A stretch of 64,000 bases of DNA, taken from the NCBI GenBank assembly GCA_947589415.1, contig CANQBP010000006.1, positions 1-64,000 on the forward strand, given 5' to 3'. Positions 1-64,000 of this stretch are shown one piece after another (the stretch's first letter is position 1; each line of letters begins with the position of its first letter). Source of the stretch: an uncultured Clostridia bacterium. Its GTDB lineage: Bacteria; Bacillota; Clostridia; Oscillospirales; Acutalibacteraceae. The position numbers and the translations under genes were made by a program. The notes beneath the pieces were generated by a model. That model did no database searches. It was not told the DNA's origin and saw only the letters and a list, made by a program, of their open reading frames with translations.

Positions 1-159
1 CTTATCCAGACCTGCTTGGAGTTATTTTACCATTTTCAAATTATTATTTGAAGTCGCTGGAGAATTGAGGGGATACATAACTTGGTGGGATTCATTCCCG
101 AAAGGTTATTTTGATGTTTAAAATTTTGTAGTCACAAAATTCTTAATCCGACAAAATGC

Positions 160-200
160 ATCTCTGCTTGTCCGTCATTGGCGGTAAAGCAGAGATTTTT
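160..200 (+). terminator. Rho-independent terminator-like hairpin
   Basis: ATCTCTGCTT ... AAGCAGAGAT followed by a T run. Confidence 0.6.
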
Positions 201-304
201 TATTTATGGGGTTATGTATCGGAATTTGAGTGTAACGAAAAATATTTCATTGCAAATATACCGGGAAATTATCGTCATCTGCCGTTTAGTTTTATAAAAA
301 ATTC

Positions 305-345
305 CCTGCCTGTCAGACAATAAAATGACAAGCAGGTTTTTTTTT
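305..345 (+). terminator. Rho-independent terminator-like hairpin
   Basis: CCTGCcTGTCA ... TGACAaGCAGG followed by 9 T. Confidence 0.65.
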
Positions 346-377
346 ATTATCTTTTTTCAAAATTTACCCGAATAATT

Positions 378-1310
378 TCAAGATTTCTCCGAACCCAACT
401 CATCGGCAATTTCCATAATTTTCATCAATCTATGATTTACACCCGAACGGCTTATAGGTGTACTCAATGCCTCCCCAAGTTCACGTAAATTATATTCGGG
501 ATTTTCCTCACGCAGCAGCGCAAGCTCCCGCAAATCATCGGACAGATAACCCAGACCACGCTTTTCCTTAATAATACTTATTGCCATGAGTTGTTTAGCC
601 GATGCCGCTGCGGTCTTGTTGCTGTTTGCCGTTTCGGAATTTATTTTTCTGTTGACCTTATTTCTGACGGATTTATAAATCTGCTGCTGAATTATATTGA
701 GAGAAGCCATTGGAGCGCCGAGATATGTAAGCATATCAACGATCAGGTCGCTGCCCTTTATATAAACAACATAACTCCCTTTTCTCTTAACAATATTCGG
801 TTCGGACTTCATAATATCAATTTCACTCATAATCCTGCTAAGATCATTGGCAAGGTTCATATGCGGCACAACAAATTCCATATGATAATCTTTTTCGGGA
901 TCTGTAACATTTCCGCATACAAGGAAAACTCCCCTCAAAAAATACGGAATGTATTCCTCACTGTCTATATTCGCACGATTTATTCTAAGTGTCGGCGTAT
1001 TATCCGTATGACCGAAATAGTCGAATACTTTCGCACAATCACCCTCATCGGGTATATTAAGAGTATAAATATCTTTTTCATCTCTTCGCCTTGTGAAAGT
1101 GCATAAGGTATCAACAATAGTCGATGTGAGTGAGGATACGGTTTCGGAATACAGAACGGCAACCGCTTTACAACCCGTGGTAAAAGATATTGTTTTAGAT
1201 GAGAAGTATTTTGAAAACAGCACCATACCGTAAGCAAGTGCGTGTTTTTCCCTGTTCCCCGATACGTTTAAGCCGCAAAGCTCACCTTTTGTTTCTTTTG
1301 AAAATGACAT
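378..1310 (-). CDS. whiA: DNA-binding protein WhiA
   Basis: 310 aa; WhiA-like N-terminal (MSFSKETKGELC) and C-terminal HTH (LRELGEALSTPISRSGVNHRLMKI); next to rapZ. Confidence 0.95.
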   Translation of the reverse strand: MSFSKETKGELCGLNVSGNREKHALAYGMVLFSKYFSSKTISFTTGCKAVAVLYSETVSSLTSTIVDTLCTFTRRRDEKDIYTLNIPDEGDCAKVFDYFGHTDNTPTLRINRANIDSEEYIPYFLRGVFLVCGNVTDPEKDYHMEFVVPHMNLANDLSRIMSEIDIMKSEPNIVKRKGSYVVYIKGSDLIVDMLTYLGAPMASLNIIQQQIYKSVRNKVNRKINSETANSNKTAAASAKQLMAISIIKEKRGLGYLSDDLRELALLREENPEYNLRELGEALSTPISRSGVNHRLMKIMEIADELGSEKS

Positions 1311-1321
1311 TCATATCACCT

Positions 1322-2212
1322 TCAGCTTTTACTGATATCTCTATGATGTACAATCGCCCTTTGACCGGTTTCAAGTATATGTTTATACAAAACTCTCGTA
1401 AGGGTCACGGAACGATGCTTTCCTCCCGTACAGCCTATCGCAATAACCAACTGGCTCTTTCCCTCGCTAAGATAAAGCGGAAGAGAATAGTCAACAAGAT
1501 CTATCATTCTTTTTGCAAATTCTCCGGATTGTTCAAACTGCATAACGTAATCATAAACACATGACTCAAGTCCCGTATGCTCTTTAAGTTCGGGAATATA
1601 GAAAGGATTTGGCAGACAGCGCACGTCAAACACAAGATCCGCTTCTGCGGGAAGTCCGTACTTAAATCCGAAAGACATACACGTAACCGTCAGTCCGAGA
1701 GAAATATTTCCCAAAAACAAGGAGGTAATTCTCTCCTTTAGTTGAGTCGGGGAAAGAAGTGAAGTGTCTATAACATAATCCGCCCGTGCTTTCACGGGCA
1801 TAAGAAGTTCACGCTCAACGCTTACAGCAAGTTCCGTTGTGGCAGAATTATCGCTGAGCGGGTGCTTCCTCCTCGTTTCCTTGAAACGTCTTAAAAGCAC
1901 ATCATCTCTTGCATCAAGAAAAAGAATTTTATACTTTTTATGCACGGTTCTGAGCTTGTCAAGTGCAGTAAAAAGATCGTCAAAAACATCTCCGGATCTT
2001 ATATCGGTAACGACAGCTATTTTCTTCATATGCTCGTCCGAAGATTTTTCGCAAAGTTCATAAAATGTCGGCACCAAAACGGGCGGTATGTTATCAACAC
2101 AATAAAAACCGATATCCTCCATGTTCTTCATGGCAACCGATTTACCCGCACCCGACAATCCCGTAATAATTATAAACTCCATTTGTCCAATCACCTGTAT
2201 TCTAACAGTCAA
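1322..2212 (-). CDS. rapZ: RNase adapter/nucleotide-binding protein RapZ (YvcJ)
   Basis: Walker A GLSGAGKS; CTGGKHRSV motif near the C-terminus; real start likely the internal Met of MEFIIITGLSG. Confidence 0.95.
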   Translation of the reverse strand: MTVRIQVIGQMEFIIITGLSGAGKSVAMKNMEDIGFYCVDNIPPVLVPTFYELCEKSSDEHMKKIAVVTDIRSGDVFDDLFTALDKLRTVHKKYKILFLDARDDVLLRRFKETRRKHPLSDNSATTELAVSVERELLMPVKARADYVIDTSLLSPTQLKERITSLFLGNISLGLTVTCMSFGFKYGLPAEADLVFDVRCLPNPFYIPELKEHTGLESCVYDYVMQFEQSGEFAKRMIDLVDYSLPLYLSEGKSQLVIAIGCTGGKHRSVTLTRVLYKHILETGQRAIVHHRDISKS

Positions 2213-2258
2213 TTTCCTGTTTTCGTATGATATTCCCTTTATTATTTATTCCAAAAAA

Positions 2259-3182
2259 TCATTCAATGTATTTTATCTCACATTGAAGTTCCACTCCTGT
2301 TTTTTCCCTCACAACACTCTTGACCTTTTCCACAAGTTCCAAAACATCTTTTGCCGATGCCCTTCCGTTATTAACAATAAAACCGGAATGTTTTTCGCTT
2401 ACCTGGGCATCTCCGACCGACACTCCTTTAAGTCCGCACTGCTCTATCAGTGCCGCAGCATAGTAGCCGTCAGGACGCTTAAACACACTTCCTGCGCTCG
2501 GACGATTAAGCGGCTGTTTTGCCTTGCGCTTTTGCATTGTATCCTGCATAAGGTAAAATATATCATTTTTATCCTTATGAAAAAGACCTAATGTAACATC
2601 AAGTATAACGACATTTTTATCCGTATAGAAACTATGTCTGTATGAAAACTCATGCTTTTCTTTGGAAATTTCCTTTATATTTCCGTCATTGTCAAGGTAT
2701 CTCGAAGAAACGGCAACATCTTTAATTTCTCCGCCATAGGCGCCGGCATTCATATATACAGCCCCTCCCACGGATCCCGGAATACCCCACGCAAACTCCA
2801 ATCCCCCAAGACCGCAGTTTTTTGCAAAATTACACACGCCTGCAAGACTCACCCCTGCTCCGCAGCGCAAGGTATTTTCATCTGTTTTCTCTATTTCGCA
2901 AAAATCTCCTCCGAGCTTTATAACAACTCCTCTTATTCCGTTATCGGAAACGAGAAGATTTGAGCCAAGACCTATCACAAAATACGGAATACCGAAGCTC
3001 TTGCAGGACGATATAACATTTTTAAGTGCATCTATGTTATTGACCTCGCAAAAGCAGTCGGCACTGCCCCCTATCCTGAAACTGGTATGGAGATACATCG
3101 GCTCATTTCTTTTTACAATAACGGAATCGCTTTGTATTGATTTTATAAATTCGTCAGTTATCATAATATATTCTCCCAACAA
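2259..3182 (-). CDS. murB: UDP-N-acetylmuramate dehydrogenase
   Basis: HTSFRIGGSAD, GLGSNLLVSD, GIPGSVGGAVYMNAGAYG motifs. Confidence 0.96.
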   Translation of the reverse strand: MLGEYIMITDEFIKSIQSDSVIVKRNEPMYLHTSFRIGGSADCFCEVNNIDALKNVISSCKSFGIPYFVIGLGSNLLVSDNGIRGVVIKLGGDFCEIEKTDENTLRCGAGVSLAGVCNFAKNCGLGGLEFAWGIPGSVGGAVYMNAGAYGGEIKDVAVSSRYLDNDGNIKEISKEKHEFSYRHSFYTDKNVVILDVTLGLFHKDKNDIFYLMQDTMQKRKAKQPLNRPSAGSVFKRPDGYYAAALIEQCGLKGVSVGDAQVSEKHSGFIVNNGRASAKDVLELVEKVKSVVREKTGVELQCEIKYIE

Positions 3183-3232
3183 TAATATAATTCAAATCGA
3201 CCTGTATTCACATATTTTCAAGAACACAACCG

Positions 3233-4198
3233 TCAAAATGCAATAGTCTTGACATCGCTGTCATCATCTTCTTCGGGATATTCAAGACCGAGTGCGGCAA
3301 ACAGTTCTCTTGCCGCATTATACCCCATTTTTCTTTGACGGTTATTCATAGCCGCAACCTCGATTATCACCGCAAGATTACGTCCGGGTTTTACCGGTAT
3401 CGTCACAATCGGAATTTGGTTATTAAGTATTTCAGTCATTTCGTTACTCATGCCCATACGGTCATATACCTTTTTGTTATCCCACAATTCAAGGTTTATG
3501 ACCATATCTATTTTTTGCGACAGCTTTACGGAACCCATACCGAATATCCTTCTTGCATTTATTATGCCTATACCCCTAAGTTCGATAAAATGGCGTATAT
3601 TTTCCGGAGCAGAACCTATAAGCTGCGTATTTGATACTCTTCGTATTTCCACGGCATCGTCCGCAATAAGCCGATGTCCCCTCTTTATAAGTTCAATGGC
3701 AGTTTCGCTCTTACCGACTCCGCTGTCGCCCACAAGCAGCAAGCCTTCACCATATACCTCGACCAAAACACCGTGTCTTGTAACTCTCGGTGCAAGCTCA
3801 AGGTTCATAAAATTAACCAGCTCGGCCGTCACGGACGACGTCGGTTCAGGAGTTTTCAATACGGGTATTTTACACTTCTCCGCAGCCGACATAAGCTCAC
3901 CGTACGGAATTATATCCCTTGTCACGATTATAGCCGGAGGATTAAGTGAAAAAAGTCTTTCAATAACATGATATCTTTGCTCCGAGCTGAAACGGTTCAG
4001 ATAACTGTTTTCGGTATTTCCGAAAAGCATTATTCTCGAATTATCAAAAAAATCAAGAAAACCCGTAAGCTCCAGTCCGGGACGTGTTATATCCTTAGAA
4101 AAAATCTGTATTTCATCAGGATTATTAGGCATATATGCCACATCAAGCGAAAGCTCTTTTATTATTTTTGACAGACTCACTGAAAATTTTGGTTCCAA
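3233..4198 (-). CDS. hprK: HPr kinase/phosphorylase
   Basis: GDSGVGKSETAIELIKRGHRLIADDAVEI and HprK signature region. Confidence 0.96.
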   Translation of the reverse strand: MEPKFSVSLSKIIKELSLDVAYMPNNPDEIQIFSKDITRPGLELTGFLDFFDNSRIMLFGNTENSYLNRFSSEQRYHVIERLFSLNPPAIIVTRDIIPYGELMSAAEKCKIPVLKTPEPTSSVTAELVNFMNLELAPRVTRHGVLVEVYGEGLLLVGDSGVGKSETAIELIKRGHRLIADDAVEIRRVSNTQLIGSAPENIRHFIELRGIGIINARRIFGMGSVKLSQKIDMVINLELWDNKKVYDRMGMSNEMTEILNNQIPIVTIPVKPGRNLAVIIEVAAMNNRQRKMGYNAARELFAALGLEYPEEDDDSDVKTIAF

Positions 4199-4331
4199 AT
4201 CTATGCACCTGCCTTTATACAGTTTATGATCAATAACTATTATAACTTATTTTAACAAATTTTTAAAGAGTTTTTTGAAATATTTTATCAAAAGCGACAA
4301 TCGGCTTTTATTTCCGCTTATCAACACTCTG

Positions 4332-5582
4332 TTACTTTACAATAATATTTATATTTAGATTAAATGATTTAATTGCCTGTTCATATACTTTAACGGTACA
4401 TTTTGCCATATACTCGGCATCAGTATCGACCATGCTTTTTCTCACTATTCTCCTCATCTGTCTTTTTTCATGCGGTTCAAACGATGACAGCTTTTTCAGA
4501 TATTTTGCAAATCCCGCTTCATTTTTGCAAACAAACCCGTTCACCCCGTCTTTTATCATATTATATGCAAATTTCTCCTTATCCTCCTTTACCAATACCG
4601 GCAAACCGCAGGACATAGCCTCAACAAAAGACATAGACATAAGCGAATCATCGGAGGAACATACATATATATCACAAGCGGAATAAATTGCGGGCATAAG
4701 ACTATGTGCGACCGCACCCGCAAAATGTACACATTCCCTTATCTTGAATTTACCGCACAATGCCTTCAGGTGTTCTGTTTCCGTCCCGTCACCGACTATA
4801 AGCAAGTGAATATTATCTGTTTTTTTGATATGTCTTGAAAAGGCGCTGAGCATAAACTCCAAATTTTTATCAACACTTAAATTACCTGCAAATACCGCAA
4901 CGACCGCATTCAGGGGTAATCCGAGCTTTTTCCTGAGTTTCCTTACCGCCTCGCCGCTTGAGTTCTTATAATCAAACTCACTCCTGTCAGTTGCCGACGG
5001 TATAAGACGAACCTTACGGTTTCTTCCCGCAGCACGTACAAACGATGCGGCACGTTTATTAGACGAAGCTATTATATTTGCGTTATCTATCATATCGCAA
5101 AAATGCTTTTTTTCAAAAAAAGTTTTTATTCTCCATGTTACAACCGAGCTGTCCGAGGCAAATCTGTCCGAATAATAATCATGCACGGAAAAAACGACCG
5201 GACATCTCAGCTTATCCGCAATATTCAAAGCCATATATCCTATTTTTGTATCCGTCTGAATATGTATTACGTCAGGTTTGAATTTAGTTAAAAACTTCAT
5301 TACGTATTTATCATTTATGTTTTTACATTGATATCCGTATTTATTCATTGACTTCTTAGCCGGACAGCGGACGATACCTTCTTTAAACACGGATCTGTCC
5401 GTATGAAGTGATGAGGTTACTATAATGACCTTGTTGCCCAATGCTTCAAGACCTTTTTTAAGAACATCAACATAACTTGAGATCCCGCACACATAAGGTG
5501 CCAAGACTTCGGTAAATATTGCAACATTCATTTTGATCACCGTTAATTCTGCATATTTATAAAACTGTATATAGTATAACAT
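4332..5582 (-). CDS. Glycosyltransferase, GT4-like
   Basis: MNVAIFTEVLAPYVCGISSYV N-terminus; FAGNLSVDKNLEFML; SFVEAMSCGLPVLV; start likely the internal MNVAIFTE. Confidence 0.85.
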   Translation of the reverse strand: MLYYIQFYKYAELTVIKMNVAIFTEVLAPYVCGISSYVDVLKKGLEALGNKVIIVTSSLHTDRSVFKEGIVRCPAKKSMNKYGYQCKNINDKYVMKFLTKFKPDVIHIQTDTKIGYMALNIADKLRCPVVFSVHDYYSDRFASDSSVVTWRIKTFFEKKHFCDMIDNANIIASSNKRAASFVRAAGRNRKVRLIPSATDRSEFDYKNSSGEAVRKLRKKLGLPLNAVVAVFAGNLSVDKNLEFMLSAFSRHIKKTDNIHLLIVGDGTETEHLKALCGKFKIRECVHFAGAVAHSLMPAIYSACDIYVCSSDDSLMSMSFVEAMSCGLPVLVKEDKEKFAYNMIKDGVNGFVCKNEAGFAKYLKKLSSFEPHEKRQMRRIVRKSMVDTDAEYMAKCTVKVYEQAIKSFNLNINIIVK

Positions 5583-5724
5583 ATACTCTGCATTTTAAAA
5601 AGAGAATTTTACAAAAAATGCAGTTTTACACCTAAAAAACACAAAAAATCAGCTAAAAGAACATGGGACACGGAAATAATCCCGTGCCCCATATCCAAAA
5701 GGAATAAAAAGAAAAAAGGAAAAA

Positions 5725-5821
5725 GGAAAGAAAAGAAATAATCCGATTAAAACAATTCGGCTACTCTCTTATAATCAAACAAAACACACGCCGCAGGTTT
5801 TTTATTTCATCTCCTGCCGAC
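5725..5821 (-). ncRNA. Candidate small RNA or independent leader transcript
   Basis: Perfect sigma-A-type promoter just upstream; hairpin CCGAATTgttttAATCGG (5743-5760) followed by ATTATTTCTTTTCTTTCCTTTTT; no convincing ORF. Confidence 0.4.
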
Positions 5822-5827
5822 ATCTAT

Positions 5828-5856
5828 ATAATACACTAAAAAATATCATTTGTCAA
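5828..5856 (-). promoter_or_regulatory. sigma-A-type promoter
   Basis: TTGACA (5851-5856, reverse) - 17 nt - TATTAT (5828-5833, reverse). Confidence 0.7.
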
Positions 5857-5997
5857 GTATTTTTTATCAGTTTTTTATATAATTTGTAAAATTAAGTATA
5901 AATATAGTATAATACGGGTTATTTTGATATTATAAAAGACCTGCCGTACACGTAATATATAAAATAAACGCTCAACATTCCGCCGTATCTTTCATTA

Positions 5998-6747
5998 TCA
6001 TGAAAACCGGGAAAAAAATTTATCCTTAATTTTATCATATATACCGGACAACATTTTTTTGCCTTCATCGGAAGTTATATATTCCACAGCAACCTTGAGT
6101 GCCTGACCGGTAAGACTGTTTGTTTTGCATAAAACACTGCCGTCTTTAGGAATAAACTCCTCTATACACAGGTCAATATCATAACTCTTTATTTTATATG
6201 TGTATTTTGCAGTGATGTTCAATGTCGTACCGCTAACGCTTATATGCTCCTTATTTTCGGAAATTTTTGATAAAATAAACGACAGAATACTATCGGGTAT
6301 CCCAAGCTCTCCGATGTATGCATCAAAAAGTTTTACCGATAATATATTTGTCCCGCTGTCGAGGGAAAATTCGAGTTTTGAGTGTATGGCAAACTGCGAT
6401 CCGTTAATGAATATATGCGCATATACTTCCGAGGGTACGTCATCATAAAAATATATCATGATATGATCAACACCCGAACCGCTGCTTTTATAATCCGTAC
6501 AATACTTATTATTGATATAGGTATTAAATTCGGTTTCACCCATTTCAAATTCTTTTCCGAAAGCTGCGCCGATAAGCAGGGATTTGAGAAACGTATTATC
6601 TGCGGTTTCATTCATGGTATATTTATCCCTTATATTATCCGTAAAGGCAAGTGATATACATCTGCATATAAAAATAATCAAAGCTGCAAGAATAAGTATG
6701 AATATAGTAATTACTACCGTACCTTTTTTTATTTTCTTTTTTACCAT
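5998..6747 (-). CDS. Hypothetical membrane-anchored protein, possibly YpmS/DUF2140-like
   Basis: 249 aa; one N-terminal TM helix and an extracytoplasmic domain; family similarity weak by eye. Confidence 0.5.
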   Translation of the reverse strand: MVKKKIKKGTVVITIFILILAALIIFICRCISLAFTDNIRDKYTMNETADNTFLKSLLIGAAFGKEFEMGETEFNTYINNKYCTDYKSSGSGVDHIMIYFYDDVPSEVYAHIFINGSQFAIHSKLEFSLDSGTNILSVKLFDAYIGELGIPDSILSFILSKISENKEHISVSGTTLNITAKYTYKIKSYDIDLCIEEFIPKDGSVLCKTNSLTGQALKVAVEYITSDEGKKMLSGIYDKIKDKFFSRFS

Positions 6748-6797
6748 ATTATTCCACCTGTCACAACTTAGTCGAATATATCACATATCAAAAAGCA

Positions 6798-9146
6798 TTA
6801 TTTTAATTCTGCAATCGTAACACCGGTTTCTCCCTCGCCAAAAACCCCAAGGCGAAAGCTCTTTATCGAGGGGTGTGTTTTGAGATGATTTTGTATCTCA
6901 CGGCGGAGTACTCCCGTACCCTTTCCGTGGATTATCGTTATTTGGTGGAGTCCCCGCATGACCGCCATATCTATTGCCATATCAACGTCAGCGACAGCAT
7001 CGAGTGCCGTTTCACCTCTTACGTCAATTTCGGCAACAGCAACATTTTTAGTATCACGCCGTACCGTGCGTGTAATGCTTCCTTTGGGCAGCGTAACCTT
7101 TTCCTGCTTTAAAAGCCTTATATTGTCCGTTTTAACACGTGTCTTTACAATTCCCGACAGAACAAGCACACTGTCCTTTCCTACCTCAAGAACCGTACCC
7201 TCTCTGTTTATATCAAAAATAAGCACCCTGTCACCCTTGACAAGCGGACGGGGAAGTACATATTTCTCGTTGCTCCGTTTTTCCACGGGATCGGCGGCAT
7301 TCTCCATATTTCTTATATCCGCCTTGAGTCTTGCTTTCTCTTCCGCAGTAATTTTCTTCTTTTTTCGGATAGCATCCATTTCATCGAAAAGAGCATAAAC
7401 CTGCGCTCTTGCATCGGATATTATTTTTTCCGCCTGCGACTTTGCAAGCATCATTTCGTTTTTCTTGTCTTTATCGGCTTTCTCGGCAAGTTCTCTTGCC
7501 TTTTCAAGCTCGGTTTCAGCCCTTGCCTTAATTTCATCGGCTTCTTTCAGCCTTTGTTCAAGTTCGCTTCTGTTTTTTTCAAGTTGTGCCACAACATTTT
7601 CAAACTTTACATTTTCTGTTGAAACGAGTTCCCTCGCCCTGCACACTATCCCGTTATCCACCCCCAATCTTTCGGAAATCGAAAATGCATTGGATTTTCC
7701 CGGCATTCCTATAAGCAGACGATATGTCGGAGTCAGCGTAGAAACATCAAATTCACAACACGCATTTTCTACCCCGTCAGTTTCAAGTGCAAAGCTCTTA
7801 ATTTCGGCATAATGCGTTGTTGAAAGTATTTTTGCTTTCTGCTTTCTCAACTGTTCGAGAATTGCTTGTGCAAGTGCCGCACCCTCGACAGGATCAGTAC
7901 CTGCCCCCAACTCATCAATAAGCACAAGACTTTTTTCATCGGCAAGCGAAAGTATTTTTACAATATTAGTAATATGTGCCGAAAAGGTAGATAATGACTG
8001 CTCTATGCTCTGTTCATCGCCTATATCGGAAAGTATTCTGTCAAATACGGATATTTCGCTGTTATCGTATGCAGGTATCAACATTCCGCACGCAGCCATT
8101 GCCGTCAAAAGTCCGACAGTTTTAAGTGTGACCGTTTTTCCTCCCGTATTAGGTCCTGTTATAACAAGCGTATCAAAATTTATACCCAGTTCAATATCGG
8201 TCGGAACAACCTTATCCTGCGGTATCAAGGGGTGACGTGCCTTTTTCAGTAAAATTCTTCCGCTGTCATTAAGCACGGGAACGGATGCTTTCATAGAATA
8301 TGCAAGCTCTGCCTTTGCGAAAATCACATCGAGTTCGGTAAGTATTTTATAGCTTTGTGAAATATTATCCGCATATTCCCCGACCTCGGCAGATATTTCG
8401 GCTAATATCCTTTCAATTTCCGCCTTTTCTTTGGATTGAAGCACCCTTATATCGTTATTTGCCTCGACAACGCTCATAGGTTCAATAAACACGGTAGACC
8501 CGCTTGCGGACGTATCATGTACAAGTCCGGAAACATTTGAGCGAAATTCAGATTTTACGGGTATAACGAACCTCCCCCCGCGAATTGTCACAATACTGTC
8601 CTGAAGGTATTTTTTCATTGATGACGAATGTATGATCTTATCGAGTTTTTCTCTTATTTTAGCCGATACTGCGGCAATTTTTCTACGGATATCCGCAAGT
8701 GTCGGAGAGGCATTGTCAGCAATTTCATCTTCGGATAATATGCATGATGTAATTTTTGTTTCTAAATATTTATTCGGCATCAATGCATTAAAACGCATAT
8801 CAAGTACGGTTTCATCAGATGATGTTTTGCTTTTCCATTCGACGGCAGTACGTATCACCTTTAACAGTACGGCAATCCTGAGAAGCTCAAGTGTTGTCAG
8901 AACTGCCCCCGCCTCCGCACGTCTTACCGAGCTGTTCACATTATGCACCCCTCCGAAATTCGGGGCACCGAATCTTCCGATAAGAGAATGTGCATCAGAC
9001 GTTTCTCTAAGCAGAAGCTGCGCCTCATAAAAACCGCTCGACGGTTCAAGTGACAGCGCAATATCCGCCGCCTCTTTTGATGATGTTTTACCCGCAAGCA
9101 TTTCAAGTATCTTATCAAATTCTATTGATTTCAAATATTTATTCAT
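6798..9146 (-). CDS. mutS2: Endonuclease MutS2
   Basis: MutS ATPase ITGPNTGGKTVTLKTVGL, DELGAGTDPVEGAALAQAIL; C-terminal Smr domain (DVRGETALDAV...IIHGKGTGVLRR). Confidence 0.97.
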   Translation of the reverse strand: MNKYLKSIEFDKILEMLAGKTSSKEAADIALSLEPSSGFYEAQLLLRETSDAHSLIGRFGAPNFGGVHNVNSSVRRAEAGAVLTTLELLRIAVLLKVIRTAVEWKSKTSSDETVLDMRFNALMPNKYLETKITSCILSEDEIADNASPTLADIRRKIAAVSAKIREKLDKIIHSSSMKKYLQDSIVTIRGGRFVIPVKSEFRSNVSGLVHDTSASGSTVFIEPMSVVEANNDIRVLQSKEKAEIERILAEISAEVGEYADNISQSYKILTELDVIFAKAELAYSMKASVPVLNDSGRILLKKARHPLIPQDKVVPTDIELGINFDTLVITGPNTGGKTVTLKTVGLLTAMAACGMLIPAYDNSEISVFDRILSDIGDEQSIEQSLSTFSAHITNIVKILSLADEKSLVLIDELGAGTDPVEGAALAQAILEQLRKQKAKILSTTHYAEIKSFALETDGVENACCEFDVSTLTPTYRLLIGMPGKSNAFSISERLGVDNGIVCRARELVSTENVKFENVVAQLEKNRSELEQRLKEADEIKARAETELEKARELAEKADKDKKNEMMLAKSQAEKIISDARAQVYALFDEMDAIRKKKKITAEEKARLKADIRNMENAADPVEKRSNEKYVLPRPLVKGDRVLIFDINREGTVLEVGKDSVLVLSGIVKTRVKTDNIRLLKQEKVTLPKGSITRTVRRDTKNVAVAEIDVRGETALDAVADVDMAIDMAVMRGLHQITIIHGKGTGVLRREIQNHLKTHPSIKSFRLGVFGEGETGVTIAELK

Positions 9147-9921
9147 AATTATTTTGTGTCCTTATCATTTTATAAAATTCAAGAGCATTCATATTACGCT
9201 CGGAGTGAAGAAGCATATATTTTTCCGCACAATCGGCAAATTGCATAAGAGAATTATTTGATACGGAAAATGAAAATATTTTCTTCGGATCTGCAAATAC
9301 TGCCGTTCTTATTGCGGTAAGCGCACCTCTCGAAAGCGCAATCGAATCATAACCTCCCGTATAACATTTTCCGCAAATCAGTTTACCCTCACCATAAAGA
9401 AAGTGCATTATGTCCGACTCATAGCAATTACATTTTTCACAACACACCAGATTGGGCATATACCCCGCAAGCGACAAAAATCGCATTTCAAATACTGCTT
9501 TCACCATCAAGTCGGGCTTCATACCTTTTGAAAGTACATAAAGGGAATTGAGGATAAGACTCAAAAACTGTTCGGAGTCCACGCCTTCCGGGATCATGTT
9601 AATAACGATTTCGCAGAAATATTCGGCAAGTGCAAATTTTTCGAGATCCAGACGCAGGTTATAAAAAATCTCGATAGGTTCTGCTTCTTGTATTATGTAG
9701 TAATCTTTTGTTGAATAGAGCATAATTTTTGAATAGCTTAGCGACTGTGTTGCTGTACACAGCCGCCCCTTCGGTAGCTTTGCATTTTTCACAAAACAGC
9801 GAATAATACCGTTTTTTCGTGTGAGAACAGTCACGAGTTTATCATTTTCCTTAATTGTTTGCTCCGTCAAGATCAGACCCTCTGTTTTGACTTTCATTTT
9901 CTGCCTCCGTACCTTTAACAA
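9139..9921 (-). CDS. recO: DNA repair protein RecO
   Basis: TEGLILTEQTIKENDKLVTVLTRKNG N-terminus; CxxC zinc motif; next to era. Confidence 0.93.
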   Translation of the reverse strand: MLKVRRQKMKVKTEGLILTEQTIKENDKLVTVLTRKNGIIRCFVKNAKLPKGRLCTATQSLSYSKIMLYSTKDYYIIQEAEPIEIFYNLRLDLEKFALAEYFCEIVINMIPEGVDSEQFLSLILNSLYVLSKGMKPDLMVKAVFEMRFLSLAGYMPNLVCCEKCNCYESDIMHFLYGEGKLICGKCYTGGYDSIALSRGALTAIRTAVFADPKKIFSFSVSNNSLMQFADCAEKYMLLHSERNMNALEFYKMIRTQNNYE

Positions 9922-10021
9922 GAAACTCCTGTGATGTGCACGCCTTTGCCTCTCTGTATATAAGATAATCTTTTACGCTTCCCGAAGCGACAAAATTATC
10001 CCATGCCTTTCCCTCGTCCAT
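9851..10021 (-). CDS. yqzL: YqzL-like small protein (56 aa), absent from the supplied ORF track
   Basis: Hand translation MDEGKAWDNFVASGSVKDYLIYREAKACTSQEFLVKGTEAENESQNRGSDLDGANN*; W..F..(S/T)G....YL.Y(K/R)E pattern between era and recO, as for YqzL. Confidence 0.65.
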   Translation of the reverse strand: MDEGKAWDNFVASGSVKDYLIYREAKACTSQEFLVKGTEAENESQNRGSDLDGANN

Positions 10022-10108
10022 ATTTCTGCCTCCTCTTTCGTGTTACTAAATATCTATGTTGTTATTATACCCTGTAACACAAAAAATTATTGGCATTTTT
10101 TAGTGAGT

Positions 10109-11014
10109 TTATTCAAAATCATTCTGATCGTAGCCAAGACTTCTCAAAATATTTTCTCTGTTTCTCCAATCCTCTTTGACTTTCACCCATATTTTGAGAT
10201 TGACCTTGCAGCCGAAAAATTTCTCCATATCCTGACGTGCGCAGCTTCCGATTTTTTTAAGCATAGACCCGCCTTTTCCTATTATTATCCCCTTATGGCT
10301 GTCCCTTTCGCAAAACACGGTCGCATCTATATCTATAACAGGCTTATCTTCCCTTTCTTTCATGCGCTCAACAAAAACCGCTGTCCCGTGCGGTATCTCC
10401 TTATCAAGCAGACGCAGCAGCTTTTCCCTTATTATCTCTGCCGCAAGAACTCTTTCGGGTTGATCCGTGAGTGTATCCTCATCAAACATAAATGCACCCG
10501 TCTCGGATAATTTAAAAAGCTCTGATTTCAATGCTTCCGTTCCGTCACCCGTCCGTGCCGAACACGGAACTACCGCACTGAAATCGTAAAGCTGCGAAAA
10601 CTTTGAAATAACGGGAGCAAGTCCGGATTTATCACGGATCATATCTATTTTATTTATTGCAAGAACAGCGGGTATTCCCATTGTTCCGAATTTGTCCGCA
10701 AGTATTCTTTCTCCCTCACTAAGATCGGAATTTGCATCTGCAACAAGCAGACACACATCTACTCCGGCAACAGATTCATTTACCGAACGCAGCATATAGC
10801 TGTCAAGATTATTTCTCGGTTTGTGTAATCCCGGAGTATCTATAAAAACAAGCTGATTACAGCCCTCTGTCAGGACTCCCGTTATCCTCGTGCGTGTGGT
10901 TTGGGGTTTTGGTGATACTATCGCCACCTTTTGTCCGAGCATACAATTCAACAAAGATGATTTCCCCACGTTCGGTCTTCCCACTATTGCAATAAACGCC
11001 GTCTTTTGTTCCAT
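10109..11014 (-). CDS. era: GTPase Era
   Basis: GRPNVGKSSLLN, DTPGLHKP, NKID; KH domain GIIIGKGGSMLKKIG. Confidence 0.97.
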   Translation of the reverse strand: MEQKTAFIAIVGRPNVGKSSLLNCMLGQKVAIVSPKPQTTRTRITGVLTEGCNQLVFIDTPGLHKPRNNLDSYMLRSVNESVAGVDVCLLVADANSDLSEGERILADKFGTMGIPAVLAINKIDMIRDKSGLAPVISKFSQLYDFSAVVPCSARTGDGTEALKSELFKLSETGAFMFDEDTLTDQPERVLAAEIIREKLLRLLDKEIPHGTAVFVERMKEREDKPVIDIDATVFCERDSHKGIIIGKGGSMLKKIGSCARQDMEKFFGCKVNLKIWVKVKEDWRNRENILRSLGYDQNDFE

Positions 11015-11500
11015 TTACTTTCCCTCGTCTTTACTGTTCGATTTATCCTTTTTTGCCGGTGCAGTCACTATAAATATTATTGATATAACCGTTATTAGTA
11101 TCAACACCAAAAAATTAAGCGGATGAGTCACATAGAAATTATACATTGAGATAAAGCCTTCTGTATTCCCGAAAAGAAATATAGCTATCAATACGGAAAA
11201 TATTGCAAGAATAAAAACAGCTCCTGCTGCCGCATCTTTTGCAATCTTTATCCGTTTATCGTGATTTTCCGAAATTCTGTCCGCAAGATTTTCAACAGCG
11301 GTATTTACAGCCTCTGCCGACATTACTCCTCCTATTGTCAGCAGAATGACCGCATATTCCGTCCTTGTAAAAGCAAAAAAACGTGCAAACATAAGAACAT
11401 ACAGTGCCGCAACAGTATGTATTCTCATGTTACGCTCGTTTTTTATACAATGTATTATACCCGCAAAGGCATACTTAAAACCTTTCAGGAACGATCTCAC
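11015..11500 (-). CDS. dgkA: Diacylglycerol/undecaprenol kinase
   Basis: FKYAFAGIIHCIKNERNMRIH and SAEAVNTAVENLADR motifs; extra C-terminal TM helix. Confidence 0.88.
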   Translation of the reverse strand: MRSFLKGFKYAFAGIIHCIKNERNMRIHTVAALYVLMFARFFAFTRTEYAVILLTIGGVMSAEAVNTAVENLADRISENHDKRIKIAKDAAAGAVFILAIFSVLIAIFLFGNTEGFISMYNFYVTHPLNFLVLILITVISIIFIVTAPAKKDKSNSKDEGK

Positions 11501-11502
11501 TG

Positions 11503-12027
11503 TTAATTGCCTTCCTCAATAACATAGCTTGAGGAACCCGGCAGACCGAGGAGTGTCATCACCTTTTCCTCTTTTTCTCTCATGCGGAGTTTTTGCAGCC
11601 CGTTATCCTCATGATCATATCCGAGCAAATGCAGCATGGAATGTGCGGTAAGATACCCCACCTCTCGCTGAAGACTATGTCCGAAACGTTCTGCCTGTTC
11701 AACTGCTTTTTCTATCGAAATAACGATATCGCCGAGGATTTTAGCTCCAGTATCGGGATCGGTATCATACTTTCCGTTTTCTCCCATAGGGAATGACAAA
11801 ACATCGGTAACACTGTCCTTATGTCTGTATATAGAATTAAGTTCCTTTATTTGTCGGTTATCAACAAGGGTAACACTGACCTCAACCGAGCCTCTGAACT
11901 CCTCTACCTTCAGTACGGCATTACAGCAGCGCCTTATAAGCATACGTAATCCTGTCGGGATTTTTATTTCCTTTTGCTTATTTTTTATAATCACTTTAAT
12001 TTTATCCATTTCAACCTTTCCTTTCAT
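11503..12027 (-). CDS. ybeY: Endoribonuclease/rRNA maturation factor YbeY
   Basis: Metal-binding HSMLHLLGYDHE; GDIVIS. Confidence 0.95.
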   Translation of the reverse strand: MKGKVEMDKIKVIIKNKQKEIKIPTGLRMLIRRCCNAVLKVEEFRGSVEVSVTLVDNRQIKELNSIYRHKDSVTDVLSFPMGENGKYDTDPDTGAKILGDIVISIEKAVEQAERFGHSLQREVGYLTAHSMLHLLGYDHEDNGLQKLRMREKEEKVMTLLGLPGSSSYVIEEGN

Positions 12028-12050
12028 ACTGTTTTTTGCTGACCCGTCTT

Positions 12051-13019
12051 TTACGGGCGTGAATTTGAAGAACCCGAACTTTTGTCATAAGCCTTAATTA
12101 TGTCCTGAACAAGTCTGTTTCTGACAACGTCCGCAGCATTAAAAGCAACACTCTCTATGCCGTCTATATTTTTAAGTATTCTAACAGCATCTTTAAGTCC
12201 CGAACGTACACCTCCGGGCAAATCTATCTGCGTCACATCTCCTGTTATTACCATTTTGGAATTAAATCCCAAACGTGTCAAAAACATCTTCATTTGTTCG
12301 GGTGTCGTATTTTGTGCCTCATCAAGTATAATGAAGCTGTCATCAAGGGTTCTTCCTCTCATATACGCAAGAGGCGCAACCTCGATATTTCCCCTTTCAA
12401 CATACTTCTGATAGGTTTCCGCACCGAGCATATCAAAAAGGGCATCATAAAGCGGCCGAAGATACGGATCAACCTTACTTTGAAGATCACCCGGCAAAAA
12501 TCCGAGTTTCTCTCCCGCCTCAACTGCGGGTCTTGTCAAAATTATCCTGTTTACCTCTCTTGCCCTGAATGCCGTTACGGCGACAGCAACGGCAAGATAA
12601 GTCTTTCCTGTTCCCGCCGGACCGATACCGAAAGTTATTGTATTTTCCTTTATCGCAGCACAATATTTTTTCTGACCGAGCGTTTTGGGTTTAACAGGCT
12701 TTCCCTTTGAGGTTATGCAAATACAGTCACCCGCAAGACGATCTATTTTATCTTCATTTCCCTCATTAACAAGCGACATACAGTACCGCACATTTTGGTC
12801 ACTAAGTGCCTCGCCCCTGCTGACAAGACTTAAAAGGCTTTCAATCACCTTAGCAGCTTTTGAAACATTCTCCGGTTCACCGCTTATTTTAAGTTCGGAT
12901 CCCCGGCATAAAACAGTCACCATATATTCATTTTGAATAAGCCTGATATTCTCATCAAAGGTACCGAATAGTGCAACTGCCTGCTCCATACGATCAATAT
13001 TTACGACCTGCTCTATCAT
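12051..13019 (-). CDS. phoH: PhoH-like ATPase
   Basis: GPAGTGKTYLAVA, TRPAVEAGEKLGFLPGDLQSKVDPYLRPLYD, DEAQN. Confidence 0.95.
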   Translation of the reverse strand: MIEQVVNIDRMEQAVALFGTFDENIRLIQNEYMVTVLCRGSELKISGEPENVSKAAKVIESLLSLVSRGEALSDQNVRYCMSLVNEGNEDKIDRLAGDCICITSKGKPVKPKTLGQKKYCAAIKENTITFGIGPAGTGKTYLAVAVAVTAFRAREVNRIILTRPAVEAGEKLGFLPGDLQSKVDPYLRPLYDALFDMLGAETYQKYVERGNIEVAPLAYMRGRTLDDSFIILDEAQNTTPEQMKMFLTRLGFNSKMVITGDVTQIDLPGGVRSGLKDAVRILKNIDGIESVAFNAADVVRNRLVQDIIKAYDKSSGSSNSRP

Positions 13020-13216
13020 TAAACCACCTTACCGAATAAAATAAGTTACTTAATTTTTAATCTGAAATATTGTTCCACCATGATTATAACATAAAAATAG
13101 TTAAAAGTCACTATATTTTTTAATGAATTTATAATTTTTTTATAGATTAGTTTCATTTTTTGCTTTATATTCAGAAAAAATGACAATCATCGCATTTTAA
13201 TTACCTCTCACAAAAA

Positions 13217-13250
13217 GCGGAGAACGTGATTTTAAATCCCCGTTCTCCGC
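13217..13250 (-). terminator. Rho-independent terminator
   Basis: GCGGAGAACG/CGTTCTCCGC stem; TTTTTG follows on the minus strand. Confidence 0.75.
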
Positions 13251-13343
13251 AGCATTTCAGTTTGGAAATAATAAACTTATTCCCGTTATCAAAAATTTCA
13301 CGAATTTATTAAATTCAGTCTGCGCATTTGCCGCATCAAATAA

Positions 13344-13724
13344 CTAATAGGAATACTCGTCCGTATCAAACTCCTCAAAGTCCTCATCTTTGAGCAATTC
13401 GCCGGAATGTTCCTCATTTTCAAGCTCGGAAGAATTTTCTTCACAACTTTCAAAGTCCCCGCAAAGATATTCGTCACGACCGTATTCATACTCCTGTTCG
13501 TAAGTATCATCATTTTCGTATGTTTCATAAATTTCTGACATGATCTCACTCTCTTCTTTTTTGATTATACTGTCAGCCTTATAACTTTTTTCCCGATTTC
13601 TGCCTTGAGATCCGTTTTTAACTTCTTTCGACTCCTTTTTTGCAAGTTCTGTCGTGGTTTGTAATGTATCTCCCGTCATCATTGACAGTACCGCCAATCC
13701 TATGAACATTTTTACAATTCTCAT
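13344..13724 (-). CDS. Hypothetical, strongly acidic Tyr/Glu/Asp-rich protein with an N-terminal hydrophobic segment
   Basis: 126 aa; own downstream terminator; no family recognised. Confidence 0.5.
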   Translation of the reverse strand: MRIVKMFIGLAVLSMMTGDTLQTTTELAKKESKEVKNGSQGRNREKSYKADSIIKKEESEIMSEIYETYENDDTYEQEYEYGRDEYLCGDFESCEENSSELENEEHSGELLKDEDFEEFDTDEYSY

Positions 13725-13748
13725 ATAATTTCACCTTTCCGTACAAAT

Positions 13749-14774
13749 CTACATTTTTTTATATCCCAGAATATTCAGCATAAATGAAATTTCACGATAT
13801 TTTATTTTGGAAAAAATGTAATCAAACTCTCCCGCATACCTCACTACTTTACCGTTAAAGCCCTTTTTGAAACGATAGACACCGTAATTCGGGTGATTTT
13901 CCTCATAACAATGCGGAATACCCATAAAATCATAAATACGGCAGCCCGATTCTGCTGCCCAGCTTATCATATTCCACTGCATAAGGTAATTAGGCATAAG
14001 CTCTCTATGTTTTCCGGACGAACACCCATATACATAGCTTACCCTATCACCGAAACGTACCGAAAGCGCACCCGATATTTCTTCCCCCTCCGGTGTATAG
14101 CACATATACAATCTTGCGTTATCACCGAAAGCGTTGAGCATATCCCCAAAATACTCCTTTGAACGTACACAAAACCCGTCCCTCTTTCCCGTTTCCGACA
14201 TAAGTGCATAAAAGGCATCAAGATTTCCGTTATGATAATCACATCTCACACCTCTGCGCTGCGCCAGACGTATATTGTACCTCCATTTTCTATGGAAAGA
14301 AGAAAATATATCCTCCTTTGTTTTGCCCTCTATATCAAGAATATAATTTTGCAGACTTTGCACACTGTTGTCCTCCGGCATACCGGGATCATATCTAAAT
14401 CCCATGCTTGTCAAAATATTTATCGACTCATAGTCATTATATAAAATCATCGGGTCTATTTTAAGCATAAAAGCGTTATATTTATCCGCCAAAAGTTTTG
14501 CTCTTTTAATCAATTCACGCAAAATATGCGGATTATGCATATCGCATACCGGCCCCCTCGGCGCATACATAAAGCAGGTATTAAGAAAAGGTATCTTTTT
14601 AATAAGTATCTGCATAGCTCCTTCAATATTCCCGGACTTGTCAAGTATTACAATTTTTTCGCTTCCCCACCCCTTTTTAAGTTCGTGCCAATGTTCGGAC
14701 TGCATAAAACTGACATTCTTTGCAGACATTACATATCTCTCATAATCCGATACAATTTTTCTCTCATTTTCCAT
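13749..14774 (-). CDS. FemX/FemA-type peptidoglycan bridge aminoacyltransferase
   Basis: EHWHELKKGWGSEKIVILD; GRxxYxYGCSSGKHRELMPNYLMQWNMI; YDFMGIPHCYEENHPNYGVYRFKKGFNGK. ORF track extends to 14867 through a hairpin; start placed at MENERK with SD GGGGGAG. Confidence 0.88.
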   Translation of the reverse strand: MENERKIVSDYERYVMSAKNVSFMQSEHWHELKKGWGSEKIVILDKSGNIEGAMQILIKKIPFLNTCFMYAPRGPVCDMHNPHILRELIKRAKLLADKYNAFMLKIDPMILYNDYESINILTSMGFRYDPGMPEDNSVQSLQNYILDIEGKTKEDIFSSFHRKWRYNIRLAQRRGVRCDYHNGNLDAFYALMSETGKRDGFCVRSKEYFGDMLNAFGDNARLYMCYTPEGEEISGALSVRFGDRVSYVYGCSSGKHRELMPNYLMQWNMISWAAESGCRIYDFMGIPHCYEENHPNYGVYRFKKGFNGKVVRYAGEFDYIFSKIKYREISFMLNILGYKKM

Positions 14775-14796
14775 AATTTTCTCCCCCATGTATAAA

Positions 14797-14844
14797 AACA
14801 TTCCTTGTGTTATTTGACAAATCAAATATAACACAAGGAATGTT
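14797..14844 (-). terminator. Strong terminator/attenuator-like hairpin upstream of the femX-like gene
   Basis: AACATTCCTTGTGTTA (14797-14812) and TAACACAAGGAATGTT (14829-14844), inner TTTGA/TCAAA; TTTTTATA follows on the minus strand. Confidence 0.75.
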
Positions 14845-14898
14845 ATACAGTATTCCGTTTTTTGCAAAAGAAATGTAAAATGAGAGTTTACTGATGAA

Positions 14899-16113
14899 TT
14901 ATCCTACCTTTCCAAAACTTATTCCTGTTATCCTGCCGCAGCTCAAGCAGTAGTACAATATTGTACTTTCCTCTCTTGTATCTCCGTTCAAAACCATAAT
15001 AAGTTCATCTCCGTCCGAAAAAATATTATATTCCTTTGAATAAAACGGTATTTCTACCGTAAAATACGGCATACCGCTGTCAAATAAATTTTGCATCGTA
15101 TGATCTTCGGGTATTTCACTGTAATCACTATAAAAGCGAACTCCGGCAAAATTGTTTTCGGAGCAGCATATCTCGGCTCTGATGCCGCTGTTTTTTATAT
15201 TTGATATATAATTGAGCAAAATATTGTTCTTAATATAATCCCCGTTCAATATATCGGTATTGGCATCAAAATATTCATTAGCATTTTTTGTACCGTCTGT
15301 TTGCACTTCCTCTTCCCCATCGTATGTTTGCACGTCCTTTTCCCCATAGCATAATGACTCAAAATTTTCTTCCAAAAAATCAAAGGCATAGTCCAAATCA
15401 CTTATCAGTTCGCTACTTTTTTCGGTTATTTCAAATGACGAAAATACATTATCCGTTTTTTCTTTAAGATTGTAAAAGACAACTTTATAATCATTAAGAC
15501 ACAAAATCAGATCCATAATATAATTTTTTTTGTTCTTGTCCGTATATTCAAAATCTTCAATATATAGCATATTTGTACTATTATCAATTGATGCGCAGCC
15601 GATAAAATCAGTATTATCCGGGGCACACCTTTCATTATCAAATGTATTATTGATAAACCTTACCGTTTCGTTAAGCTCATTCTTTTTTTCCGAGCAAAAT
15701 AACTTACAAGCACTTTCAACGTCGCTTTTGACCATTTCACTTTCAGAATCGCTTTTAGGAAAATTCGATGTAATGTAATCATCAAATTCCGCATACATCT
15801 TATTTTCAACGTTTGTGCTTTGGTCGTCAATTTCACCATAATAAAATAATTTGAGAATTTTGTCACTGATGTCATTCATATATTTGTCATAACTTAAACA
15901 TTTCTTTTTATCATATTCAAGCCACGGATAAAAACGCAAACTGTCCTCATCATTTATAAACATAAGTCGAACGCTGTCTTTGCTGTTTTCCTCAAATATA
16001 AGGTTCTTATAATCGGGAAGCATATTCCCGCATACCGCTATGCCGAATATTTCCGCCACTCCTATCGCAGCCGTAAGTATGAATGACATCATTATCTTTC
16101 TACTCGGTACCAT
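14899..16113 (-). CDS. Hypothetical membrane-anchored extracytoplasmic protein linked to the two-component system
   Basis: 404 aa; N-terminal TM segment; overlaps the 3' end of the histidine kinase gene. Confidence 0.6.
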   Translation of the reverse strand: MVPSRKIMMSFILTAAIGVAEIFGIAVCGNMLPDYKNLIFEENSKDSVRLMFINDEDSLRFYPWLEYDKKKCLSYDKYMNDISDKILKLFYYGEIDDQSTNVENKMYAEFDDYITSNFPKSDSESEMVKSDVESACKLFCSEKKNELNETVRFINNTFDNERCAPDNTDFIGCASIDNSTNMLYIEDFEYTDKNKKNYIMDLILCLNDYKVVFYNLKEKTDNVFSSFEITEKSSELISDLDYAFDFLEENFESLCYGEKDVQTYDGEEEVQTDGTKNANEYFDANTDILNGDYIKNNILLNYISNIKNSGIRAEICCSENNFAGVRFYSDYSEIPEDHTMQNLFDSGMPYFTVEIPFYSKEYNIFSDGDELIMVLNGDTREESTILYYCLSCGRITGISFGKVG

Positions 16114-17569
16114 TTCCGAAAACCTCCGTTATTTTTATCCTGACCTGTACCTCTGTTCCCTTTCCGAGGGAGCTTTCGAGTTTTATCTCGGCATTATGCT
16201 TTTTTGCTATTTCAGCACACAAAGCAAGTCCCAGACCGGCACCTCCCTGTTTTCTCGAACGGGACTTGTCAGACATATAAAATGCTTCAAAAACGTGTTT
16301 TTTATCCTCCTCGGCTATACCGAAGCCGTTATCCTTTACGGAAATAACCGCATAATTTTCATCTCTCGCACACGAGAGCCTTATTTTTCCTCCGTCACCC
16401 GATGCTTTCACGGCATTGTCAAGAAGATTATATATAAGGGATTTAAAAATATCCTCATCGGCATTTATTATCAGCGGTTCGCAATCCGTGGTCAATTCTA
16501 TCCCTTTCGATTTAACAATCGGCATAAACACTATTTTCAGATCATTTAAAATATTTGACGTATTGACCGGTTTCATTTCGAGTGTATTATTTCCCGATGA
16601 TATAAGCTCCATAAGTTTGCCCGACAGAGAACGTAGTCTTTTTGCCTCATCAACTATGATGCCTGAGTATTCTTCAAGCTCTTCGGAGGAAATATTCTTT
16701 TTTATCCTAAGTATATCCGCAAATCCGAGTATTGAAGTGAGCGGAGTTTTTATTTCATGTGCAAGACTGTCGATAAAGCGTTTTCTTTCCTCGGCGACCT
16801 CCTCTATTCTGTTGTAGTTTTCCTCTATGGAGTCCGCCATTTTATTTATATTTTCTGAAAGATTTTCAAGTTCCTCACTCCCGTTTATTTTCAGCCTCTT
16901 AGAATAATTTCCCTGCGAAATTTCGTTTATGGAGCTGTTTATATCCGAAAGCGGTCTGAGAAACAGTTTTATAATAATAAGCAGTATTACGGCCGTAACA
17001 CACGCAAGCACAACCGATATTATTTGAACAAATCTTAATTGCCTTTCGCTTTCCGTATATATATCCGTAATATTATTTGAGGAAATAACCGTATATTTAT
17101 GCCCCTCAAGCGTAATATTTGAGCCTACGAAAATATACGAATTTTCATTGAAATCCAATATTACGGAAAATATACCGTCTTTATTTTTAAGCGTGTCCGT
17201 CAGCACATACGGATCGACCTTATCTGTTCCGGTATATGCCGCCTTTCCGTTTTCATCATAAACAACGGTAACGTTACTTTCGTCCGATTGTTTGACTATT
17301 GTATTGTTTACGATATTATTGATTTCATCTTCAGACATCATGAAACGGTCGGATCTCAAACGCTCATATACAACATTATTTTTAAGTGTCGCACATATAA
17401 ACTCATGTGCCGAAACCGCCAGGCTTCTCTCTCTTGTTATCATAAGGGAACGGTTGTTAGCAAGTATGACCGCAGAAGTAATATTTATCATTGCCACAAC
17501 CAAAAACAACGACGAAATGAATATTTTAAACCACAATTTCAAATCCGTTCCCTCATTCCATACTTTCAA
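16100..17569 (-). CDS. HAMP-domain sensor histidine kinase
   Basis: Two TM helices, HAMP region, H-box FIDSLAHEIKTPLTSILGFAD, N/G boxes (DNAVKAS, DNGFGI, GGAGLGLALC). Confidence 0.95.
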   Translation of the reverse strand: MKVWNEGTDLKLWFKIFISSLFLVVAMINITSAVILANNRSLMITRERSLAVSAHEFICATLKNNVVYERLRSDRFMMSEDEINNIVNNTIVKQSDESNVTVVYDENGKAAYTGTDKVDPYVLTDTLKNKDGIFSVILDFNENSYIFVGSNITLEGHKYTVISSNNITDIYTESERQLRFVQIISVVLACVTAVILLIIIKLFLRPLSDINSSINEISQGNYSKRLKINGSEELENLSENINKMADSIEENYNRIEEVAEERKRFIDSLAHEIKTPLTSILGFADILRIKKNISSEELEEYSGIIVDEAKRLRSLSGKLMELISSGNNTLEMKPVNTSNILNDLKIVFMPIVKSKGIELTTDCEPLIINADEDIFKSLIYNLLDNAVKASGDGGKIRLSCARDENYAVISVKDNGFGIAEEDKKHVFEAFYMSDKSRSRKQGGAGLGLALCAEIAKKHNAEIKLESSLGKGTEVQVRIKITEVFGNGTE

Positions 17570-18212
17570 GCCTGTATCCGAGTTTTGGCACGGTAATCAG
17601 AGAATTTTGGATCTCAAGTTTTTTTCTTATTTGCTGAACATGGGCATCAACCGTTCTTGTTTCTCCCGTAAAATCATATCCCCAAACCGTAGATAAGATC
17701 CTCTCTCTTGTGAGGGCAATATCGGTATTTTTCAGAAAATACACAAAAAGCTCAAATTCTTTCGGCGTCAGTATTATATTTCTTTCATGCTTTTTTACAA
17801 TATGCCTCTCTACATCAACCGTTATATCTCCGTATTTAAAAACATTCCTGTTCTTATTCCTCCTGCGCAGCACCACTTCAATTCTTGCAAGAAGTTCCAT
17901 AGGTTCAAACGGTTTTACAACATAATCCTCCGCTCCGAGCTTCAATCCCTTTACCTTATCGGTAACATCTTGAAGTGCCGTTATTAAAATTACGGGTGTT
18001 TTCTCCGTATCCATTTTTTCAATAACCTCAAATCCGCTGCAGCCGGGCAGCATAACATCAAGCAAAACCAAATCATAAGCATTTTCTTTTATCATTTTTT
18101 CTGCCTTAGATCCGTCGTCGCAGGTGTCAAATTCATATCCGGCAATTGATACTGTTACCTCAAGCATTTTTCTTATATTTTCATCGTCTTCCACAATAAG
18201 TAATTTTATCAT
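17553..18212 (-). CDS. OmpR/PhoB-family response regulator
   Basis: Receiver domain (LLIVEDDENIR, DLVLLDVMLPG) and winged-helix output domain (LTPKEFELFVYFL, RTVDAHVQQIRKKLE). Confidence 0.96.
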   Translation of the reverse strand: MIKLLIVEDDENIRKMLEVTVSIAGYEFDTCDDGSKAEKMIKENAYDLVLLDVMLPGCSGFEVIEKMDTEKTPVILITALQDVTDKVKGLKLGAEDYVVKPFEPMELLARIEVVLRRRNKNRNVFKYGDITVDVERHIVKKHERNIILTPKEFELFVYFLKNTDIALTRERILSTVWGYDFTGETRTVDAHVQQIRKKLEIQNSLITVPKLGYRLESME

Positions 18213-18518
18213 CGGCTTCTTTTCCTTATAAAAAATTTCTATATCAATAATTATATCATTTATATTTTTAATAATAAAGCGCTCCTATATTATAACTGTC
18301 ATAAAAATGTAAGAAATTTGTAAAATTTGCCGCATTTTCAATACGGACATATTAAACATTCACACATAATTTTCTTTTATTTTTCCCTATACTATGTTAT
18401 ACTGATACTTGGAAAATCCGAACATATTACACGGGCACTCCCTTATTAGCGTAAATTCTAACAAAAACAGAATTTTTCAGGGATAATCTGTGGATAATTA
18501 TTGAAAAGAGGTATTTTT

Positions 18519-19076
18519 ATGAAAAAAATATTGTATGTCAACTCATGTGTGCGTCCCCAATCCCGAACCAACAGACTTGCCGAAAAACTCTTGAATTTGC
18601 TTAACGGAGATGTAACGGAGGTACATACAGATGACTGCGGTACGGCTCCTCTTACAAACAGCGCATTAAACAAACGTGAATTACTGATTTCCGAAAGTAA
18701 TTTTTCTGTCCCGGAATTTGAAAATGCACGTCTCTTTGCCGAAGCGGATATTATCGTTATTTCCGCACCCTATTGGGATATGTCTTTCCCGTCATCGCTC
18801 AAGGTATATTTTGAAAATATAAACGTAAGAGGGATAACGTTCTGTTATACGGACGAGGGTATCCCGAAAGGTTTATGCCGTGCAAAAGAGCTTTATTATG
18901 TCACAACCGCCGGAGGAAAAATATTAAATAATTTCGGATTTGAATATGTTGACGCATTGTCGAAGGTATTCTACGGAATTAAAAATACACATTTCGTATG
19001 TGCCGAAGGGCTTGACATCATAGGCGCAGATACCGAAAAAATACTTATGGAGGCGGAAAAACGCATAAATCTCTGA
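18519..19076 (+). CDS. Flavodoxin-fold NAD(P)H-dependent oxidoreductase (AzoR-like)
   Basis: KKILYVNSCVRPQSRTNRLA; APYWDMSFPSSLKVYFENI; TAGG. Start taken at the second Met of ORF 18501. Confidence 0.85.
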   Translation: MKKILYVNSCVRPQSRTNRLAEKLLNLLNGDVTEVHTDDCGTAPLTNSALNKRELLISESNFSVPEFENARLFAEADIIVISAPYWDMSFPSSLKVYFENINVRGITFCYTDEGIPKGLCRAKELYYVTTAGGKILNNFGFEYVDALSKVFYGIKNTHFVCAEGLDIIGADTEKILMEAEKRINL

Positions 19077-19123
19077 CATACGGATAAATATTTTGTCAAA
19101 TCCTTAAAACTGACTTTCTGATA

Positions 19124-19160
19124 TAAAAATTGCGTCCAACAAAAGTTGAACGCAATTTTT
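19124..19160. terminator. Bidirectional terminator-like hairpin between the oxidoreductase and tRNA-Leu
   Basis: AAAATTGCGTcCAACaaaaGTTGaACGCAATTTTT. Confidence 0.75.
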
Positions 19161-19180
19161 CTGTTGATACATAACCGATA

Positions 19181-19262
19181 TGCGGGTGACAGGACTTGAA
19201 CCTGCACATCGTTCGACACCAGAACCTAAATCTGGCGCGTCTGCCAATTCCGCCACACCCGC
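19181..19262 (-). tRNA. tRNA-Leu (anticodon UAG)
   Basis: GCGGGTGTGGCGGAATTGGCAGACGCGCCAGATTTAGGTTCTGGTGTCGAACGATGTGCAGGTTCAAGTCCTGTCACCCGCA; closed acceptor stem, loop TTTAGGT, variable arm; CCA not encoded. Confidence 0.95.
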
Positions 19263-19371
19263 AAATACTCTGCATCAAACGGTGCATATGAGATTATACA
19301 GGAAAATCATCTGTTTGTCAATAGACAATTTTGTAATTTATCAATTTTCACATACAATTTTTCACGTATCA

Positions 19372-19848
19372 TTATTTACTTTTAGAATGTGCCAATGAGA
19401 AAATTGACGAAAGTGTAGAAATACCCGTCGGGCATACGCTTTCACATGATAAAGCCTTTGAACACCCTGCTAAAAAATGTTTGCTGTATTCCCTTTTCAG
19501 GTCTTTTTTTCTGCTTTCCGAAAGACTATGGGTGAGAAAAGTATCATTTGCAAATAAAGCTCCGAAAAAATTATCGCCCTTACCGTAATTCGGACATATC
19601 TCAAGACACAAACCGCATTTCAAACATTTAGCCGCCGTATATTGCAATTCATACAATCCTCTGTCATTTTTGTCCCGCTCTCCGATATATAATCGGACCT
19701 GCCTTAAATTATTATCTATAATGCTCCTGTCTGTTATAAGATCCGCAACAACGGGAAATTTTGACAGAGGCTCAAGTACCAGCTCTTTTCCTTTCATCTT
19801 ATCGGGAAATGTATTGCAGGCAAGTGACGGTCTGCCGTTTATAACCAT
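19372..19848 (-). pseudogene. Fragment of succinate dehydrogenase/fumarate reductase iron-sulfur subunit (C-terminal half)
   Basis: MVINGRPSLACNT... CLKCGLCLEICPNYGKGDNFFGA ... CSKALSCESVCPTGI; N-terminal [2Fe-2S] domain absent. Confidence 0.75.
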
Positions 19849-19860
19849 GATTTTATATTC

Positions 19861-20445
19861 TTATTCATTGTAAAATAAAGCCCCATAGCATTTACCGTCA
19901 TTTATAAGTGCGGAGTGAAACTGCATACCGAGTCTGCGTCTTATCAGACCTCTGCATTCATATTCACGCACTTTACGTACCAATGCCGTAACAATCTGTT
20001 TTCCGGTAGATGCTCCCGCATATGCTGTTCTCCTATGTGTTTGCCCGCCGAAAGCTCTAAGGTCAATATTGCCTTTCTCATCTCTTGTAAATACAGTTCC
20101 TAAACCTTCCAGCCATTTAATAATTTCGGGAGCTGCGGTACACATTCCCTCAACCGCTTTTCTGTCGGCAATATATGCGCCGCCCCTCATGGTATCTTCA
20201 ATATGACATGATATGCTGTCATTTTCACCCTTAGTATCAAGCGCAGCGTTAATTCCACCGGCAGCCATTACAGATTGTGAACGTTCGGAAACATACGGGG
20301 ATACCAATACAACACTTCCGCCCCTTGCTGCACATTCAACAGCACAAGTAAGACCTGATATACCGCTGCCTACAACGATAAGTTTTTCCCCCTCATAAAA
20401 AAGAGAAGTATACTTATACTTGCAGCAGCCATAGCTATACCGCAT
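19861..20445 (-). pseudogene. Fragment of succinate dehydrogenase/fumarate reductase flavoprotein subunit (N-terminal part)
   Basis: LIVVGSGISGLTCAVECAARG, SVMAAGGINAALDTKGENDSISCHIEDTMRGGAYIAD, RAFGGQTHRRTAYAGASTGKQIV; stops at about 194 aa. Confidence 0.8.
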
Positions 20446-20473
20446 ATAATATAAGAAATCAGATTTATTACTT

Positions 20474-20525
20474 GTGACATACTCCCGCCGCCTACGCTTC
20501 GCTTAGAAGCGGGGGACTTCTTGCC
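20474..20525 (-). mobile_element. Probable IS200/IS605-family right-end scar
   Basis: Minus strand GGCAAGAAGTCCCCCGCTTCTAAGCGAAGCGTAGGCGGGAGTATGTCAC resembles the RE hairpin of many IS605-type elements; no tnpA/tnpB nearby. Confidence 0.55.
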
Positions 20526-20528
20526 TAT

Positions 20529-20825
20529 TTAGGTTAAAATTGCAACGGCAGAAATTCGTTGGAGAACCGTTGAAATATTTTCCTTACCGTACTTTAAAGC
20601 CGCACCGTCATGAAAAAAGAAAAATATCGTTATACTTAAAAATGCATGAACTGCAGCCGCTATAAGAATTATATTTGCGGAAGTCTTTGCAATATTGAAA
20701 TCATACCACCCCGTAAGCATAGAATAACACATACTCCCGCCATGACAGCATAACGCCGCTGTTGCCGCTAATCCTGCGATTGCATTTATTTTTTTAAATC
20801 GAGCCGAATATTTCCATCAGCTTAT
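20529..20825 (-). pseudogene. Remnant of succinate dehydrogenase/fumarate reductase cytochrome b subunit
   Basis: KKINAIAGLAATAALCCHGGSMCYSMLTGWYDFNIAKTSANIILIAAAVHAFLSITIFFFF...LQRISAVAILT*; upstream ATG (MEIFGSI) out of frame at an A7 run; truncated next to the IS scar. Confidence 0.65.
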
Positions 20826-20861
20826 CGTCACCTCATTTTGATAATGTATTTATACAAAAAA

Positions 20862-20893
20862 GATGTCCCCCAAATTTAATACGGAACATCTTT
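20862..20893. terminator. Terminator-like hairpin
   Basis: AAAGATGT ... ACATCTTT. Confidence 0.5.
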
Positions 20894-20906
20894 ATGTAAT
20901 TGATAT

Positions 20907-21716
20907 TCAGTTTTTTGCATCGGAAATTGAACCGTTACCGCTGACAGAAATAACAATCCGCAAAATATAATATACCAATTCCAAAGCCGAAAGTATCATA
21001 TCGTTAATGTACTGTATATTATACAGTCTGAACAGTTTCTTAATTTCCGTTATTTCTTCTTCGGTAACCATTGAACTTTTGCGGAGAAGCTCATAGGATC
21101 TCTCTTGTGCCTTTTTTTCCGTTTTCAGCATTAAAATCGAAAGAATAAAGGACAGCAAATAGAAAAGTACGGCAATGAACACAAGGGCGATCATGACCCA
21201 ACCTTGAGAATTAAAAATCAATACGTCCAAAAGGACTCCTATAAGTATAAGCGGTATAAACGCAAACGGCCCGAGAATTATTATGGGGTCGAGAACGACT
21301 CTTTTTCTCATATCGGGATCTCCCTCTTTATCAAGAACCGCAAGCGCAGATTTTTGTGCCCCCATCGCAAGAGCAGCAATACTTTTCTTATTCTTTGTTC
21401 TTCTCCTAAGCCTTACTTTTTTAAAATGGTGACTGTAACTGTTTCCGAAAACCAAAGAACCTACGGTTTTGACCTTGATATAATCCAATCCGTTTTCATC
21501 GAGAATTTTTCTTGCCGTTTCCTCACCCGTCAGATCGGCACTGTTCGGTTTACGATTATACTTTGAATAAGAAACCGCAAGAACAATACTAATTACTATT
21601 GACACAAGAGCTACAATACATATAAACACCACTACTACAACCAATGCGATTCCCAAAGCGGTATGACCGTTGCCCAAATCCATAAAAAAATCCATTAAAT
21701 CATCATAATTATCCAT
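20907..21716 (-). CDS. YugP-like (Zn_peptidase_2) membrane protein lacking the HExxH motif
   Basis: YSKYNRKPNSADLTGEETARKILDENGLDYIKV matches the YugP N-terminal region; the expected AHExGHA segment reads ALAMGAQKSALAVLDKEGD. Confidence 0.65.
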   Translation of the reverse strand: MDNYDDLMDFFMDLGNGHTALGIALVVVVVFICIVALVSIVISIVLAVSYSKYNRKPNSADLTGEETARKILDENGLDYIKVKTVGSLVFGNSYSHHFKKVRLRRRTKNKKSIAALAMGAQKSALAVLDKEGDPDMRKRVVLDPIIILGPFAFIPLILIGVLLDVLIFNSQGWVMIALVFIAVLFYLLSFILSILMLKTEKKAQERSYELLRKSSMVTEEEITEIKKLFRLYNIQYINDMILSALELVYYILRIVISVSGNGSISDAKN

Positions 21717-21887
21717 ATCCGTACTCCTTACCTACAAATTCGTTTTGCAGAAAATTTTAAACAAAAACACATATGCCGTAATGATTTAAGAGCTTTTGCT
21801 TTTATCTGCGATACCCCACTTTAAATCATACCACTTAGCTAAAATTTTTCGGGTTTTTGACAGTAAAAACGGAAAAAAATGGCTGAA

Positions 21888-21912
21888 AGGTGCATGGCAC
21901 CTAAATTTTTTT
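21888..21912 (+). terminator. Terminator-like hairpin just inside the IS left end
   Basis: AGGTGCatgGCACCT followed by AAATTTTTTTG. Confidence 0.55.
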
Positions 21913-21979
21913 GTCAAATTTCAAAAAAATACTTGCGGTATGTGTTGGTATGTGATATAATAGTAGAGGGTGTGACAAG

Positions 21980-23728
21980 ATGCATTTATATATAGATAGG
22001 GGTAAATACGGACATAACACGCTTTACGTTTCCAAAACATTCAGAAAAGAAAATGGAAAAACAACAAGCAAGATTATAGAGAAGCTCGGAAGATATGATG
22101 ATCTTCTGAAAGAGCATGAAGATCCTATAGCTTGGGCAAAAGAATATATAGACAAACTTAACGAGGAAGAAAAAAGGCAGAAAGCCAAGCCAATCACGGT
22201 TACTTGCCGATCCCAAACACTGATAGATAAGAACAATGATGTATTGTTTGATGGCGGATATTTGTTTTTACAAAAATACCTGTATTTGCTTGGTATTGAT
22301 AAGATTTGCAAAAAGATAAGTAAAAAATATGAATTTGACTATAGTTTAAGGGATATACTTGCAGTTTTGATATACGGACGGATACTGTCGCCGGCTTCAA
22401 AACTCGGTACCTATGAATATTCAAAAAAGCTGCTTGAACATTATGATTTTGAGCTGCAGGATGTTTACAGGGCATTGGAAGTAATAGCAAAAGAGATAAA
22501 TTTCATTCAAGCAGAGCTTTATAAAAACAGTTTGAAATTGGGAAAGAGAAATGATAAAATTCTTTATTATGACTGCACAAACTACTATTTTGAGATAGAG
22601 CATGAAAGCGGCATGAGGAAATACGGAAATTCAAAAGAAAACAGACCAAATCCTATTGTAGAAATGGGACTGTTTATGGATGCCGACGGTATTCCGCTCG
22701 CATTTTGCCTGCATGACGGAAATACTAACGAGCAGAAAACTATGCAGCCTCTTGAAAAGCAGATTATGCAGGACTTCGGAAAATCTCAATTTGTGGTGTG
22801 TACTGATGCAGGACTTTCCTCCTCGGCAAATCGCAGGTTCAATGATATTGGCGGAAGAGCTTTTATCACCGTACAGTCATTAAAGAAGATGAAAAACTTT
22901 CAGAAAGAATGGGCATTAGACCCGAAAGGCTGGCATTTACCAAGTTCGGCAGAAATATTTGACCTTAATAAAGTTCTTTCGGACACTGACTTATACGAAA
23001 AATACAAGCACAGCACATTTTACAAGGAATTATGGTTCAATGAAAACAATATTGAGCAAAGGTTTATTGTAAGTTTTTCAATCAAATACATGAATTATCA
23101 ACGCAAAATACGAAACGAGCAGATTGAGAGAGCAAAAAGTGCATTATGTTCCGTCAAAAAAACTGAACGGACAAGGCAGTCGGATTTTAAGCGTTTTATC
23201 ACTAAAACCTCAGTTACCGAAAACGGAGAGGTAGCGGAAACCAAAGTATATTCGCTGAATGAAGAAAAAATCATCGAAGAACAAAAATACGATGGTTTCT
23301 ATTGTGTTGCAACAAATCTTTTTGACGATGCGTGTGAGATAATACGTATAAACAGCAAAAGATGGGAAATTGAAGAAAGCTTTCGTATTATGAAAACGGA
23401 ATTTTCCGCAAGACCGGTCTTTCTGCACCGGGATGACAGAATATCTGCTCATTTTACAACTTGCTTCATATCTCTTATGCTTTTCAGAATTTTTGAAAAA
23501 GCTTTCGGTCATAAATACACTGCACAGGAGATTATTAAGAATCTGCGTCAGATTAAATTCTTCAAAACGACCGAGGGATATATGCCTGCCTATACCAGAA
23601 CCGACTTTACCGACCTTTTACATGATATTTTTGGCATCCGCACTGATTTTCAGATCATTCCCTTTTCTCATATGAAAAAAATTATTTCCTATTCAAAAAA
23701 AGAAATCACATACTACATTTCCAAATGA
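21980..23728 (+). CDS. IS1634-family transposase
   Basis: 582 aa; RGKYGHNTLYVSKTFRKENGKTTSKIIEKLGRYDDL N-terminus, YYDCTNYYFE, CTDAGLSSSANR, RWEIEESFRIMKTEFSARPVFLHRDDRISAHFTTCFISLML. Confidence 0.93.
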   Translation: MHLYIDRGKYGHNTLYVSKTFRKENGKTTSKIIEKLGRYDDLLKEHEDPIAWAKEYIDKLNEEEKRQKAKPITVTCRSQTLIDKNNDVLFDGGYLFLQKYLYLLGIDKICKKISKKYEFDYSLRDILAVLIYGRILSPASKLGTYEYSKKLLEHYDFELQDVYRALEVIAKEINFIQAELYKNSLKLGKRNDKILYYDCTNYYFEIEHESGMRKYGNSKENRPNPIVEMGLFMDADGIPLAFCLHDGNTNEQKTMQPLEKQIMQDFGKSQFVVCTDAGLSSSANRRFNDIGGRAFITVQSLKKMKNFQKEWALDPKGWHLPSSAEIFDLNKVLSDTDLYEKYKHSTFYKELWFNENNIEQRFIVSFSIKYMNYQRKIRNEQIERAKSALCSVKKTERTRQSDFKRFITKTSVTENGEVAETKVYSLNEEKIIEEQKYDGFYCVATNLFDDACEIIRINSKRWEIEESFRIMKTEFSARPVFLHRDDRISAHFTTCFISLMLFRIFEKAFGHKYTAQEIIKNLRQIKFFKTTEGYMPAYTRTDFTDLLHDIFGIRTDFQIIPFSHMKKIISYSKKEITYYISK

Positions 23729-23734
23729 TTCAAA

Positions 23735-23776
23735 AACGCTCAAAAGTCGCCTGCCTTGCGGCTTTTGAACGTTTTT
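23735..23776 (+). terminator. Terminator-like hairpin downstream of the transposase
   Basis: AAAACGcTCAAAAGtCGC ... GCGgCTTTTGAaCGTTTTT. Confidence 0.65.
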
Positions 23777-23874
23777 CCTTCTTTTTACTGTCAAAAATGG
23801 GATTTTTTCAATATATTTTTATTAAAAACATATAGTATTTACAACATTCTCAACATTTACCATAAAACGGAAAA

Positions 23875-23915
23875 GGATTGCGGATCAGGTGTGTACATTC
23901 CCTGATCCGCAATCC
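23875..23915 (-). terminator. Terminator downstream of sigE
   Basis: GGATTGCGGATCAGG/CCTGATCCGCAATCC perfect stem; TTTTCCG follows on the minus strand. Confidence 0.8.
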
Positions 23916-23932
23916 GAAAAACAGTAATATTA

Positions 23933-24742
23933 TCACGCACTCTTGCTGTCGTCACTTATTTCTCTTTTTAATCTCCTTATTATCTTCTTTTCAAGGCGTG
24001 ATATATATGACTGAGATATTCCGAGCATATCGGCAACTTCCTTTTGAGTATGGGCTTTTTTTCCGTTAAGTCCGAATCTCAGCTCCATTATTGAAAGTTC
24101 ACGTTCATTAAGACGGTTTACAGCCTGCAAAAGCTGATTTTCTTCCGATTCCTTTTCTATGCGCATATTCACCATGTCACTGTCACTTCCGAGTATATCG
24201 GCAATAAGCAGCTCATTTCCGTCATAATCCACATTAAGCGGTTCATCAATGGAAATTTCATTTTTCTGCTGCGAACTCTTTCGCAAAAACATAAGTATTT
24301 CGTTTTCTATACAACGTGAAGCATAGGTTGCCAATTTTATACCCTTTTCGGGACGGAATGTATTGACAGCCTTAATAAGACCTATCGTTCCTATTGATAT
24401 AAGATCCTCAACACATAAATTCGGTGACTCAAATTTCTTTGCTATATAAACCACAAGCCTGAGATTATGCGTAATCAGCGGTTCTCTTGCACTTTCATCG
24501 CCGTTCTTGATACGCAGCATTATCTCATTCTCTTCCTCCGTTTTAAGCGGCGGAGGAAGTGTTTCGGGGCCGTTTATGTAATATATCCCCTCTTTGCCCA
24601 TTATCATCATACGCAGCTTTGCTAAACCGTTGACCGCCATATCGGAAACTTTTTTCAATTTACTCATATCATACCCCTTTATGAAATAACCGCTCTGTTG
24701 TCTTGGATCACGATATACCCGCATTGACGAGCGTACCCTCAC
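23933..24742 (-). CDS. sigE: Sporulation sigma factor SigE
   Basis: Sigma-70 regions 2 and 4 ([67 protein letters not shown]); directly downstream of spoIIGA. Confidence 0.92.
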
Positions 24743-25605
24743 GGAATAAGCTCTGCCGGTACAAGTGCATCAGCCTCCCCCACTATCCTGCCGTTCGGAC
24801 ATAGTGCAATATACGCAGAAACCTCATATTTCTTTCCCGCTGTTTCAATACAGATATTGTCAACACGAAACGCAGCCATAACTCCCTCCCCGCCTACTGA
24901 CGAATACGGTATCATTCTCATTCCGACCGGCATCTCCCCCAACAGGTTTATATCCTTTAATTCGGGAAAATCCCCGAACAACTCCTGTTTAACAACTATT
25001 GCCATATCCCCCGAAAACGGTTCTTTCAAACCGTTGCCCGTATCCAACTTACCCATACAGCTTATTTCTCTGTCATTATACCTGATTTTCAACACACAAG
25101 CGGTATCCCCTATATCCCCCCTTCCCGTTATCCGCATAATCACTCTTAGAATAACATAGCAAACCAGTGTGGTTATAATGAGAGTGATCGGTGACATAGC
25201 TATATAAACGCTGCTGTTGCGTATCATTATGTTTTGCGGCGAAAACAACAGCCATATCGCTATCATAGCTCCGCAGTAACCGAAACTGATAAGAAAAAAT
25301 GATGCCGCCGTTTTTATAAATCTTACCTTTTCAAGCGGTGCAAATGCCGCAGCAACAACAATGCAGGCTGTCAGAAAACTGACTGCCATTGATAAGCCCG
25401 ATGAAATCGGCGGCAAAAGAATTACAAACGATGATATTCCGCCGACTGCCGCACCTGCGACCAATCTTCGTCTTTTACAGTTTAAAGACATAAATTTTTT
25501 TACCGTTAGCAATATGACATAATCAATTACAAAATTAACACAAAAAAGTATGTCTATATATATTGTCTGCTCCAAGCCACTCACTCTCCCCCTTTCCACT
25601 GACAA
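24739..25605 (-). CDS. spoIIGA: Sigma-E processing peptidase SpoIIGA
   Basis: TM helices then aspartic-protease-like [25 protein letters not shown]. Confidence 0.92.
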
Positions 25606-25763
25606 AAATATGATAACACAAGGAAAGCGAATAATTTGTCTGTAATCAATTTAACTCCGTTTAAACCAAAAAATCGGAAATAACCGCACGGGGTGTTTTT
25701 TTTAGGTCATTTTTTACACAAACACCCCTGCTAAACAATTATTGCGGCTCTAAGGATTTTCAA

Positions 25764-26135
25764 TCATGTTGCAGATCTGTGTACATTTTCGGCAGCAAGA
25801 CCGAAACTGATTGACAATGCCTCGTCAACCTTATACATATCATAGGGACTAAGACTTCCCATCTTTTCCTTGAGGCGGGTTTTGTCTATTGTTCTTATCT
25901 GCTCAAGCAGCACGACCGAATCCTTAGCAAGACCGCTGTGGTCTGCATACAGCTTAATATGGGTTGGCAGTTTTGCTTTTGATCCTCTGCTCGTAATAGC
26001 TGCCGCTATTACAGTCGGACTGTATCTGTTTCCTATATTATTCTGTATTATCAGTACCGGACGTATTCCGCCCTGCTCCGAACCTACAACGGGACTCAGA
26101 TCTGCATAATAAATATCTCCTCGTCTGACCAGCAT
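25764..26135 (-). CDS. mazF: MazF/PemK-family endoribonuclease (EndoA/NdoA-like)
   Basis: [59 protein letters not shown]. Confidence 0.94.
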
Positions 26136-26437
26136 AGCTTTTCACGCTCCGAATTTTTTATTTTTTGTACCGATAATAATATTTTGTCCCTCACGAACAA
26201 AAATAATCACTGCCTACGAATTCGGCACACTATATATTATTCAAAATTCATATCGTTTGAGCCTGCATAATTATTTCCAAAATTTATGTATCTCCGCTTT
26301 CGACAAATATTTTTTTATCGCCTCCTTTACATCAATGCACCGTCCGTAAGCCTTGATATATTTTAATATATGCTGATACGTTATCTTTAAGAACCGTACC
26401 CGCCCATAAATTTATTAAATCCATACAAAAAGCACAA

Positions 26438-26473
26438 GCTGTCATATCGGTTTGTTATATCCGATATGACAGC
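26438..26473 (-). terminator. Terminator downstream of the rluA-like gene
   Basis: GCTGTCATATCGG/CCGATATGACAGC perfect 13-bp stem. Confidence 0.75.
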
Positions 26474-26485
26474 CTCACTGTCCTG

Positions 26486-27340
26486 CTATATGCATTTTAC
26501 TTCTTTAAAAAAGTTTATATCATTACGTACAGTTAATTCTTTACCGCTTTCGGGGTGTATAAAGCGTATTTCCCCGCAATGCAGACATTGACGAGGGAAC
26601 TTTTCGGTACTTCCCCCATACATATCGTCACCTGCGAGCGGGTGACCCTTACATGAAAAATGCGCCCTTATCTGATGTGTTCGTCCGGTTTCAAGACGTA
26701 TTTCAAGAAGTGTATATTCGTCATTATAATTTTTTACGGCTTTGTAGTGGGTTACTGCCCTCACACCTCCCTCTCCGATCTCCCGTTGAATCCCATGTCC
26801 TTCTTTCAAACGGAGCGGTTCGTCTATTGTTCCGCTGCCTTCAATTCTGCCCTCACACAATGCAAAATACAGTTTTTCCGTATGATTTTTCAAAAATGCG
26901 GCGGCATAGGCATTTTTTGCGGAAAGTACAAGCCCCGATGTATCCTTATCAAGTCTGTTGATAACACGGAATATATAATTTTCACCCTTATTCAATGCAT
27001 GAAAAGCAGCGGCATTTGCAAGCGTATCAAGTTTGTGGTCTTTTACCGGATGTACCGGCATATGAGGCGGTTTATTAAATATTATAATTTGGTCGTCCTC
27101 ATATACTACCTCAACAGGCAAATCAACGGGTTCGATGTACATATGGTCTTTGGGAAAATTAAGATCTATAATATCGCCGGCACGGAGTATGTCTATGCTG
27201 CGAATATGTTCACCGTTACGGGTAATCCCCATTTCTGTCCTTTTCAGTTTTGTAAGCGTCCTTGCCGATACCGAGCAATGCTTTCTCAAAAAGTCCTTTA
27301 CACATATACGATCAAGTTCTACGGGAACGGTAAATCTCAT
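26486..27340 (-). CDS. RluA-family pseudouridine synthase
   Basis: S4-like N-terminus; NRLDKDTSGLVLSAKN; ETGRTHQIRAHFSCKGHPLAGDDMYG. Confidence 0.94.
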   Translation of the reverse strand: MRFTVPVELDRICVKDFLRKHCSVSARTLTKLKRTEMGITRNGEHIRSIDILRAGDIIDLNFPKDHMYIEPVDLPVEVVYEDDQIIIFNKPPHMPVHPVKDHKLDTLANAAAFHALNKGENYIFRVINRLDKDTSGLVLSAKNAYAAAFLKNHTEKLYFALCEGRIEGSGTIDEPLRLKEGHGIQREIGEGGVRAVTHYKAVKNYNDEYTLLEIRLETGRTHQIRAHFSCKGHPLAGDDMYGGSTEKFPRQCLHCGEIRFIHPESGKELTVRNDINFFKEVKCI

Positions 27341-28056
27341 ATCATGCCCTCCATAGAAATATCCTTTATTTCAATAAGGCGGTTTATTCTGTAATCGCAC
27401 AAGCTGTTTGGCATTTCTATCAGGTTATTCGGATCATAAATACAAGTTTTAAGTCCCGCATTTTTCCCGCCCTGCATATCGGCCGTGAGCGAATCACCGA
27501 CAACGATAATTTTTTCCTTGTCTTTTTCGTCCGTGTCTGCGAGGACATAATCAAAAAATTCTTTCATGGGTTTCTGAAATCCTGCCTCTTCGGAAGTATA
27601 AATTTTTTTTATAAAACCCGTTATATTCGTTTCGCTAAAACGCCCTCTCTGTACGGTTTTAAATCCGTTAGTTATTATGTATATATCAAATATACCGGAT
27701 AATTCTTTCAGTGCTTCATATACACCGTCTATAAGCACACCCTGCCTTGAAAGCTGAAAAATATATTCATCTGCCAGCTCGGAAGTATTTTTAAAACCGT
27801 TAAAACATTTTTCGGTAAGCTCTTTAAAACGTTGTATTCTAAGCTCCGAACGTGTTGTTTTATTCTGCTCAAGCTCTTTCCATAGCCTGTCGTTAATAAC
27901 ACAGAAATTTTTGTATACACGTTCATTAAACTTCAAGCCGAAACTTTCGACCGTATTTTTCAAAGCATTATATTCACACACCGGAAAATCAAAAATAGTA
28001 TTATCAGCATCCATAAGAATAGTTGTAAATTTCATAAAACCGACAAATCCCCCCAA
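27337..28056 (-). CDS. HAD-superfamily hydrolase, YjjG-type
   Basis: LMDADNTIFDF; TNGFKTVQRGRF; VVGDSLTADMQGGKNAGLKTC; start likely the internal MKFTT. Confidence 0.88.
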   Translation of the reverse strand: MGGFVGFMKFTTILMDADNTIFDFPVCEYNALKNTVESFGLKFNERVYKNFCVINDRLWKELEQNKTTRSELRIQRFKELTEKCFNGFKNTSELADEYIFQLSRQGVLIDGVYEALKELSGIFDIYIITNGFKTVQRGRFSETNITGFIKKIYTSEEAGFQKPMKEFFDYVLADTDEKDKEKIIVVGDSLTADMQGGKNAGLKTCIYDPNNLIEMPNSLCDYRINRLIEIKDISMEGMI

Positions 28057-28181
28057 AGCAAAAGGACTCCCGCAAAACGCATATCAAAATGCCCGTGCGG
28101 AAGTCTTTTTATCTGTCTTATATCAACGTATCCGTTCAAATAAACCCGCACATTATTTTAACAGTATTTTCGCTGTCGCAA

Positions 28182-29489
28182 TCAAGCGGGGTCACGTTTA
28201 ATTTTTTGTCTTGCCGATTTTGTTGTTGTGACCTTGCGTGTCCTATGCTTATTTTTTATGCGCTCAACAACAGGTTCGCCATCTCCTCTTGCAGCCTCGG
28301 CAGTTATTATTATCTTGGATATCGTTTCGTCCGAGGGTGCTTCATACATGAGGTTTTTAAGAAGTTCCTCCATGATCGAACGCAGTCCCCTCGCTCCGGT
28401 ATGACGCTCTATCGCCTTTTTTGCTATCTCAAGCAACGCACCCTCACCAAAAACAAGACTTACATCATCTAATTCAAAAAGTTTTGTATATTGTTTGACA
28501 AGAGAATTTTTAGGCTCTTCAAGAATACGCACAAGCGCATTTTCATCAAGACCGTTAAGTGCGGTAACTACGGGAAGTCTGCCGACGAGTTCCGGTATCA
28601 GTCCGAACCTGACAAGATCCTGCGGTATGACGTCCTGCATCCAACTTGTCGTATCAAGTTCAGTTTTTGCCTTGACTTCAGCATTAAATCCGAGTGTGGA
28701 AGATCCCAGCCGTTTTTCGACCGTTTTCTCAAGACCGTCAAAAGCTCCTCCGCATATAAACAGAATATTCGATGTGTCGATCTGTATAAATTCCTGATTG
28801 GGGTGTTTTCTCCCGCCGTTCGGGGGAACATTTGAAACAGTCCCTTCAAGTATTTTAAGAAGAGCCTGCTGAACTCCCTCTCCGCTGACATCTCGTGTTA
28901 TGGAGGGATTTTCGGACTTTCTTGCTATCTTATCTATTTCATCAACATAGATAATACCACGCTCGGCTCTTGCCACATCATAATCAGCAGCCTGTATAAG
29001 ACGAAGAAGAATATTTTCCACATCTTCGCCAACATAGCCGGCCTCGGTAAGCGTTGTAGCATCAGCAATAGCAAACGGAACATCAAGTATCTTCGCAAGC
29101 GTTTGGGCAAGAAGTGTCTTTCCCACACCCGACGGCCCGAGCAAAAGAATATTGCTTTTGTTGAGAACGACATCGTCATCATCATGGTAATTGATTCTTT
29201 TATAATGATTATATACAGATACCGAAAGCGATATTTTCGCTTCTTCCTGACCTATAACATATTCATCAAGCAGGTTCTTAATTTCCATCGGCTTCGGTAA
29301 TTCGCCCAAATCAATGAAAAACTCATCGTCCATTTCTTCTTCTTTAAGAATATCATTACAGGCAGCAACACATTCATCACAAATATATGCTCCCGCACCC
29401 TGTATAATTCGACCTACAAGTTCCTGCGATTTCCCGCAGAAAGAGCAGACCACTCTTCTTTTGCTATCGTCCTTATTCGACATTTGCAC
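28182..29489 (-). CDS. clpX: ATP-dependent Clp protease ATP-binding subunit ClpX
   Basis: N-terminal C4 zinc domain; [34 protein letters not shown]. Confidence 0.98.
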
Positions 29490-29495
29490 AGCTCC

Positions 29496-30098
29496 TTATC
29501 GTTGTGTAATCACCTTATCAATAAGACCGTATTCAAGAGCCTGCTGAGCAGTCATGAAATTATCACGCTCGGTATCTCTTGCTATCACCTCAAGCGGCTG
29601 TCCGGTATTTTTAGAAAGAATTTCATTGAGCTTTTTCTTTGTCTGTACAATATGATCCGCATGAATCATAATATCCGTTGCCTGACCTTGAGCGCCGCCG
29701 CTCGGCTGATGAATCATAATGTCACTGTTCGGGAGAGCGAAACGCTTTCCCTTTGTACCTGCCGCAAGAAGAAATGCGCCCATGCTTGCAGCCATACCCA
29801 TACATATTGTAGACACATCACATTTTATATACTGCATTGTATCATAAATCGCCATACCGTCCGTTACAGAACCTCCCGGACTGTTTATATAAAGACTTAT
29901 GTCCTTTGTTGAATCCTGTCCCTCAAGGAAAAGAAGCTGCGCGACAACAAGACTCGCCGTTACATTGTTCACTTCCTCGGTGAGCATTATTATTCTGTCA
30001 TTAAGAAGTCTTGAATAAATATCGTACGAACGTTCTCCTCTGTTCGTCTGTTCAATTACATAAGGTACCAATGCCATAATAAATAACCCCCGTTTCAC
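29496..30098 (-). CDS. clpP: ATP-dependent Clp protease proteolytic subunit
   Basis: [25 protein letters not shown]; catalytic MGAFLLAAG context; [13 protein letters not shown]. Confidence 0.98.
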
Positions 30099-30149
30099 TA
30101 ATTTTATATTTAACAGTATATTTATATTTTATTCAGCTTTAAGAAATAC

Positions 30150-31439
30150 TCAAGCCTCTGTTTTCTCCACGGCATTTTCTTTAACAAAATTCATAGCCTT
30201 ATCCGCTTCTATATCCCTTGCTATATCTTTGCTGTCAAAAGCCGCTTTTACTCTTGAAATATCAGCCTTGTAACTTTCCGCAAGCTCATTATACTTATTC
30301 TCTATATCCTCTTCACTTGCTTTCAGTCCCTCAAGCTCTGCTATCTTTCTGAGGGCAAGTCCTACTTTTACCTGCGACTCCGCTCTGCTGCGGTATGTGT
30401 CACGGAGCTTTTCTTCCGTTAAGCCCGTAAACTGCATATAGGTCTCCAAATTAAGACCCTGCGAACGCAAATTCATCGAAAATTCGTCAATTATACCGTC
30501 AATACGGTTTTCAAACATAGCTTCGGGTATCTCAGCCTCAAGAAGTTCACCGAGCTTCTCCGCAATCTGACCTTCCTTATTATTTTCAGCTTCTTTCTTG
30601 CGTGATTCTTCGAGCTTTATTTTAAGATCAGCCTTATATTCGTCAACCGTATCAAATTCGCTTACATCTTTAACAAACTCATCGTCAACATCAGGAAGTT
30701 CATGCATCTTTATCTCATGCAGCTTTATTTCAAACTGTACTGCTTTGCCCTTGAGTTCATCTGCCTGATAATCCTCCGGGAATGTTACATCAATTGTAAA
30801 CTCTTCTCCCGACTTATGTCCTATGATCTGCTCCTCAAAACCGGGAATGAATGCACCGCTGCCTATTGTAAGGCTGTAATTTTCGGCAGAACCTCCGTCG
30901 AATGCTTCGCCGTCAAGAATACCCTTAAAATCTATAACGACAACGTCATCATTCTCTGCTGCCCTGTCCTCAACGGTAACAAGACGGCTGTTTCTCTTTT
31001 GTATTCTTTTTAATTCCTCCTCAACATCTTCTTCCGTTATCTCAAGAGAAGTGGGAGTAAATTCTATACCCTTATAGTCTTTGATTGAAACTTCGGGTTC
31101 AACTGTAATTACCGCTTTAAGCACAACACCGTCTTTGTCGGCTTTCTCGATATCAAGATCAACATGATCTCTGACTATATCAAGACCTGCTTCATTTGCA
31201 GCATCAACAATAGCGGCAGGATAAAGATCCTTTATAGCGTCCTCATAGAAAACTCCCTCACCGTATGTTTTTTCAATAAGTCTTCTCGGAGCCTTACCCT
31301 TGCGGAATCCCGGAATAGTAATATTTTTTGACTGTCTTTTATATACAGCCTCTACCGCTTTCATAAAGGTTTCGCCGTCTATTTCAACAACGAGTTCATA
31401 GCGATTTGTTTCCACCTTGTTTGATGATTTAAGTGTCAT
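30150..31439 (-). CDS. tig: Trigger factor
   Basis: VYKRQSKNITIPGFRKGKAPRRLIEKTYGEGVFYEDA; PPIase domain; start placed at MTLKSS with SD GGAGG. Confidence 0.95.
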   Translation of the reverse strand: MTLKSSNKVETNRYELVVEIDGETFMKAVEAVYKRQSKNITIPGFRKGKAPRRLIEKTYGEGVFYEDAIKDLYPAAIVDAANEAGLDIVRDHVDLDIEKADKDGVVLKAVITVEPEVSIKDYKGIEFTPTSLEITEEDVEEELKRIQKRNSRLVTVEDRAAENDDVVVIDFKGILDGEAFDGGSAENYSLTIGSGAFIPGFEEQIIGHKSGEEFTIDVTFPEDYQADELKGKAVQFEIKLHEIKMHELPDVDDEFVKDVSEFDTVDEYKADLKIKLEESRKKEAENNKEGQIAEKLGELLEAEIPEAMFENRIDGIIDEFSMNLRSQGLNLETYMQFTGLTEEKLRDTYRSRAESQVKVGLALRKIAELEGLKASEEDIENKYNELAESYKADISRVKAAFDSKDIARDIEADKAMNFVKENAVEKTEA

Positions 31440-31552
31440 TTTATTTTCCTCCATAGCGGAGCAACCGCTCCTTGATTTTTTTGGTTCATACACCACGTCC
31501 GCCCCAATGCATCCAATCATTATAAATGAAATCAATAGGGCAAACTGCTTTA

Positions 31553-31581
31553 ATTATAATATAGCAATGACTGATAGTCAA
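31553..31581 (-). promoter_or_regulatory. sigma-A-type promoter for tig
   Basis: TTGACT - 17 nt - TATAAT (reverse strand). Confidence 0.7.
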
Positions 31582-31637
31582 GCATAATTTACGTACAAAA
31601 TTAAAAAGTACCGTAATTTGACACATATTTTTGTCTG

Positions 31638-32333
31638 TCACAATACTGCAAGGGGCATAAACCCGAGTCTGTCGCAGGCAATAAGTTCATATCTTATTCC
31701 TTCGCATTCACCCGTAAATGCTCTTTTCGCAGCATTCCTTCCGTGTACATGTCCGTAAAAGCACTTTCTTATATTATATTCCTTCAGCACATCGGTTATC
31801 TCTTTACATTCCATATTATTATATATGGGGGGATAATGCAGAAAAACTATCGGACTGTATCCTGCTTTTACAGCCGGTTCTATTGATAATTTCAGCCTGC
31901 CGACCTCACGCATGAGGATTTTCATATCGGCATCGGTTTCGGCATCATAGAACCAGCCCCTTGTACCGCAAAGTGCAAGTCCGTCCGCAACATAGTAATT
32001 ATTATGCAGAACAGAAATAGTATCAAACCCGTTTTGTGCAAAAAACTTATCCGTTTTGGACTTTGTTGTCCACCAAAAATCGTGGTTGCCTTTCAAAATG
32101 ATTTTTTTGCCGTTCAGCTTATTTATAAAATCAAAATCCTTGCGGGCATCATTTATATCCGCAGCCCAAGAGATATCCCCTGCAATTACCACGGTATCAT
32201 TATCGGTTATCAGCTTCTGCCAATTTTTTTGTATTCTCTCCACATAATTATTCCAGCCTTCAAACACCTCCATCGGTTTATCCGTTCCGAGCGAAAGATG
32301 TAAATCGGCAATAGCATATACTGACATAATCAA
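31638..32333 (-). CDS. Metallophosphoesterase
   Basis: IADLHLSLG; VIAGDISWA; LKGNHDFWW; YGHVHGR. Confidence 0.9.
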   Translation of the reverse strand: MIMSVYAIADLHLSLGTDKPMEVFEGWNNYVERIQKNWQKLITDNDTVVIAGDISWAADINDARKDFDFINKLNGKKIILKGNHDFWWTTKSKTDKFFAQNGFDTISVLHNNYYVADGLALCGTRGWFYDAETDADMKILMREVGRLKLSIEPAVKAGYSPIVFLHYPPIYNNMECKEITDVLKEYNIRKCFYGHVHGRNAAKRAFTGECEGIRYELIACDRLGFMPLAVL

Positions 32334-33841
32334 ACTATTGAAAGGCTTTCAAGGACGGTTTTCGCCATATCATCAACTTCACATTCAAAAGAAAACCGTT
32401 CTTTCGCATTTTTAAGAGCCGCAAGAGGTGCGGGAACAGCCGTATTTGTCTTTGCCGAAAGCTCATCAGTCATAGCAAATTCATCTTCGGGAAGCCTTTC
32501 ATCAACAACAGATTCAAGAACGGCTTTTGCAAATTTATACGGACTTGCGGTCGATGCTATAACTGTCGGTGTTTTATCACCCGTTTGCTCAACATACTGA
32601 CCGTACACATTAACTGCAACGGCAGTATGTGTATCACACAAGTAATTATCTTTCTTATAAAGCTCACCTATTGTTTTTTGTGTATTCTCATCATCGCAGC
32701 AGCCGCCCCAGAAATATTTATCAAGCTCTGCCTTAATATTGCCGTCTACCGTATAAGCACCGTTTTCATTAAGTGATTTCATAAGTTCCGCTACCTTGAC
32801 ATCATCTTCACCGGTAAGATGATAAAGAAGTCTTTCAAGATTGCTTGATACCAGAATATCCATAGAGGGAGAAATTGTAGTATAGAATTTCCTTTTCTTA
32901 TCGTATGTTCCGGTTCTTATAAAGTCTGTAAGCACATTGTTTGAATTTGAGGCACATATAAATTTACTTATCGGAAGTCCCATTTTCATTGCATAGAATG
33001 AAGCAAGTATGTTGCCGAAATTACCCGTGGGAACCGCAACATTGATCTTATCACCGAGATTTATTCTTCCCGCATTTAACATATCGCAATAAGCAGAGAA
33101 GTAATATACCACCTGCGGAAGAAGTCTGCCCCAGTTGATTGAATTTGCACTTGAAAAAAGCATATTGTTTTCGGCAAGTTTTTTCTTTATTTCGGGATCC
33201 GTAAATATTTTCTTAACTCCCGTCTGCGCATCGTCAAAGTTACCCTTTATGGCTATAACATTTACATTATTGCCCTTTTGCGTTGCCATTTGTCTTTTTT
33301 GCATCGGCGAAACACCGTCTACGGGGTAGAATACAATAATTTTCGTTCCGTCAACATCTTTAAATCCCTCAAGCGCAGCCTTGCCCGTGTCACCGCTTGT
33401 TGCAACAAGTATTACCGCCTCTTTCCCGTCATATGTCTTTTTAACGGATTTTGTCAACAGATGCGGAAGTATTTGAAGAGCCATATCCTTAAATGCAGAT
33501 GTAGGACCGTGCCAAAGCTCAAGCAAAGCCATTTTCTTTTCGCCGCTGTCTATATAAGAAATCGGAGCCGGATTTTCCGAACCGAATTTTTCAGATGTAT
33601 ATGCCGCATCGACACTTTCGTTAATCTCCTGTTCGGTAAAATCCGAAAGAAAATCGGAAAAAATCCTTTTTGCCCTGCCCTTGTAATCGACCTGTGCAAG
33701 AGCCTTTATGTCGTCAAGCGTATATTTCGGGAGTGACTGCGGCACAAATAATCCGCCCTCCTCGGAAATACCCTGAGCTATCGCCTGCGAAGCAGAAACG
33801 ACCTTATTCTTATCCCTCGTGCTGTTGTAATTCATAAACAT
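32330..33841 (-). CDS. thrC: Threonine synthase
   Basis: YNSTRDKNKVVSASQAIAQGI; GPTSAFKDMALQ; ATSGDTGKAALEGF; VPTGNFGNILA. Confidence 0.96.
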   Translation of the reverse strand: MFMNYNSTRDKNKVVSASQAIAQGISEEGGLFVPQSLPKYTLDDIKALAQVDYKGRAKRIFSDFLSDFTEQEINESVDAAYTSEKFGSENPAPISYIDSGEKKMALLELWHGPTSAFKDMALQILPHLLTKSVKKTYDGKEAVILVATSGDTGKAALEGFKDVDGTKIIVFYPVDGVSPMQKRQMATQKGNNVNVIAIKGNFDDAQTGVKKIFTDPEIKKKLAENNMLFSSANSINWGRLLPQVVYYFSAYCDMLNAGRINLGDKINVAVPTGNFGNILASFYAMKMGLPISKFICASNSNNVLTDFIRTGTYDKKRKFYTTISPSMDILVSSNLERLLYHLTGEDDVKVAELMKSLNENGAYTVDGNIKAELDKYFWGGCCDDENTQKTIGELYKKDNYLCDTHTAVAVNVYGQYVEQTGDKTPTVIASTASPYKFAKAVLESVVDERLPEDEFAMTDELSAKTNTAVPAPLAALKNAKERFSFECEVDDMAKTVLESLSIV

Positions 33842-33874
33842 TTCCTTCTTTCTTTTATTTTATTGAAATCGGCT

Positions 33875-34819
33875 TTAATTCAGATTTTGGGTAAAAAATC
33901 CGTATGCATTACCGAAAAATACGGCGTCGGCAATCTCCTGTCCGAAATGTTTTGCAACACCTTCATAAAGAACACTCATAGACTCAATACCGGACATATC
34001 TTCGGGAAGCTCCGCCCCGTCAAAATCCGCACCCATGGCAATACAATTCCCGCCGCCGAGCGACATAAAATATCCGATATGTTCTATTATATCATACATT
34101 TTTGCATTTGTCTTGTTTTTATCTATAAATTCCGCACAAAAATTCATTCCTGCAAGTGAATTTCTGTTTTTTAGACATAAAAACTGTTTATCCGTAAGAT
34201 TTCTTTTATGTTGTGCAATCGAGCGTGAATTGGAATGTGAGGCTATAAAAGGTTTCTCGGCAATATCGGCAACGTCCCAAAAGAGTTTTTCTCCCGCATG
34301 GGAAACATCAACGATAATTCCCGATTTTTCCATTTGTCTGACACATTCTTTACCGAAATTCGTAATTCCGCGGTCATCAATCTCTCCTATGCCGTCACCG
34401 AGTTCGTTTCTGCCGTTCCACGTAAGGGTCATCATTCTGACACCCATATCGTAAATTTCACGAATTTTATCAATATCCCCTCCGAGAACGGCTCCGCCCT
34501 CAACTGTAAGTATTATTCCCCTGCGCTTTTCCCTGCAAACTTTTTTTATGTCATCGGCACACTTACACCATATTATATCCGTATTGCTTAACTGTTTTTT
34601 CAGAAGTTCCACACACCCGCAAAAAAGCTCCCATGCATTTTCGCCCCTGTATTCATCGGGTATCCATACCGCAAGACATTGTATATACGGTGATATTCCG
34701 TCTGTCTTATTAAATGAAATTGCAAAGCTGTCATCAAACAACGTGCTGTTTTCCGTGTATGCTCTGTAAAGCGTATCACAATGCAAATCAAAAAGCCGCA
34801 TATAAGTACATTCCTCCAA
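33875..34819 (-). CDS. Dipeptidase (membrane dipeptidase family)
   Basis: LFDLHCDTLYRAY; GVRMMTLTWNGRNELGDG; VDVSHAGEKLFWDVADIAEKPFIASHSNSR; MGADFDG. Confidence 0.92.
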   Translation of the reverse strand: MEECTYMRLFDLHCDTLYRAYTENSTLFDDSFAISFNKTDGISPYIQCLAVWIPDEYRGENAWELFCGCVELLKKQLSNTDIIWCKCADDIKKVCREKRRGIILTVEGGAVLGGDIDKIREIYDMGVRMMTLTWNGRNELGDGIGEIDDRGITNFGKECVRQMEKSGIIVDVSHAGEKLFWDVADIAEKPFIASHSNSRSIAQHKRNLTDKQFLCLKNRNSLAGMNFCAEFIDKNKTNAKMYDIIEHIGYFMSLGGGNCIAMGADFDGAELPEDMSGIESMSVLYEGVAKHFGQEIADAVFFGNAYGFFTQNLN

Positions 34820-34961
34820 AACATATTTACAAAATAGTCAATACTCTATCAGGTCAAGTAAATACCCCCGTGTGTCCATATGCTTATTTTCTCAATTTCA
34901 GCAGGCATATTTTATTCGATAAATTGATTTTCCTAATATCCTTTTTTTATGTTTAATGCGG

Positions 34962-35357
34962 TCAAAAAACCGAGTAGTCCCCCTCCTGCATAAATGCGTC
35001 CTCTATATGTTCAACGGAAATTATCATTCCCGTAACATTATCATATACCACCTCAATAACATCAAACCTCGGTTGGAGGTCTGTATCATTGTCATCGAGG
35101 TACATATAAGCTGACGTAATTATTTTGTTCTGCTTTTTTCTGTCCACCCATGCACCGGGGCGATCCAAAGAATTTATACTGCGTGTTTTGACCTCCGCAA
35201 AAACAATATATTTACCGTCACTTGCTATTATGTCTATTTCCCCGCTTCGGCAGCGGTAATTTCTCCCGACAACAGTATATCCCTCTTTTTTCAAATATCT
35301 TTCCGCCGCATCTTCACCCATAGCTCCTATAATTTGTGCAGAAGTTTTTTTGCTCAT
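34962..35357 (-). CDS. YraN/UPF0102 family protein
   Basis: [46 protein letters not shown]. Confidence 0.93.
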
Positions 35358-35956
35358 TTTTTCTCACCATACAGTTTTTTCAAAAATGACGGTCTATGTA
35401 TCTCGCACGGGCCGTATTTGAGTATAGCCTCTCTATGCTCCTTTGTCCCGTAACCCTTATGCTTTTCAAAGCCGTATTCCGGATATTTTTTCGCAAGGTC
35501 TTTCATTAGCCTGTCACGGCTCACCTTTGCAAGTATGGAAGCTGCGGCTATGGACTCGCTCTTGGCGTCACCCTTTACTATTGCCTCACACGGAACATTA
35601 AGCTCCGGTGTTTTGTTTCCGTCAATCATTACAAAATCCGCCTTAATTTTAAGTCCCTCAACTGCTCTTTTCATTGCAAGCATATCTGCCCGCAGTATAT
35701 TGATACTTTCAATTTCCTCAACACTTGCACTCGCTATGCAATATGCAAGTGCCTTACTTTTGATTACGTCAAAAAGCTCCTCTCGTTTCTTTTCAGTCAG
35801 TTTTTTCGAGTCTTTAACGCCATCTATTTCAAGTCCCTCCGGAAGTATAACAGCAGCCGCAAATACAGGACCTGCAAGCGGGCCTCTTCCCGCCTCGTCA
35901 ACTCCGCATATTGCTTTATACCCCTTAGCTTTGTACATATTTTCAAATTCTAACAT
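35354..35956 (-). CDS. rnhB: Ribonuclease HII
   Basis: [47 protein letters not shown]; start placed at MLEFENMY. Confidence 0.95.
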
Positions 35957-36830
35957 CGGTATGTTCCTCCGCTTTATCCAGAGTAAGCCTGCCGAGTACA
36001 GCACCCCTAAATTCATCTAATACTGTCGCCGCCGCACGTTCGGTATCCGTTTCGCCGCCGGATACCAGCATACCCCTCTTTTTTCCTATCATTTCAAGTA
36101 TTTCATAACCCTGCAAATCCGTGATATCATCTTTATTGAGCTTGTACCTCATACAAAGCGGCTCGGCATAATTATCTCTCAAATACTCAAGCAGTCTTCC
36201 GCTCAAATGCTCCGTATCAAGTATATTATCCTTTACCGAACCGATAAAAGCAAGCCTTTCACCTACTTTCGGATCATCGAATTTCGGCCATAGCACACCC
36301 GGTGTATCGAGTAAATCGAAACCCTTACCTATTGTGAACCATTGATTTCCTCTTGTAACTCCGGGTCGATCCTCAACTTTAGCCCTATTTTGCTTTGACA
36401 TACGGTTAATAAACGATGATTTGCCTACATTCGGTATTCCGACAACCATAACCTTTATTGTTTTCCCGGTCATTCCCTTTTCATTCCATGTGCGTATCTT
36501 ATCGGACAATAAATTTTTCACGGCAGGAATAAAAGTGTTCAAGCCCTTGCCTGTTTTACAGTCAAGAGCTATTGAAGCTATTCCTTTTTCTTTAAAAAGG
36601 TTAATCCATTTCTTTGTTTCTTTCGGATCAGCCATATCGCATTTATTAAGGACGGCTATTCTCGGCTTATTGTTTATCACACTTCTAAGATCGGGATTAC
36701 AGCTTGAATACGGCACTCTCGCATCGAGTAATACGGCAACCGCATCTATCAGTTTAAGCTGCGACTCGATTTTCCTTTTGGTTTTGGTCATATGTCCGGG
36801 AAACCATTGTATTGACTTGATTTCTTCCAT
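35943..36830 (-). CDS. rbgA: Ribosome biogenesis GTPase YlqF/RbgA
   Basis: [15 protein letters not shown]; circularly permuted G motifs [24 protein letters not shown]. Confidence 0.96.
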
Positions 36831-36864
36831 AGCTTCCTCCTGTTTTTTTACCGCCGAATACAGT

Positions 36865-37494
36865 TTAATATATGCTCCCTATTGAGTTTAGCGGAAAAAT
36901 TCTAAATTCCGCCTTTCCTATAATATTTTCAACTGGTATAAGTCCTATATCAACACTTCTGCTGTCGAGTGAACCCTGACGGTTATCCCCCATCACGAAA
37001 ACATACCCTTCCGGTATCCTTTCGGGTATATCGAGCGGGTGTTTAAGTTCAATCGTCATTCCCTTGATATAATCCTCATCAAGTATCACTCCGTCAACAC
37101 TTACCTCACCCGTTTCATAATTTATGGATAATGCCTGTCCCTCGGTTGCAATCACCCTTTTTATTATAGGTTCGTTGTAATTTTCACCGTGACTTATAAC
37201 AACTATATCTCCGTATTGCGGTGTGTACATAAAATTCGAGATTATAAGCCTGTCGCCGTTTTTCAGAGTATCCGTCATTGACTCTCCGTCAACAGTCACC
37301 TGTCTGAACACGAATGTAAAAATCAGAACAACGAATATTATCGCTATTATAAACACATTTGCCCACTCAAACACAAGACCCGTAACGGTAAATGTTTCCT
37401 CGATATCATCTTCCGACTGATCATCGGATTTTAATTCTACATCATTTTCTTCCTCGGATTTATTTTTTATATCCTTGTCTGACATATAAAACAC
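36865..37494 (-). CDS. lepB: Signal peptidase I
   Basis: VDGESMTDTL (Ser), IIKRVIATEG (Lys), VFVMGDNRQGSLDSRSVDIGLIP. Confidence 0.96.
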   Translation of the reverse strand: MFYMSDKDIKNKSEEENDVELKSDDQSEDDIEETFTVTGLVFEWANVFIIAIIFVVLIFTFVFRQVTVDGESMTDTLKNGDRLIISNFMYTPQYGDIVVISHGENYNEPIIKRVIATEGQALSINYETGEVSVDGVILDEDYIKGMTIELKHPLDIPERIPEGYVFVMGDNRQGSLDSRSVDIGLIPVENIIGKAEFRIFPLNSIGSIY

Positions 37495-37523
37495 CTCTCT
37501 ATTTACTGCCCGCAGTTTTTATA

Positions 37524-37985
37524 TCATTCAACGCAAAGTATGTGTGCATCTTCGCCGAACGCACTCCACGGAAAAAGAATACATTCTGCCCTTCCCTCTA
37601 CATCATTATCGGAAATGAACATACTCTTTCCGTTCTGTTTTATATAAATCCCGTCCTGCGTTCTGCTTCTTTCAAGAAATTCGGCACAATAACACACATT
37701 ATTTATTTTTGCCGTAACGGTGTCACCTCTATTGAAGTTTACCGCTCTTCTATTTACAATAACACATACGTCCGCTTCACCGTTAAGTTCGACACCGGAT
37801 ACGGGAAATATTCCGTAAACCGTATTAAAAACTACGGTAAATACCAGTGCGGCAGTTATAAACAAAAATACCAAAGACTTAAAGCTGCGCCAGGCCGACA
37901 TTTCATCTGCAAAATCATAAAACGGCCGATTTTCAAAAAACATAAAACCCGACCTTCCCGCAGTAACGAAACTTTCCTTTTTCAT
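37524..37985 (-). CDS. Signal peptidase I-like protein lacking catalytic Ser/Lys
   Basis: TM helix then FPVSGVELNGEADVCVIVNRRAVNFNRGDTVTAKI ... VEGRAECILFPWSAFG, alignable by eye with LepB; no SMxP and no KR motif; start placed at MKKESF. Confidence 0.6.
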   Translation of the reverse strand: MKKESFVTAGRSGFMFFENRPFYDFADEMSAWRSFKSLVFLFITAALVFTVVFNTVYGIFPVSGVELNGEADVCVIVNRRAVNFNRGDTVTAKINNVCYCAEFLERSRTQDGIYIKQNGKSMFISDNDVEGRAECILFPWSAFGEDAHILCVE

Positions 37986-38014
37986 ATTCAAACACCTCGG
38001 CGGCAGATAGCAAA

Positions 38015-38036
38015 AAAGGGACAATAAAGTCCCTTT
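38015..38036 (-). terminator. Terminator after rplS, before the lepB-like genes
   Basis: AAAGGGACtttattGTCCCTTT followed by TTTGC on the minus strand. Confidence 0.75.
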
Positions 38037-38045
38037 CTGCGGCAA

Positions 38046-38390
38046 TTATTTGATTTGCTCTTTAACCTTGGCAGCCTTACCGACTCTGCCGCGGAGATAG
38101 TAAAGTTTACTTCTGCGTACTTTACCGTTTCTAACGATCTTAACATCTACAACATTCGGTGAGTTTATCGGGAATACTCTTTCAACACCTACACCGTACG
38201 AAACACGTCTTACTGTAAATGTTTCCGCAACTCCGCTGCCGCTTTTGGCGATAACGGTTCCCTCAAATACCTGAATTCTCTCTCTGTCGCCCTCACGGAT
38301 ATTTACGCTTACACGTACGGTATCACCGACAACAAACTCAGGTTTTTTCTCCTTCACGGAACTTTGTGCAATAATTTTAAGTGCGTCCAT
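38046..38390 (-). CDS. rplS: 50S ribosomal protein L19
   Basis: [62 protein letters not shown]. Confidence 0.98.
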
Positions 38391-38506
38391 TTCTTATTCC
38401 TCCTGTTATTATAGACATTCATGCGTACCCGCAGAGGACTGTCCGTTTCAAAGTACGGTCTGTGACCATGCTGTGAACCCCATCACAAGTGACGGTATCC
38501 AAAGAC
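38391..38506 (-). promoter_or_regulatory. Structured rplS 5' leader (candidate ribosomal-protein autoregulatory leader)
   Basis: About 115-nt leader between the promoter and the rplS start; GC-rich compared with flanks, with short complementary segments. Confidence 0.4.
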
Positions 38507-38512
38507 TTAGAT

Positions 38513-38541
38513 ATTATAACACACATATTTTCATTTTTCAA
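38513..38541 (-). promoter_or_regulatory. sigma-A-type promoter for rplS
   Basis: TTGAAA - 17 nt - TATAAT (reverse strand). Confidence 0.65.
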
Positions 38542-38608
38542 GTGTTATTTTAAATTTTTTCCATGCCAATTTTTTCCATGCCGAACACGGAAAATATCAT
38601 ATAAAGAA

Positions 38609-39799
38609 TCAGCCTGCGGTTGAAACTCGGCTTTTATCGTCAGTTACTTCTTTTACAAGAGTTTTTGATATCTTAAAACACCTGTCATCGTACAGACAGA
38701 TATACGCACCTCCGCTCTCGGCAACCACATCAAGCCTTTCTCCTTTCACAATATTGTAAACAATATTTTTGCTGTCATCGAAACACATATACACGGTATT
38801 TTTCGGAGTTACGGTCTTTATCACTTCCTCGGAGTCGGAACTTGAGGGCTTTATCTCAGCACATGAAAGAATTTTTGTCTTTTTATCAAGACCGTAAACC
38901 TTACTGCCGTTTTCGGGTGTAAAGCCGATATCCATAATTTCCATATACTTTCTTTCGGGGTCATCGTTTACGTACTCCGGTATAGTATATGAATCTCCGT
39001 CATTATATACCCCGAACATACCGAATGCCTCACCATAGCTGTATGACATAATACCAACATACGAGCCTGCGGGTATTACAGTTTTTTTGACTTCTTCCGT
39101 ATCATCGGAATATACGCTTATGCTCTCAAGCAATTTGCCGTATCTCACTATCATATTTTTATCATACACTACATCAAGAGAATTTCCGTAATCTTCCGCA
39201 TATTCCGATTTCGGAGAAAAGCACGGCAGTCCGTAATTATCCCTATACACACCTACGTATGTATCCTCCAATACCTGCGATGCGGGAAGTGTCGGTGTAT
39301 CTATAAGCCTGTCGCTTTCCTTTACGGCATAGGACAGTGGGAGAAATTCTATAATATCTGACCTTTCAAAATTTACTCCGCCGGAATTTGTATATATTAT
39401 CACGGTAGATTTATCCCCATATTTACCTATTATCCTTACCAAATCACCCTTTTTATAATAACCGTCGCCGGTATCCTTTGTAAAACGTCCGTAGCATTTT
39501 ATACTGTCCCATAAATCAACACTATGATATTTCTTTGAAAAAGTATCGTATATCTTGAGCCCCTTTTCGACCTCCTTTGAATTCACAATACTTACTTCCT
39601 CCGATTGTTCCGCCGAACTCTCCTTTGACTCCTCCGTTGAAACAACCTCTTCGATTTCCGATTTTTCCTCTTCCGCCGAACTTTCGGCTGCATATATTTC
39701 GGAAACGCTGCTCTCATTATCGGTTTTGTTTTTGCAGCCGTTGATTGAAACTGCCGCAGCAACAGCAAGTATAAGTACAAAAAACTTTTTCATAATCAT
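38609..39799 (-). CDS. Hypothetical lipoprotein with Ser/Glu-rich linker
   Basis: MKKFFVLILAVAAAVSINGCKNK lipobox-like N-terminus; SSAEEEKSEIEEVVSTEESKESSAEQ linker. Confidence 0.7.
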   Translation of the reverse strand: MIMKKFFVLILAVAAAVSINGCKNKTDNESSVSEIYAAESSAEEEKSEIEEVVSTEESKESSAEQSEEVSIVNSKEVEKGLKIYDTFSKKYHSVDLWDSIKCYGRFTKDTGDGYYKKGDLVRIIGKYGDKSTVIIYTNSGGVNFERSDIIEFLPLSYAVKESDRLIDTPTLPASQVLEDTYVGVYRDNYGLPCFSPKSEYAEDYGNSLDVVYDKNMIVRYGKLLESISVYSDDTEEVKKTVIPAGSYVGIMSYSYGEAFGMFGVYNDGDSYTIPEYVNDDPERKYMEIMDIGFTPENGSKVYGLDKKTKILSCAEIKPSSSDSEEVIKTVTPKNTVYMCFDDSKNIVYNIVKGERLDVVAESGGAYICLYDDRCFKISKTLVKEVTDDKSRVSTAG

Positions 39800-39809
39800 C
39801 TTTCCCCAT

Positions 39810-40301
39810 TTATCCGCTGTTTTTCTTATTTTTTCTCAATTCCCTGAAAAAGTCCGACAACAGCTCCGAACATTCGTCGGACAATACACCGCCCGTACAT
39901 TCGGGTTTGTGATTATACGGCAGGTCAAAAAGATTTATGACCGATCTGACCGAACCGGCTTTCTTATCCTCGCAGCCGTAAACTACACGTTTAAGTCTTG
40001 AATTAAGTATAGCTCCCGCACACATCGGGCAAGGTTCCATTGTTACATACAACTCACATTGCCACAACCGCCAGCCTCCGAGCTTCCTGCAAGCCTCATC
40101 TATTGCTATAATTTCGGCATGGTACAATGCATTTTTCCCCGTTTCACGCCTGTTATACCCTGCACCGACGACCTCTCCGTCCTTTATCACAACAGCACCT
40201 ATCGGCACTTCTTTTATTTTATATGCGCTTTTTGCCTGTTCTATCGCAAGATACATAAATTCCTCATCAATTGTCATTATCCGTCCCTCACATTTCAACA
40301 A
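39810..40301 (-). CDS. tadA: tRNA-specific adenosine deaminase
   Basis: HAEIIAIDEACRKLGGWRL; TMEPCPMCAGAILNSRLKRVVYG. Confidence 0.95.
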   Translation of the reverse strand: MLKCEGRIMTIDEEFMYLAIEQAKSAYKIKEVPIGAVVIKDGEVVGAGYNRRETGKNALYHAEIIAIDEACRKLGGWRLWQCELYVTMEPCPMCAGAILNSRLKRVVYGCEDKKAGSVRSVINLFDLPYNHKPECTGGVLSDECSELLSDFFRELRKNKKNSG

Positions 40302-41211
40302 TTACAGCGAATAACAGCAAAACCAATATCATGGCGGAGCTGCCTGCAACACTTTCCGCAGACTGCGCATACGGTAAATCTTCCTCGGAAAAAATATGAT
40401 CCGTTTTTATTTTCCCCATACGGAAAAGAATAACACAAATGACCGTAAGTATAATTCCTACTGCTCCGAACACATAAAATATTATGTTGCCGATATCCCC
40501 GCCGGTTAAAATTTTTACTGCCGCCAAAATAACGGCAAGGATATTATTCATAAAATGAACTGTAACAGCTGCAAAAAAACGTCCGGTATATATCCTTACG
40601 GCACCAAGTATCATTCCGCATAAAAATGCAAATATCATGCCGTTTATTCCAGAATGTACCAATGAGAATATAACCGCCGATATAACGACGGACATGAATA
40701 CATTATATTTCTTCAAAGAGCCTATAATACAACCTCTAAAAAGAAGCTCCTCGCATACGGCAGGAACAATACCGACAGTCGCAGCGGCAATCAAAATACT
40801 CGGTATATCGGTAACATATCCGTTAATTACCGTACCCGTTTCGAACTTAAATATATAAGCTGCTATGACCGATATAAGAAAGTTCGCCGCCGTACATGAA
40901 CCAAATCCGAAAATCACGGCGAATATCGTTGCCGAATTACTGCACAACTGTTTCTTCGGCGTTTTGACGAGGTCTGATATTTTACCGCACCTTATACGGT
41001 AAAATATTAAAAACGGGAGCATTGATATGCAGGTATCCGCTGCAAGGAAAAGCATATAATCCGTACCCGAAACTGCGGGAAAAAATTTCTTTAGTATCAA
41101 TTTCGAGATAAAATTCACAAAAATTACAAACATTCCCGCATATGCCGCAATATCAATACGTTCCTTCATTTCGGTTTTATATCGGACGGCATCGTTTTTA
41201 TACACATTCAT
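40288..41211 (-). CDS. CPBP-family intramembrane metalloprotease
   Basis: PAVCEELLFRGCIIGSL; multiple TM helices; SAVIFSLVHSGINGM. Confidence 0.9.
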   Translation of the reverse strand: MNVYKNDAVRYKTEMKERIDIAAYAGMFVIFVNFISKLILKKFFPAVSGTDYMLFLAADTCISMLPFLIFYRIRCGKISDLVKTPKKQLCSNSATIFAVIFGFGSCTAANFLISVIAAYIFKFETGTVINGYVTDIPSILIAAATVGIVPAVCEELLFRGCIIGSLKKYNVFMSVVISAVIFSLVHSGINGMIFAFLCGMILGAVRIYTGRFFAAVTVHFMNNILAVILAAVKILTGGDIGNIIFYVFGAVGIILTVICVILFRMGKIKTDHIFSEEDLPYAQSAESVAGSSAMILVLLLFAVIVEM

Positions 41212-41213
41212 AC

Positions 41214-42476
41214 TTAACTCTGACCGCTGTTTTTCATTTTTTCTGCGGCAAGCAGTACGGCAGCCTTTCCGCTATGAAAATTAAGACCACCCTGCATCCA
41301 TACGGCATAGGGTTCACGCAAAGGTGCATCTGCCGAAAGTTCAATTGAAGCTCCGAGCGTAAACGCCCCAGCCGCCATTATGACCTTACTGTCATATCCG
41401 GGCATATCCCACGGTTCAGGAGTAACAAAAGAATCTATTGGTGAAGCCGCTTGTATTCCCTGACAAAATTCTATAAGACGTCTTTCATTTCCGAGAAGTA
41501 CCGCTTGTATTATATCCCCTCTTGTTTCGTTGTATCTCGGAGTAACATCATATCCGAGAAATTCAAAAAGGGCTGCCGCAAAAACCGATGTTTTCAATGC
41601 CTCACCGGTAACGTGCGGTGCATTGAACGTACCCATAAAAAGTTCCCGATTATGTCCGAGGGTACAGCCGATCTCCCTGCCCGTACCCGGAGTTGTAAGA
41701 CGGTAGGAGCAAGCCTCTACTAAATCACGTTTTCCGGCAATATACCCGCCCGTAGGTGCAATTCCTCCGCCCGGATTTTTTATAAGTGAGCCTGCCATAA
41801 GGTCTGCAACACTTCCGGGAGCATCTTTCTCCACAAATTCGCCATAGCAGTTATCGAGCATGACTATACAATTCGGAGCAATACTCTTAGCAAGCCGTGA
41901 GATTTTTTTTATATCTTCAAAGAGCAAGGTCGGACGCAGAGAATATCCCCTTGAACGCTGGATATATACCATTTTTGTATCGGGTTTTACGGTACGTTTG
42001 ATACCGTCATAATCAATACCGCCATCGGGAAGCAAATCAACCTGTTCATAATTTATACCAAACTCCTTTAATGAACCGCTGCTGCCGCCGCCAATGCCGA
42101 TAACACCCTGAAGAGTATCATACGGCACTCCCGTCACGGATACCATAGTATCTCCTGGTCGAAGTACGCCAAAAAGCGCAACCGTAAGTGTATGTGTCCC
42201 GCTTGCAAAATTATGGCGCACAAGAGCGTCCTCCGTATCAAACACTTCGGCATATATTTTGTCTAAAGTTTCACGTCCCCTGTCGCCGTAGCCGTAACCT
42301 GTCGAGGCGGCGAAACAGCTTTCGCTTACTTTTGCATTCTGAAATGCCCTAAGCATTTTAAGCTGATTATATTCAGTAATGCTGTCAATTTTCTCAAAAT
42401 AGGGAAGCACGGTTTTCATAGTTTTTTCTCCGAGTTCCCTTATCTCCGAAGATATACCAAAAAAATTATTTTCCAT
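41214..42476 (-). CDS. Methionine gamma-lyase-like/aluminium resistance family protein (PLP)
   Basis: ASTGYGYGDRGRETLDKIYAEVF; VRHNFASGTHTL; MLDNCYGEFVE; SLIKNPGGGIAPTGGYIAGK. Confidence 0.92.
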   Translation of the reverse strand: MENNFFGISSEIRELGEKTMKTVLPYFEKIDSITEYNQLKMLRAFQNAKVSESCFAASTGYGYGDRGRETLDKIYAEVFDTEDALVRHNFASGTHTLTVALFGVLRPGDTMVSVTGVPYDTLQGVIGIGGGSSGSLKEFGINYEQVDLLPDGGIDYDGIKRTVKPDTKMVYIQRSRGYSLRPTLLFEDIKKISRLAKSIAPNCIVMLDNCYGEFVEKDAPGSVADLMAGSLIKNPGGGIAPTGGYIAGKRDLVEACSYRLTTPGTGREIGCTLGHNRELFMGTFNAPHVTGEALKTSVFAAALFEFLGYDVTPRYNETRGDIIQAVLLGNERRLIEFCQGIQAASPIDSFVTPEPWDMPGYDSKVIMAAGAFTLGASIELSADAPLREPYAVWMQGGLNFHSGKAAVLLAAEKMKNSGQS

Positions 42477-42489
42477 TTTTCCTTTCTCC

Positions 42490-43266
42490 TCATACTATTT
42501 GCGGTCGGTATATATAAAATTCTCCGTAATTGCAAAATCCGAGTCTTTTATAAAAAAACTCATTTTCCTTCCCTGCCGTCATAATAAATATGTTTCTTTT
42601 ACCAAGTCTGTTTATCAGTAAGCTGATGCTCAGCGAACCGTATCCGAGCTTTCTGTATTCGGGGTGTGTGCATACGGCACCGATTATAGCAGAATTATCC
42701 GTCATGGCAGTTGTCATGGCATACGATACTAATGTATCACCCGACATAACTGCACAACAGTCTGCACATGAATGACGAAGATTATGAGATGTGTCAAGAA
42801 TGAAATCCTCGTATGACGGACTCTCAAAACCTTTGCCTCCGCACATCTCCAAAAGTTTATGTACAGATGATAAATCGGGGGAAAAATCCGCCGTACAATT
42901 GCCGATACGACAGTCAATGATTTTTTCCCTCTCCAATTTCATTACAAAACCGCATTCGCTGTTTTCAAACAGTTTTCCCACGCTTAAAACACTTGAAGCG
43001 CCGACAATATTGACAAATTCCGCTATTTCGTCAACATCGGCATTTTCACCGAGCCATACAGTCATATCCCCGCCGTATTTTACTAAAACAGCCGCCGGGA
43101 CATTCTCTTTATCATACTGTACCCAAAGTGAAATAAGACCGCTATAATTTCCGTAGCCGTTTATAAGAAACAGTATTCGGCATGAGCATATATCTGCACA
43201 TTCGCTGCAAAGCGCGGAAATCACACTTATTTTTTCTTTATCCCCGCAGTCTGCATAATAAATCAT
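42490..43266 (-). CDS. GNAT-family N-acetyltransferase
   Basis: C-terminal CTHPEYRKLGYGSLSISLLINRL; start likely MIYYADCGD. Confidence 0.75.
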   Translation of the reverse strand: MIYYADCGDKEKISVISALCSECADICSCRILFLINGYGNYSGLISLWVQYDKENVPAAVLVKYGGDMTVWLGENADVDEIAEFVNIVGASSVLSVGKLFENSECGFVMKLEREKIIDCRIGNCTADFSPDLSSVHKLLEMCGGKGFESPSYEDFILDTSHNLRHSCADCCAVMSGDTLVSYAMTTAMTDNSAIIGAVCTHPEYRKLGYGSLSISLLINRLGKRNIFIMTAGKENEFFYKRLGFCNYGEFYIYRPQIV

Positions 43267-44291
43267 ATGCTGCCTGCTATATTTTCGGCAAGTGCATATA
43301 CAATTCTGCATACCGACCCTGCATCATCTTCAAATATCATGCTGCTTGAAGAATGAAGATACCTGCACGGTACTGACACGGCAATAGTACGCACACCGCC
43401 CCTTGAACGATGTATTGCCCCCGCATCATTTCCGCCCGCAATCATTGTTTTCGTCTGTATCTTAATATTTTTTTCCTTAGCTATATTCATTGCAAGGGCA
43501 TAGTATTCCTTATCATAAATAGTTGATCTGTCCATAAAGGAAACGACTGCGCCATTTCCTAAAATGCATACCCTTTTTTCATCTTCCGCAGCAGGAAGAT
43601 CCGCCGCCGTTGTCGCCTCTATTACTATTGCACTGTCCGGTGCAACGGTGTATGCCGCAACTGTCGATCCTCTCAGACCGACTTCTTCCTGAACACAAAA
43701 AACAAAATACATATCATACGGCAATTCCGATTTTATCATATTGATAAGTACAAAACAACCAAAACGATCGTCAATAGCTTTTCCTATTATCCTACCGTAT
43801 TTATTTTCATACGGACTGTCAAATACCGCACTGTCGCCGGGACGAACGTATTTTTCGGCTTCCTCTTTATTCTTTGCGCCAATATCTATACAAAGCGTTT
43901 TCACGGGCGGATTTTTCCCTTTCCCGTCCGAATCTGTCAAATGAATCGGTGTTGAGCATACCGAACCGGGAATTTTATCTTTGCCTACCAAAAGCTGTTT
44001 CGCAAAAACCGCACTATCGTTAATTCCGCCTACACATTCAAATTTTAACATTCCGTTATCAAGTATATCCGTTATAATAAAACCGACTTCATCCATATGT
44101 GCGGAAAGCATAAGTTTTCTTTTTGCCCTTTCTTTTCCTTTTTTGAAAACTATCACATTGCCCATAGGATCAACATTGATTTCGTCGGCAAAGGGACGAA
44201 TTTCATCAAGAATGATATTTGCGACCGCCTTTTCGTCACCCGATATCCCGCACGTTTTACACAATTTTTCAAGAAGTCCGATATCTTTCAT
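43263..44291 (-). CDS. M42-family metallopeptidase
   Basis: LSAHMDEVGFIIT; AIDDRFGCFVLI; CVQEEVGLRGS; GGNDAGAIHRSRGG. Confidence 0.94.
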   Translation of the reverse strand: MKDIGLLEKLCKTCGISGDEKAVANIILDEIRPFADEINVDPMGNVIVFKKGKERAKRKLMLSAHMDEVGFIITDILDNGMLKFECVGGINDSAVFAKQLLVGKDKIPGSVCSTPIHLTDSDGKGKNPPVKTLCIDIGAKNKEEAEKYVRPGDSAVFDSPYENKYGRIIGKAIDDRFGCFVLINMIKSELPYDMYFVFCVQEEVGLRGSTVAAYTVAPDSAIVIEATTAADLPAAEDEKRVCILGNGAVVSFMDRSTIYDKEYYALAMNIAKEKNIKIQTKTMIAGGNDAGAIHRSRGGVRTIAVSVPCRYLHSSSSMIFEDDAGSVCRIVYALAENIAGSI

Positions 44292-45314
44292 TTAAAAAGC
44301 TCCTCCCTCTGAAATATATACGAATAAAATCTCTGCAGCTTTTTCTATATCTCCCATATAAACCGTTTCCGTTTGTGTATGCATATTTTTTACCGGAACG
44401 GATAATACACCGCACGGTACTCCTCTGCGGGAAATTGAAATTCCGTCCGCATTGGTTCCCGTATTTCCGCCGTCCGTTTCAAAATCACAATCAGCACCGA
44501 TTTTATGTGCAATATCAATAAGCCTGTCCGTGACCTTTTTTGAAAGCACGGGAGCTATGCTGATTATTGCACCGCAGCCGTGTTCCCCGCTTTTTTCCGA
44601 CGGCACACCCGACTGTTTGGCAAATCCGACATCGACAACTACCGCCTCATCGGGTGCAAGTTCAAAAGCCGCTGTTTTTGCTCCGCTTTCATTTGTTTCC
44701 TCTTGTGAGGAAAATACGAGGGATACCCTGCACGGCAAGTCCTTTCCCGAAAGTTTTTCGGCTAATCCTATAAGTGCGGCACAACCGGCACGGTTATCAA
44801 GCGCTGACACGGTGACTTCATCATTCAGTAATTCTCTGAAATTACTTTTCACGATTATGCTGTCGCCAAGATTTACGAGCCGTTTTACCTCTTCGGGAGT
44901 CATGCCGACATCTACCCATATACTGTCACGGCTTAACGGTTCTTCCGATTTTGTAAGGTGAGGCGGCATTACACACACAACACCCAAAATATCCTCTTTG
45001 CCGTTTACCGTAACCGCACTTCCCGGTAAAGCACGCAAATCCACACCGCCTACGGGTTCAGCCTTTATAAATCCCCTTTTATCTATATAAGTTACGGTAA
45101 GACCTATCCTATCAATATGAGCATCTATCATTATATGGCGGCAACTGTTTCTGTCGCCCATTTCGGCTATAATATTCCCGTTTGACATTCTCACGGAGTT
45201 TGCCTTTCCGTCAAGCAGGCTTTTTATAATATCATACATATCACTTTCTCTGCCCGACATACCCTTTTCCGTGCATAACTTTTTGAGTATCTCTTTCATT
45301 CTTTTAATTCTCAC
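44292..45314 (-). CDS. M42-family metallopeptidase (second copy)
   Basis: IDAHIDRIGLTVTYI; ALDNRAGCAALIGLAE; SSQEETNESGAKTA; GGNTGTNADGISISRRGVP. Confidence 0.9.
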   Translation of the reverse strand: MRIKRMKEILKKLCTEKGMSGRESDMYDIIKSLLDGKANSVRMSNGNIIAEMGDRNSCRHIMIDAHIDRIGLTVTYIDKRGFIKAEPVGGVDLRALPGSAVTVNGKEDILGVVCVMPPHLTKSEEPLSRDSIWVDVGMTPEEVKRLVNLGDSIIVKSNFRELLNDEVTVSALDNRAGCAALIGLAEKLSGKDLPCRVSLVFSSQEETNESGAKTAAFELAPDEAVVVDVGFAKQSGVPSEKSGEHGCGAIISIAPVLSKKVTDRLIDIAHKIGADCDFETDGGNTGTNADGISISRRGVPCGVLSVPVKNMHTQTETVYMGDIEKAAEILFVYISEGGAF

Positions 45315-45338
45315 TTTCCTAAAAAATAATGCCTGCTG

Positions 45339-45710
45339 TCAGTCTTGTGCAGAAACCTTGATCGAAACGACTGAATGTTCATCGCAAAGATCTTCCGCTT
45401 TTCCGTCAGAAAAATCATACACATTTGCCCACATAGCATCATTTTCACTCTTGTCGGCAACCGCACCGCAGATATCATTCCGAAACAAATATGTTTCGTC
45501 CGTAATCGGTACTATACCCTTTACATCATAGGCACTTATAGTTTCAAAACTACTCTCTTGTTCCTGCTTACTCTGTTGACTGTTATCATCCGAATGTGAA
45601 GAAGATTTATCAGACGTACTGTTTTCCCCCTCCGAAACAGACGAAAATTCGTCCAAAGAAGCAGTTTCATCTTGCGACTGTACGGACGTCTGCTGCGGAA
45701 TATTTGACAT
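45339..45710 (-). CDS. Hypothetical Ser/Asp-rich protein without an obvious signal peptide
   Basis: 123 aa, low-complexity N-terminal half. Confidence 0.4.
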   Translation of the reverse strand: MSNIPQQTSVQSQDETASLDEFSSVSEGENSTSDKSSSHSDDNSQQSKQEQESSFETISAYDVKGIVPITDETYLFRNDICGAVADKSENDAMWANVYDFSDGKAEDLCDEHSVVSIKVSAQD

Positions 45711-45749
45711 ATTTATTATTTCCGCAAAAAATAATACATAATTTTATAA

Positions 45750-47143
45750 CTACTTCATTTCATTCACTATTCTCTTAAAGTGCAATCCTTTCTCCGCAAA
45801 ATTTTTATACATATCGAAACTCGCACTTGCGGGTGACATAGCGACTATATCGCCGCTGACAGCATTTTCCCTTGCAGCAGCCACGGCCTCCTCCATATTG
45901 TTTACACGTATTATAACCGGATTATTTTCGCAATAATTCGGTGCGGCTTTTACGGCAGCTTCTATTTTATCAGCCGTTGCTCCGAAAAGAATAAGAACCT
46001 TAACCGTATCGGGTACTGCCCTTCCCATATCGTCATACGGGATTTTTTTGTCATAACCGCCTGCAATAAGTATTATTTTCTGTTCAAACAGCGACAGCAT
46101 ACCCTTTACTGTTCTTGTAGGACTTGTGCCAATGGCGTCATTATAGTACCTCACACCATTAAACTCCCTTACAAGCTCTGCACGGTGTTCAACACCCCCG
46201 AATGTCCTTGCAGTCTTTATGATAGTTTCCTTATCGGCCAATCCCCAAACTGCGGCAATGGCTGCCAGATAATTTTCTATATTATGAAGTCCCGGAATTT
46301 TTATGTCCGAAGCAGTCATTATCTCGGTTTCTTTTCCGTATTCATTAACGGTTATTTTTCCGTCATCACTCATATATACACCGTTTTCGGGCTTATCCCT
46401 GCGTGAGAAGAAATATACACTTCCCCTTGCCTCATCTTTAAAGGAGCAGACAATATCATTATCCAGATTAAGCACTGCCTTACCAAAAGCGTTTTGGTGC
46501 AGTATTATATTTTTCTTCGAGTCCGTATATTCCTGCATATCCTTATGGATATCAAGATGATTTGGAGCAAGATTTGTAACAACGGCAATATCGGGACTCT
46601 TTCTCATAGATATCAGTTGAAAGCTCGACAACTCAACAACTGCTATATCATCAAATTTTATGCTTTCTATATCCGGCAGAAGCGGTCTGCCTATATTTCC
46701 GCCGAGATGTACGTTATAGCCTTGAGCCTTGAGAATCTCGGAAATTATAGTCGTTGTTGTTGTTTTCCCGTCACTTCCCGTGACCGCAATTATTCTGCAC
46801 GGACACAAATCAAAGAAAACTTCCATTTCACTTGTGACGACCGTACCGTGTTTTCTTGCCTCAACCAGTTCCGGCATATAGAATTTCATTCCCGGTGTAC
46901 GGAATATAATATCCGCACCGATATCTTTTAAATAATTTTCGCCAAATCTGAGTTGTGCGCCGTATTGTTCGGCAAGCTCGGCATTTTCTTTCAATAAGCT
47001 GCGCTCCCTTTTATCACAAGCAAGCACATCGGCACCGTATTTTTTAAATAATTTTATAAGCGGCAGATTACTTCCTCCGATACCGCAAAAAGCAACCTTT
47101 TTACCTTTTACATAATTAAAAAAATCAACAATTTTACTATCCA
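45750..47143 (-). CDS. murD: UDP-N-acetylmuramoylalanine--D-glutamate ligase
   Basis: VTGSDGKTTTTTIISEIL; NLAPNHLDIH; YYNDAIGTSPTRT; start likely MDSKIVDFF. Confidence 0.94.
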
Positions 47144-47433
47144 TAAATACAATCTCCCCCAAACAAAAATCAAAAAACACTCTGCTTTTTAATTATATGA
47201 CAATCCACACCAAAAATCAAGCCGAACTCATTATCGGAAAAAACCCCTTTGCCAAAACTAAAGTTTCTCCCTGTACCGTTTTTTCAAAAACTATATTTTG
47301 TGATTAAAATTACATCGGTTATGCGGCACATATTTTCAAAGGTTGATTTACATACAAACCGTAGGGTCATTCCGACTACACGTCCTAATACCACAAGAAC
47401 CGACTTGAGTTTTTTATCCCCATTTAAGCATTA

Positions 47434-47467
47434 AGGAACTGCATACCTTTGGGGGCACGCAGTTCCT
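47434..47467 (-). terminator. Terminator at the 3' end of the sortase operon
   Basis: GGAACTGC ... GCAGTTCC. Confidence 0.6.
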
Positions 47468-47480
47468 CTTGTTCCTAAAT

Positions 47481-48227
47481 TCAATTATTTTTATCAATGA
47501 CCGGGCCGGATATCAGCTTTGCATATACAAAACATCTGTACGGGGTCAAGTTAAGCTCGTCAAAAGGATAACAGGTGTACATTATGAGATTTTCATAATT
47601 AAGGCTGAAATCATATGCACTCGAATCGGTACTTTGTTTAACTTGAATATCCGTTATTTCATATGTATATGTTCCGTAATATGTCCTTATGATGACTTTT
47701 TGACCTTTTTGGGCATATTTAAAGCCGTTAAACGCGGTATTGTTATGCCCTGCAATCATTACTGTTTTTCCGTATCCGGGAATATATCCGCCGCTGTACA
47801 TACCAACGCCGTTATTTAGCTCGTAATTTCCATCTCCGAAATAAAGCGCCGTATATATCTGGCAGTCCTCAATTATAACCTCCCCCAAACGCTGACCGTA
47901 ATAGGGATATGTTACAGATGACAGAGGAATATTTTTTTGTTCTTTCGGTTTTATATCCAAGACGGTCTTTTCCTCATGTACACTTTCCTCTTTCACGGCA
48001 CTGCTTTCCTCAACAGGTACAAAAATATCGTGACAATCGGGATCTATACTTATATCCTCACTGTTAAAATATGATCTGCTCATTTCGGAAAATTCTTTAA
48101 AACAGGGATATAATGCGCCTAAACTCAAAAAAAGGATTAGTACACAAAAGACAACGGGAAGAATTATAAAATTCAACCCGTCTGCTAAATGCTTTGAAGA
48201 GCGACCTTTTTTCATAAAATCAGCCAC
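47481..48227 (-). CDS. Sortase (class not assigned; class D-like)
   Basis: N-terminal TM; VMIAGHNNTAFNGF (His), LIMYTCYPFDEL (Cys), TPYRCFVYAK (Arg). Confidence 0.88.
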   Translation of the reverse strand: MADFMKKGRSSKHLADGLNFIILPVVFCVLILFLSLGALYPCFKEFSEMSRSYFNSEDISIDPDCHDIFVPVEESSAVKEESVHEEKTVLDIKPKEQKNIPLSSVTYPYYGQRLGEVIIEDCQIYTALYFGDGNYELNNGVGMYSGGYIPGYGKTVMIAGHNNTAFNGFKYAQKGQKVIIRTYYGTYTYEITDIQVKQSTDSSAYDFSLNYENLIMYTCYPFDELNLTPYRCFVYAKLISGPVIDKNN

Positions 48228-48254
48228 CTTTTTATCATACCTGTCAACACGATC

Positions 48255-49118
48255 TCAACGACCTATGGCCTTAAGATATTTCTGACGGTATACAACGAAG
48301 CCAATCACGGATAAAAACAAAAGTATCCCGGCAAATATCCAAAAATACATAAACAACGAATTAAAATATCCTACAAAAAGGTTATACAAAGAACGCGTAG
48401 CCAAATTTATCTTTGGAATTATCCCGCTCGAATACACAACTATCGGTACAACAGCCACGCTGAGAAAACCGGCTCCAAGACCGTATGTAAGGTATCTGTA
48501 TCGGCGATGTTTATATCTATTGGTGAAGAATATAATCGCCGCAACCGCCAGCACCGCTGCTGCAATTCCGATAACAGCAACTGTTAAAGGCGTATCAACA
48601 TTTTTGATATATTTCGCAAGAACCTCGAAAAACGGTATTTTTACCGTTTTTACATAGATAGACGAAGCCTCGTTGACAAAATGCAGAATACTGTTTTCAT
48701 CTGCCTTTTTATTATCAATATTATTCTCATCAATATAAACATTAACTGCATCGATCAAACTTTGCTTAAATTTATCCGTATCAACAAGCTCACTCGAACC
48801 GGTGTAAAAAGCCGATATGTATGTCCTTTCAATCTCCACCATATCAAGACCTCTTACAAAATCATCAAAAAATTCATCCGGCAAGCCGCTCGCATGACCG
48901 AGATCCTGCAACTCATCGCATAATTCATCTTTCGTCATTTCGTAATAACCCGAATTAGCCATTGATTCGAGCATGAAATCCTTTGAGAAAAACGTAAACT
49001 TCAAAACAAGACATACCGAAAGTAAAAAAAGCAAAAATCCGAGTATAAATGAAAGGAAACCGTAAACCACGGACTTAAAATTAAATCTTTTTCCGGAATC
49101 CGACATACTGCACCTCAC
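48255..49118 (-). CDS. Hypothetical multi-TM protein between two sortases
   Basis: TM1, extracytoplasmic domain of about 140 aa, then about three TM helices; start coincides with the sortase stop. Confidence 0.6.
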   Translation of the reverse strand: MRCSMSDSGKRFNFKSVVYGFLSFILGFLLFLLSVCLVLKFTFFSKDFMLESMANSGYYEMTKDELCDELQDLGHASGLPDEFFDDFVRGLDMVEIERTYISAFYTGSSELVDTDKFKQSLIDAVNVYIDENNIDNKKADENSILHFVNEASSIYVKTVKIPFFEVLAKYIKNVDTPLTVAVIGIAAAVLAVAAIIFFTNRYKHRRYRYLTYGLGAGFLSVAVVPIVVYSSGIIPKINLATRSLYNLFVGYFNSLFMYFWIFAGILLFLSVIGFVVYRQKYLKAIGR

Positions 49119-49832
49119 TTAATGTTTATTATCCAGAGCAGGCCCCGATACAAATTTCGCATATACAAAACATCTTTGCGGTGTAAGTCCCAACTCATCA
49201 AAAGGATAACAGGTATACATTATCAGATTTTCATAATCTGCTCCAAGATTACAAGCATCGACATCATCTTCGTTTACAATTTTTATGTCATTTATTTCAT
49301 AAACATAATTTCCGTAACTTGTACGTATCTTAACCTTCTGTCCCTTCTCTGCATATTTAAGACCGTTAAAGAAGGTATTATTATGTCCGGCAACAAGTAT
49401 TGTTTTTCCGTAACCGGGAATGAAGCTTCCCGTAAACACACCTACACCGTTATTAAGCTCGTTTACTCCGTCATTGAAGAACAGCTTAGCTTCAATCTGA
49501 CAGTCTTCAATAATCAGCTCTCCGAATTGGTCGCCGTATGACGGGAACTCAACTTGTGACATTGGCACTACTTTTCGTTCGGATGAGGAATTTTCTTTAT
49601 CTTCATCTTCATCTTCGTCCTCTTCCTCTATCGGAACAAAAATATTGTCATATCCTGTCGAAAAATCTCTCTCGCCATCCGAAAAGAACATTTGAGCCAT
49701 AGAAATAAAATTACCCGACGCCGAATAAACCGCAGCCGTGCTTATGCCGATTATAAGCACACAAAAGATAATGGGAAGAATTATAAAATTCTTCCCACCT
49801 ATCGAACGATGTGAGGTTCGATGCTTATGCAT
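49119..49832 (-). CDS. Sortase (paralogue)
   Basis: TILVAGHNNTFFNGLKYA, LIMYTCYPFDELGLTPQRCFVYAK; acidic EEEDEDEDEDKE linker. Confidence 0.9.
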   Translation of the reverse strand: MHKHRTSHRSIGGKNFIILPIIFCVLIIGISTAAVYSASGNFISMAQMFFSDGERDFSTGYDNIFVPIEEEDEDEDEDKENSSSERKVVPMSQVEFPSYGDQFGELIIEDCQIEAKLFFNDGVNELNNGVGVFTGSFIPGYGKTILVAGHNNTFFNGLKYAEKGQKVKIRTSYGNYVYEINDIKIVNEDDVDACNLGADYENLIMYTCYPFDELGLTPQRCFVYAKFVSGPALDNKH

Positions 49833-50409
49833 CTACGGACTCTTTCTTAGAAGCCTTTGCAAGGTAGATACCTGCTGCCGATACCATAAGGATACCGACA
49901 CCTGCAACTGCTGCTACGGAAGGAACGTCGAAACCTGTTGTTTTGATCGGGTCATTGCTGCTTGAAGGACCACTGCTGCTGCCGGGAGTCTTATCGCTGG
50001 GAACAGAAACGACAACCTTACCGCCCGAAAGCGATACCTTAACGCCGAGATTTGCATTATCAGAAGCAGCCTGAGCATAACCCATGAGCTTATCCTTGTC
50101 GATTTCTGCAAGACTCTTAGCACCGGACTGAGCAACATAATCCTTAGCTGCATCAATCTGAGTGATGATAGCGTTAGCCTGATCATCAGTAAGATCTACA
50201 TCATTGAGGAGATAGTTCTCAGCCTCGTTAATTCTTGCCTGCGGAAGAGATACGGTTTTGCCGTTGCTAAGTGTAACACCACCCTTAAGCTCCGTCATAA
50301 CCTTTTCCTCAGCAGCATTAAGACCTGCTGCAGAAGCAACAGCCGTTGCGGAAACTGCAACTATTGCAGAGAGCATAGCCGCAGAAAGAACCTTAAGTAC
50401 TTTTTTCAT
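49825..50409 (-). CDS. Secreted cell-surface protein, candidate sortase substrate 1
   Basis: Signal peptide MKKVLKVLSAAMLSAIVAVSATAVASAAG; C-terminal DPIKTTGFDVPSVAAVAGVGILMVSAAGIYLAKASKK (motif, hydrophobic, basic tail). Confidence 0.75.
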   Translation of the reverse strand: MKKVLKVLSAAMLSAIVAVSATAVASAAGLNAAEEKVMTELKGGVTLSNGKTVSLPQARINEAENYLLNDVDLTDDQANAIITQIDAAKDYVAQSGAKSLAEIDKDKLMGYAQAASDNANLGVKVSLSGGKVVVSVPSDKTPGSSSGPSSSNDPIKTTGFDVPSVAAVAGVGILMVSAAGIYLAKASKKESVDA

Positions 50410-50426
50410 TGGTAATTACTTCCTTT

Positions 50427-50447
50427 CTATAAATATGAATTGGACAT
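50427..50447 (-). promoter_or_regulatory. Leader micro-ORF MSNSYL* upstream of surface protein 1
   Basis: ATGTCCAATTCATATTTATAG with SD-like GAGGGG upstream; stop abuts the AAAGGAAG SD of the main ORF. Confidence 0.35.
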
Positions 50448-50540
50448 CAGTGAGACCCCTCAAGAATCGCAAGCATTCAATTCGGGATATCCGTTCGTCA
50501 GCGAATACGCATACCGAAACTCCTAATCCAATCTGCTATA

Positions 50541-50569
50541 ATTATAATATCAAACAAACAATTTGTCAA
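50541..50569 (-). promoter_or_regulatory. Perfect sigma-A promoter for surface protein 1
   Basis: TTGACA - 17 nt - TATAAT (reverse strand). Confidence 0.8.
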
Positions 50570-50828
50570 TCACTAATTCACGAATAACAAAGTTTTGTAT
50601 ATAAACCTACAAAAATTCTCTTAAAATTCGCACATAAAATAAACAATTTGCATAAATTAACATCTATTTATTTACATTTTCGGAATTTTCAGTCATTAAA
50701 TATTACATTACATTTTACAAAATTTAACTTTAATTTCAGTGTTTTTTCCCTCACGGAAATATATCAAGTCTTTTATCACATATTTCTATAAATACCATAC
50801 TTTTCACAAATCAAACTTATAAAAAGTA

Positions 50829-50867
50829 TTTATCGGCGTCTGCGTTTTTTCCGCAAATGCCGATAAA
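50829..50867 (-). terminator. Terminator downstream of surface protein 2
   Basis: TTTATCGGC ... GCCGATAAA; TACTTTTT follows on the minus strand. Confidence 0.65.
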
Positions 50868-50967
50868 TTTCCGTTTCAAGACCCGCCAAAATCCGTACAG
50901 AATTTAAAGCGCATATGCATCAATATAAACTTTCGGGCTTTTATAACGAATTGCCACACATTCATAC

Positions 50968-51522
50968 TTATGCGCAAACGGAATTTTTCTTAGATGATCT
51001 TGCAAGGCAGACACCCGCTGCCGATACCATAAGGATACCCGCACCGGCAATTGCAGCGACAGAAGGAATACCAAAACCTGTTGTCTTAATAGGATTCTTG
51101 TCAGCCGTCTGATCTATACTCGGCTCGGGTATGCCTGCGACCCTAATACCAAGACCGGCATCATCTGAAGCCTTTTGAGCTATGGCCGCAAGCTGCATTA
51201 TCTGATCTTCACTAAGCTCCGAAAGACTTGAAACACCCGTACCGACAATGTATTCCTTGCCTTCATTTATACGTGCGATAATGGCATCAGCTTGTGCATC
51301 ACTCAAATCAACCTCATTAAGCAGATAGTTTTCTGCCTCGTTAATCCTTGCCTGCGTCAGATACAGTGTTTCTCCGTTTTCAAGCGTAAGACCGCACGTA
51401 AGCTCAGCCATAACCTTTTCCTCTGCGGAATTAAGACCTGCCGCAGATACGGCTGATGCTGCCGAAACCGCAACTATTGCGGACAACATGGCAGCAGAAA
51501 GAACTTTAAGCAGTTTTCTCAT
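50968..51522 (-). CDS. Secreted cell-surface protein, candidate sortase substrate 2 (paralogue)
   Basis: MRKLLKVLSAAMLSAIVAVSAASAVSAAG; C-terminal NPIKTTGFGIPSVAAIAGAGILMVSAAGVCLARSSKK. Confidence 0.75.
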   Translation of the reverse strand: MRKLLKVLSAAMLSAIVAVSAASAVSAAGLNSAEEKVMAELTCGLTLENGETLYLTQARINEAENYLLNEVDLSDAQADAIIARINEGKEYIVGTGVSSLSELSEDQIMQLAAIAQKASDDAGLGIRVAGIPEPSIDQTADKNPIKTTGFGIPSVAAIAGAGILMVSAAGVCLARSSKKNSVCA

Positions 51523-51538
51523 CGGAAATCAACTCCTT

Positions 51539-51559
51539 TCAAAAAATGTAATCAGACAT
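51539..51559 (-). promoter_or_regulatory. Leader micro-ORF MSDYIF* upstream of surface protein 2
   Basis: ATGTCTGATTACATTTTTTGA with SD GGGAGG upstream; stop overlaps the GAAAGGAG SD of the main ORF. Confidence 0.4.
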
Positions 51560-51652
51560 CGATCCTCCCTTCATTGAAAAGCAAACTGCTTGCCAAAAAT
51601 CTGAAACAGCAGTAAAAATGCCTCCCAAACGAACCGTTTCCGATCCGATATA

Positions 51653-51681
51653 ATTATAATATTTAATTTGTGAATTGTCAA
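51653..51681 (-). promoter_or_regulatory. Perfect sigma-A promoter for surface protein 2
   Basis: TTGACA - 17 nt - TATAAT (reverse strand). Confidence 0.8.
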
Positions 51682-51865
51682 TAAACTGTTCACAACTTAT
51701 GATTTTTCATAAATATGCACAATTGTTATCATAAATAGTGTAATTTTATAAAGTAATTATTTATATCCGTGAACCCCGACAGCGGGTCACGTCTGTTATA
51801 ATTTCACGGTGACAAACAGATAACACTTACTTTTTCCGAAAAGCAATAATATTTTCAGTAAATAA

Positions 51866-51895
51866 TTGACAGTATAATGTAAGGAATGTTATAAT
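51866..51895 (+). promoter_or_regulatory. sigma-A-type promoter for ybaK
   Basis: TTGACA - 18 nt - TATAAT. Confidence 0.75.
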
Positions 51896-51953
51896 TTACA
51901 ACAGAGAGTCATTTAAAAGTCACTTTAAAGAAATACAATCGAGGTATGATAAA

Positions 51954-52424
51954 ATGCGAAAAGAAATAAAAACAAATGCTATGCGTATTCTTGACAGTAT
52001 GAAAATACCGTACGAAAAGCATTGTTACAGTGAATCAATTTCGGGCTGCGACGTTGCCGCCGAACTCGGAGAGGACCCCTCTTGTGTTTTCAAAACCCTT
52101 GTAACAACAGGAAAAAGCGGCAAACATTACGTCTTTCTTGTACCTGTCGCAGAACATCTCGATCTAAAAAAAGCCGCAGCTTCAGTAGGAGAAAAATCCG
52201 TGGAAATGCTGAAATCAAAGGAGCTGTTTGCTCTTACCGGATATATACACGGAGGCTGTTCGCCGATAGGAATGAAAAAATTTTTTCCGACTGTTATACA
52301 TTCCTCCGCAAAGTCCTTACAGACAATTTTTTGCAGCGGAGGAAAAATAGGTCTGCAAATAGAGCTTACGCTTGAGTCCTTATCAAAGGCGATAAAGTTT
52401 GAGCTTCATGACATAGTAGTATAA
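51954..52424 (+). CDS. ybaK: YbaK/EbsC-type Cys-tRNA(Pro) deacylase
   Basis: KTLVTTGKSGKHYVFLVPVAEHLDLKKAA; GYIHGGCSPIGMKK. Confidence 0.93.
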   Translation: MRKEIKTNAMRILDSMKIPYEKHCYSESISGCDVAAELGEDPSCVFKTLVTTGKSGKHYVFLVPVAEHLDLKKAAASVGEKSVEMLKSKELFALTGYIHGGCSPIGMKKFFPTVIHSSAKSLQTIFCSGGKIGLQIELTLESLSKAIKFELHDIVV

Positions 52425-52534
52425 GTGTAATCCCCCCGAACGGTCAGGCTGCTGCGGGTCTGCCGTTGACAGACATTGTCCTTGACTTGGGAGGAGTATT
52501 TTAAATCAAACATAAACAATGAACGGAGCGTGAA

Positions 52535-53488
52535 TTGATGTTAGAACATATCGAAGAGGCATACGGTGTACTTAACGAGGTCAATAAGGCAATTCTCGGA
52601 AAGGAAAATGAAATTATTGAAATAATGACCGCATTCCTTGCAAACGGTCATGTCCTTCTTGAAGATATTCCCGGAGTAGGAAAAACTACTCTTGCCCTTG
52701 CATTTTCTAAGGCAATGGGTATGGACTGCAAAAGGATACAGTTTACACCCGATGTAATGCCGTCCGACCTTACGGGATTTTCCGTGTACAGACGTGATAA
52801 AGATAAATTTGTATATCAGCCCGGCAGCGTATTCTGTAATATTCTTCTCGCAGACGAAATAAATCGTACTTCCCCTAAAACTCAATCTGCTCTGCTTGAG
52901 GTAATGGAGGAAAGGAGAGTATCCGTAGAAGGGGTGACAAGGAAAGTACCCTCGCCATTTTTGGTTATAGCTACACAAAATCCGTCGGGAACAAGCGGTA
53001 CGCAGTTCCTGCCGGAGGCACAAATAGACAGATTTATGATAAACATGGCATTGGGATACCCCGATTTTGAAAGTGAGCTTGAAATTGCCCGTTCCACGGG
53101 AATAAATTCACGCCTGCAAAACGTTTCACCTGTACTTACCAAAGATATTTTTCTTGAAATGCAAAATGATATACATAATGTATATATAAAAGATGAGGTT
53201 TACAGATATTTGCTTCAGTTAGTTGCGGCAACAAGAAATCACCCCTATATTGAAAGAGGTGCAAGCCCCCGTGCAACTATTGCTCTTGTTAAAATGTCAA
53301 AGGCATATGCTTGGCTCAAGGGAAGAAAGTTCGTCGTCCCCGGAGATATTCAAACACAAGTACCCTATGTGCTTAGCCACCGCATTATTCCGGGTTCGTC
53401 CGCAAAACTCGGAAACGTGGATAAGACCACAATTATAAAAAATATTATTCAAACAGTCGACCTGCCGTATATGGGAGCAAAAGTATGA
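52535..53488 (+). CDS. MoxR-family AAA ATPase
   Basis: LEDIPGVGKTTLALAFSKAMG; RIQFTPDVMPSDLTGF; LLADEINRTSPKTQSALLEVMEE; ATQNP. Confidence 0.96.
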   Translation: MMLEHIEEAYGVLNEVNKAILGKENEIIEIMTAFLANGHVLLEDIPGVGKTTLALAFSKAMGMDCKRIQFTPDVMPSDLTGFSVYRRDKDKFVYQPGSVFCNILLADEINRTSPKTQSALLEVMEERRVSVEGVTRKVPSPFLVIATQNPSGTSGTQFLPEAQIDRFMINMALGYPDFESELEIARSTGINSRLQNVSPVLTKDIFLEMQNDIHNVYIKDEVYRYLLQLVAATRNHPYIERGASPRATIALVKMSKAYAWLKGRKFVVPGDIQTQVPYVLSHRIIPGSSAKLGNVDKTTIIKNIIQTVDLPYMGAKV

Positions 53489-54576
53489 GAAAACTCGCCG
53501 CATTTATAATTATATTTGCTATCTGGTATTTTGCGGGTATGAATTTCCAGCCGAACCTTCTCACTGTATCGGTATGTCTTGCCGCTGTTGTTATTATATC
53601 ATTTATTTTTTCAAGAATAATAAGAAATAAGCTCGATGTGTACATACCTCCGCAGGAAAATCTTGCATATAAAAATACCGAAAACTCCCTGAAACTGACC
53701 GCGGAAAATAAAAGCAGTTTCCCTGTAAACCGTTTTGCGGCAAAAATTGAAATGAAATACAAGACCGACAGTAAGGGTACAATAAAAAAACTCAGCGGCA
53801 GCGCGGCAGGCAAAAATGACGGCAATACGGAGGCGGAATTTTATTTCAGTGCGCCGTACTGCGGTCTTATAGAAGCAAATATTAAAAAAATAAGAGTTTA
53901 CGACTATTTCGGCTTTTTTTCAAACTCAAAAAAACTGCGCCACGAAAAGCATGATATCTTCATAGTACCTCAAACAAAGGACATGAAAATTTTAATGCCC
54001 CCTTACGGAACATATACATCACACCCCGTTGCAGACTCATCTTCAAACAGTTCCGGAGATGACCATAGCGAAATACGTCTTTTAAGGGAGTACCGTGACG
54101 GCGACCTTATACGTCATATACACAAAAACATGACCGCAAAAACACAAAAGTTATGGATAAAGGAGTATAATAAGGAAAACGATTACATATTCGACCTTAT
54201 TCTTAATACCTCGGATGCGGCTATCACAACGGAATTGCTTGATTCACTGTATGAAATTGTTTTTGCCGTTCTCGGTACGCTTATTAAAAACGAGGTAACG
54301 GTAAAACTTCATTGGTACGATAAAAACGTAAACGGCATGAGAAATGCCGATATTTCCGATCAGGAAACTTTACTGAAAATTGTACCCGATTTATACAGGT
54401 CGGATATGAATTGTACAGCAGACGAATTTTATTATGCTTCGGGCAATCATGACAATGAAAATATGATGATAAATTCAAAGCTCGAATGGTATTTCGGGAA
54501 AAAACATATATATTCTTTTAACAAGGACAATATAGAAAATGATTTGATATGTAATGTTTTTGATTTGAGGAGGTGA
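53485..54576 (+). CDS. DUF58 domain protein
   Basis: Two N-terminal TM helices; IRLLREYRDGDLIRHIHKNMTAKTQKLWIKEY; between moxR and the transglutaminase gene. Confidence 0.85.
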   Translation: MRKLAAFIIIFAIWYFAGMNFQPNLLTVSVCLAAVVIISFIFSRIIRNKLDVYIPPQENLAYKNTENSLKLTAENKSSFPVNRFAAKIEMKYKTDSKGTIKKLSGSAAGKNDGNTEAEFYFSAPYCGLIEANIKKIRVYDYFGFFSNSKKLRHEKHDIFIVPQTKDMKILMPPYGTYTSHPVADSSSNSSGDDHSEIRLLREYRDGDLIRHIHKNMTAKTQKLWIKEYNKENDYIFDLILNTSDAAITTELLDSLYEIVFAVLGTLIKNEVTVKLHWYDKNVNGMRNADISDQETLLKIVPDLYRSDMNCTADEFYYASGNHDNENMMINSKLEWYFGKKHIYSFNKDNIENDLICNVFDLRR

Positions 54577-57236
54577 TTCGTATTAAGAGTATAAGGAAAA
54601 CCAAAAGCATAAAAATACACACGGTTAGGACGGATATTTCAAGGAAAGAACGCTCAAAACAGGAACGTATGCGTAAACTGCCGGACAAAAATCCCTTGCT
54701 GCTTATACTGTACCTTGCAGGGATTATCGGTATAATGACAGCAGCAAATACGGTGCTGAATATTGAAAATGAATATTTTGTTGCGGCAGTAATTTTTGTT
54801 GCTGTCATTAGTACACTATTGTGGTATGTTTATTTATATCATAACAAATACTTCAATTATATTGTTATTCCCGTGAGTGCGCTGCTGATCATATTGATTT
54901 TTTTTAATATAAATTCCGTAATGGAAAATATGCAGTCGCTGTACAGCGGTTCATTTACGGGACTGTCCCCTCTCATCACGATTGTTATTTCATATATGTG
55001 CGTATTGCTTATTTTTACATTGGAATTTATTTCCCGCAATCACTCCGTAATGTTTCTTATATGCGCCGCAATTCTCACATTCGGTCCAATCTTTCAGATA
55101 AACTTCTCCCCCTTAACGGTTATTTTGATTACTGCCTTTCAATTCGGTTTCATAGTACTGAATATGAACTCCGCCCCGTCCAAAAAAAGCCTTATAGTAA
55201 AAAAACACAGGAAAACCGGATTTCTATGTACGATCATAGCCGCTGTTACAATAACACTATGCTTTCTGCCGTCATTCGTTATAGAAAACATTTATGAAAA
55301 TGACATTCTATCTCATGTGTATTTTGTTGACGGTATTATACAGAATATCGGAAAATATTTCTCTAACAGAACCGAAAACAATATCATTGACGGATCGGTC
55401 AGCAGGGGAAATCTAAATTCGAGCGGAGATAAAATATTCAGTGCCGATCTTGTCAATGCCTTTGACAAAAATCTTTATCTGAAAGCGTTCACGGGCAAAA
55501 ATTACAACGGAAATAAATGGAATAACTCACTCGAATATTTCACGGAGGATAACGGGCTGTACTTATTCGACAACACTTTGTACTCGCCAAAATTTTATCC
55601 GAGTTCAAGCAATGACCCCGATTTTTATATGTACAACTCCAATCACCGCCCGCAATACTATTATCGTGAACATTTTGTTAATAATATCATACAAAACAGC
55701 ATAAATAATTTTTTCACAAAGCTCGATAATATATTTAAAGAACATGAAATAGATGCGGAAATTATATCTGTTACAAACAGTACAACGCCGGAAAGTTCCC
55801 AAAGCATAACCGTATACGGGACAAATGATTTTTGGGCAATTATCAGCTATAAAGAAGAAAGTATTGTTTATTCCGTAAATCAACAGGAAGCCGTAACCTT
55901 ATACCTTAATTTCGGAAGTATTCCGAATTATCCCTCAAAACTTCTCACAAGAAGTTCAGATGTTGTAAATTCAATATACAGCGACGGCATTTCAACCGAA
56001 TCATACGCTGACAATAATGTAAACAGAATACGCATTACACCGGAAAGGAATAAATCAATAAACGTTCTCGTTCCGTATTATTCGGAAAAAGATGAAGGTG
56101 ATATAGCGCCGGCTATCCCCTCCGTTTCCTTTTCATACGATACTTCTTTCGGAAATACCGAAACCGCAAGGCAGCTTTATGCCGCTAATAAATGGGAGGG
56201 CAGCAAAACATACGAAGATTTTATTGATGATTATATGTCTGAAATAAAAAATGAATATACATACGTTCCCTATCAAAATATGCCGCAGCTTACACGTTTG
56301 TGCAGTGAAACGAAACTTACGGAGCTTAACGAAATCACAACATTCATACTGTACACTCTTCAAACTCATGCCTCTTATTCAACAACACCCGGAAATGTTC
56401 CGTACAACAAAGATACGGTAGAATACTTCCTCTTTGAAAATCATAAGGGATATTGCGTTCACTATGCGACCGCCGCCGCACTTATGTACAGAATGTTCGG
56501 TATTCCGTCAAGATATGTTACCGGCTATACGATAAGCAATGATATTTTAAAAGCATCGGACAGTACAAACAGCACAAGCAGTGATTACAAATACAGAGCT
56601 GACGTCACGGACAAAATGGCTCATGCATGGGTGGAAATATTTTTAAAAGATTACGGCTGGGTGCCTGTCGAGGTCACACCGAATACTAACGGTGATATGA
56701 CAGCGGAATATCCGGGATATGATAGAAGTGAAATGAACCGCATAATGGAAAAATATGATTGGCATTTCAACAAACACAATGTTACAGACTCAGATGATCA
56801 GATTGACGCTGCAAACAGCGAAATATCTCCCACTCAAATCATGCTTATAATTTTCTTTAGTCTTATATTTGCCTCTATAATTTTTCTCCCCGTAAGACTT
56901 ATGTTCGTTTTGCGTAAACAAAACTCAATCGGCTGCCGTAAACTTTTTGACAAACTTATACGCTGTCTTCACTACTGCGGTCTGCTTACAGGGTTAAACG
57001 GCTCTGAAGAACACTTTGCGGAAGTTCTATGTCATGCGGTACCCGCGGTAAGCAGCAGCGACTCCGTACGTCTGGTAGAAATACTTCAAAAAGTCAATTT
57101 CTCCGAAAACGAATTTGTTGAAACCGAAGAAAGGGATTTTGTTCAGAAAATATACGAAAAATCAGCTAAGTATCTTTACAAAAATTTGAAATGGTATAAA
57201 AAACCGATATTCAGATATATTAAGTGCTTCTGCTGA
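54573..57236 (+). CDS. Transglutaminase-like membrane protein (TgpA-type)
   Basis: Multiple TM helices; core FENHKGYCVHYATAAALMYRMFGIPSRYVTGY ... HAWVEIFLKDYGWVPVEVTP; C-terminal TM. Confidence 0.92.
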   Translation: MIRIKSIRKTKSIKIHTVRTDISRKERSKQERMRKLPDKNPLLLILYLAGIIGIMTAANTVLNIENEYFVAAVIFVAVISTLLWYVYLYHNKYFNYIVIPVSALLIILIFFNINSVMENMQSLYSGSFTGLSPLITIVISYMCVLLIFTLEFISRNHSVMFLICAAILTFGPIFQINFSPLTVILITAFQFGFIVLNMNSAPSKKSLIVKKHRKTGFLCTIIAAVTITLCFLPSFVIENIYENDILSHVYFVDGIIQNIGKYFSNRTENNIIDGSVSRGNLNSSGDKIFSADLVNAFDKNLYLKAFTGKNYNGNKWNNSLEYFTEDNGLYLFDNTLYSPKFYPSSSNDPDFYMYNSNHRPQYYYREHFVNNIIQNSINNFFTKLDNIFKEHEIDAEIISVTNSTTPESSQSITVYGTNDFWAIISYKEESIVYSVNQQEAVTLYLNFGSIPNYPSKLLTRSSDVVNSIYSDGISTESYADNNVNRIRITPERNKSINVLVPYYSEKDEGDIAPAIPSVSFSYDTSFGNTETARQLYAANKWEGSKTYEDFIDDYMSEIKNEYTYVPYQNMPQLTRLCSETKLTELNEITTFILYTLQTHASYSTTPGNVPYNKDTVEYFLFENHKGYCVHYATAAALMYRMFGIPSRYVTGYTISNDILKASDSTNSTSSDYKYRADVTDKMAHAWVEIFLKDYGWVPVEVTPNTNGDMTAEYPGYDRSEMNRIMEKYDWHFNKHNVTDSDDQIDAANSEISPTQIMLIIFFSLIFASIIFLPVRLMFVLRKQNSIGCRKLFDKLIRCLHYCGLLTGLNGSEEHFAEVLCHAVPAVSSSDSVRLVEILQKVNFSENEFVETEERDFVQKIYEKSAKYLYKNLKWYKKPIFRYIKCFC

Positions 57237-57245
57237 CAACATATA

Positions 57246-57288
57246 CGGGTCTGACGGTCGTAATTATTAAAAACGACTGTCAGACCCG
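57246..57288 (+). terminator. Terminator downstream of the transglutaminase gene
   Basis: CGGGTCTGACgGTCGT ... ACGACtGTCAGACCCG followed by AATTTTTAT. Confidence 0.8.
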
Positions 57289-57444
57289 CAATTTTTATAT
57301 TCTATAAAAAAACAGAATAAAGGCAAAAGTGCTGTTCTGCATTCTAAAATTAACCAAACAAATTCCTTACACGCAGCCGGGTGTTCACTACATGATTTTC
57401 CCGCCCGAAACGCTTATAATAATATTTTTTGCCTAAAAAACAGA

Positions 57445-57490
57445 AAACTGCTGTCAAACACTTGACAACAGCAGTTTATAGTGCTATAAT
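57445..57490 (+). promoter_or_regulatory. rpoB promoter with inverted repeat spanning the -35 box
   Basis: TTGACA (57462) - 17 nt - TATAAT (57485); arms AAACTGCTGT (57445-57454) and ACAGCAGTTT (57468-57477). Confidence 0.75.
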
Positions 57491-57665
57491 TTTAAAATGC
57501 ACCATTGTAGAAAAGTATGCCGTTTTGGTCTTTTCAACGCTCATAACACCAAAACACTAATATGCATATTAGCACAAAATCAAAAAAAAATCAAGTACTA
57601 TTTTTCGTGCTGTTTCTCGGTGCAGGCATATTTCATCAAAGCAGAATTTTGAATGGAGTGATTGT

Positions 57666-60600
57666 ATGGTAAACGTCAAACCCGTTCGACTTGGCAAAAC
57701 CGAACGAATGAGCTTCTCACATATCGACGAGGTTCTTGAAATGCCTAACCTTATCGAGATCCAGAAGGATTCATACAGATGGTTCCTCGAAAAGGGTCTT
57801 AAAGAGGTTTTTGAAGATGTGTCCGGAATAACGGACTTTTCCGGAAATCTTGTTCTTGATTTTGTGGATTATAAGCTCGACGTAACAAAGCCTAATTACA
57901 GCATAGCAGAATGTAAGGAAAGAGATGCTACATATTCGGCTCCCCTTAAAGTAACCGTACAGCTTACCAAGCCCGACGGCGAGGTTCAGGTGCATGATAA
58001 TATCTTTATGGGTGACTTTCCTCTTATGACACCGAGCGGTACATTCGTTATAAACGGTGCCGAACGTGTTATAGTTTCCCAGCTTGTCCGTTCACCGGGC
58101 GCTTACTATAAGATGGATCATGACAAATACGGCAATAAGCTGTTCAGCGCAACAGTTATACCGAACAGAGGTGCATGGCTCGAATACGAAAATGATGCAA
58201 ACAGCGTATTCTATGTCCGCATTGATAAAAACAGAAAACTGCCCGTAACTACCTTTATCAGGGCTCTCGGATATGAGAACGGTCTTGAAAGTAATTCGGA
58301 GATAATAGAATATTTCGGTGACGATAAACTCATAACCGCTACCCTTGAAAAGGATAATACCTCCAACGGAGAAGATGCACTTAAAGAAGTTTATAAAAAG
58401 CTGCGTCCGAGTGAACCGGCAACTAAAGATGCTGCGCAGGCTCATCTCAACAATCTTTTCTTTGACTCAAGACGTTATGATATGTCGAGGGTAGGAAGAT
58501 ATAAATACAATAAAAAACTCGGCATAGCAAACAGACTTGCCAATCAGGTACTCGCAAGACCAATAATAAGTGATGAAGGCGAGCTTATTGCGGAGGAAGG
58601 CGACTTTATATCCAAAGATCGGGCAATGGAAATCGAGGATATGGGCATAACGGTTGCATATGTAAAGCCGCAGGCAACTTTGAATGAGGTTCAGCCCACC
58701 GAAGTAAAAATCATATCAAACGGTATGGTCGATATATCAAAATACGTTGATTTTGATGCAAAAGAAGAATGCGGACTTAACGAAAAAGTACGCTGGGTAG
58801 TACTCAAGGAAATACTTTCAAAAGGGCTTAACGATGATGACCTTAAATTGGAGCTAAGAAAGAATAAAGATCTTCTTATCCCTAAACATATAATCGTTGA
58901 CGATATTTATGCAACGATAAACTATATGCTCACACTCTCCCACGGAATAGGAACTACCGACGACATAGATCATCTCGGTAACAGAAGAATACGCTCGGTC
59001 GGAGAGCTGCTGCAAAATCAGTTCCGTATCGGATTTACAAGACTCCAAAGAGTAATCACGGAGAGAATGACAAGCCAAGCACAAGATTATGAACACATTG
59101 ATCCGAAGTCACTTATCAACATTCGACCGGTAACTGCCGCTATAAAGGAATTTTTCGGTTCTTCTCCGCTGTCGCAGTTCATGGATCAGAATAACCCGCT
59201 TGCCGAGCTTACGCATAAGCGACGTCTTTCAGCCCTCGGTCCCGGCGGTCTTTCCCGTGACAGAGCAGGATTTGAAGTTCGTGACGTACACTATACGCAT
59301 TACGGAAGAATGTGTCCTATCGAAACGCCTGAAGGCCCTAACATCGGTCTTATCTCCTATCTTGCAACATTTGCAAAAATAAATAAATACGGTCTTATAG
59401 AAGCTCCGTATCGTAAGGTAGACAAAGAAACCGGTATAGTTACCGACCATGTTGACTATATGACGGCTGATATTGAGGATAACTACATCGTTGCGCAGGC
59501 TAACGAACCGCTTGACGAAAACGGAAGATTTGTAAATGCCAAAATAGTCGGCAGACACCGTGATGAGTTTGTTGAGGTTGAACGCTCTATGGCGGACTAT
59601 ATGGACGTTTCGCCTAAAATGGTAGTATCCGTCGCAACGGCAATGATACCGTTCCTTGAAAACGATGATGCAAACCGTGCGCTTATGGGTTCAAATATGC
59701 AGCGTCAGGCTGTTCCGCTCCTTGTTACGGAGTCACCCATAGTCGGAACGGGTATGGAATATAAAGCAGGCGTAGACTCCGGAGTATGTATAATTTCGGA
59801 AGAGGACGGCGTAGTTAAAGCTGTCAGCGCAAGGCAGATTAAGGTACAGTACGATTCCGGAAGAGTTCAAACTTTTGAGGTTACAAAATTCAGCCGTTCC
59901 AACCAAGGCACTTGTATAAATCAGGTGCCGATCGTAAACGTAGGACAAAGAGTAGAAAAAGGCGAAGTTCTCGCTGACGGCCCCGCTACACACAACGGAG
60001 AAATTTCCCTCGGAAAAAATGCCCTTATCGGCTTTATGACATGGGAAGGCTATAATTACGAGGATGCCGTTCTTCTTAATGAAAAAATCGTAAGAGATGA
60101 TGTATATACATCGATCCATATAGAGGAATACGAAACAGAGGCAAGAGATACCAAACTCGGCCCGGAAGAAATAACAAGAGAAATTCCCAATATCGGTGAA
60201 GATCAGCTCCGTGATCTTGATGAGAACGGTATTATCCATATCGGTGCAGAGGTTCATTCCGGAGATATCCTTGTAGGAAAGGTAACTCCTAAGGGAGAAA
60301 CCGAACTTACAGCAGAGGAAAGACTTCTGCGTGCTATATTCGGAGAAAAATCGAGAGAAGTCAGAGATACATCGCTGCGTGTGCCTCACGGTGAGTACGG
60401 TATTATTGTTGATGTCAAGGTATTCAACAAGGAAGATCCCGACAGCGAGCTTTCACCAGGCGTAAATAAGGTAGTAAGATGCTATATTGCACAAAAGCGT
60501 AAAATACAGGTCGGAGATAAAATGGCAGGCCGACACGGCAATAAGGGTGTCGTTTCGAGAATACTCCCCGAAGAGGATATGCCTTTCCTCCCCGACGGCA

Positions 60601-61430
60601 GACCGCTTGATATCGTTCTTAACCCCCTCGGCGTACCTTCACGAATGAATATCGGTCAGGTACTTGAGGTACACCTCGGCTATGCCGCAAAGGCTCTCGG
60701 CTGGAAGATCATGACTCCCGTATTTGACGGCGCACATGAAGATGATATATTCCAATGCTTTAAAGATGCGGGAATAAGTGAGGACGGTAAAATAAGGCTA
60801 AGGGACGGACGAACGGGTGAATATTTCGATAATCCCGTTACGGTCGGATATATGTATTACCTCAAGCTGCACCACCTTGTTGACGATAAAATCCACGCAC
60901 GTTCAACAGGCCCCTACTCACTTATTACACAACAGCCTCTCGGCGGTAAAGCCCAGTTCGGCGGACAGCGTTTCGGTGAAATGGAGGTATGGGCACTTGA
61001 GGCATACGGTGCGGCATATACACTCCAAGAAATTCTTACCGTAAAATCCGATGACGTGGTCGGACGTGTCAAGACATATGAGGCTATTGTTAAGGGACAG
61101 AATATTCCTAAGCCGGGTATTCCGGAATCATTTAAGGTGCTTATTAAGGAATTTCAGTCACTCGCACTCGATATAAAAGTATATGACAAAAACAATAACG
61201 AAATTGACCTTTCCGTTGACTTAGATGATGATGCACCTGTCGATGCAACTATACTTGACGAAAAGAACATATTAGATGAATCCGATGAGGAAATCGAAGG
61301 CTACCAGTATACAGATAAAAACGGCGATGATGAAATTATCGAAAAGGACGAATTTGATGATGACGAATTTAACTTTGATAAAGATGATTACGCCGATATT
61401 GACGGAAACGATGACGATGATAATTTCTAA
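57666..61430 (+). CDS. rpoB: DNA-directed RNA polymerase subunit beta
   Basis: [61 protein letters not shown]; acidic C-terminal tail. Confidence 0.99.
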
Positions 61431-61452
61431 TTGAAAGGGGAATTGCTGACGT

Positions 61453-64000
61453 ATGGAATTTAATGAATTCAGTTCAATAAAAATAGGACTTGCTTCTCCC
61501 GAAATGATGCGTGACAAAACCATAAAAAAAATCATCAATGATCAGGGCGAAGAAGAAGAAATTGTAGTCAAGGGCTGGTCATACGGCGAAGTAACAAAAC
61601 CCGAAACGATCAATTACCGTACACTAAAGCCGGAAAAGGACGGACTTTTTTGTGAAGCAATATTCGGCCCGACAAAGGACTGGGAATGTCACTGCGGTAA
61701 GTATAAGAAAATACACTACAAGGGCAGAATATGCGAAAAGTGTCATGTTGAAATAACAAAATCTAAAGTAAGACGTGAACGCATGGGTCATATTGAGCTT
61801 GCCGCCCCTGTATCACACATATGGTATTTTAAGGGTATCCCGTCAAGAATAGCTCTTATGCTCGATGATATCACTCCGAGAAATTTGGAACAGGTACTTT
61901 ATTTTGCAAAATATATAGTAACCTACGTTAAACCCGATTCACTCGCCGAGCGTGAAATTAAAAAACAGCAGATACTCACCGAAAACGAGTACAGAGAGTT
62001 TGAGAAAAAATACGGCAACGACTTCGAGGCTTTAATGGGTGCAGAAGCAATACAAAAGCTCCTTTCGGAAATAGACCTTGAGGAACAATCCAAAAAACTT
62101 AAAGCCGAACTTGAAAATGCAACAGGTCAGAAAAAAATAAAACTCCTCAAAAGACTTGAGGTTGTCGAAGCCTTCCGTCTTTCGGGCAACAGACCCGAAT
62201 GGATGATACTTAATGTACTGCCCGTAATACCTCCGGACATTCGTCCTATGGTACAGCTTGACGGCGGACGTTTTGCAACCTCCGATCTTAACGACCTTTA
62301 CCGCAGAGTTATTAACAGAAACAACCGTCTTAAAAGACTTAATGAACTTCATGCCCCGAAGATGATTATAAGAAACGAAAAGCGTATGCTGCAAGAAGCC
62401 GTAGATGCCATTATTGATAACGGCAGACGAGGAAAACCCGTTACAGGACCGAGCAACCGTTCACTTAAATCACTTTCCGATATGCTTAAAGGTAAGCAGG
62501 GCCGTTTCCGTCAAAATCTTCTCGGTAAACGTGTGGACTATTCGGGACGTTCGGTTATCGTTGTAGGACCGGAACTTAAAATGTACCAGTGCGGACTTCC
62601 TAAGGAAATGGCACTTGAACTTTTCAAACCGTTTGTTATGAAAATTCTTGTGGAGAGTAATTCTGTCGCTAACATAAAGGCTGCAAGAAAAGCTGTTGAA
62701 AGGGCTCAGCCCGAAGTTTGGGACGCACTTGAAAGAGTTATAAAGGGACACCCCGTTATGCTTAACCGTGCGCCGACACTTCACCGACTCGGTATTCAGG
62801 CTTTTGAACCCGTTCTTGTAGAGGGTAAGGCACTTAAACTACACCCGCTTGCCTGCACGGCATTCAATGCGGATTTCGACGGCGACCAGATGGCTGTTCA
62901 CGTTCCCCTTTCGGCTGAAGCACAGGCTGAAGCAAGATTTTTGATGCTTGCTGCAAATAACCTGCTTAAACCGTCAGACGGAAAGCCCGTTACCGTTCCT
63001 ACACAGGATATGGTACTCGGTTCATATTATCTGACACTTGATAAAGACGGAGAAATGGGCGAGGGAAAAATATTCCGTGACACAGATGAAGTAATTATGG
63101 CATATCAGACCGGCGTTATTGAACTTCATGCCAAAATAAAGGTACGCCGTGAGGGAATATTCAACGGCAGGAAAATATCAAAGCTCATAGATACGACCGT
63201 CGGAAGAATTATTTTTAACAGACCTATCCCGCAGGATCTCGGATATGTTGACAGAACTAAAGAAGAAAACTTCCTTAAATATGAGATAGATTTCCTTGTT
63301 GGCAAAAAGCAGCTTGGTAAAATTATTGACAAGTGCATTAAAAAACACGGCACACAGCTTACATCACAGGTTCTTGATGAAATTAAAGCTCAAGGCTATA
63401 AGTATTCAACAAAGGGTGCTATAACAGTGGCTGTATGTGATGCTACAATTCCTCCGAAGAAAAAGGAGATTATTGCTGCTGCCGAACAAGAAATAGATAA
63501 AGTAACACAAATGTATATGAGAGGACGTATGTCAAATCAGGAACGCTATTCCAAAGTTATCGAAATATGGGAAAAGGCTACTAATGACGTTACTGATGCG
63601 CTTAAACGCAATCTTGACAGATACAACCCCATATATATGATGGCAGACTCAGGTGCCCGCGGTTCAATGAGCCAGATAAGACAGCTTGCGGGTATGCGCG
63701 GACTTATTGCCAATACATCGGGTAAAACAATCGAAATTCCTATTCGTGCTAATTATCGTGAGGGTCTTAATATACTTGAATACTTTATATCCTCCAGAGG
63801 CGCACGTAAAGGTCTTGCCGATACCGCACTTCGTACCGCCGATTCGGGTTATCTTACAAGACGACTTGTTGATGTATCACAAGACGTTATTATCCGTGAA
63901 GAGGACTGCGGAACCAAAGACGGTATCGTTGTATATGATATAAGACAAGCAAGTGCTGATACCGGAGAAGAGGTTGAGGTATCGTATAAAAATCTTGTCG
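61453..64000 (+). CDS. rpoC: DNA-directed RNA polymerase subunit beta' (3' truncated by window)
   Basis: Hand translation [23 protein letters not shown]...[71 protein letters not shown] encoded near 62870. Confidence 0.98.

Follow-up and report, generated by a model that had tools for sequence, protein, structure and literature searches.

A putative anchoring cassette in Acutalibacteraceae: small helical surface protein, lysine-containing sorting motif, and intragenic hairpin

Gene organization of the locus

A contig of an uncultured Clostridia bacterium (Acutalibacteraceae; CANQBP010000006.1) carries neighboring genes for two paralogous secreted proteins, two sortases, and a transmembrane (TM) protein. 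Do these genes form a dedicated system for displaying a small surface protein, and if so, what is its unit and how might the ratio of enzyme to substrate be set? Here we analyzed a window comprising positions 1 to 64,000 of this contig (64,000 nucleotides). The locus is probably a dedicated anchoring cassette, in which a promoter and an intragenic attenuator would lead to much substrate and little enzyme. A previous sequence-only reading had described five consecutive minus-strand genes of this content, and ORF calling placed all five at the coordinates it claimed:

50968..51522, minus strand: substrate A, 184 aa; signal peptide, ca. 120-aa mature domain, IKTTG sorting signal, TM segment, basic tail
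49825..50409, minus strand: substrate B, 194 aa; signal peptide, four-helix plus β-hairpin mature domain, flexible linker, IKTTG signal, TM segment, basic tail
49119..49832, minus strand: sortase 1, 237 aa; class D-like, catalytic His150, Cys208, and Arg220
48255..49118, minus strand: TM protein (TMP), 287 aa; one TM helix, ca. 120-aa extracytoplasmic helical domain, three TM helices
47481..48227, minus strand: sortase 2, 248 aa; class D-like, triad intact, sortase paralog

Substrate B overlaps sortase 1 by 8 nt, the TMP gene abuts sortase 1, and sortase 2 starts 27 nt further on, with no substrate gene immediately 5′ of it. Substrate A is separated from the downstream substrate B by 558 nt and is preceded by a 12/12 promoter of its own, so the tight operon consists of substrate B, sortase 1, TMP, and sortase 2. 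The coordinates thus agree with the four-gene operon proposed previously from the 8-nt overlap and the abutting TM gene, with substrate A outside it. Judged by its 61–62% identity with substrate B, substrate A is a local paralog. The sequence-only reading had mentioned neither the promoters and the hairpin described below nor the sorting signal, which consists of IKTTG, a hydrophobic stretch, and a basic tail.

Distribution of the cassette and novelty of its substrates

The substrate, sortase, and TMP genes were neighbors in ca. 55 of 300 genomes from the family of this bacterium (Acutalibacteraceae). The neighborhoods around them varied between genomes, and the cassette was rare elsewhere in the class. 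At 50/58 substrate places, the TMP gene was located exactly one gene downstream, and direct ORF scoring added five more. The conserved core therefore comprises three genes, encoding a small helical surface protein, a sortase, and a four-TM protein. The co-occurrence of substrates and sortases in other genomes, whose absence would have counted against a module dedicated to the surface display of small helical substrates, was found, and this part of the earlier proposal was supported. In contrast, two substrates with two sortases as the defining anatomy had to be rejected: one substrate with one sortase is the usual unit, and apart from the window, just two close relatives had a second sortase. 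The second substrate of the window and the second sortase of these three genomes look like local duplications. The bacteria carrying the cassette in this family are gut and rumen bacteria.

The structure model of the substrate predicted a fold of four helices and a β-hairpin. The substrate family had no match in Pfam, NCBIfam, or PDB. PDB sequence searches with the substrate and TMP profiles gave no credible match, and Foldseek searches with the models of both gave none at E 0.001. The earlier impression that the substrates belong to no known family is borne out, in that no curated family covers them and the substrate model has no PDB match.

Promoters and a hairpin inside the sortase gene

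Two promoters with the arrangement TTGACA-17-TATAAT were located upstream of the substrate genes:

51653..51681, minus strand: promoter of substrate A, 12/12 consensus positions
50541..50569, minus strand: promoter of substrate B and the operon, 12/12 consensus positions

Promoter scores of 11–12/12 were obtained for 43/76 substrate upstream regions versus 1.1% of shuffles, and for 3/80 TMP upstream regions. Downstream of the operon promoter, the beginning of sortase 1 contains a hairpin, of which a remnant is found in sortase 2:

49762..49800, minus strand: terminator-like hairpin with T-rich tail, codons ca. 11–21 of sortase 1 (GGKNFIILPI); proposed attenuator
48156..48179, minus strand: degraded copy of the core of this hairpin, within sortase 2; two mismatches, stem interrupted

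The hairpin was modeled as a 14-pair stem with a 4-nt loop followed by the T-rich tail, and its RNA fold had an energy of −19.1 kcal/mol (z −5.3). Comparable hairpins, often unrelated in sequence, were present at 50/70 substrate–sortase junctions, all 50 of them 6–18 codons into the sortase ORF; at the other 20/70, no strong hairpin was detected. In gene-internal windows, the scan returned 0/416, 0/403, and 1/530 (1 of 1,349 in total). Codon identity was ca. 1.0 at GKNFIILPI versus 0.48 elsewhere, and pairing was kept through compensatory changes (GGG/CCC, CGG/CCG, and AGG/CCT). A G+C-containing stem followed by a U-tract, as defines an intrinsic (Rho-independent) terminator, is present, and an Rfam scan of the locus gave no match up to E 1. 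From these sequence features, the hairpin is predicted to terminate transcription.

A conserved hairpin at this place could instead be a site of RNase processing or 3′ stabilization, or could slow translation at the start of the sortase. Its location is compatible with such roles, because it lies within the first sortase codons, just past the sortase start, which abuts or overlaps the stop codon of the substrate gene, and the tails of some hairpins have only 5 T in 8. However, the same scan detected strong hairpins downstream of TMP, the expected place for operon ends (14/40), and internal terminators that set stoichiometry by separating abundant from rare products are documented in Clostridia (PMC9045158). 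We regard a role other than termination as possible but doubtful, and prefer to see the hairpin as a terminator.

Class of the sortases

Both sortases exceeded the cut-off of Pfam PF04203 (69.6 and 70.5 bits versus 26.6 bits), and the His/Cys/Arg triad, invariant in 46 sortases, is intact in both. Across the sortase family, class D profiles gave the best E-values. Sortase 1 nevertheless stayed under the NCBIfam class D cut-offs (95.9 versus 165 bits for NF033746 and 103.3 versus 140 bits for NF058671), and sortase 2 scored lower than sortase 1 on these profiles. The best PDB match by sequence was 2ln7. Scores on the class E profile were 36.1 and 30 bits versus a cut-off of 160 bits. The motif in the window, IKTTG, differs from the class D cognate motifs LPxTA and LPQTG. 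By profile scores and by the best-matching solved structure, class D is the nearest class, and the sortases are class D-like but below the curated class D cut-offs.

The locus had been read earlier as a surface-display or assembly module. Co-occurrence speaks for display, and nothing was found in favor of polymeric assembly as such. In a class C-like role, the sortase could polymerize the small protein into a fiber or pilus-like chain, with the second substrate as a minor subunit and the second sortase as a specialized linker. The two substrates and two sortases of this genome would suit such a scheme, and ladders are formed by the streptococcal AbpA–SrtB pair, in which a small helical protein likewise has a sortase to itself (PMC4974636). 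However, a Pfam search of 45 family members found neither Cna-B nor any other pilin domain, a single small substrate is paired with a single sortase in most genomes, and class D scores far better than class C for these sortases. Polymerization is therefore unlikely.

The sorting signal of the substrates

Motif calling located the following C-terminal motifs:

51076..51090, minus strand: IKTTG of substrate A
49933..49947, minus strand: IKTTG of substrate B, with Lys at the Pro position of LPxTG

In the substrate alignment, the signal peptide, C-terminal motif, hydrophobic helix, and basic tail are present in this order, and three motif residues (Lys, Thr, and Gly) show conservation of at least 90%. 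The sorting signal takes the form [I/V]-K-x-T-G, and Lys occupies the LPxTG Pro position in 61/77 non-redundant substrates; by eye, L100 has VKKTG and L101 has IEQTG. Within this genome, IKTTG was found in two proteins, both of them the window substrates, and other surface proteins end in VPVTG or VPQTG. The two family members without a sortase neighbor, L097 and L107, likewise have no motif. We know of no precedent for Lys at the Pro position of a sorting signal, and the accessible, mostly open-access part of the literature yielded no account of a KTTG sorting motif. Among the features of the locus, the intragenic hairpin and this non-canonical sorting signal stand out as the most unusual.

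It could be argued from the Lys in place of Pro, and from L123–L125, which show no recognizable motif despite an adjacent sortase, that IKxTG is no sortase signal, and that the substrates stay single-pass membrane proteins while the sortase acts elsewhere. This seems improbable to us, because the position and context of the motif match a sorting signal, the cassette relatives L110, L111, and L030 have LPFTG or LPPTG at the same position, Thr and Gly are conserved, and the substrate and sortase genes are strictly linked. We thus take IKxTG as the likely sorting signal.

At the position of Tyr133, a candidate specificity residue, Tyr was found in 49/58 sortases with a P3-Lys substrate versus 1/12 without one; these are raw counts that hold only three independent pairs on supported branches, which leaves a tree-aware test powerless, and for this reason we keep the coupling of P3 Lys to sortase Tyr133 as a hypothesis. 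Sortase 1 of the window has Phe at this position.

Proposed mechanism and comparison with known systems

In the mechanism that we propose, a strong consensus promoter would drive expression of a small exported helical protein, and its C-terminal signal ([I/V]-K-x-T-G, hydrophobic helix, and basic tail) would hold it at the membrane. The adjacent class D-like sortase would recognize the Lys, cleave after Thr, and join the substrate covalently to the cell wall, with the four-TM protein as its obligate partner, which could, for instance, act as a membrane platform or as a presentation factor. The majority of transcripts would stop at the intrinsic terminator hairpin within the first sortase codons, so that substrate would be abundant and sortase and TMP scarce. 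The substrate and the sortase each appear to have been duplicated in this genome. Points that weigh against the scheme are the unprecedented Lys at the Pro position, the failure of class A and D enzymes to process LAETG (see below), the Phe of sortase 1 at the position of Tyr133, and the 20/70 junctions at which no strong hairpin was detected.

A class D sortase in one operon with its substrate has precedent (PMC3208642, PMC4498605). The operons of Bacillus anthracis SrtC–BasI (LPNTA) and Clostridium perfringens SrtD (LPQTGS protein) likewise combine a sortase with its own substrate. In contrast to these, the present cassettes have [I/V]KxTG rather than LPxTA or LPQTG, sortases under the NCBIfam cut-offs, a TM protein that is always attached, and an intragenic hairpin. 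Class E sortases such as Streptomyces coelicolor SrtE1 share a signal without Pro at P3 (LAxTG), and Tyr229 in the β3/β4 loop of SrtE1 is the equivalent of Tyr133 here (PMC5148588); LAETG was not processed by the class A and D enzymes tested (PMC5148588, PMC4498605). However, P3 is Lys here and not Ala, the class E profile scores far below class D, and the phylum and substrates differ. AbpA–SrtB of oral streptococci is similar in that one locus encodes a small, mostly helical surface protein with an unusual signal and the sortase dedicated to it (PMC4974636), but that signal is LPKTS without a hydrophobic tail, the sortase belongs to class B, and no TM partner is reported; the AbpA structure was absent from our PDB matches. 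In ABC importer operons of cellulolytic Clostridia, a stem-loop after the abundant first gene lowers downstream expression (PMC9045158), as is proposed here, but those stem-loops are intergenic whereas this hairpin is inside the downstream coding sequence.

The chances seem to us evenly balanced that the cassette represents a new anchoring channel, with class D-like sortases specialized for [I/V]KxTG, an obligate membrane partner, and a ratio-setting hairpin that lies in, and constrains, the sortase membrane-anchor codons and whose structure is kept while its sequence changes across the family. If so, it would provide a sorting signal in which a charge replaces the usual Pro, which bears on substrate choice by sortases, and IKxTG could serve as an orthogonal ligation tag. 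It would also be a clear natural case of a terminator within a coding sequence fixing the enzyme-to-substrate ratio, and would predict that gut and rumen bacteria carry an unstudied surface protein in abundance and have a partner protein for their sortase.

The transmembrane protein

TMP has a predicted topology of four TM helices and a single ca. 120-aa helical extracytoplasmic domain. The family had no match in Pfam, NCBIfam, or PDB. It is highly improbable that TMP, like the enzyme Lit (lipoprotein intramolecular transacylase, PF07314), modifies lipids or lipoproteins and that the cassette modifies rather than anchors its substrate: TMP shares with Lit the order of TM1, extracytoplasmic domain, and three TM helices, has a weak Foldseek match to 7b0o (probability 0.69, TM-scores just 0.32/0.40, E 0.52) and an hhalign match of 87% over 60 columns in the first TM region only, and one ORF (G011:C41) was matched by both profiles, but PF07314 matched none of 31 TMP members at E 0.01, the TMP alignment has no invariant residue, and the signal-peptide end in the substrate alignment lacks a Cys. 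Single weak matches of TMP to a CbtA transporter and a Trep_Strep protein, both below cut-off, were judged to be TM-helix noise and rejected. Since TMP relatives mostly begin at the second Met, the GTG start assigned in the window may be 12 nt too early.

Organization of the sortase locus

The sequence-only reading placed five consecutive minus-strand genes at 47481-51522 of the window, and ORF calling recovered all of them:
50968-51522 (-), substrate A
49825-50409 (-), substrate B
49119-49832 (-), sortase 1
48255-49118 (-), transmembrane (TM) protein
47481-48227 (-), sortase 2

The genome carrying the window (2.29 Mb) is assembled in 95 contigs at 96% completeness. Both sortases are true PF04203 members. 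As that reading had it, the two secreted substrates are paralogous (61-62% identity), substrate B and sortase 1 overlap by 8 nt, and sortase 1 abuts the TM protein gene. Its arrangement of two substrates with two sortases is present here but is not the usual unit: the extra sortase was seen only in the window and relative loci L003 and L004, its copies forming one clade, and substrate A is a local duplicate.

Beside the cassette, 52535-57236 (+) holds a row of genes for a MoxR-type AAA ATPase, an unassigned protein of 363 aa, and a membrane protein with a transglutaminase core; parts of this row also adjoin the cassette in several relatives (e.g., L005-L007, L011, L016, and L018). The Mur ligase gene at 45750-47180, which is followed by a tandem pair of M42-type aminopeptidase genes (43263-45314, -), also borders the cassette in L003, L004, and L018.

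Conservation of the substrate-sortase-TM protein trio

Profiles of the substrate and TM protein families were run against the same 300 family genomes, and strong matches alone were counted. Each of the two proteins occurred at 58 places, distributed over 55 genomes. The gene-neighborhood comparison suggested by the sequence-only reading bore out co-occurrence: at 50 places, the TM protein gene shared the strand of the substrate gene and lay exactly one gene downstream. Direct ORF scoring added five complete trios (L098-L102). One relative locus, L015, belongs to Ruminococcus sp. zg-924 (Oscillospiraceae in NCBI). Beyond the family, the trio was rare in the class: sampling 391 genomes gave 5 others. 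The genes bordering the trio varied from genome to genome; therefore, the trio rather than the region is the unit.

Two substrate-family proteins without a sortase neighbor, L097 (G147:C182) and L107 (G017:C31), also had no recognizable sorting motif and have lost it. At L090 (G288:C34), a sortase-TM protein pair with an intact triad lies beside a different, larger substrate (273 aa) with the C-terminal region NPLGTQTGDN followed by a TM segment.

Hairpin in the sortase gene and upstream promoters

Just past the substrate stop codon, sortase 1 codons 11-21 contain GGTGGGAAGAATTTTATAATTCTTCCCATT followed by ATCTTTTG (49799-49770), which fold into a hairpin of -19.1 kcal/mol (z -5.3). In about 20 relatives, synonymous identity of the GKNFIILPI codons was about 1.0 versus a mean of 0.48 in the rest of the gene, and 9.9 of 10 pairs were formed versus 5.9 by synonymous expectation (sd 0.28). 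Codon differences in the hairpin came in pairs (GGG/CCC, CGG/CCG, and AGG/CCT); both-side changes comprised 4 pairs and 12 cells, a cell count reached by 0 of 500 shuffles. Distant members with unrelated N-terminal peptides had other perfect hairpins and T-tracts at the same place.

Strong hairpins occurred at 50 of 70 substrate-sortase junctions, compared with 0/416, 0/403, and 1/530 internal windows, 3/70 sortase-TM protein junctions, and 14/40 regions after the TM protein gene. All 50 junction hairpins lay within the sortase ORF, 6-18 codons past its start, at or beside the membrane helix. Sortase 2 lacks an upstream substrate gene, and its copy of the hairpin has decayed, as would be expected if the function of the hairpin belonged to the substrate-sortase junction.

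A perfect TTGACA-17-TATAAT promoter precedes each window substrate. Among relatives, the region upstream of the substrate matched at 11 or 12 of 12 positions in 43 of 76 cases, a score reached by 1.1% of shuffles and by 3/80 upstream regions of TM protein genes. A third 12/12 consensus promoter, with an extended -10, lies at 51866-51895 (+), 5' of an aminoacyl-tRNA editing-domain protein gene (51954-52424).

Sorting signal and sortases

Both window substrates carry the C-terminal motif IKTTG, a Lys-type signal ([I/V]KxTG) with Lys where LPxTG has Pro (P3). Lys occupied this position in 61 of 77 non-redundant substrates, whose general signal form is [I/V/L]-K-x-T-[G/D]. Three members (L110, L111, and L030) carried canonical LPFTG or LPPTG; therefore, the Lys-type motif and the LPxTG site occupy homologous positions. 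Pro stands at P3 in about 90% of published sorting signals, the main exception being class E LAxTG (PMC5148588), and a list of Bacillus anthracis signals also has LGATG and NSKTA (PMC3208642). When the window's genome was searched with the signal profile, only the two locus substrates matched (E 1e-19 and 1e-16; next match 0.03), and other surface proteins ended in VPVTG or VPQTG. The substrate-sortase pair therefore looks like a private channel. A further sortase with HPYW after the catalytic Cys, cut by a contig end (G000:C22:18-236, L054), is a possible partner of VPxTG proteins at C1 and C55.

His150, Cys208, and Arg220 (sortase 1 numbering) were invariant across 46 family sortases. Class D profiles scored nearest, yet under curated cut-offs, and the best solved relative was 2ln7. 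Residue 133 aligns with the Phe of Clostridium perfringens SrtD 17 residues before the catalytic His (Phe92, PMC5148588; His109, PMC4498605), hence with Tyr229 of SrtE1. Of the 58 sortases paired with a Lys-type substrate, 49 had Tyr at residue 133, versus 1 of 12 others, an association that is confounded by ancestry; all three LPxTG types had Ser, and window sortase 1 has Phe. The Tyr pattern makes sense because SrtE1 has been proposed to accept a non-Pro P3 residue through Tyr229 (PMC5148588). In L055 (7018-9876; G000:C2:138343-138858), a 952-aa protein is an unusual sortase fusion, with a class B-looking sortase domain mid-protein, an extra cytoplasmic-looking N-terminal region, and C-terminal repeat units.

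Substrate and TM protein

The AlphaFold2 model of the substrate comprised four helices and a beta-hairpin (about 90 pLDDT), then a disordered linker up to the motif. In line with the sequence-only reading, which recognized no adhesin or pilin fold, the model had no match among PDB structures, and no Pfam or NCBIfam family covered the substrate. The TM protein was predicted to be all helical, with one TM segment, an extracytoplasmic domain, and three TM segments; profile searches found no family for it, and it resembles Lit weakly.

Six sortase-TM protein pairs (L091-L096; genomes G287, G133, G071, and G021) lack a substrate gene. Their sortase homologues have lost at least two of the catalytic His, Cys, and Arg residues, in some cases all three, and are still beside the TM protein gene, which argues that the TM protein and the sortase fold may be physical partners. 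Upstream neighbors of these pairs include dihydroxy-acid dehydratase-like genes.

Proposed mechanism

Dedicated sortase-substrate operons are already known. Three features, namely the Lys-type sorting motif, the TM protein as a constant partner, and the hairpin conserved inside the sortase gene, are undescribed as far as the literature searched shows. Strong transcription would produce much substrate mRNA; we infer that RNA polymerases would mostly stop at the hairpin, and read-through would yield a little sortase and TM protein. The C-terminal helix would hold the exported substrate until presumed cleavage at Thr-Gly and attachment to the wall. In ABC importer operons of cellulolytic Clostridia, termination at internal terminators is established (PMC9045158); those terminators are intergenic, whereas the putative terminator of the cassette is intragenic, a position that fits overlapping genes.
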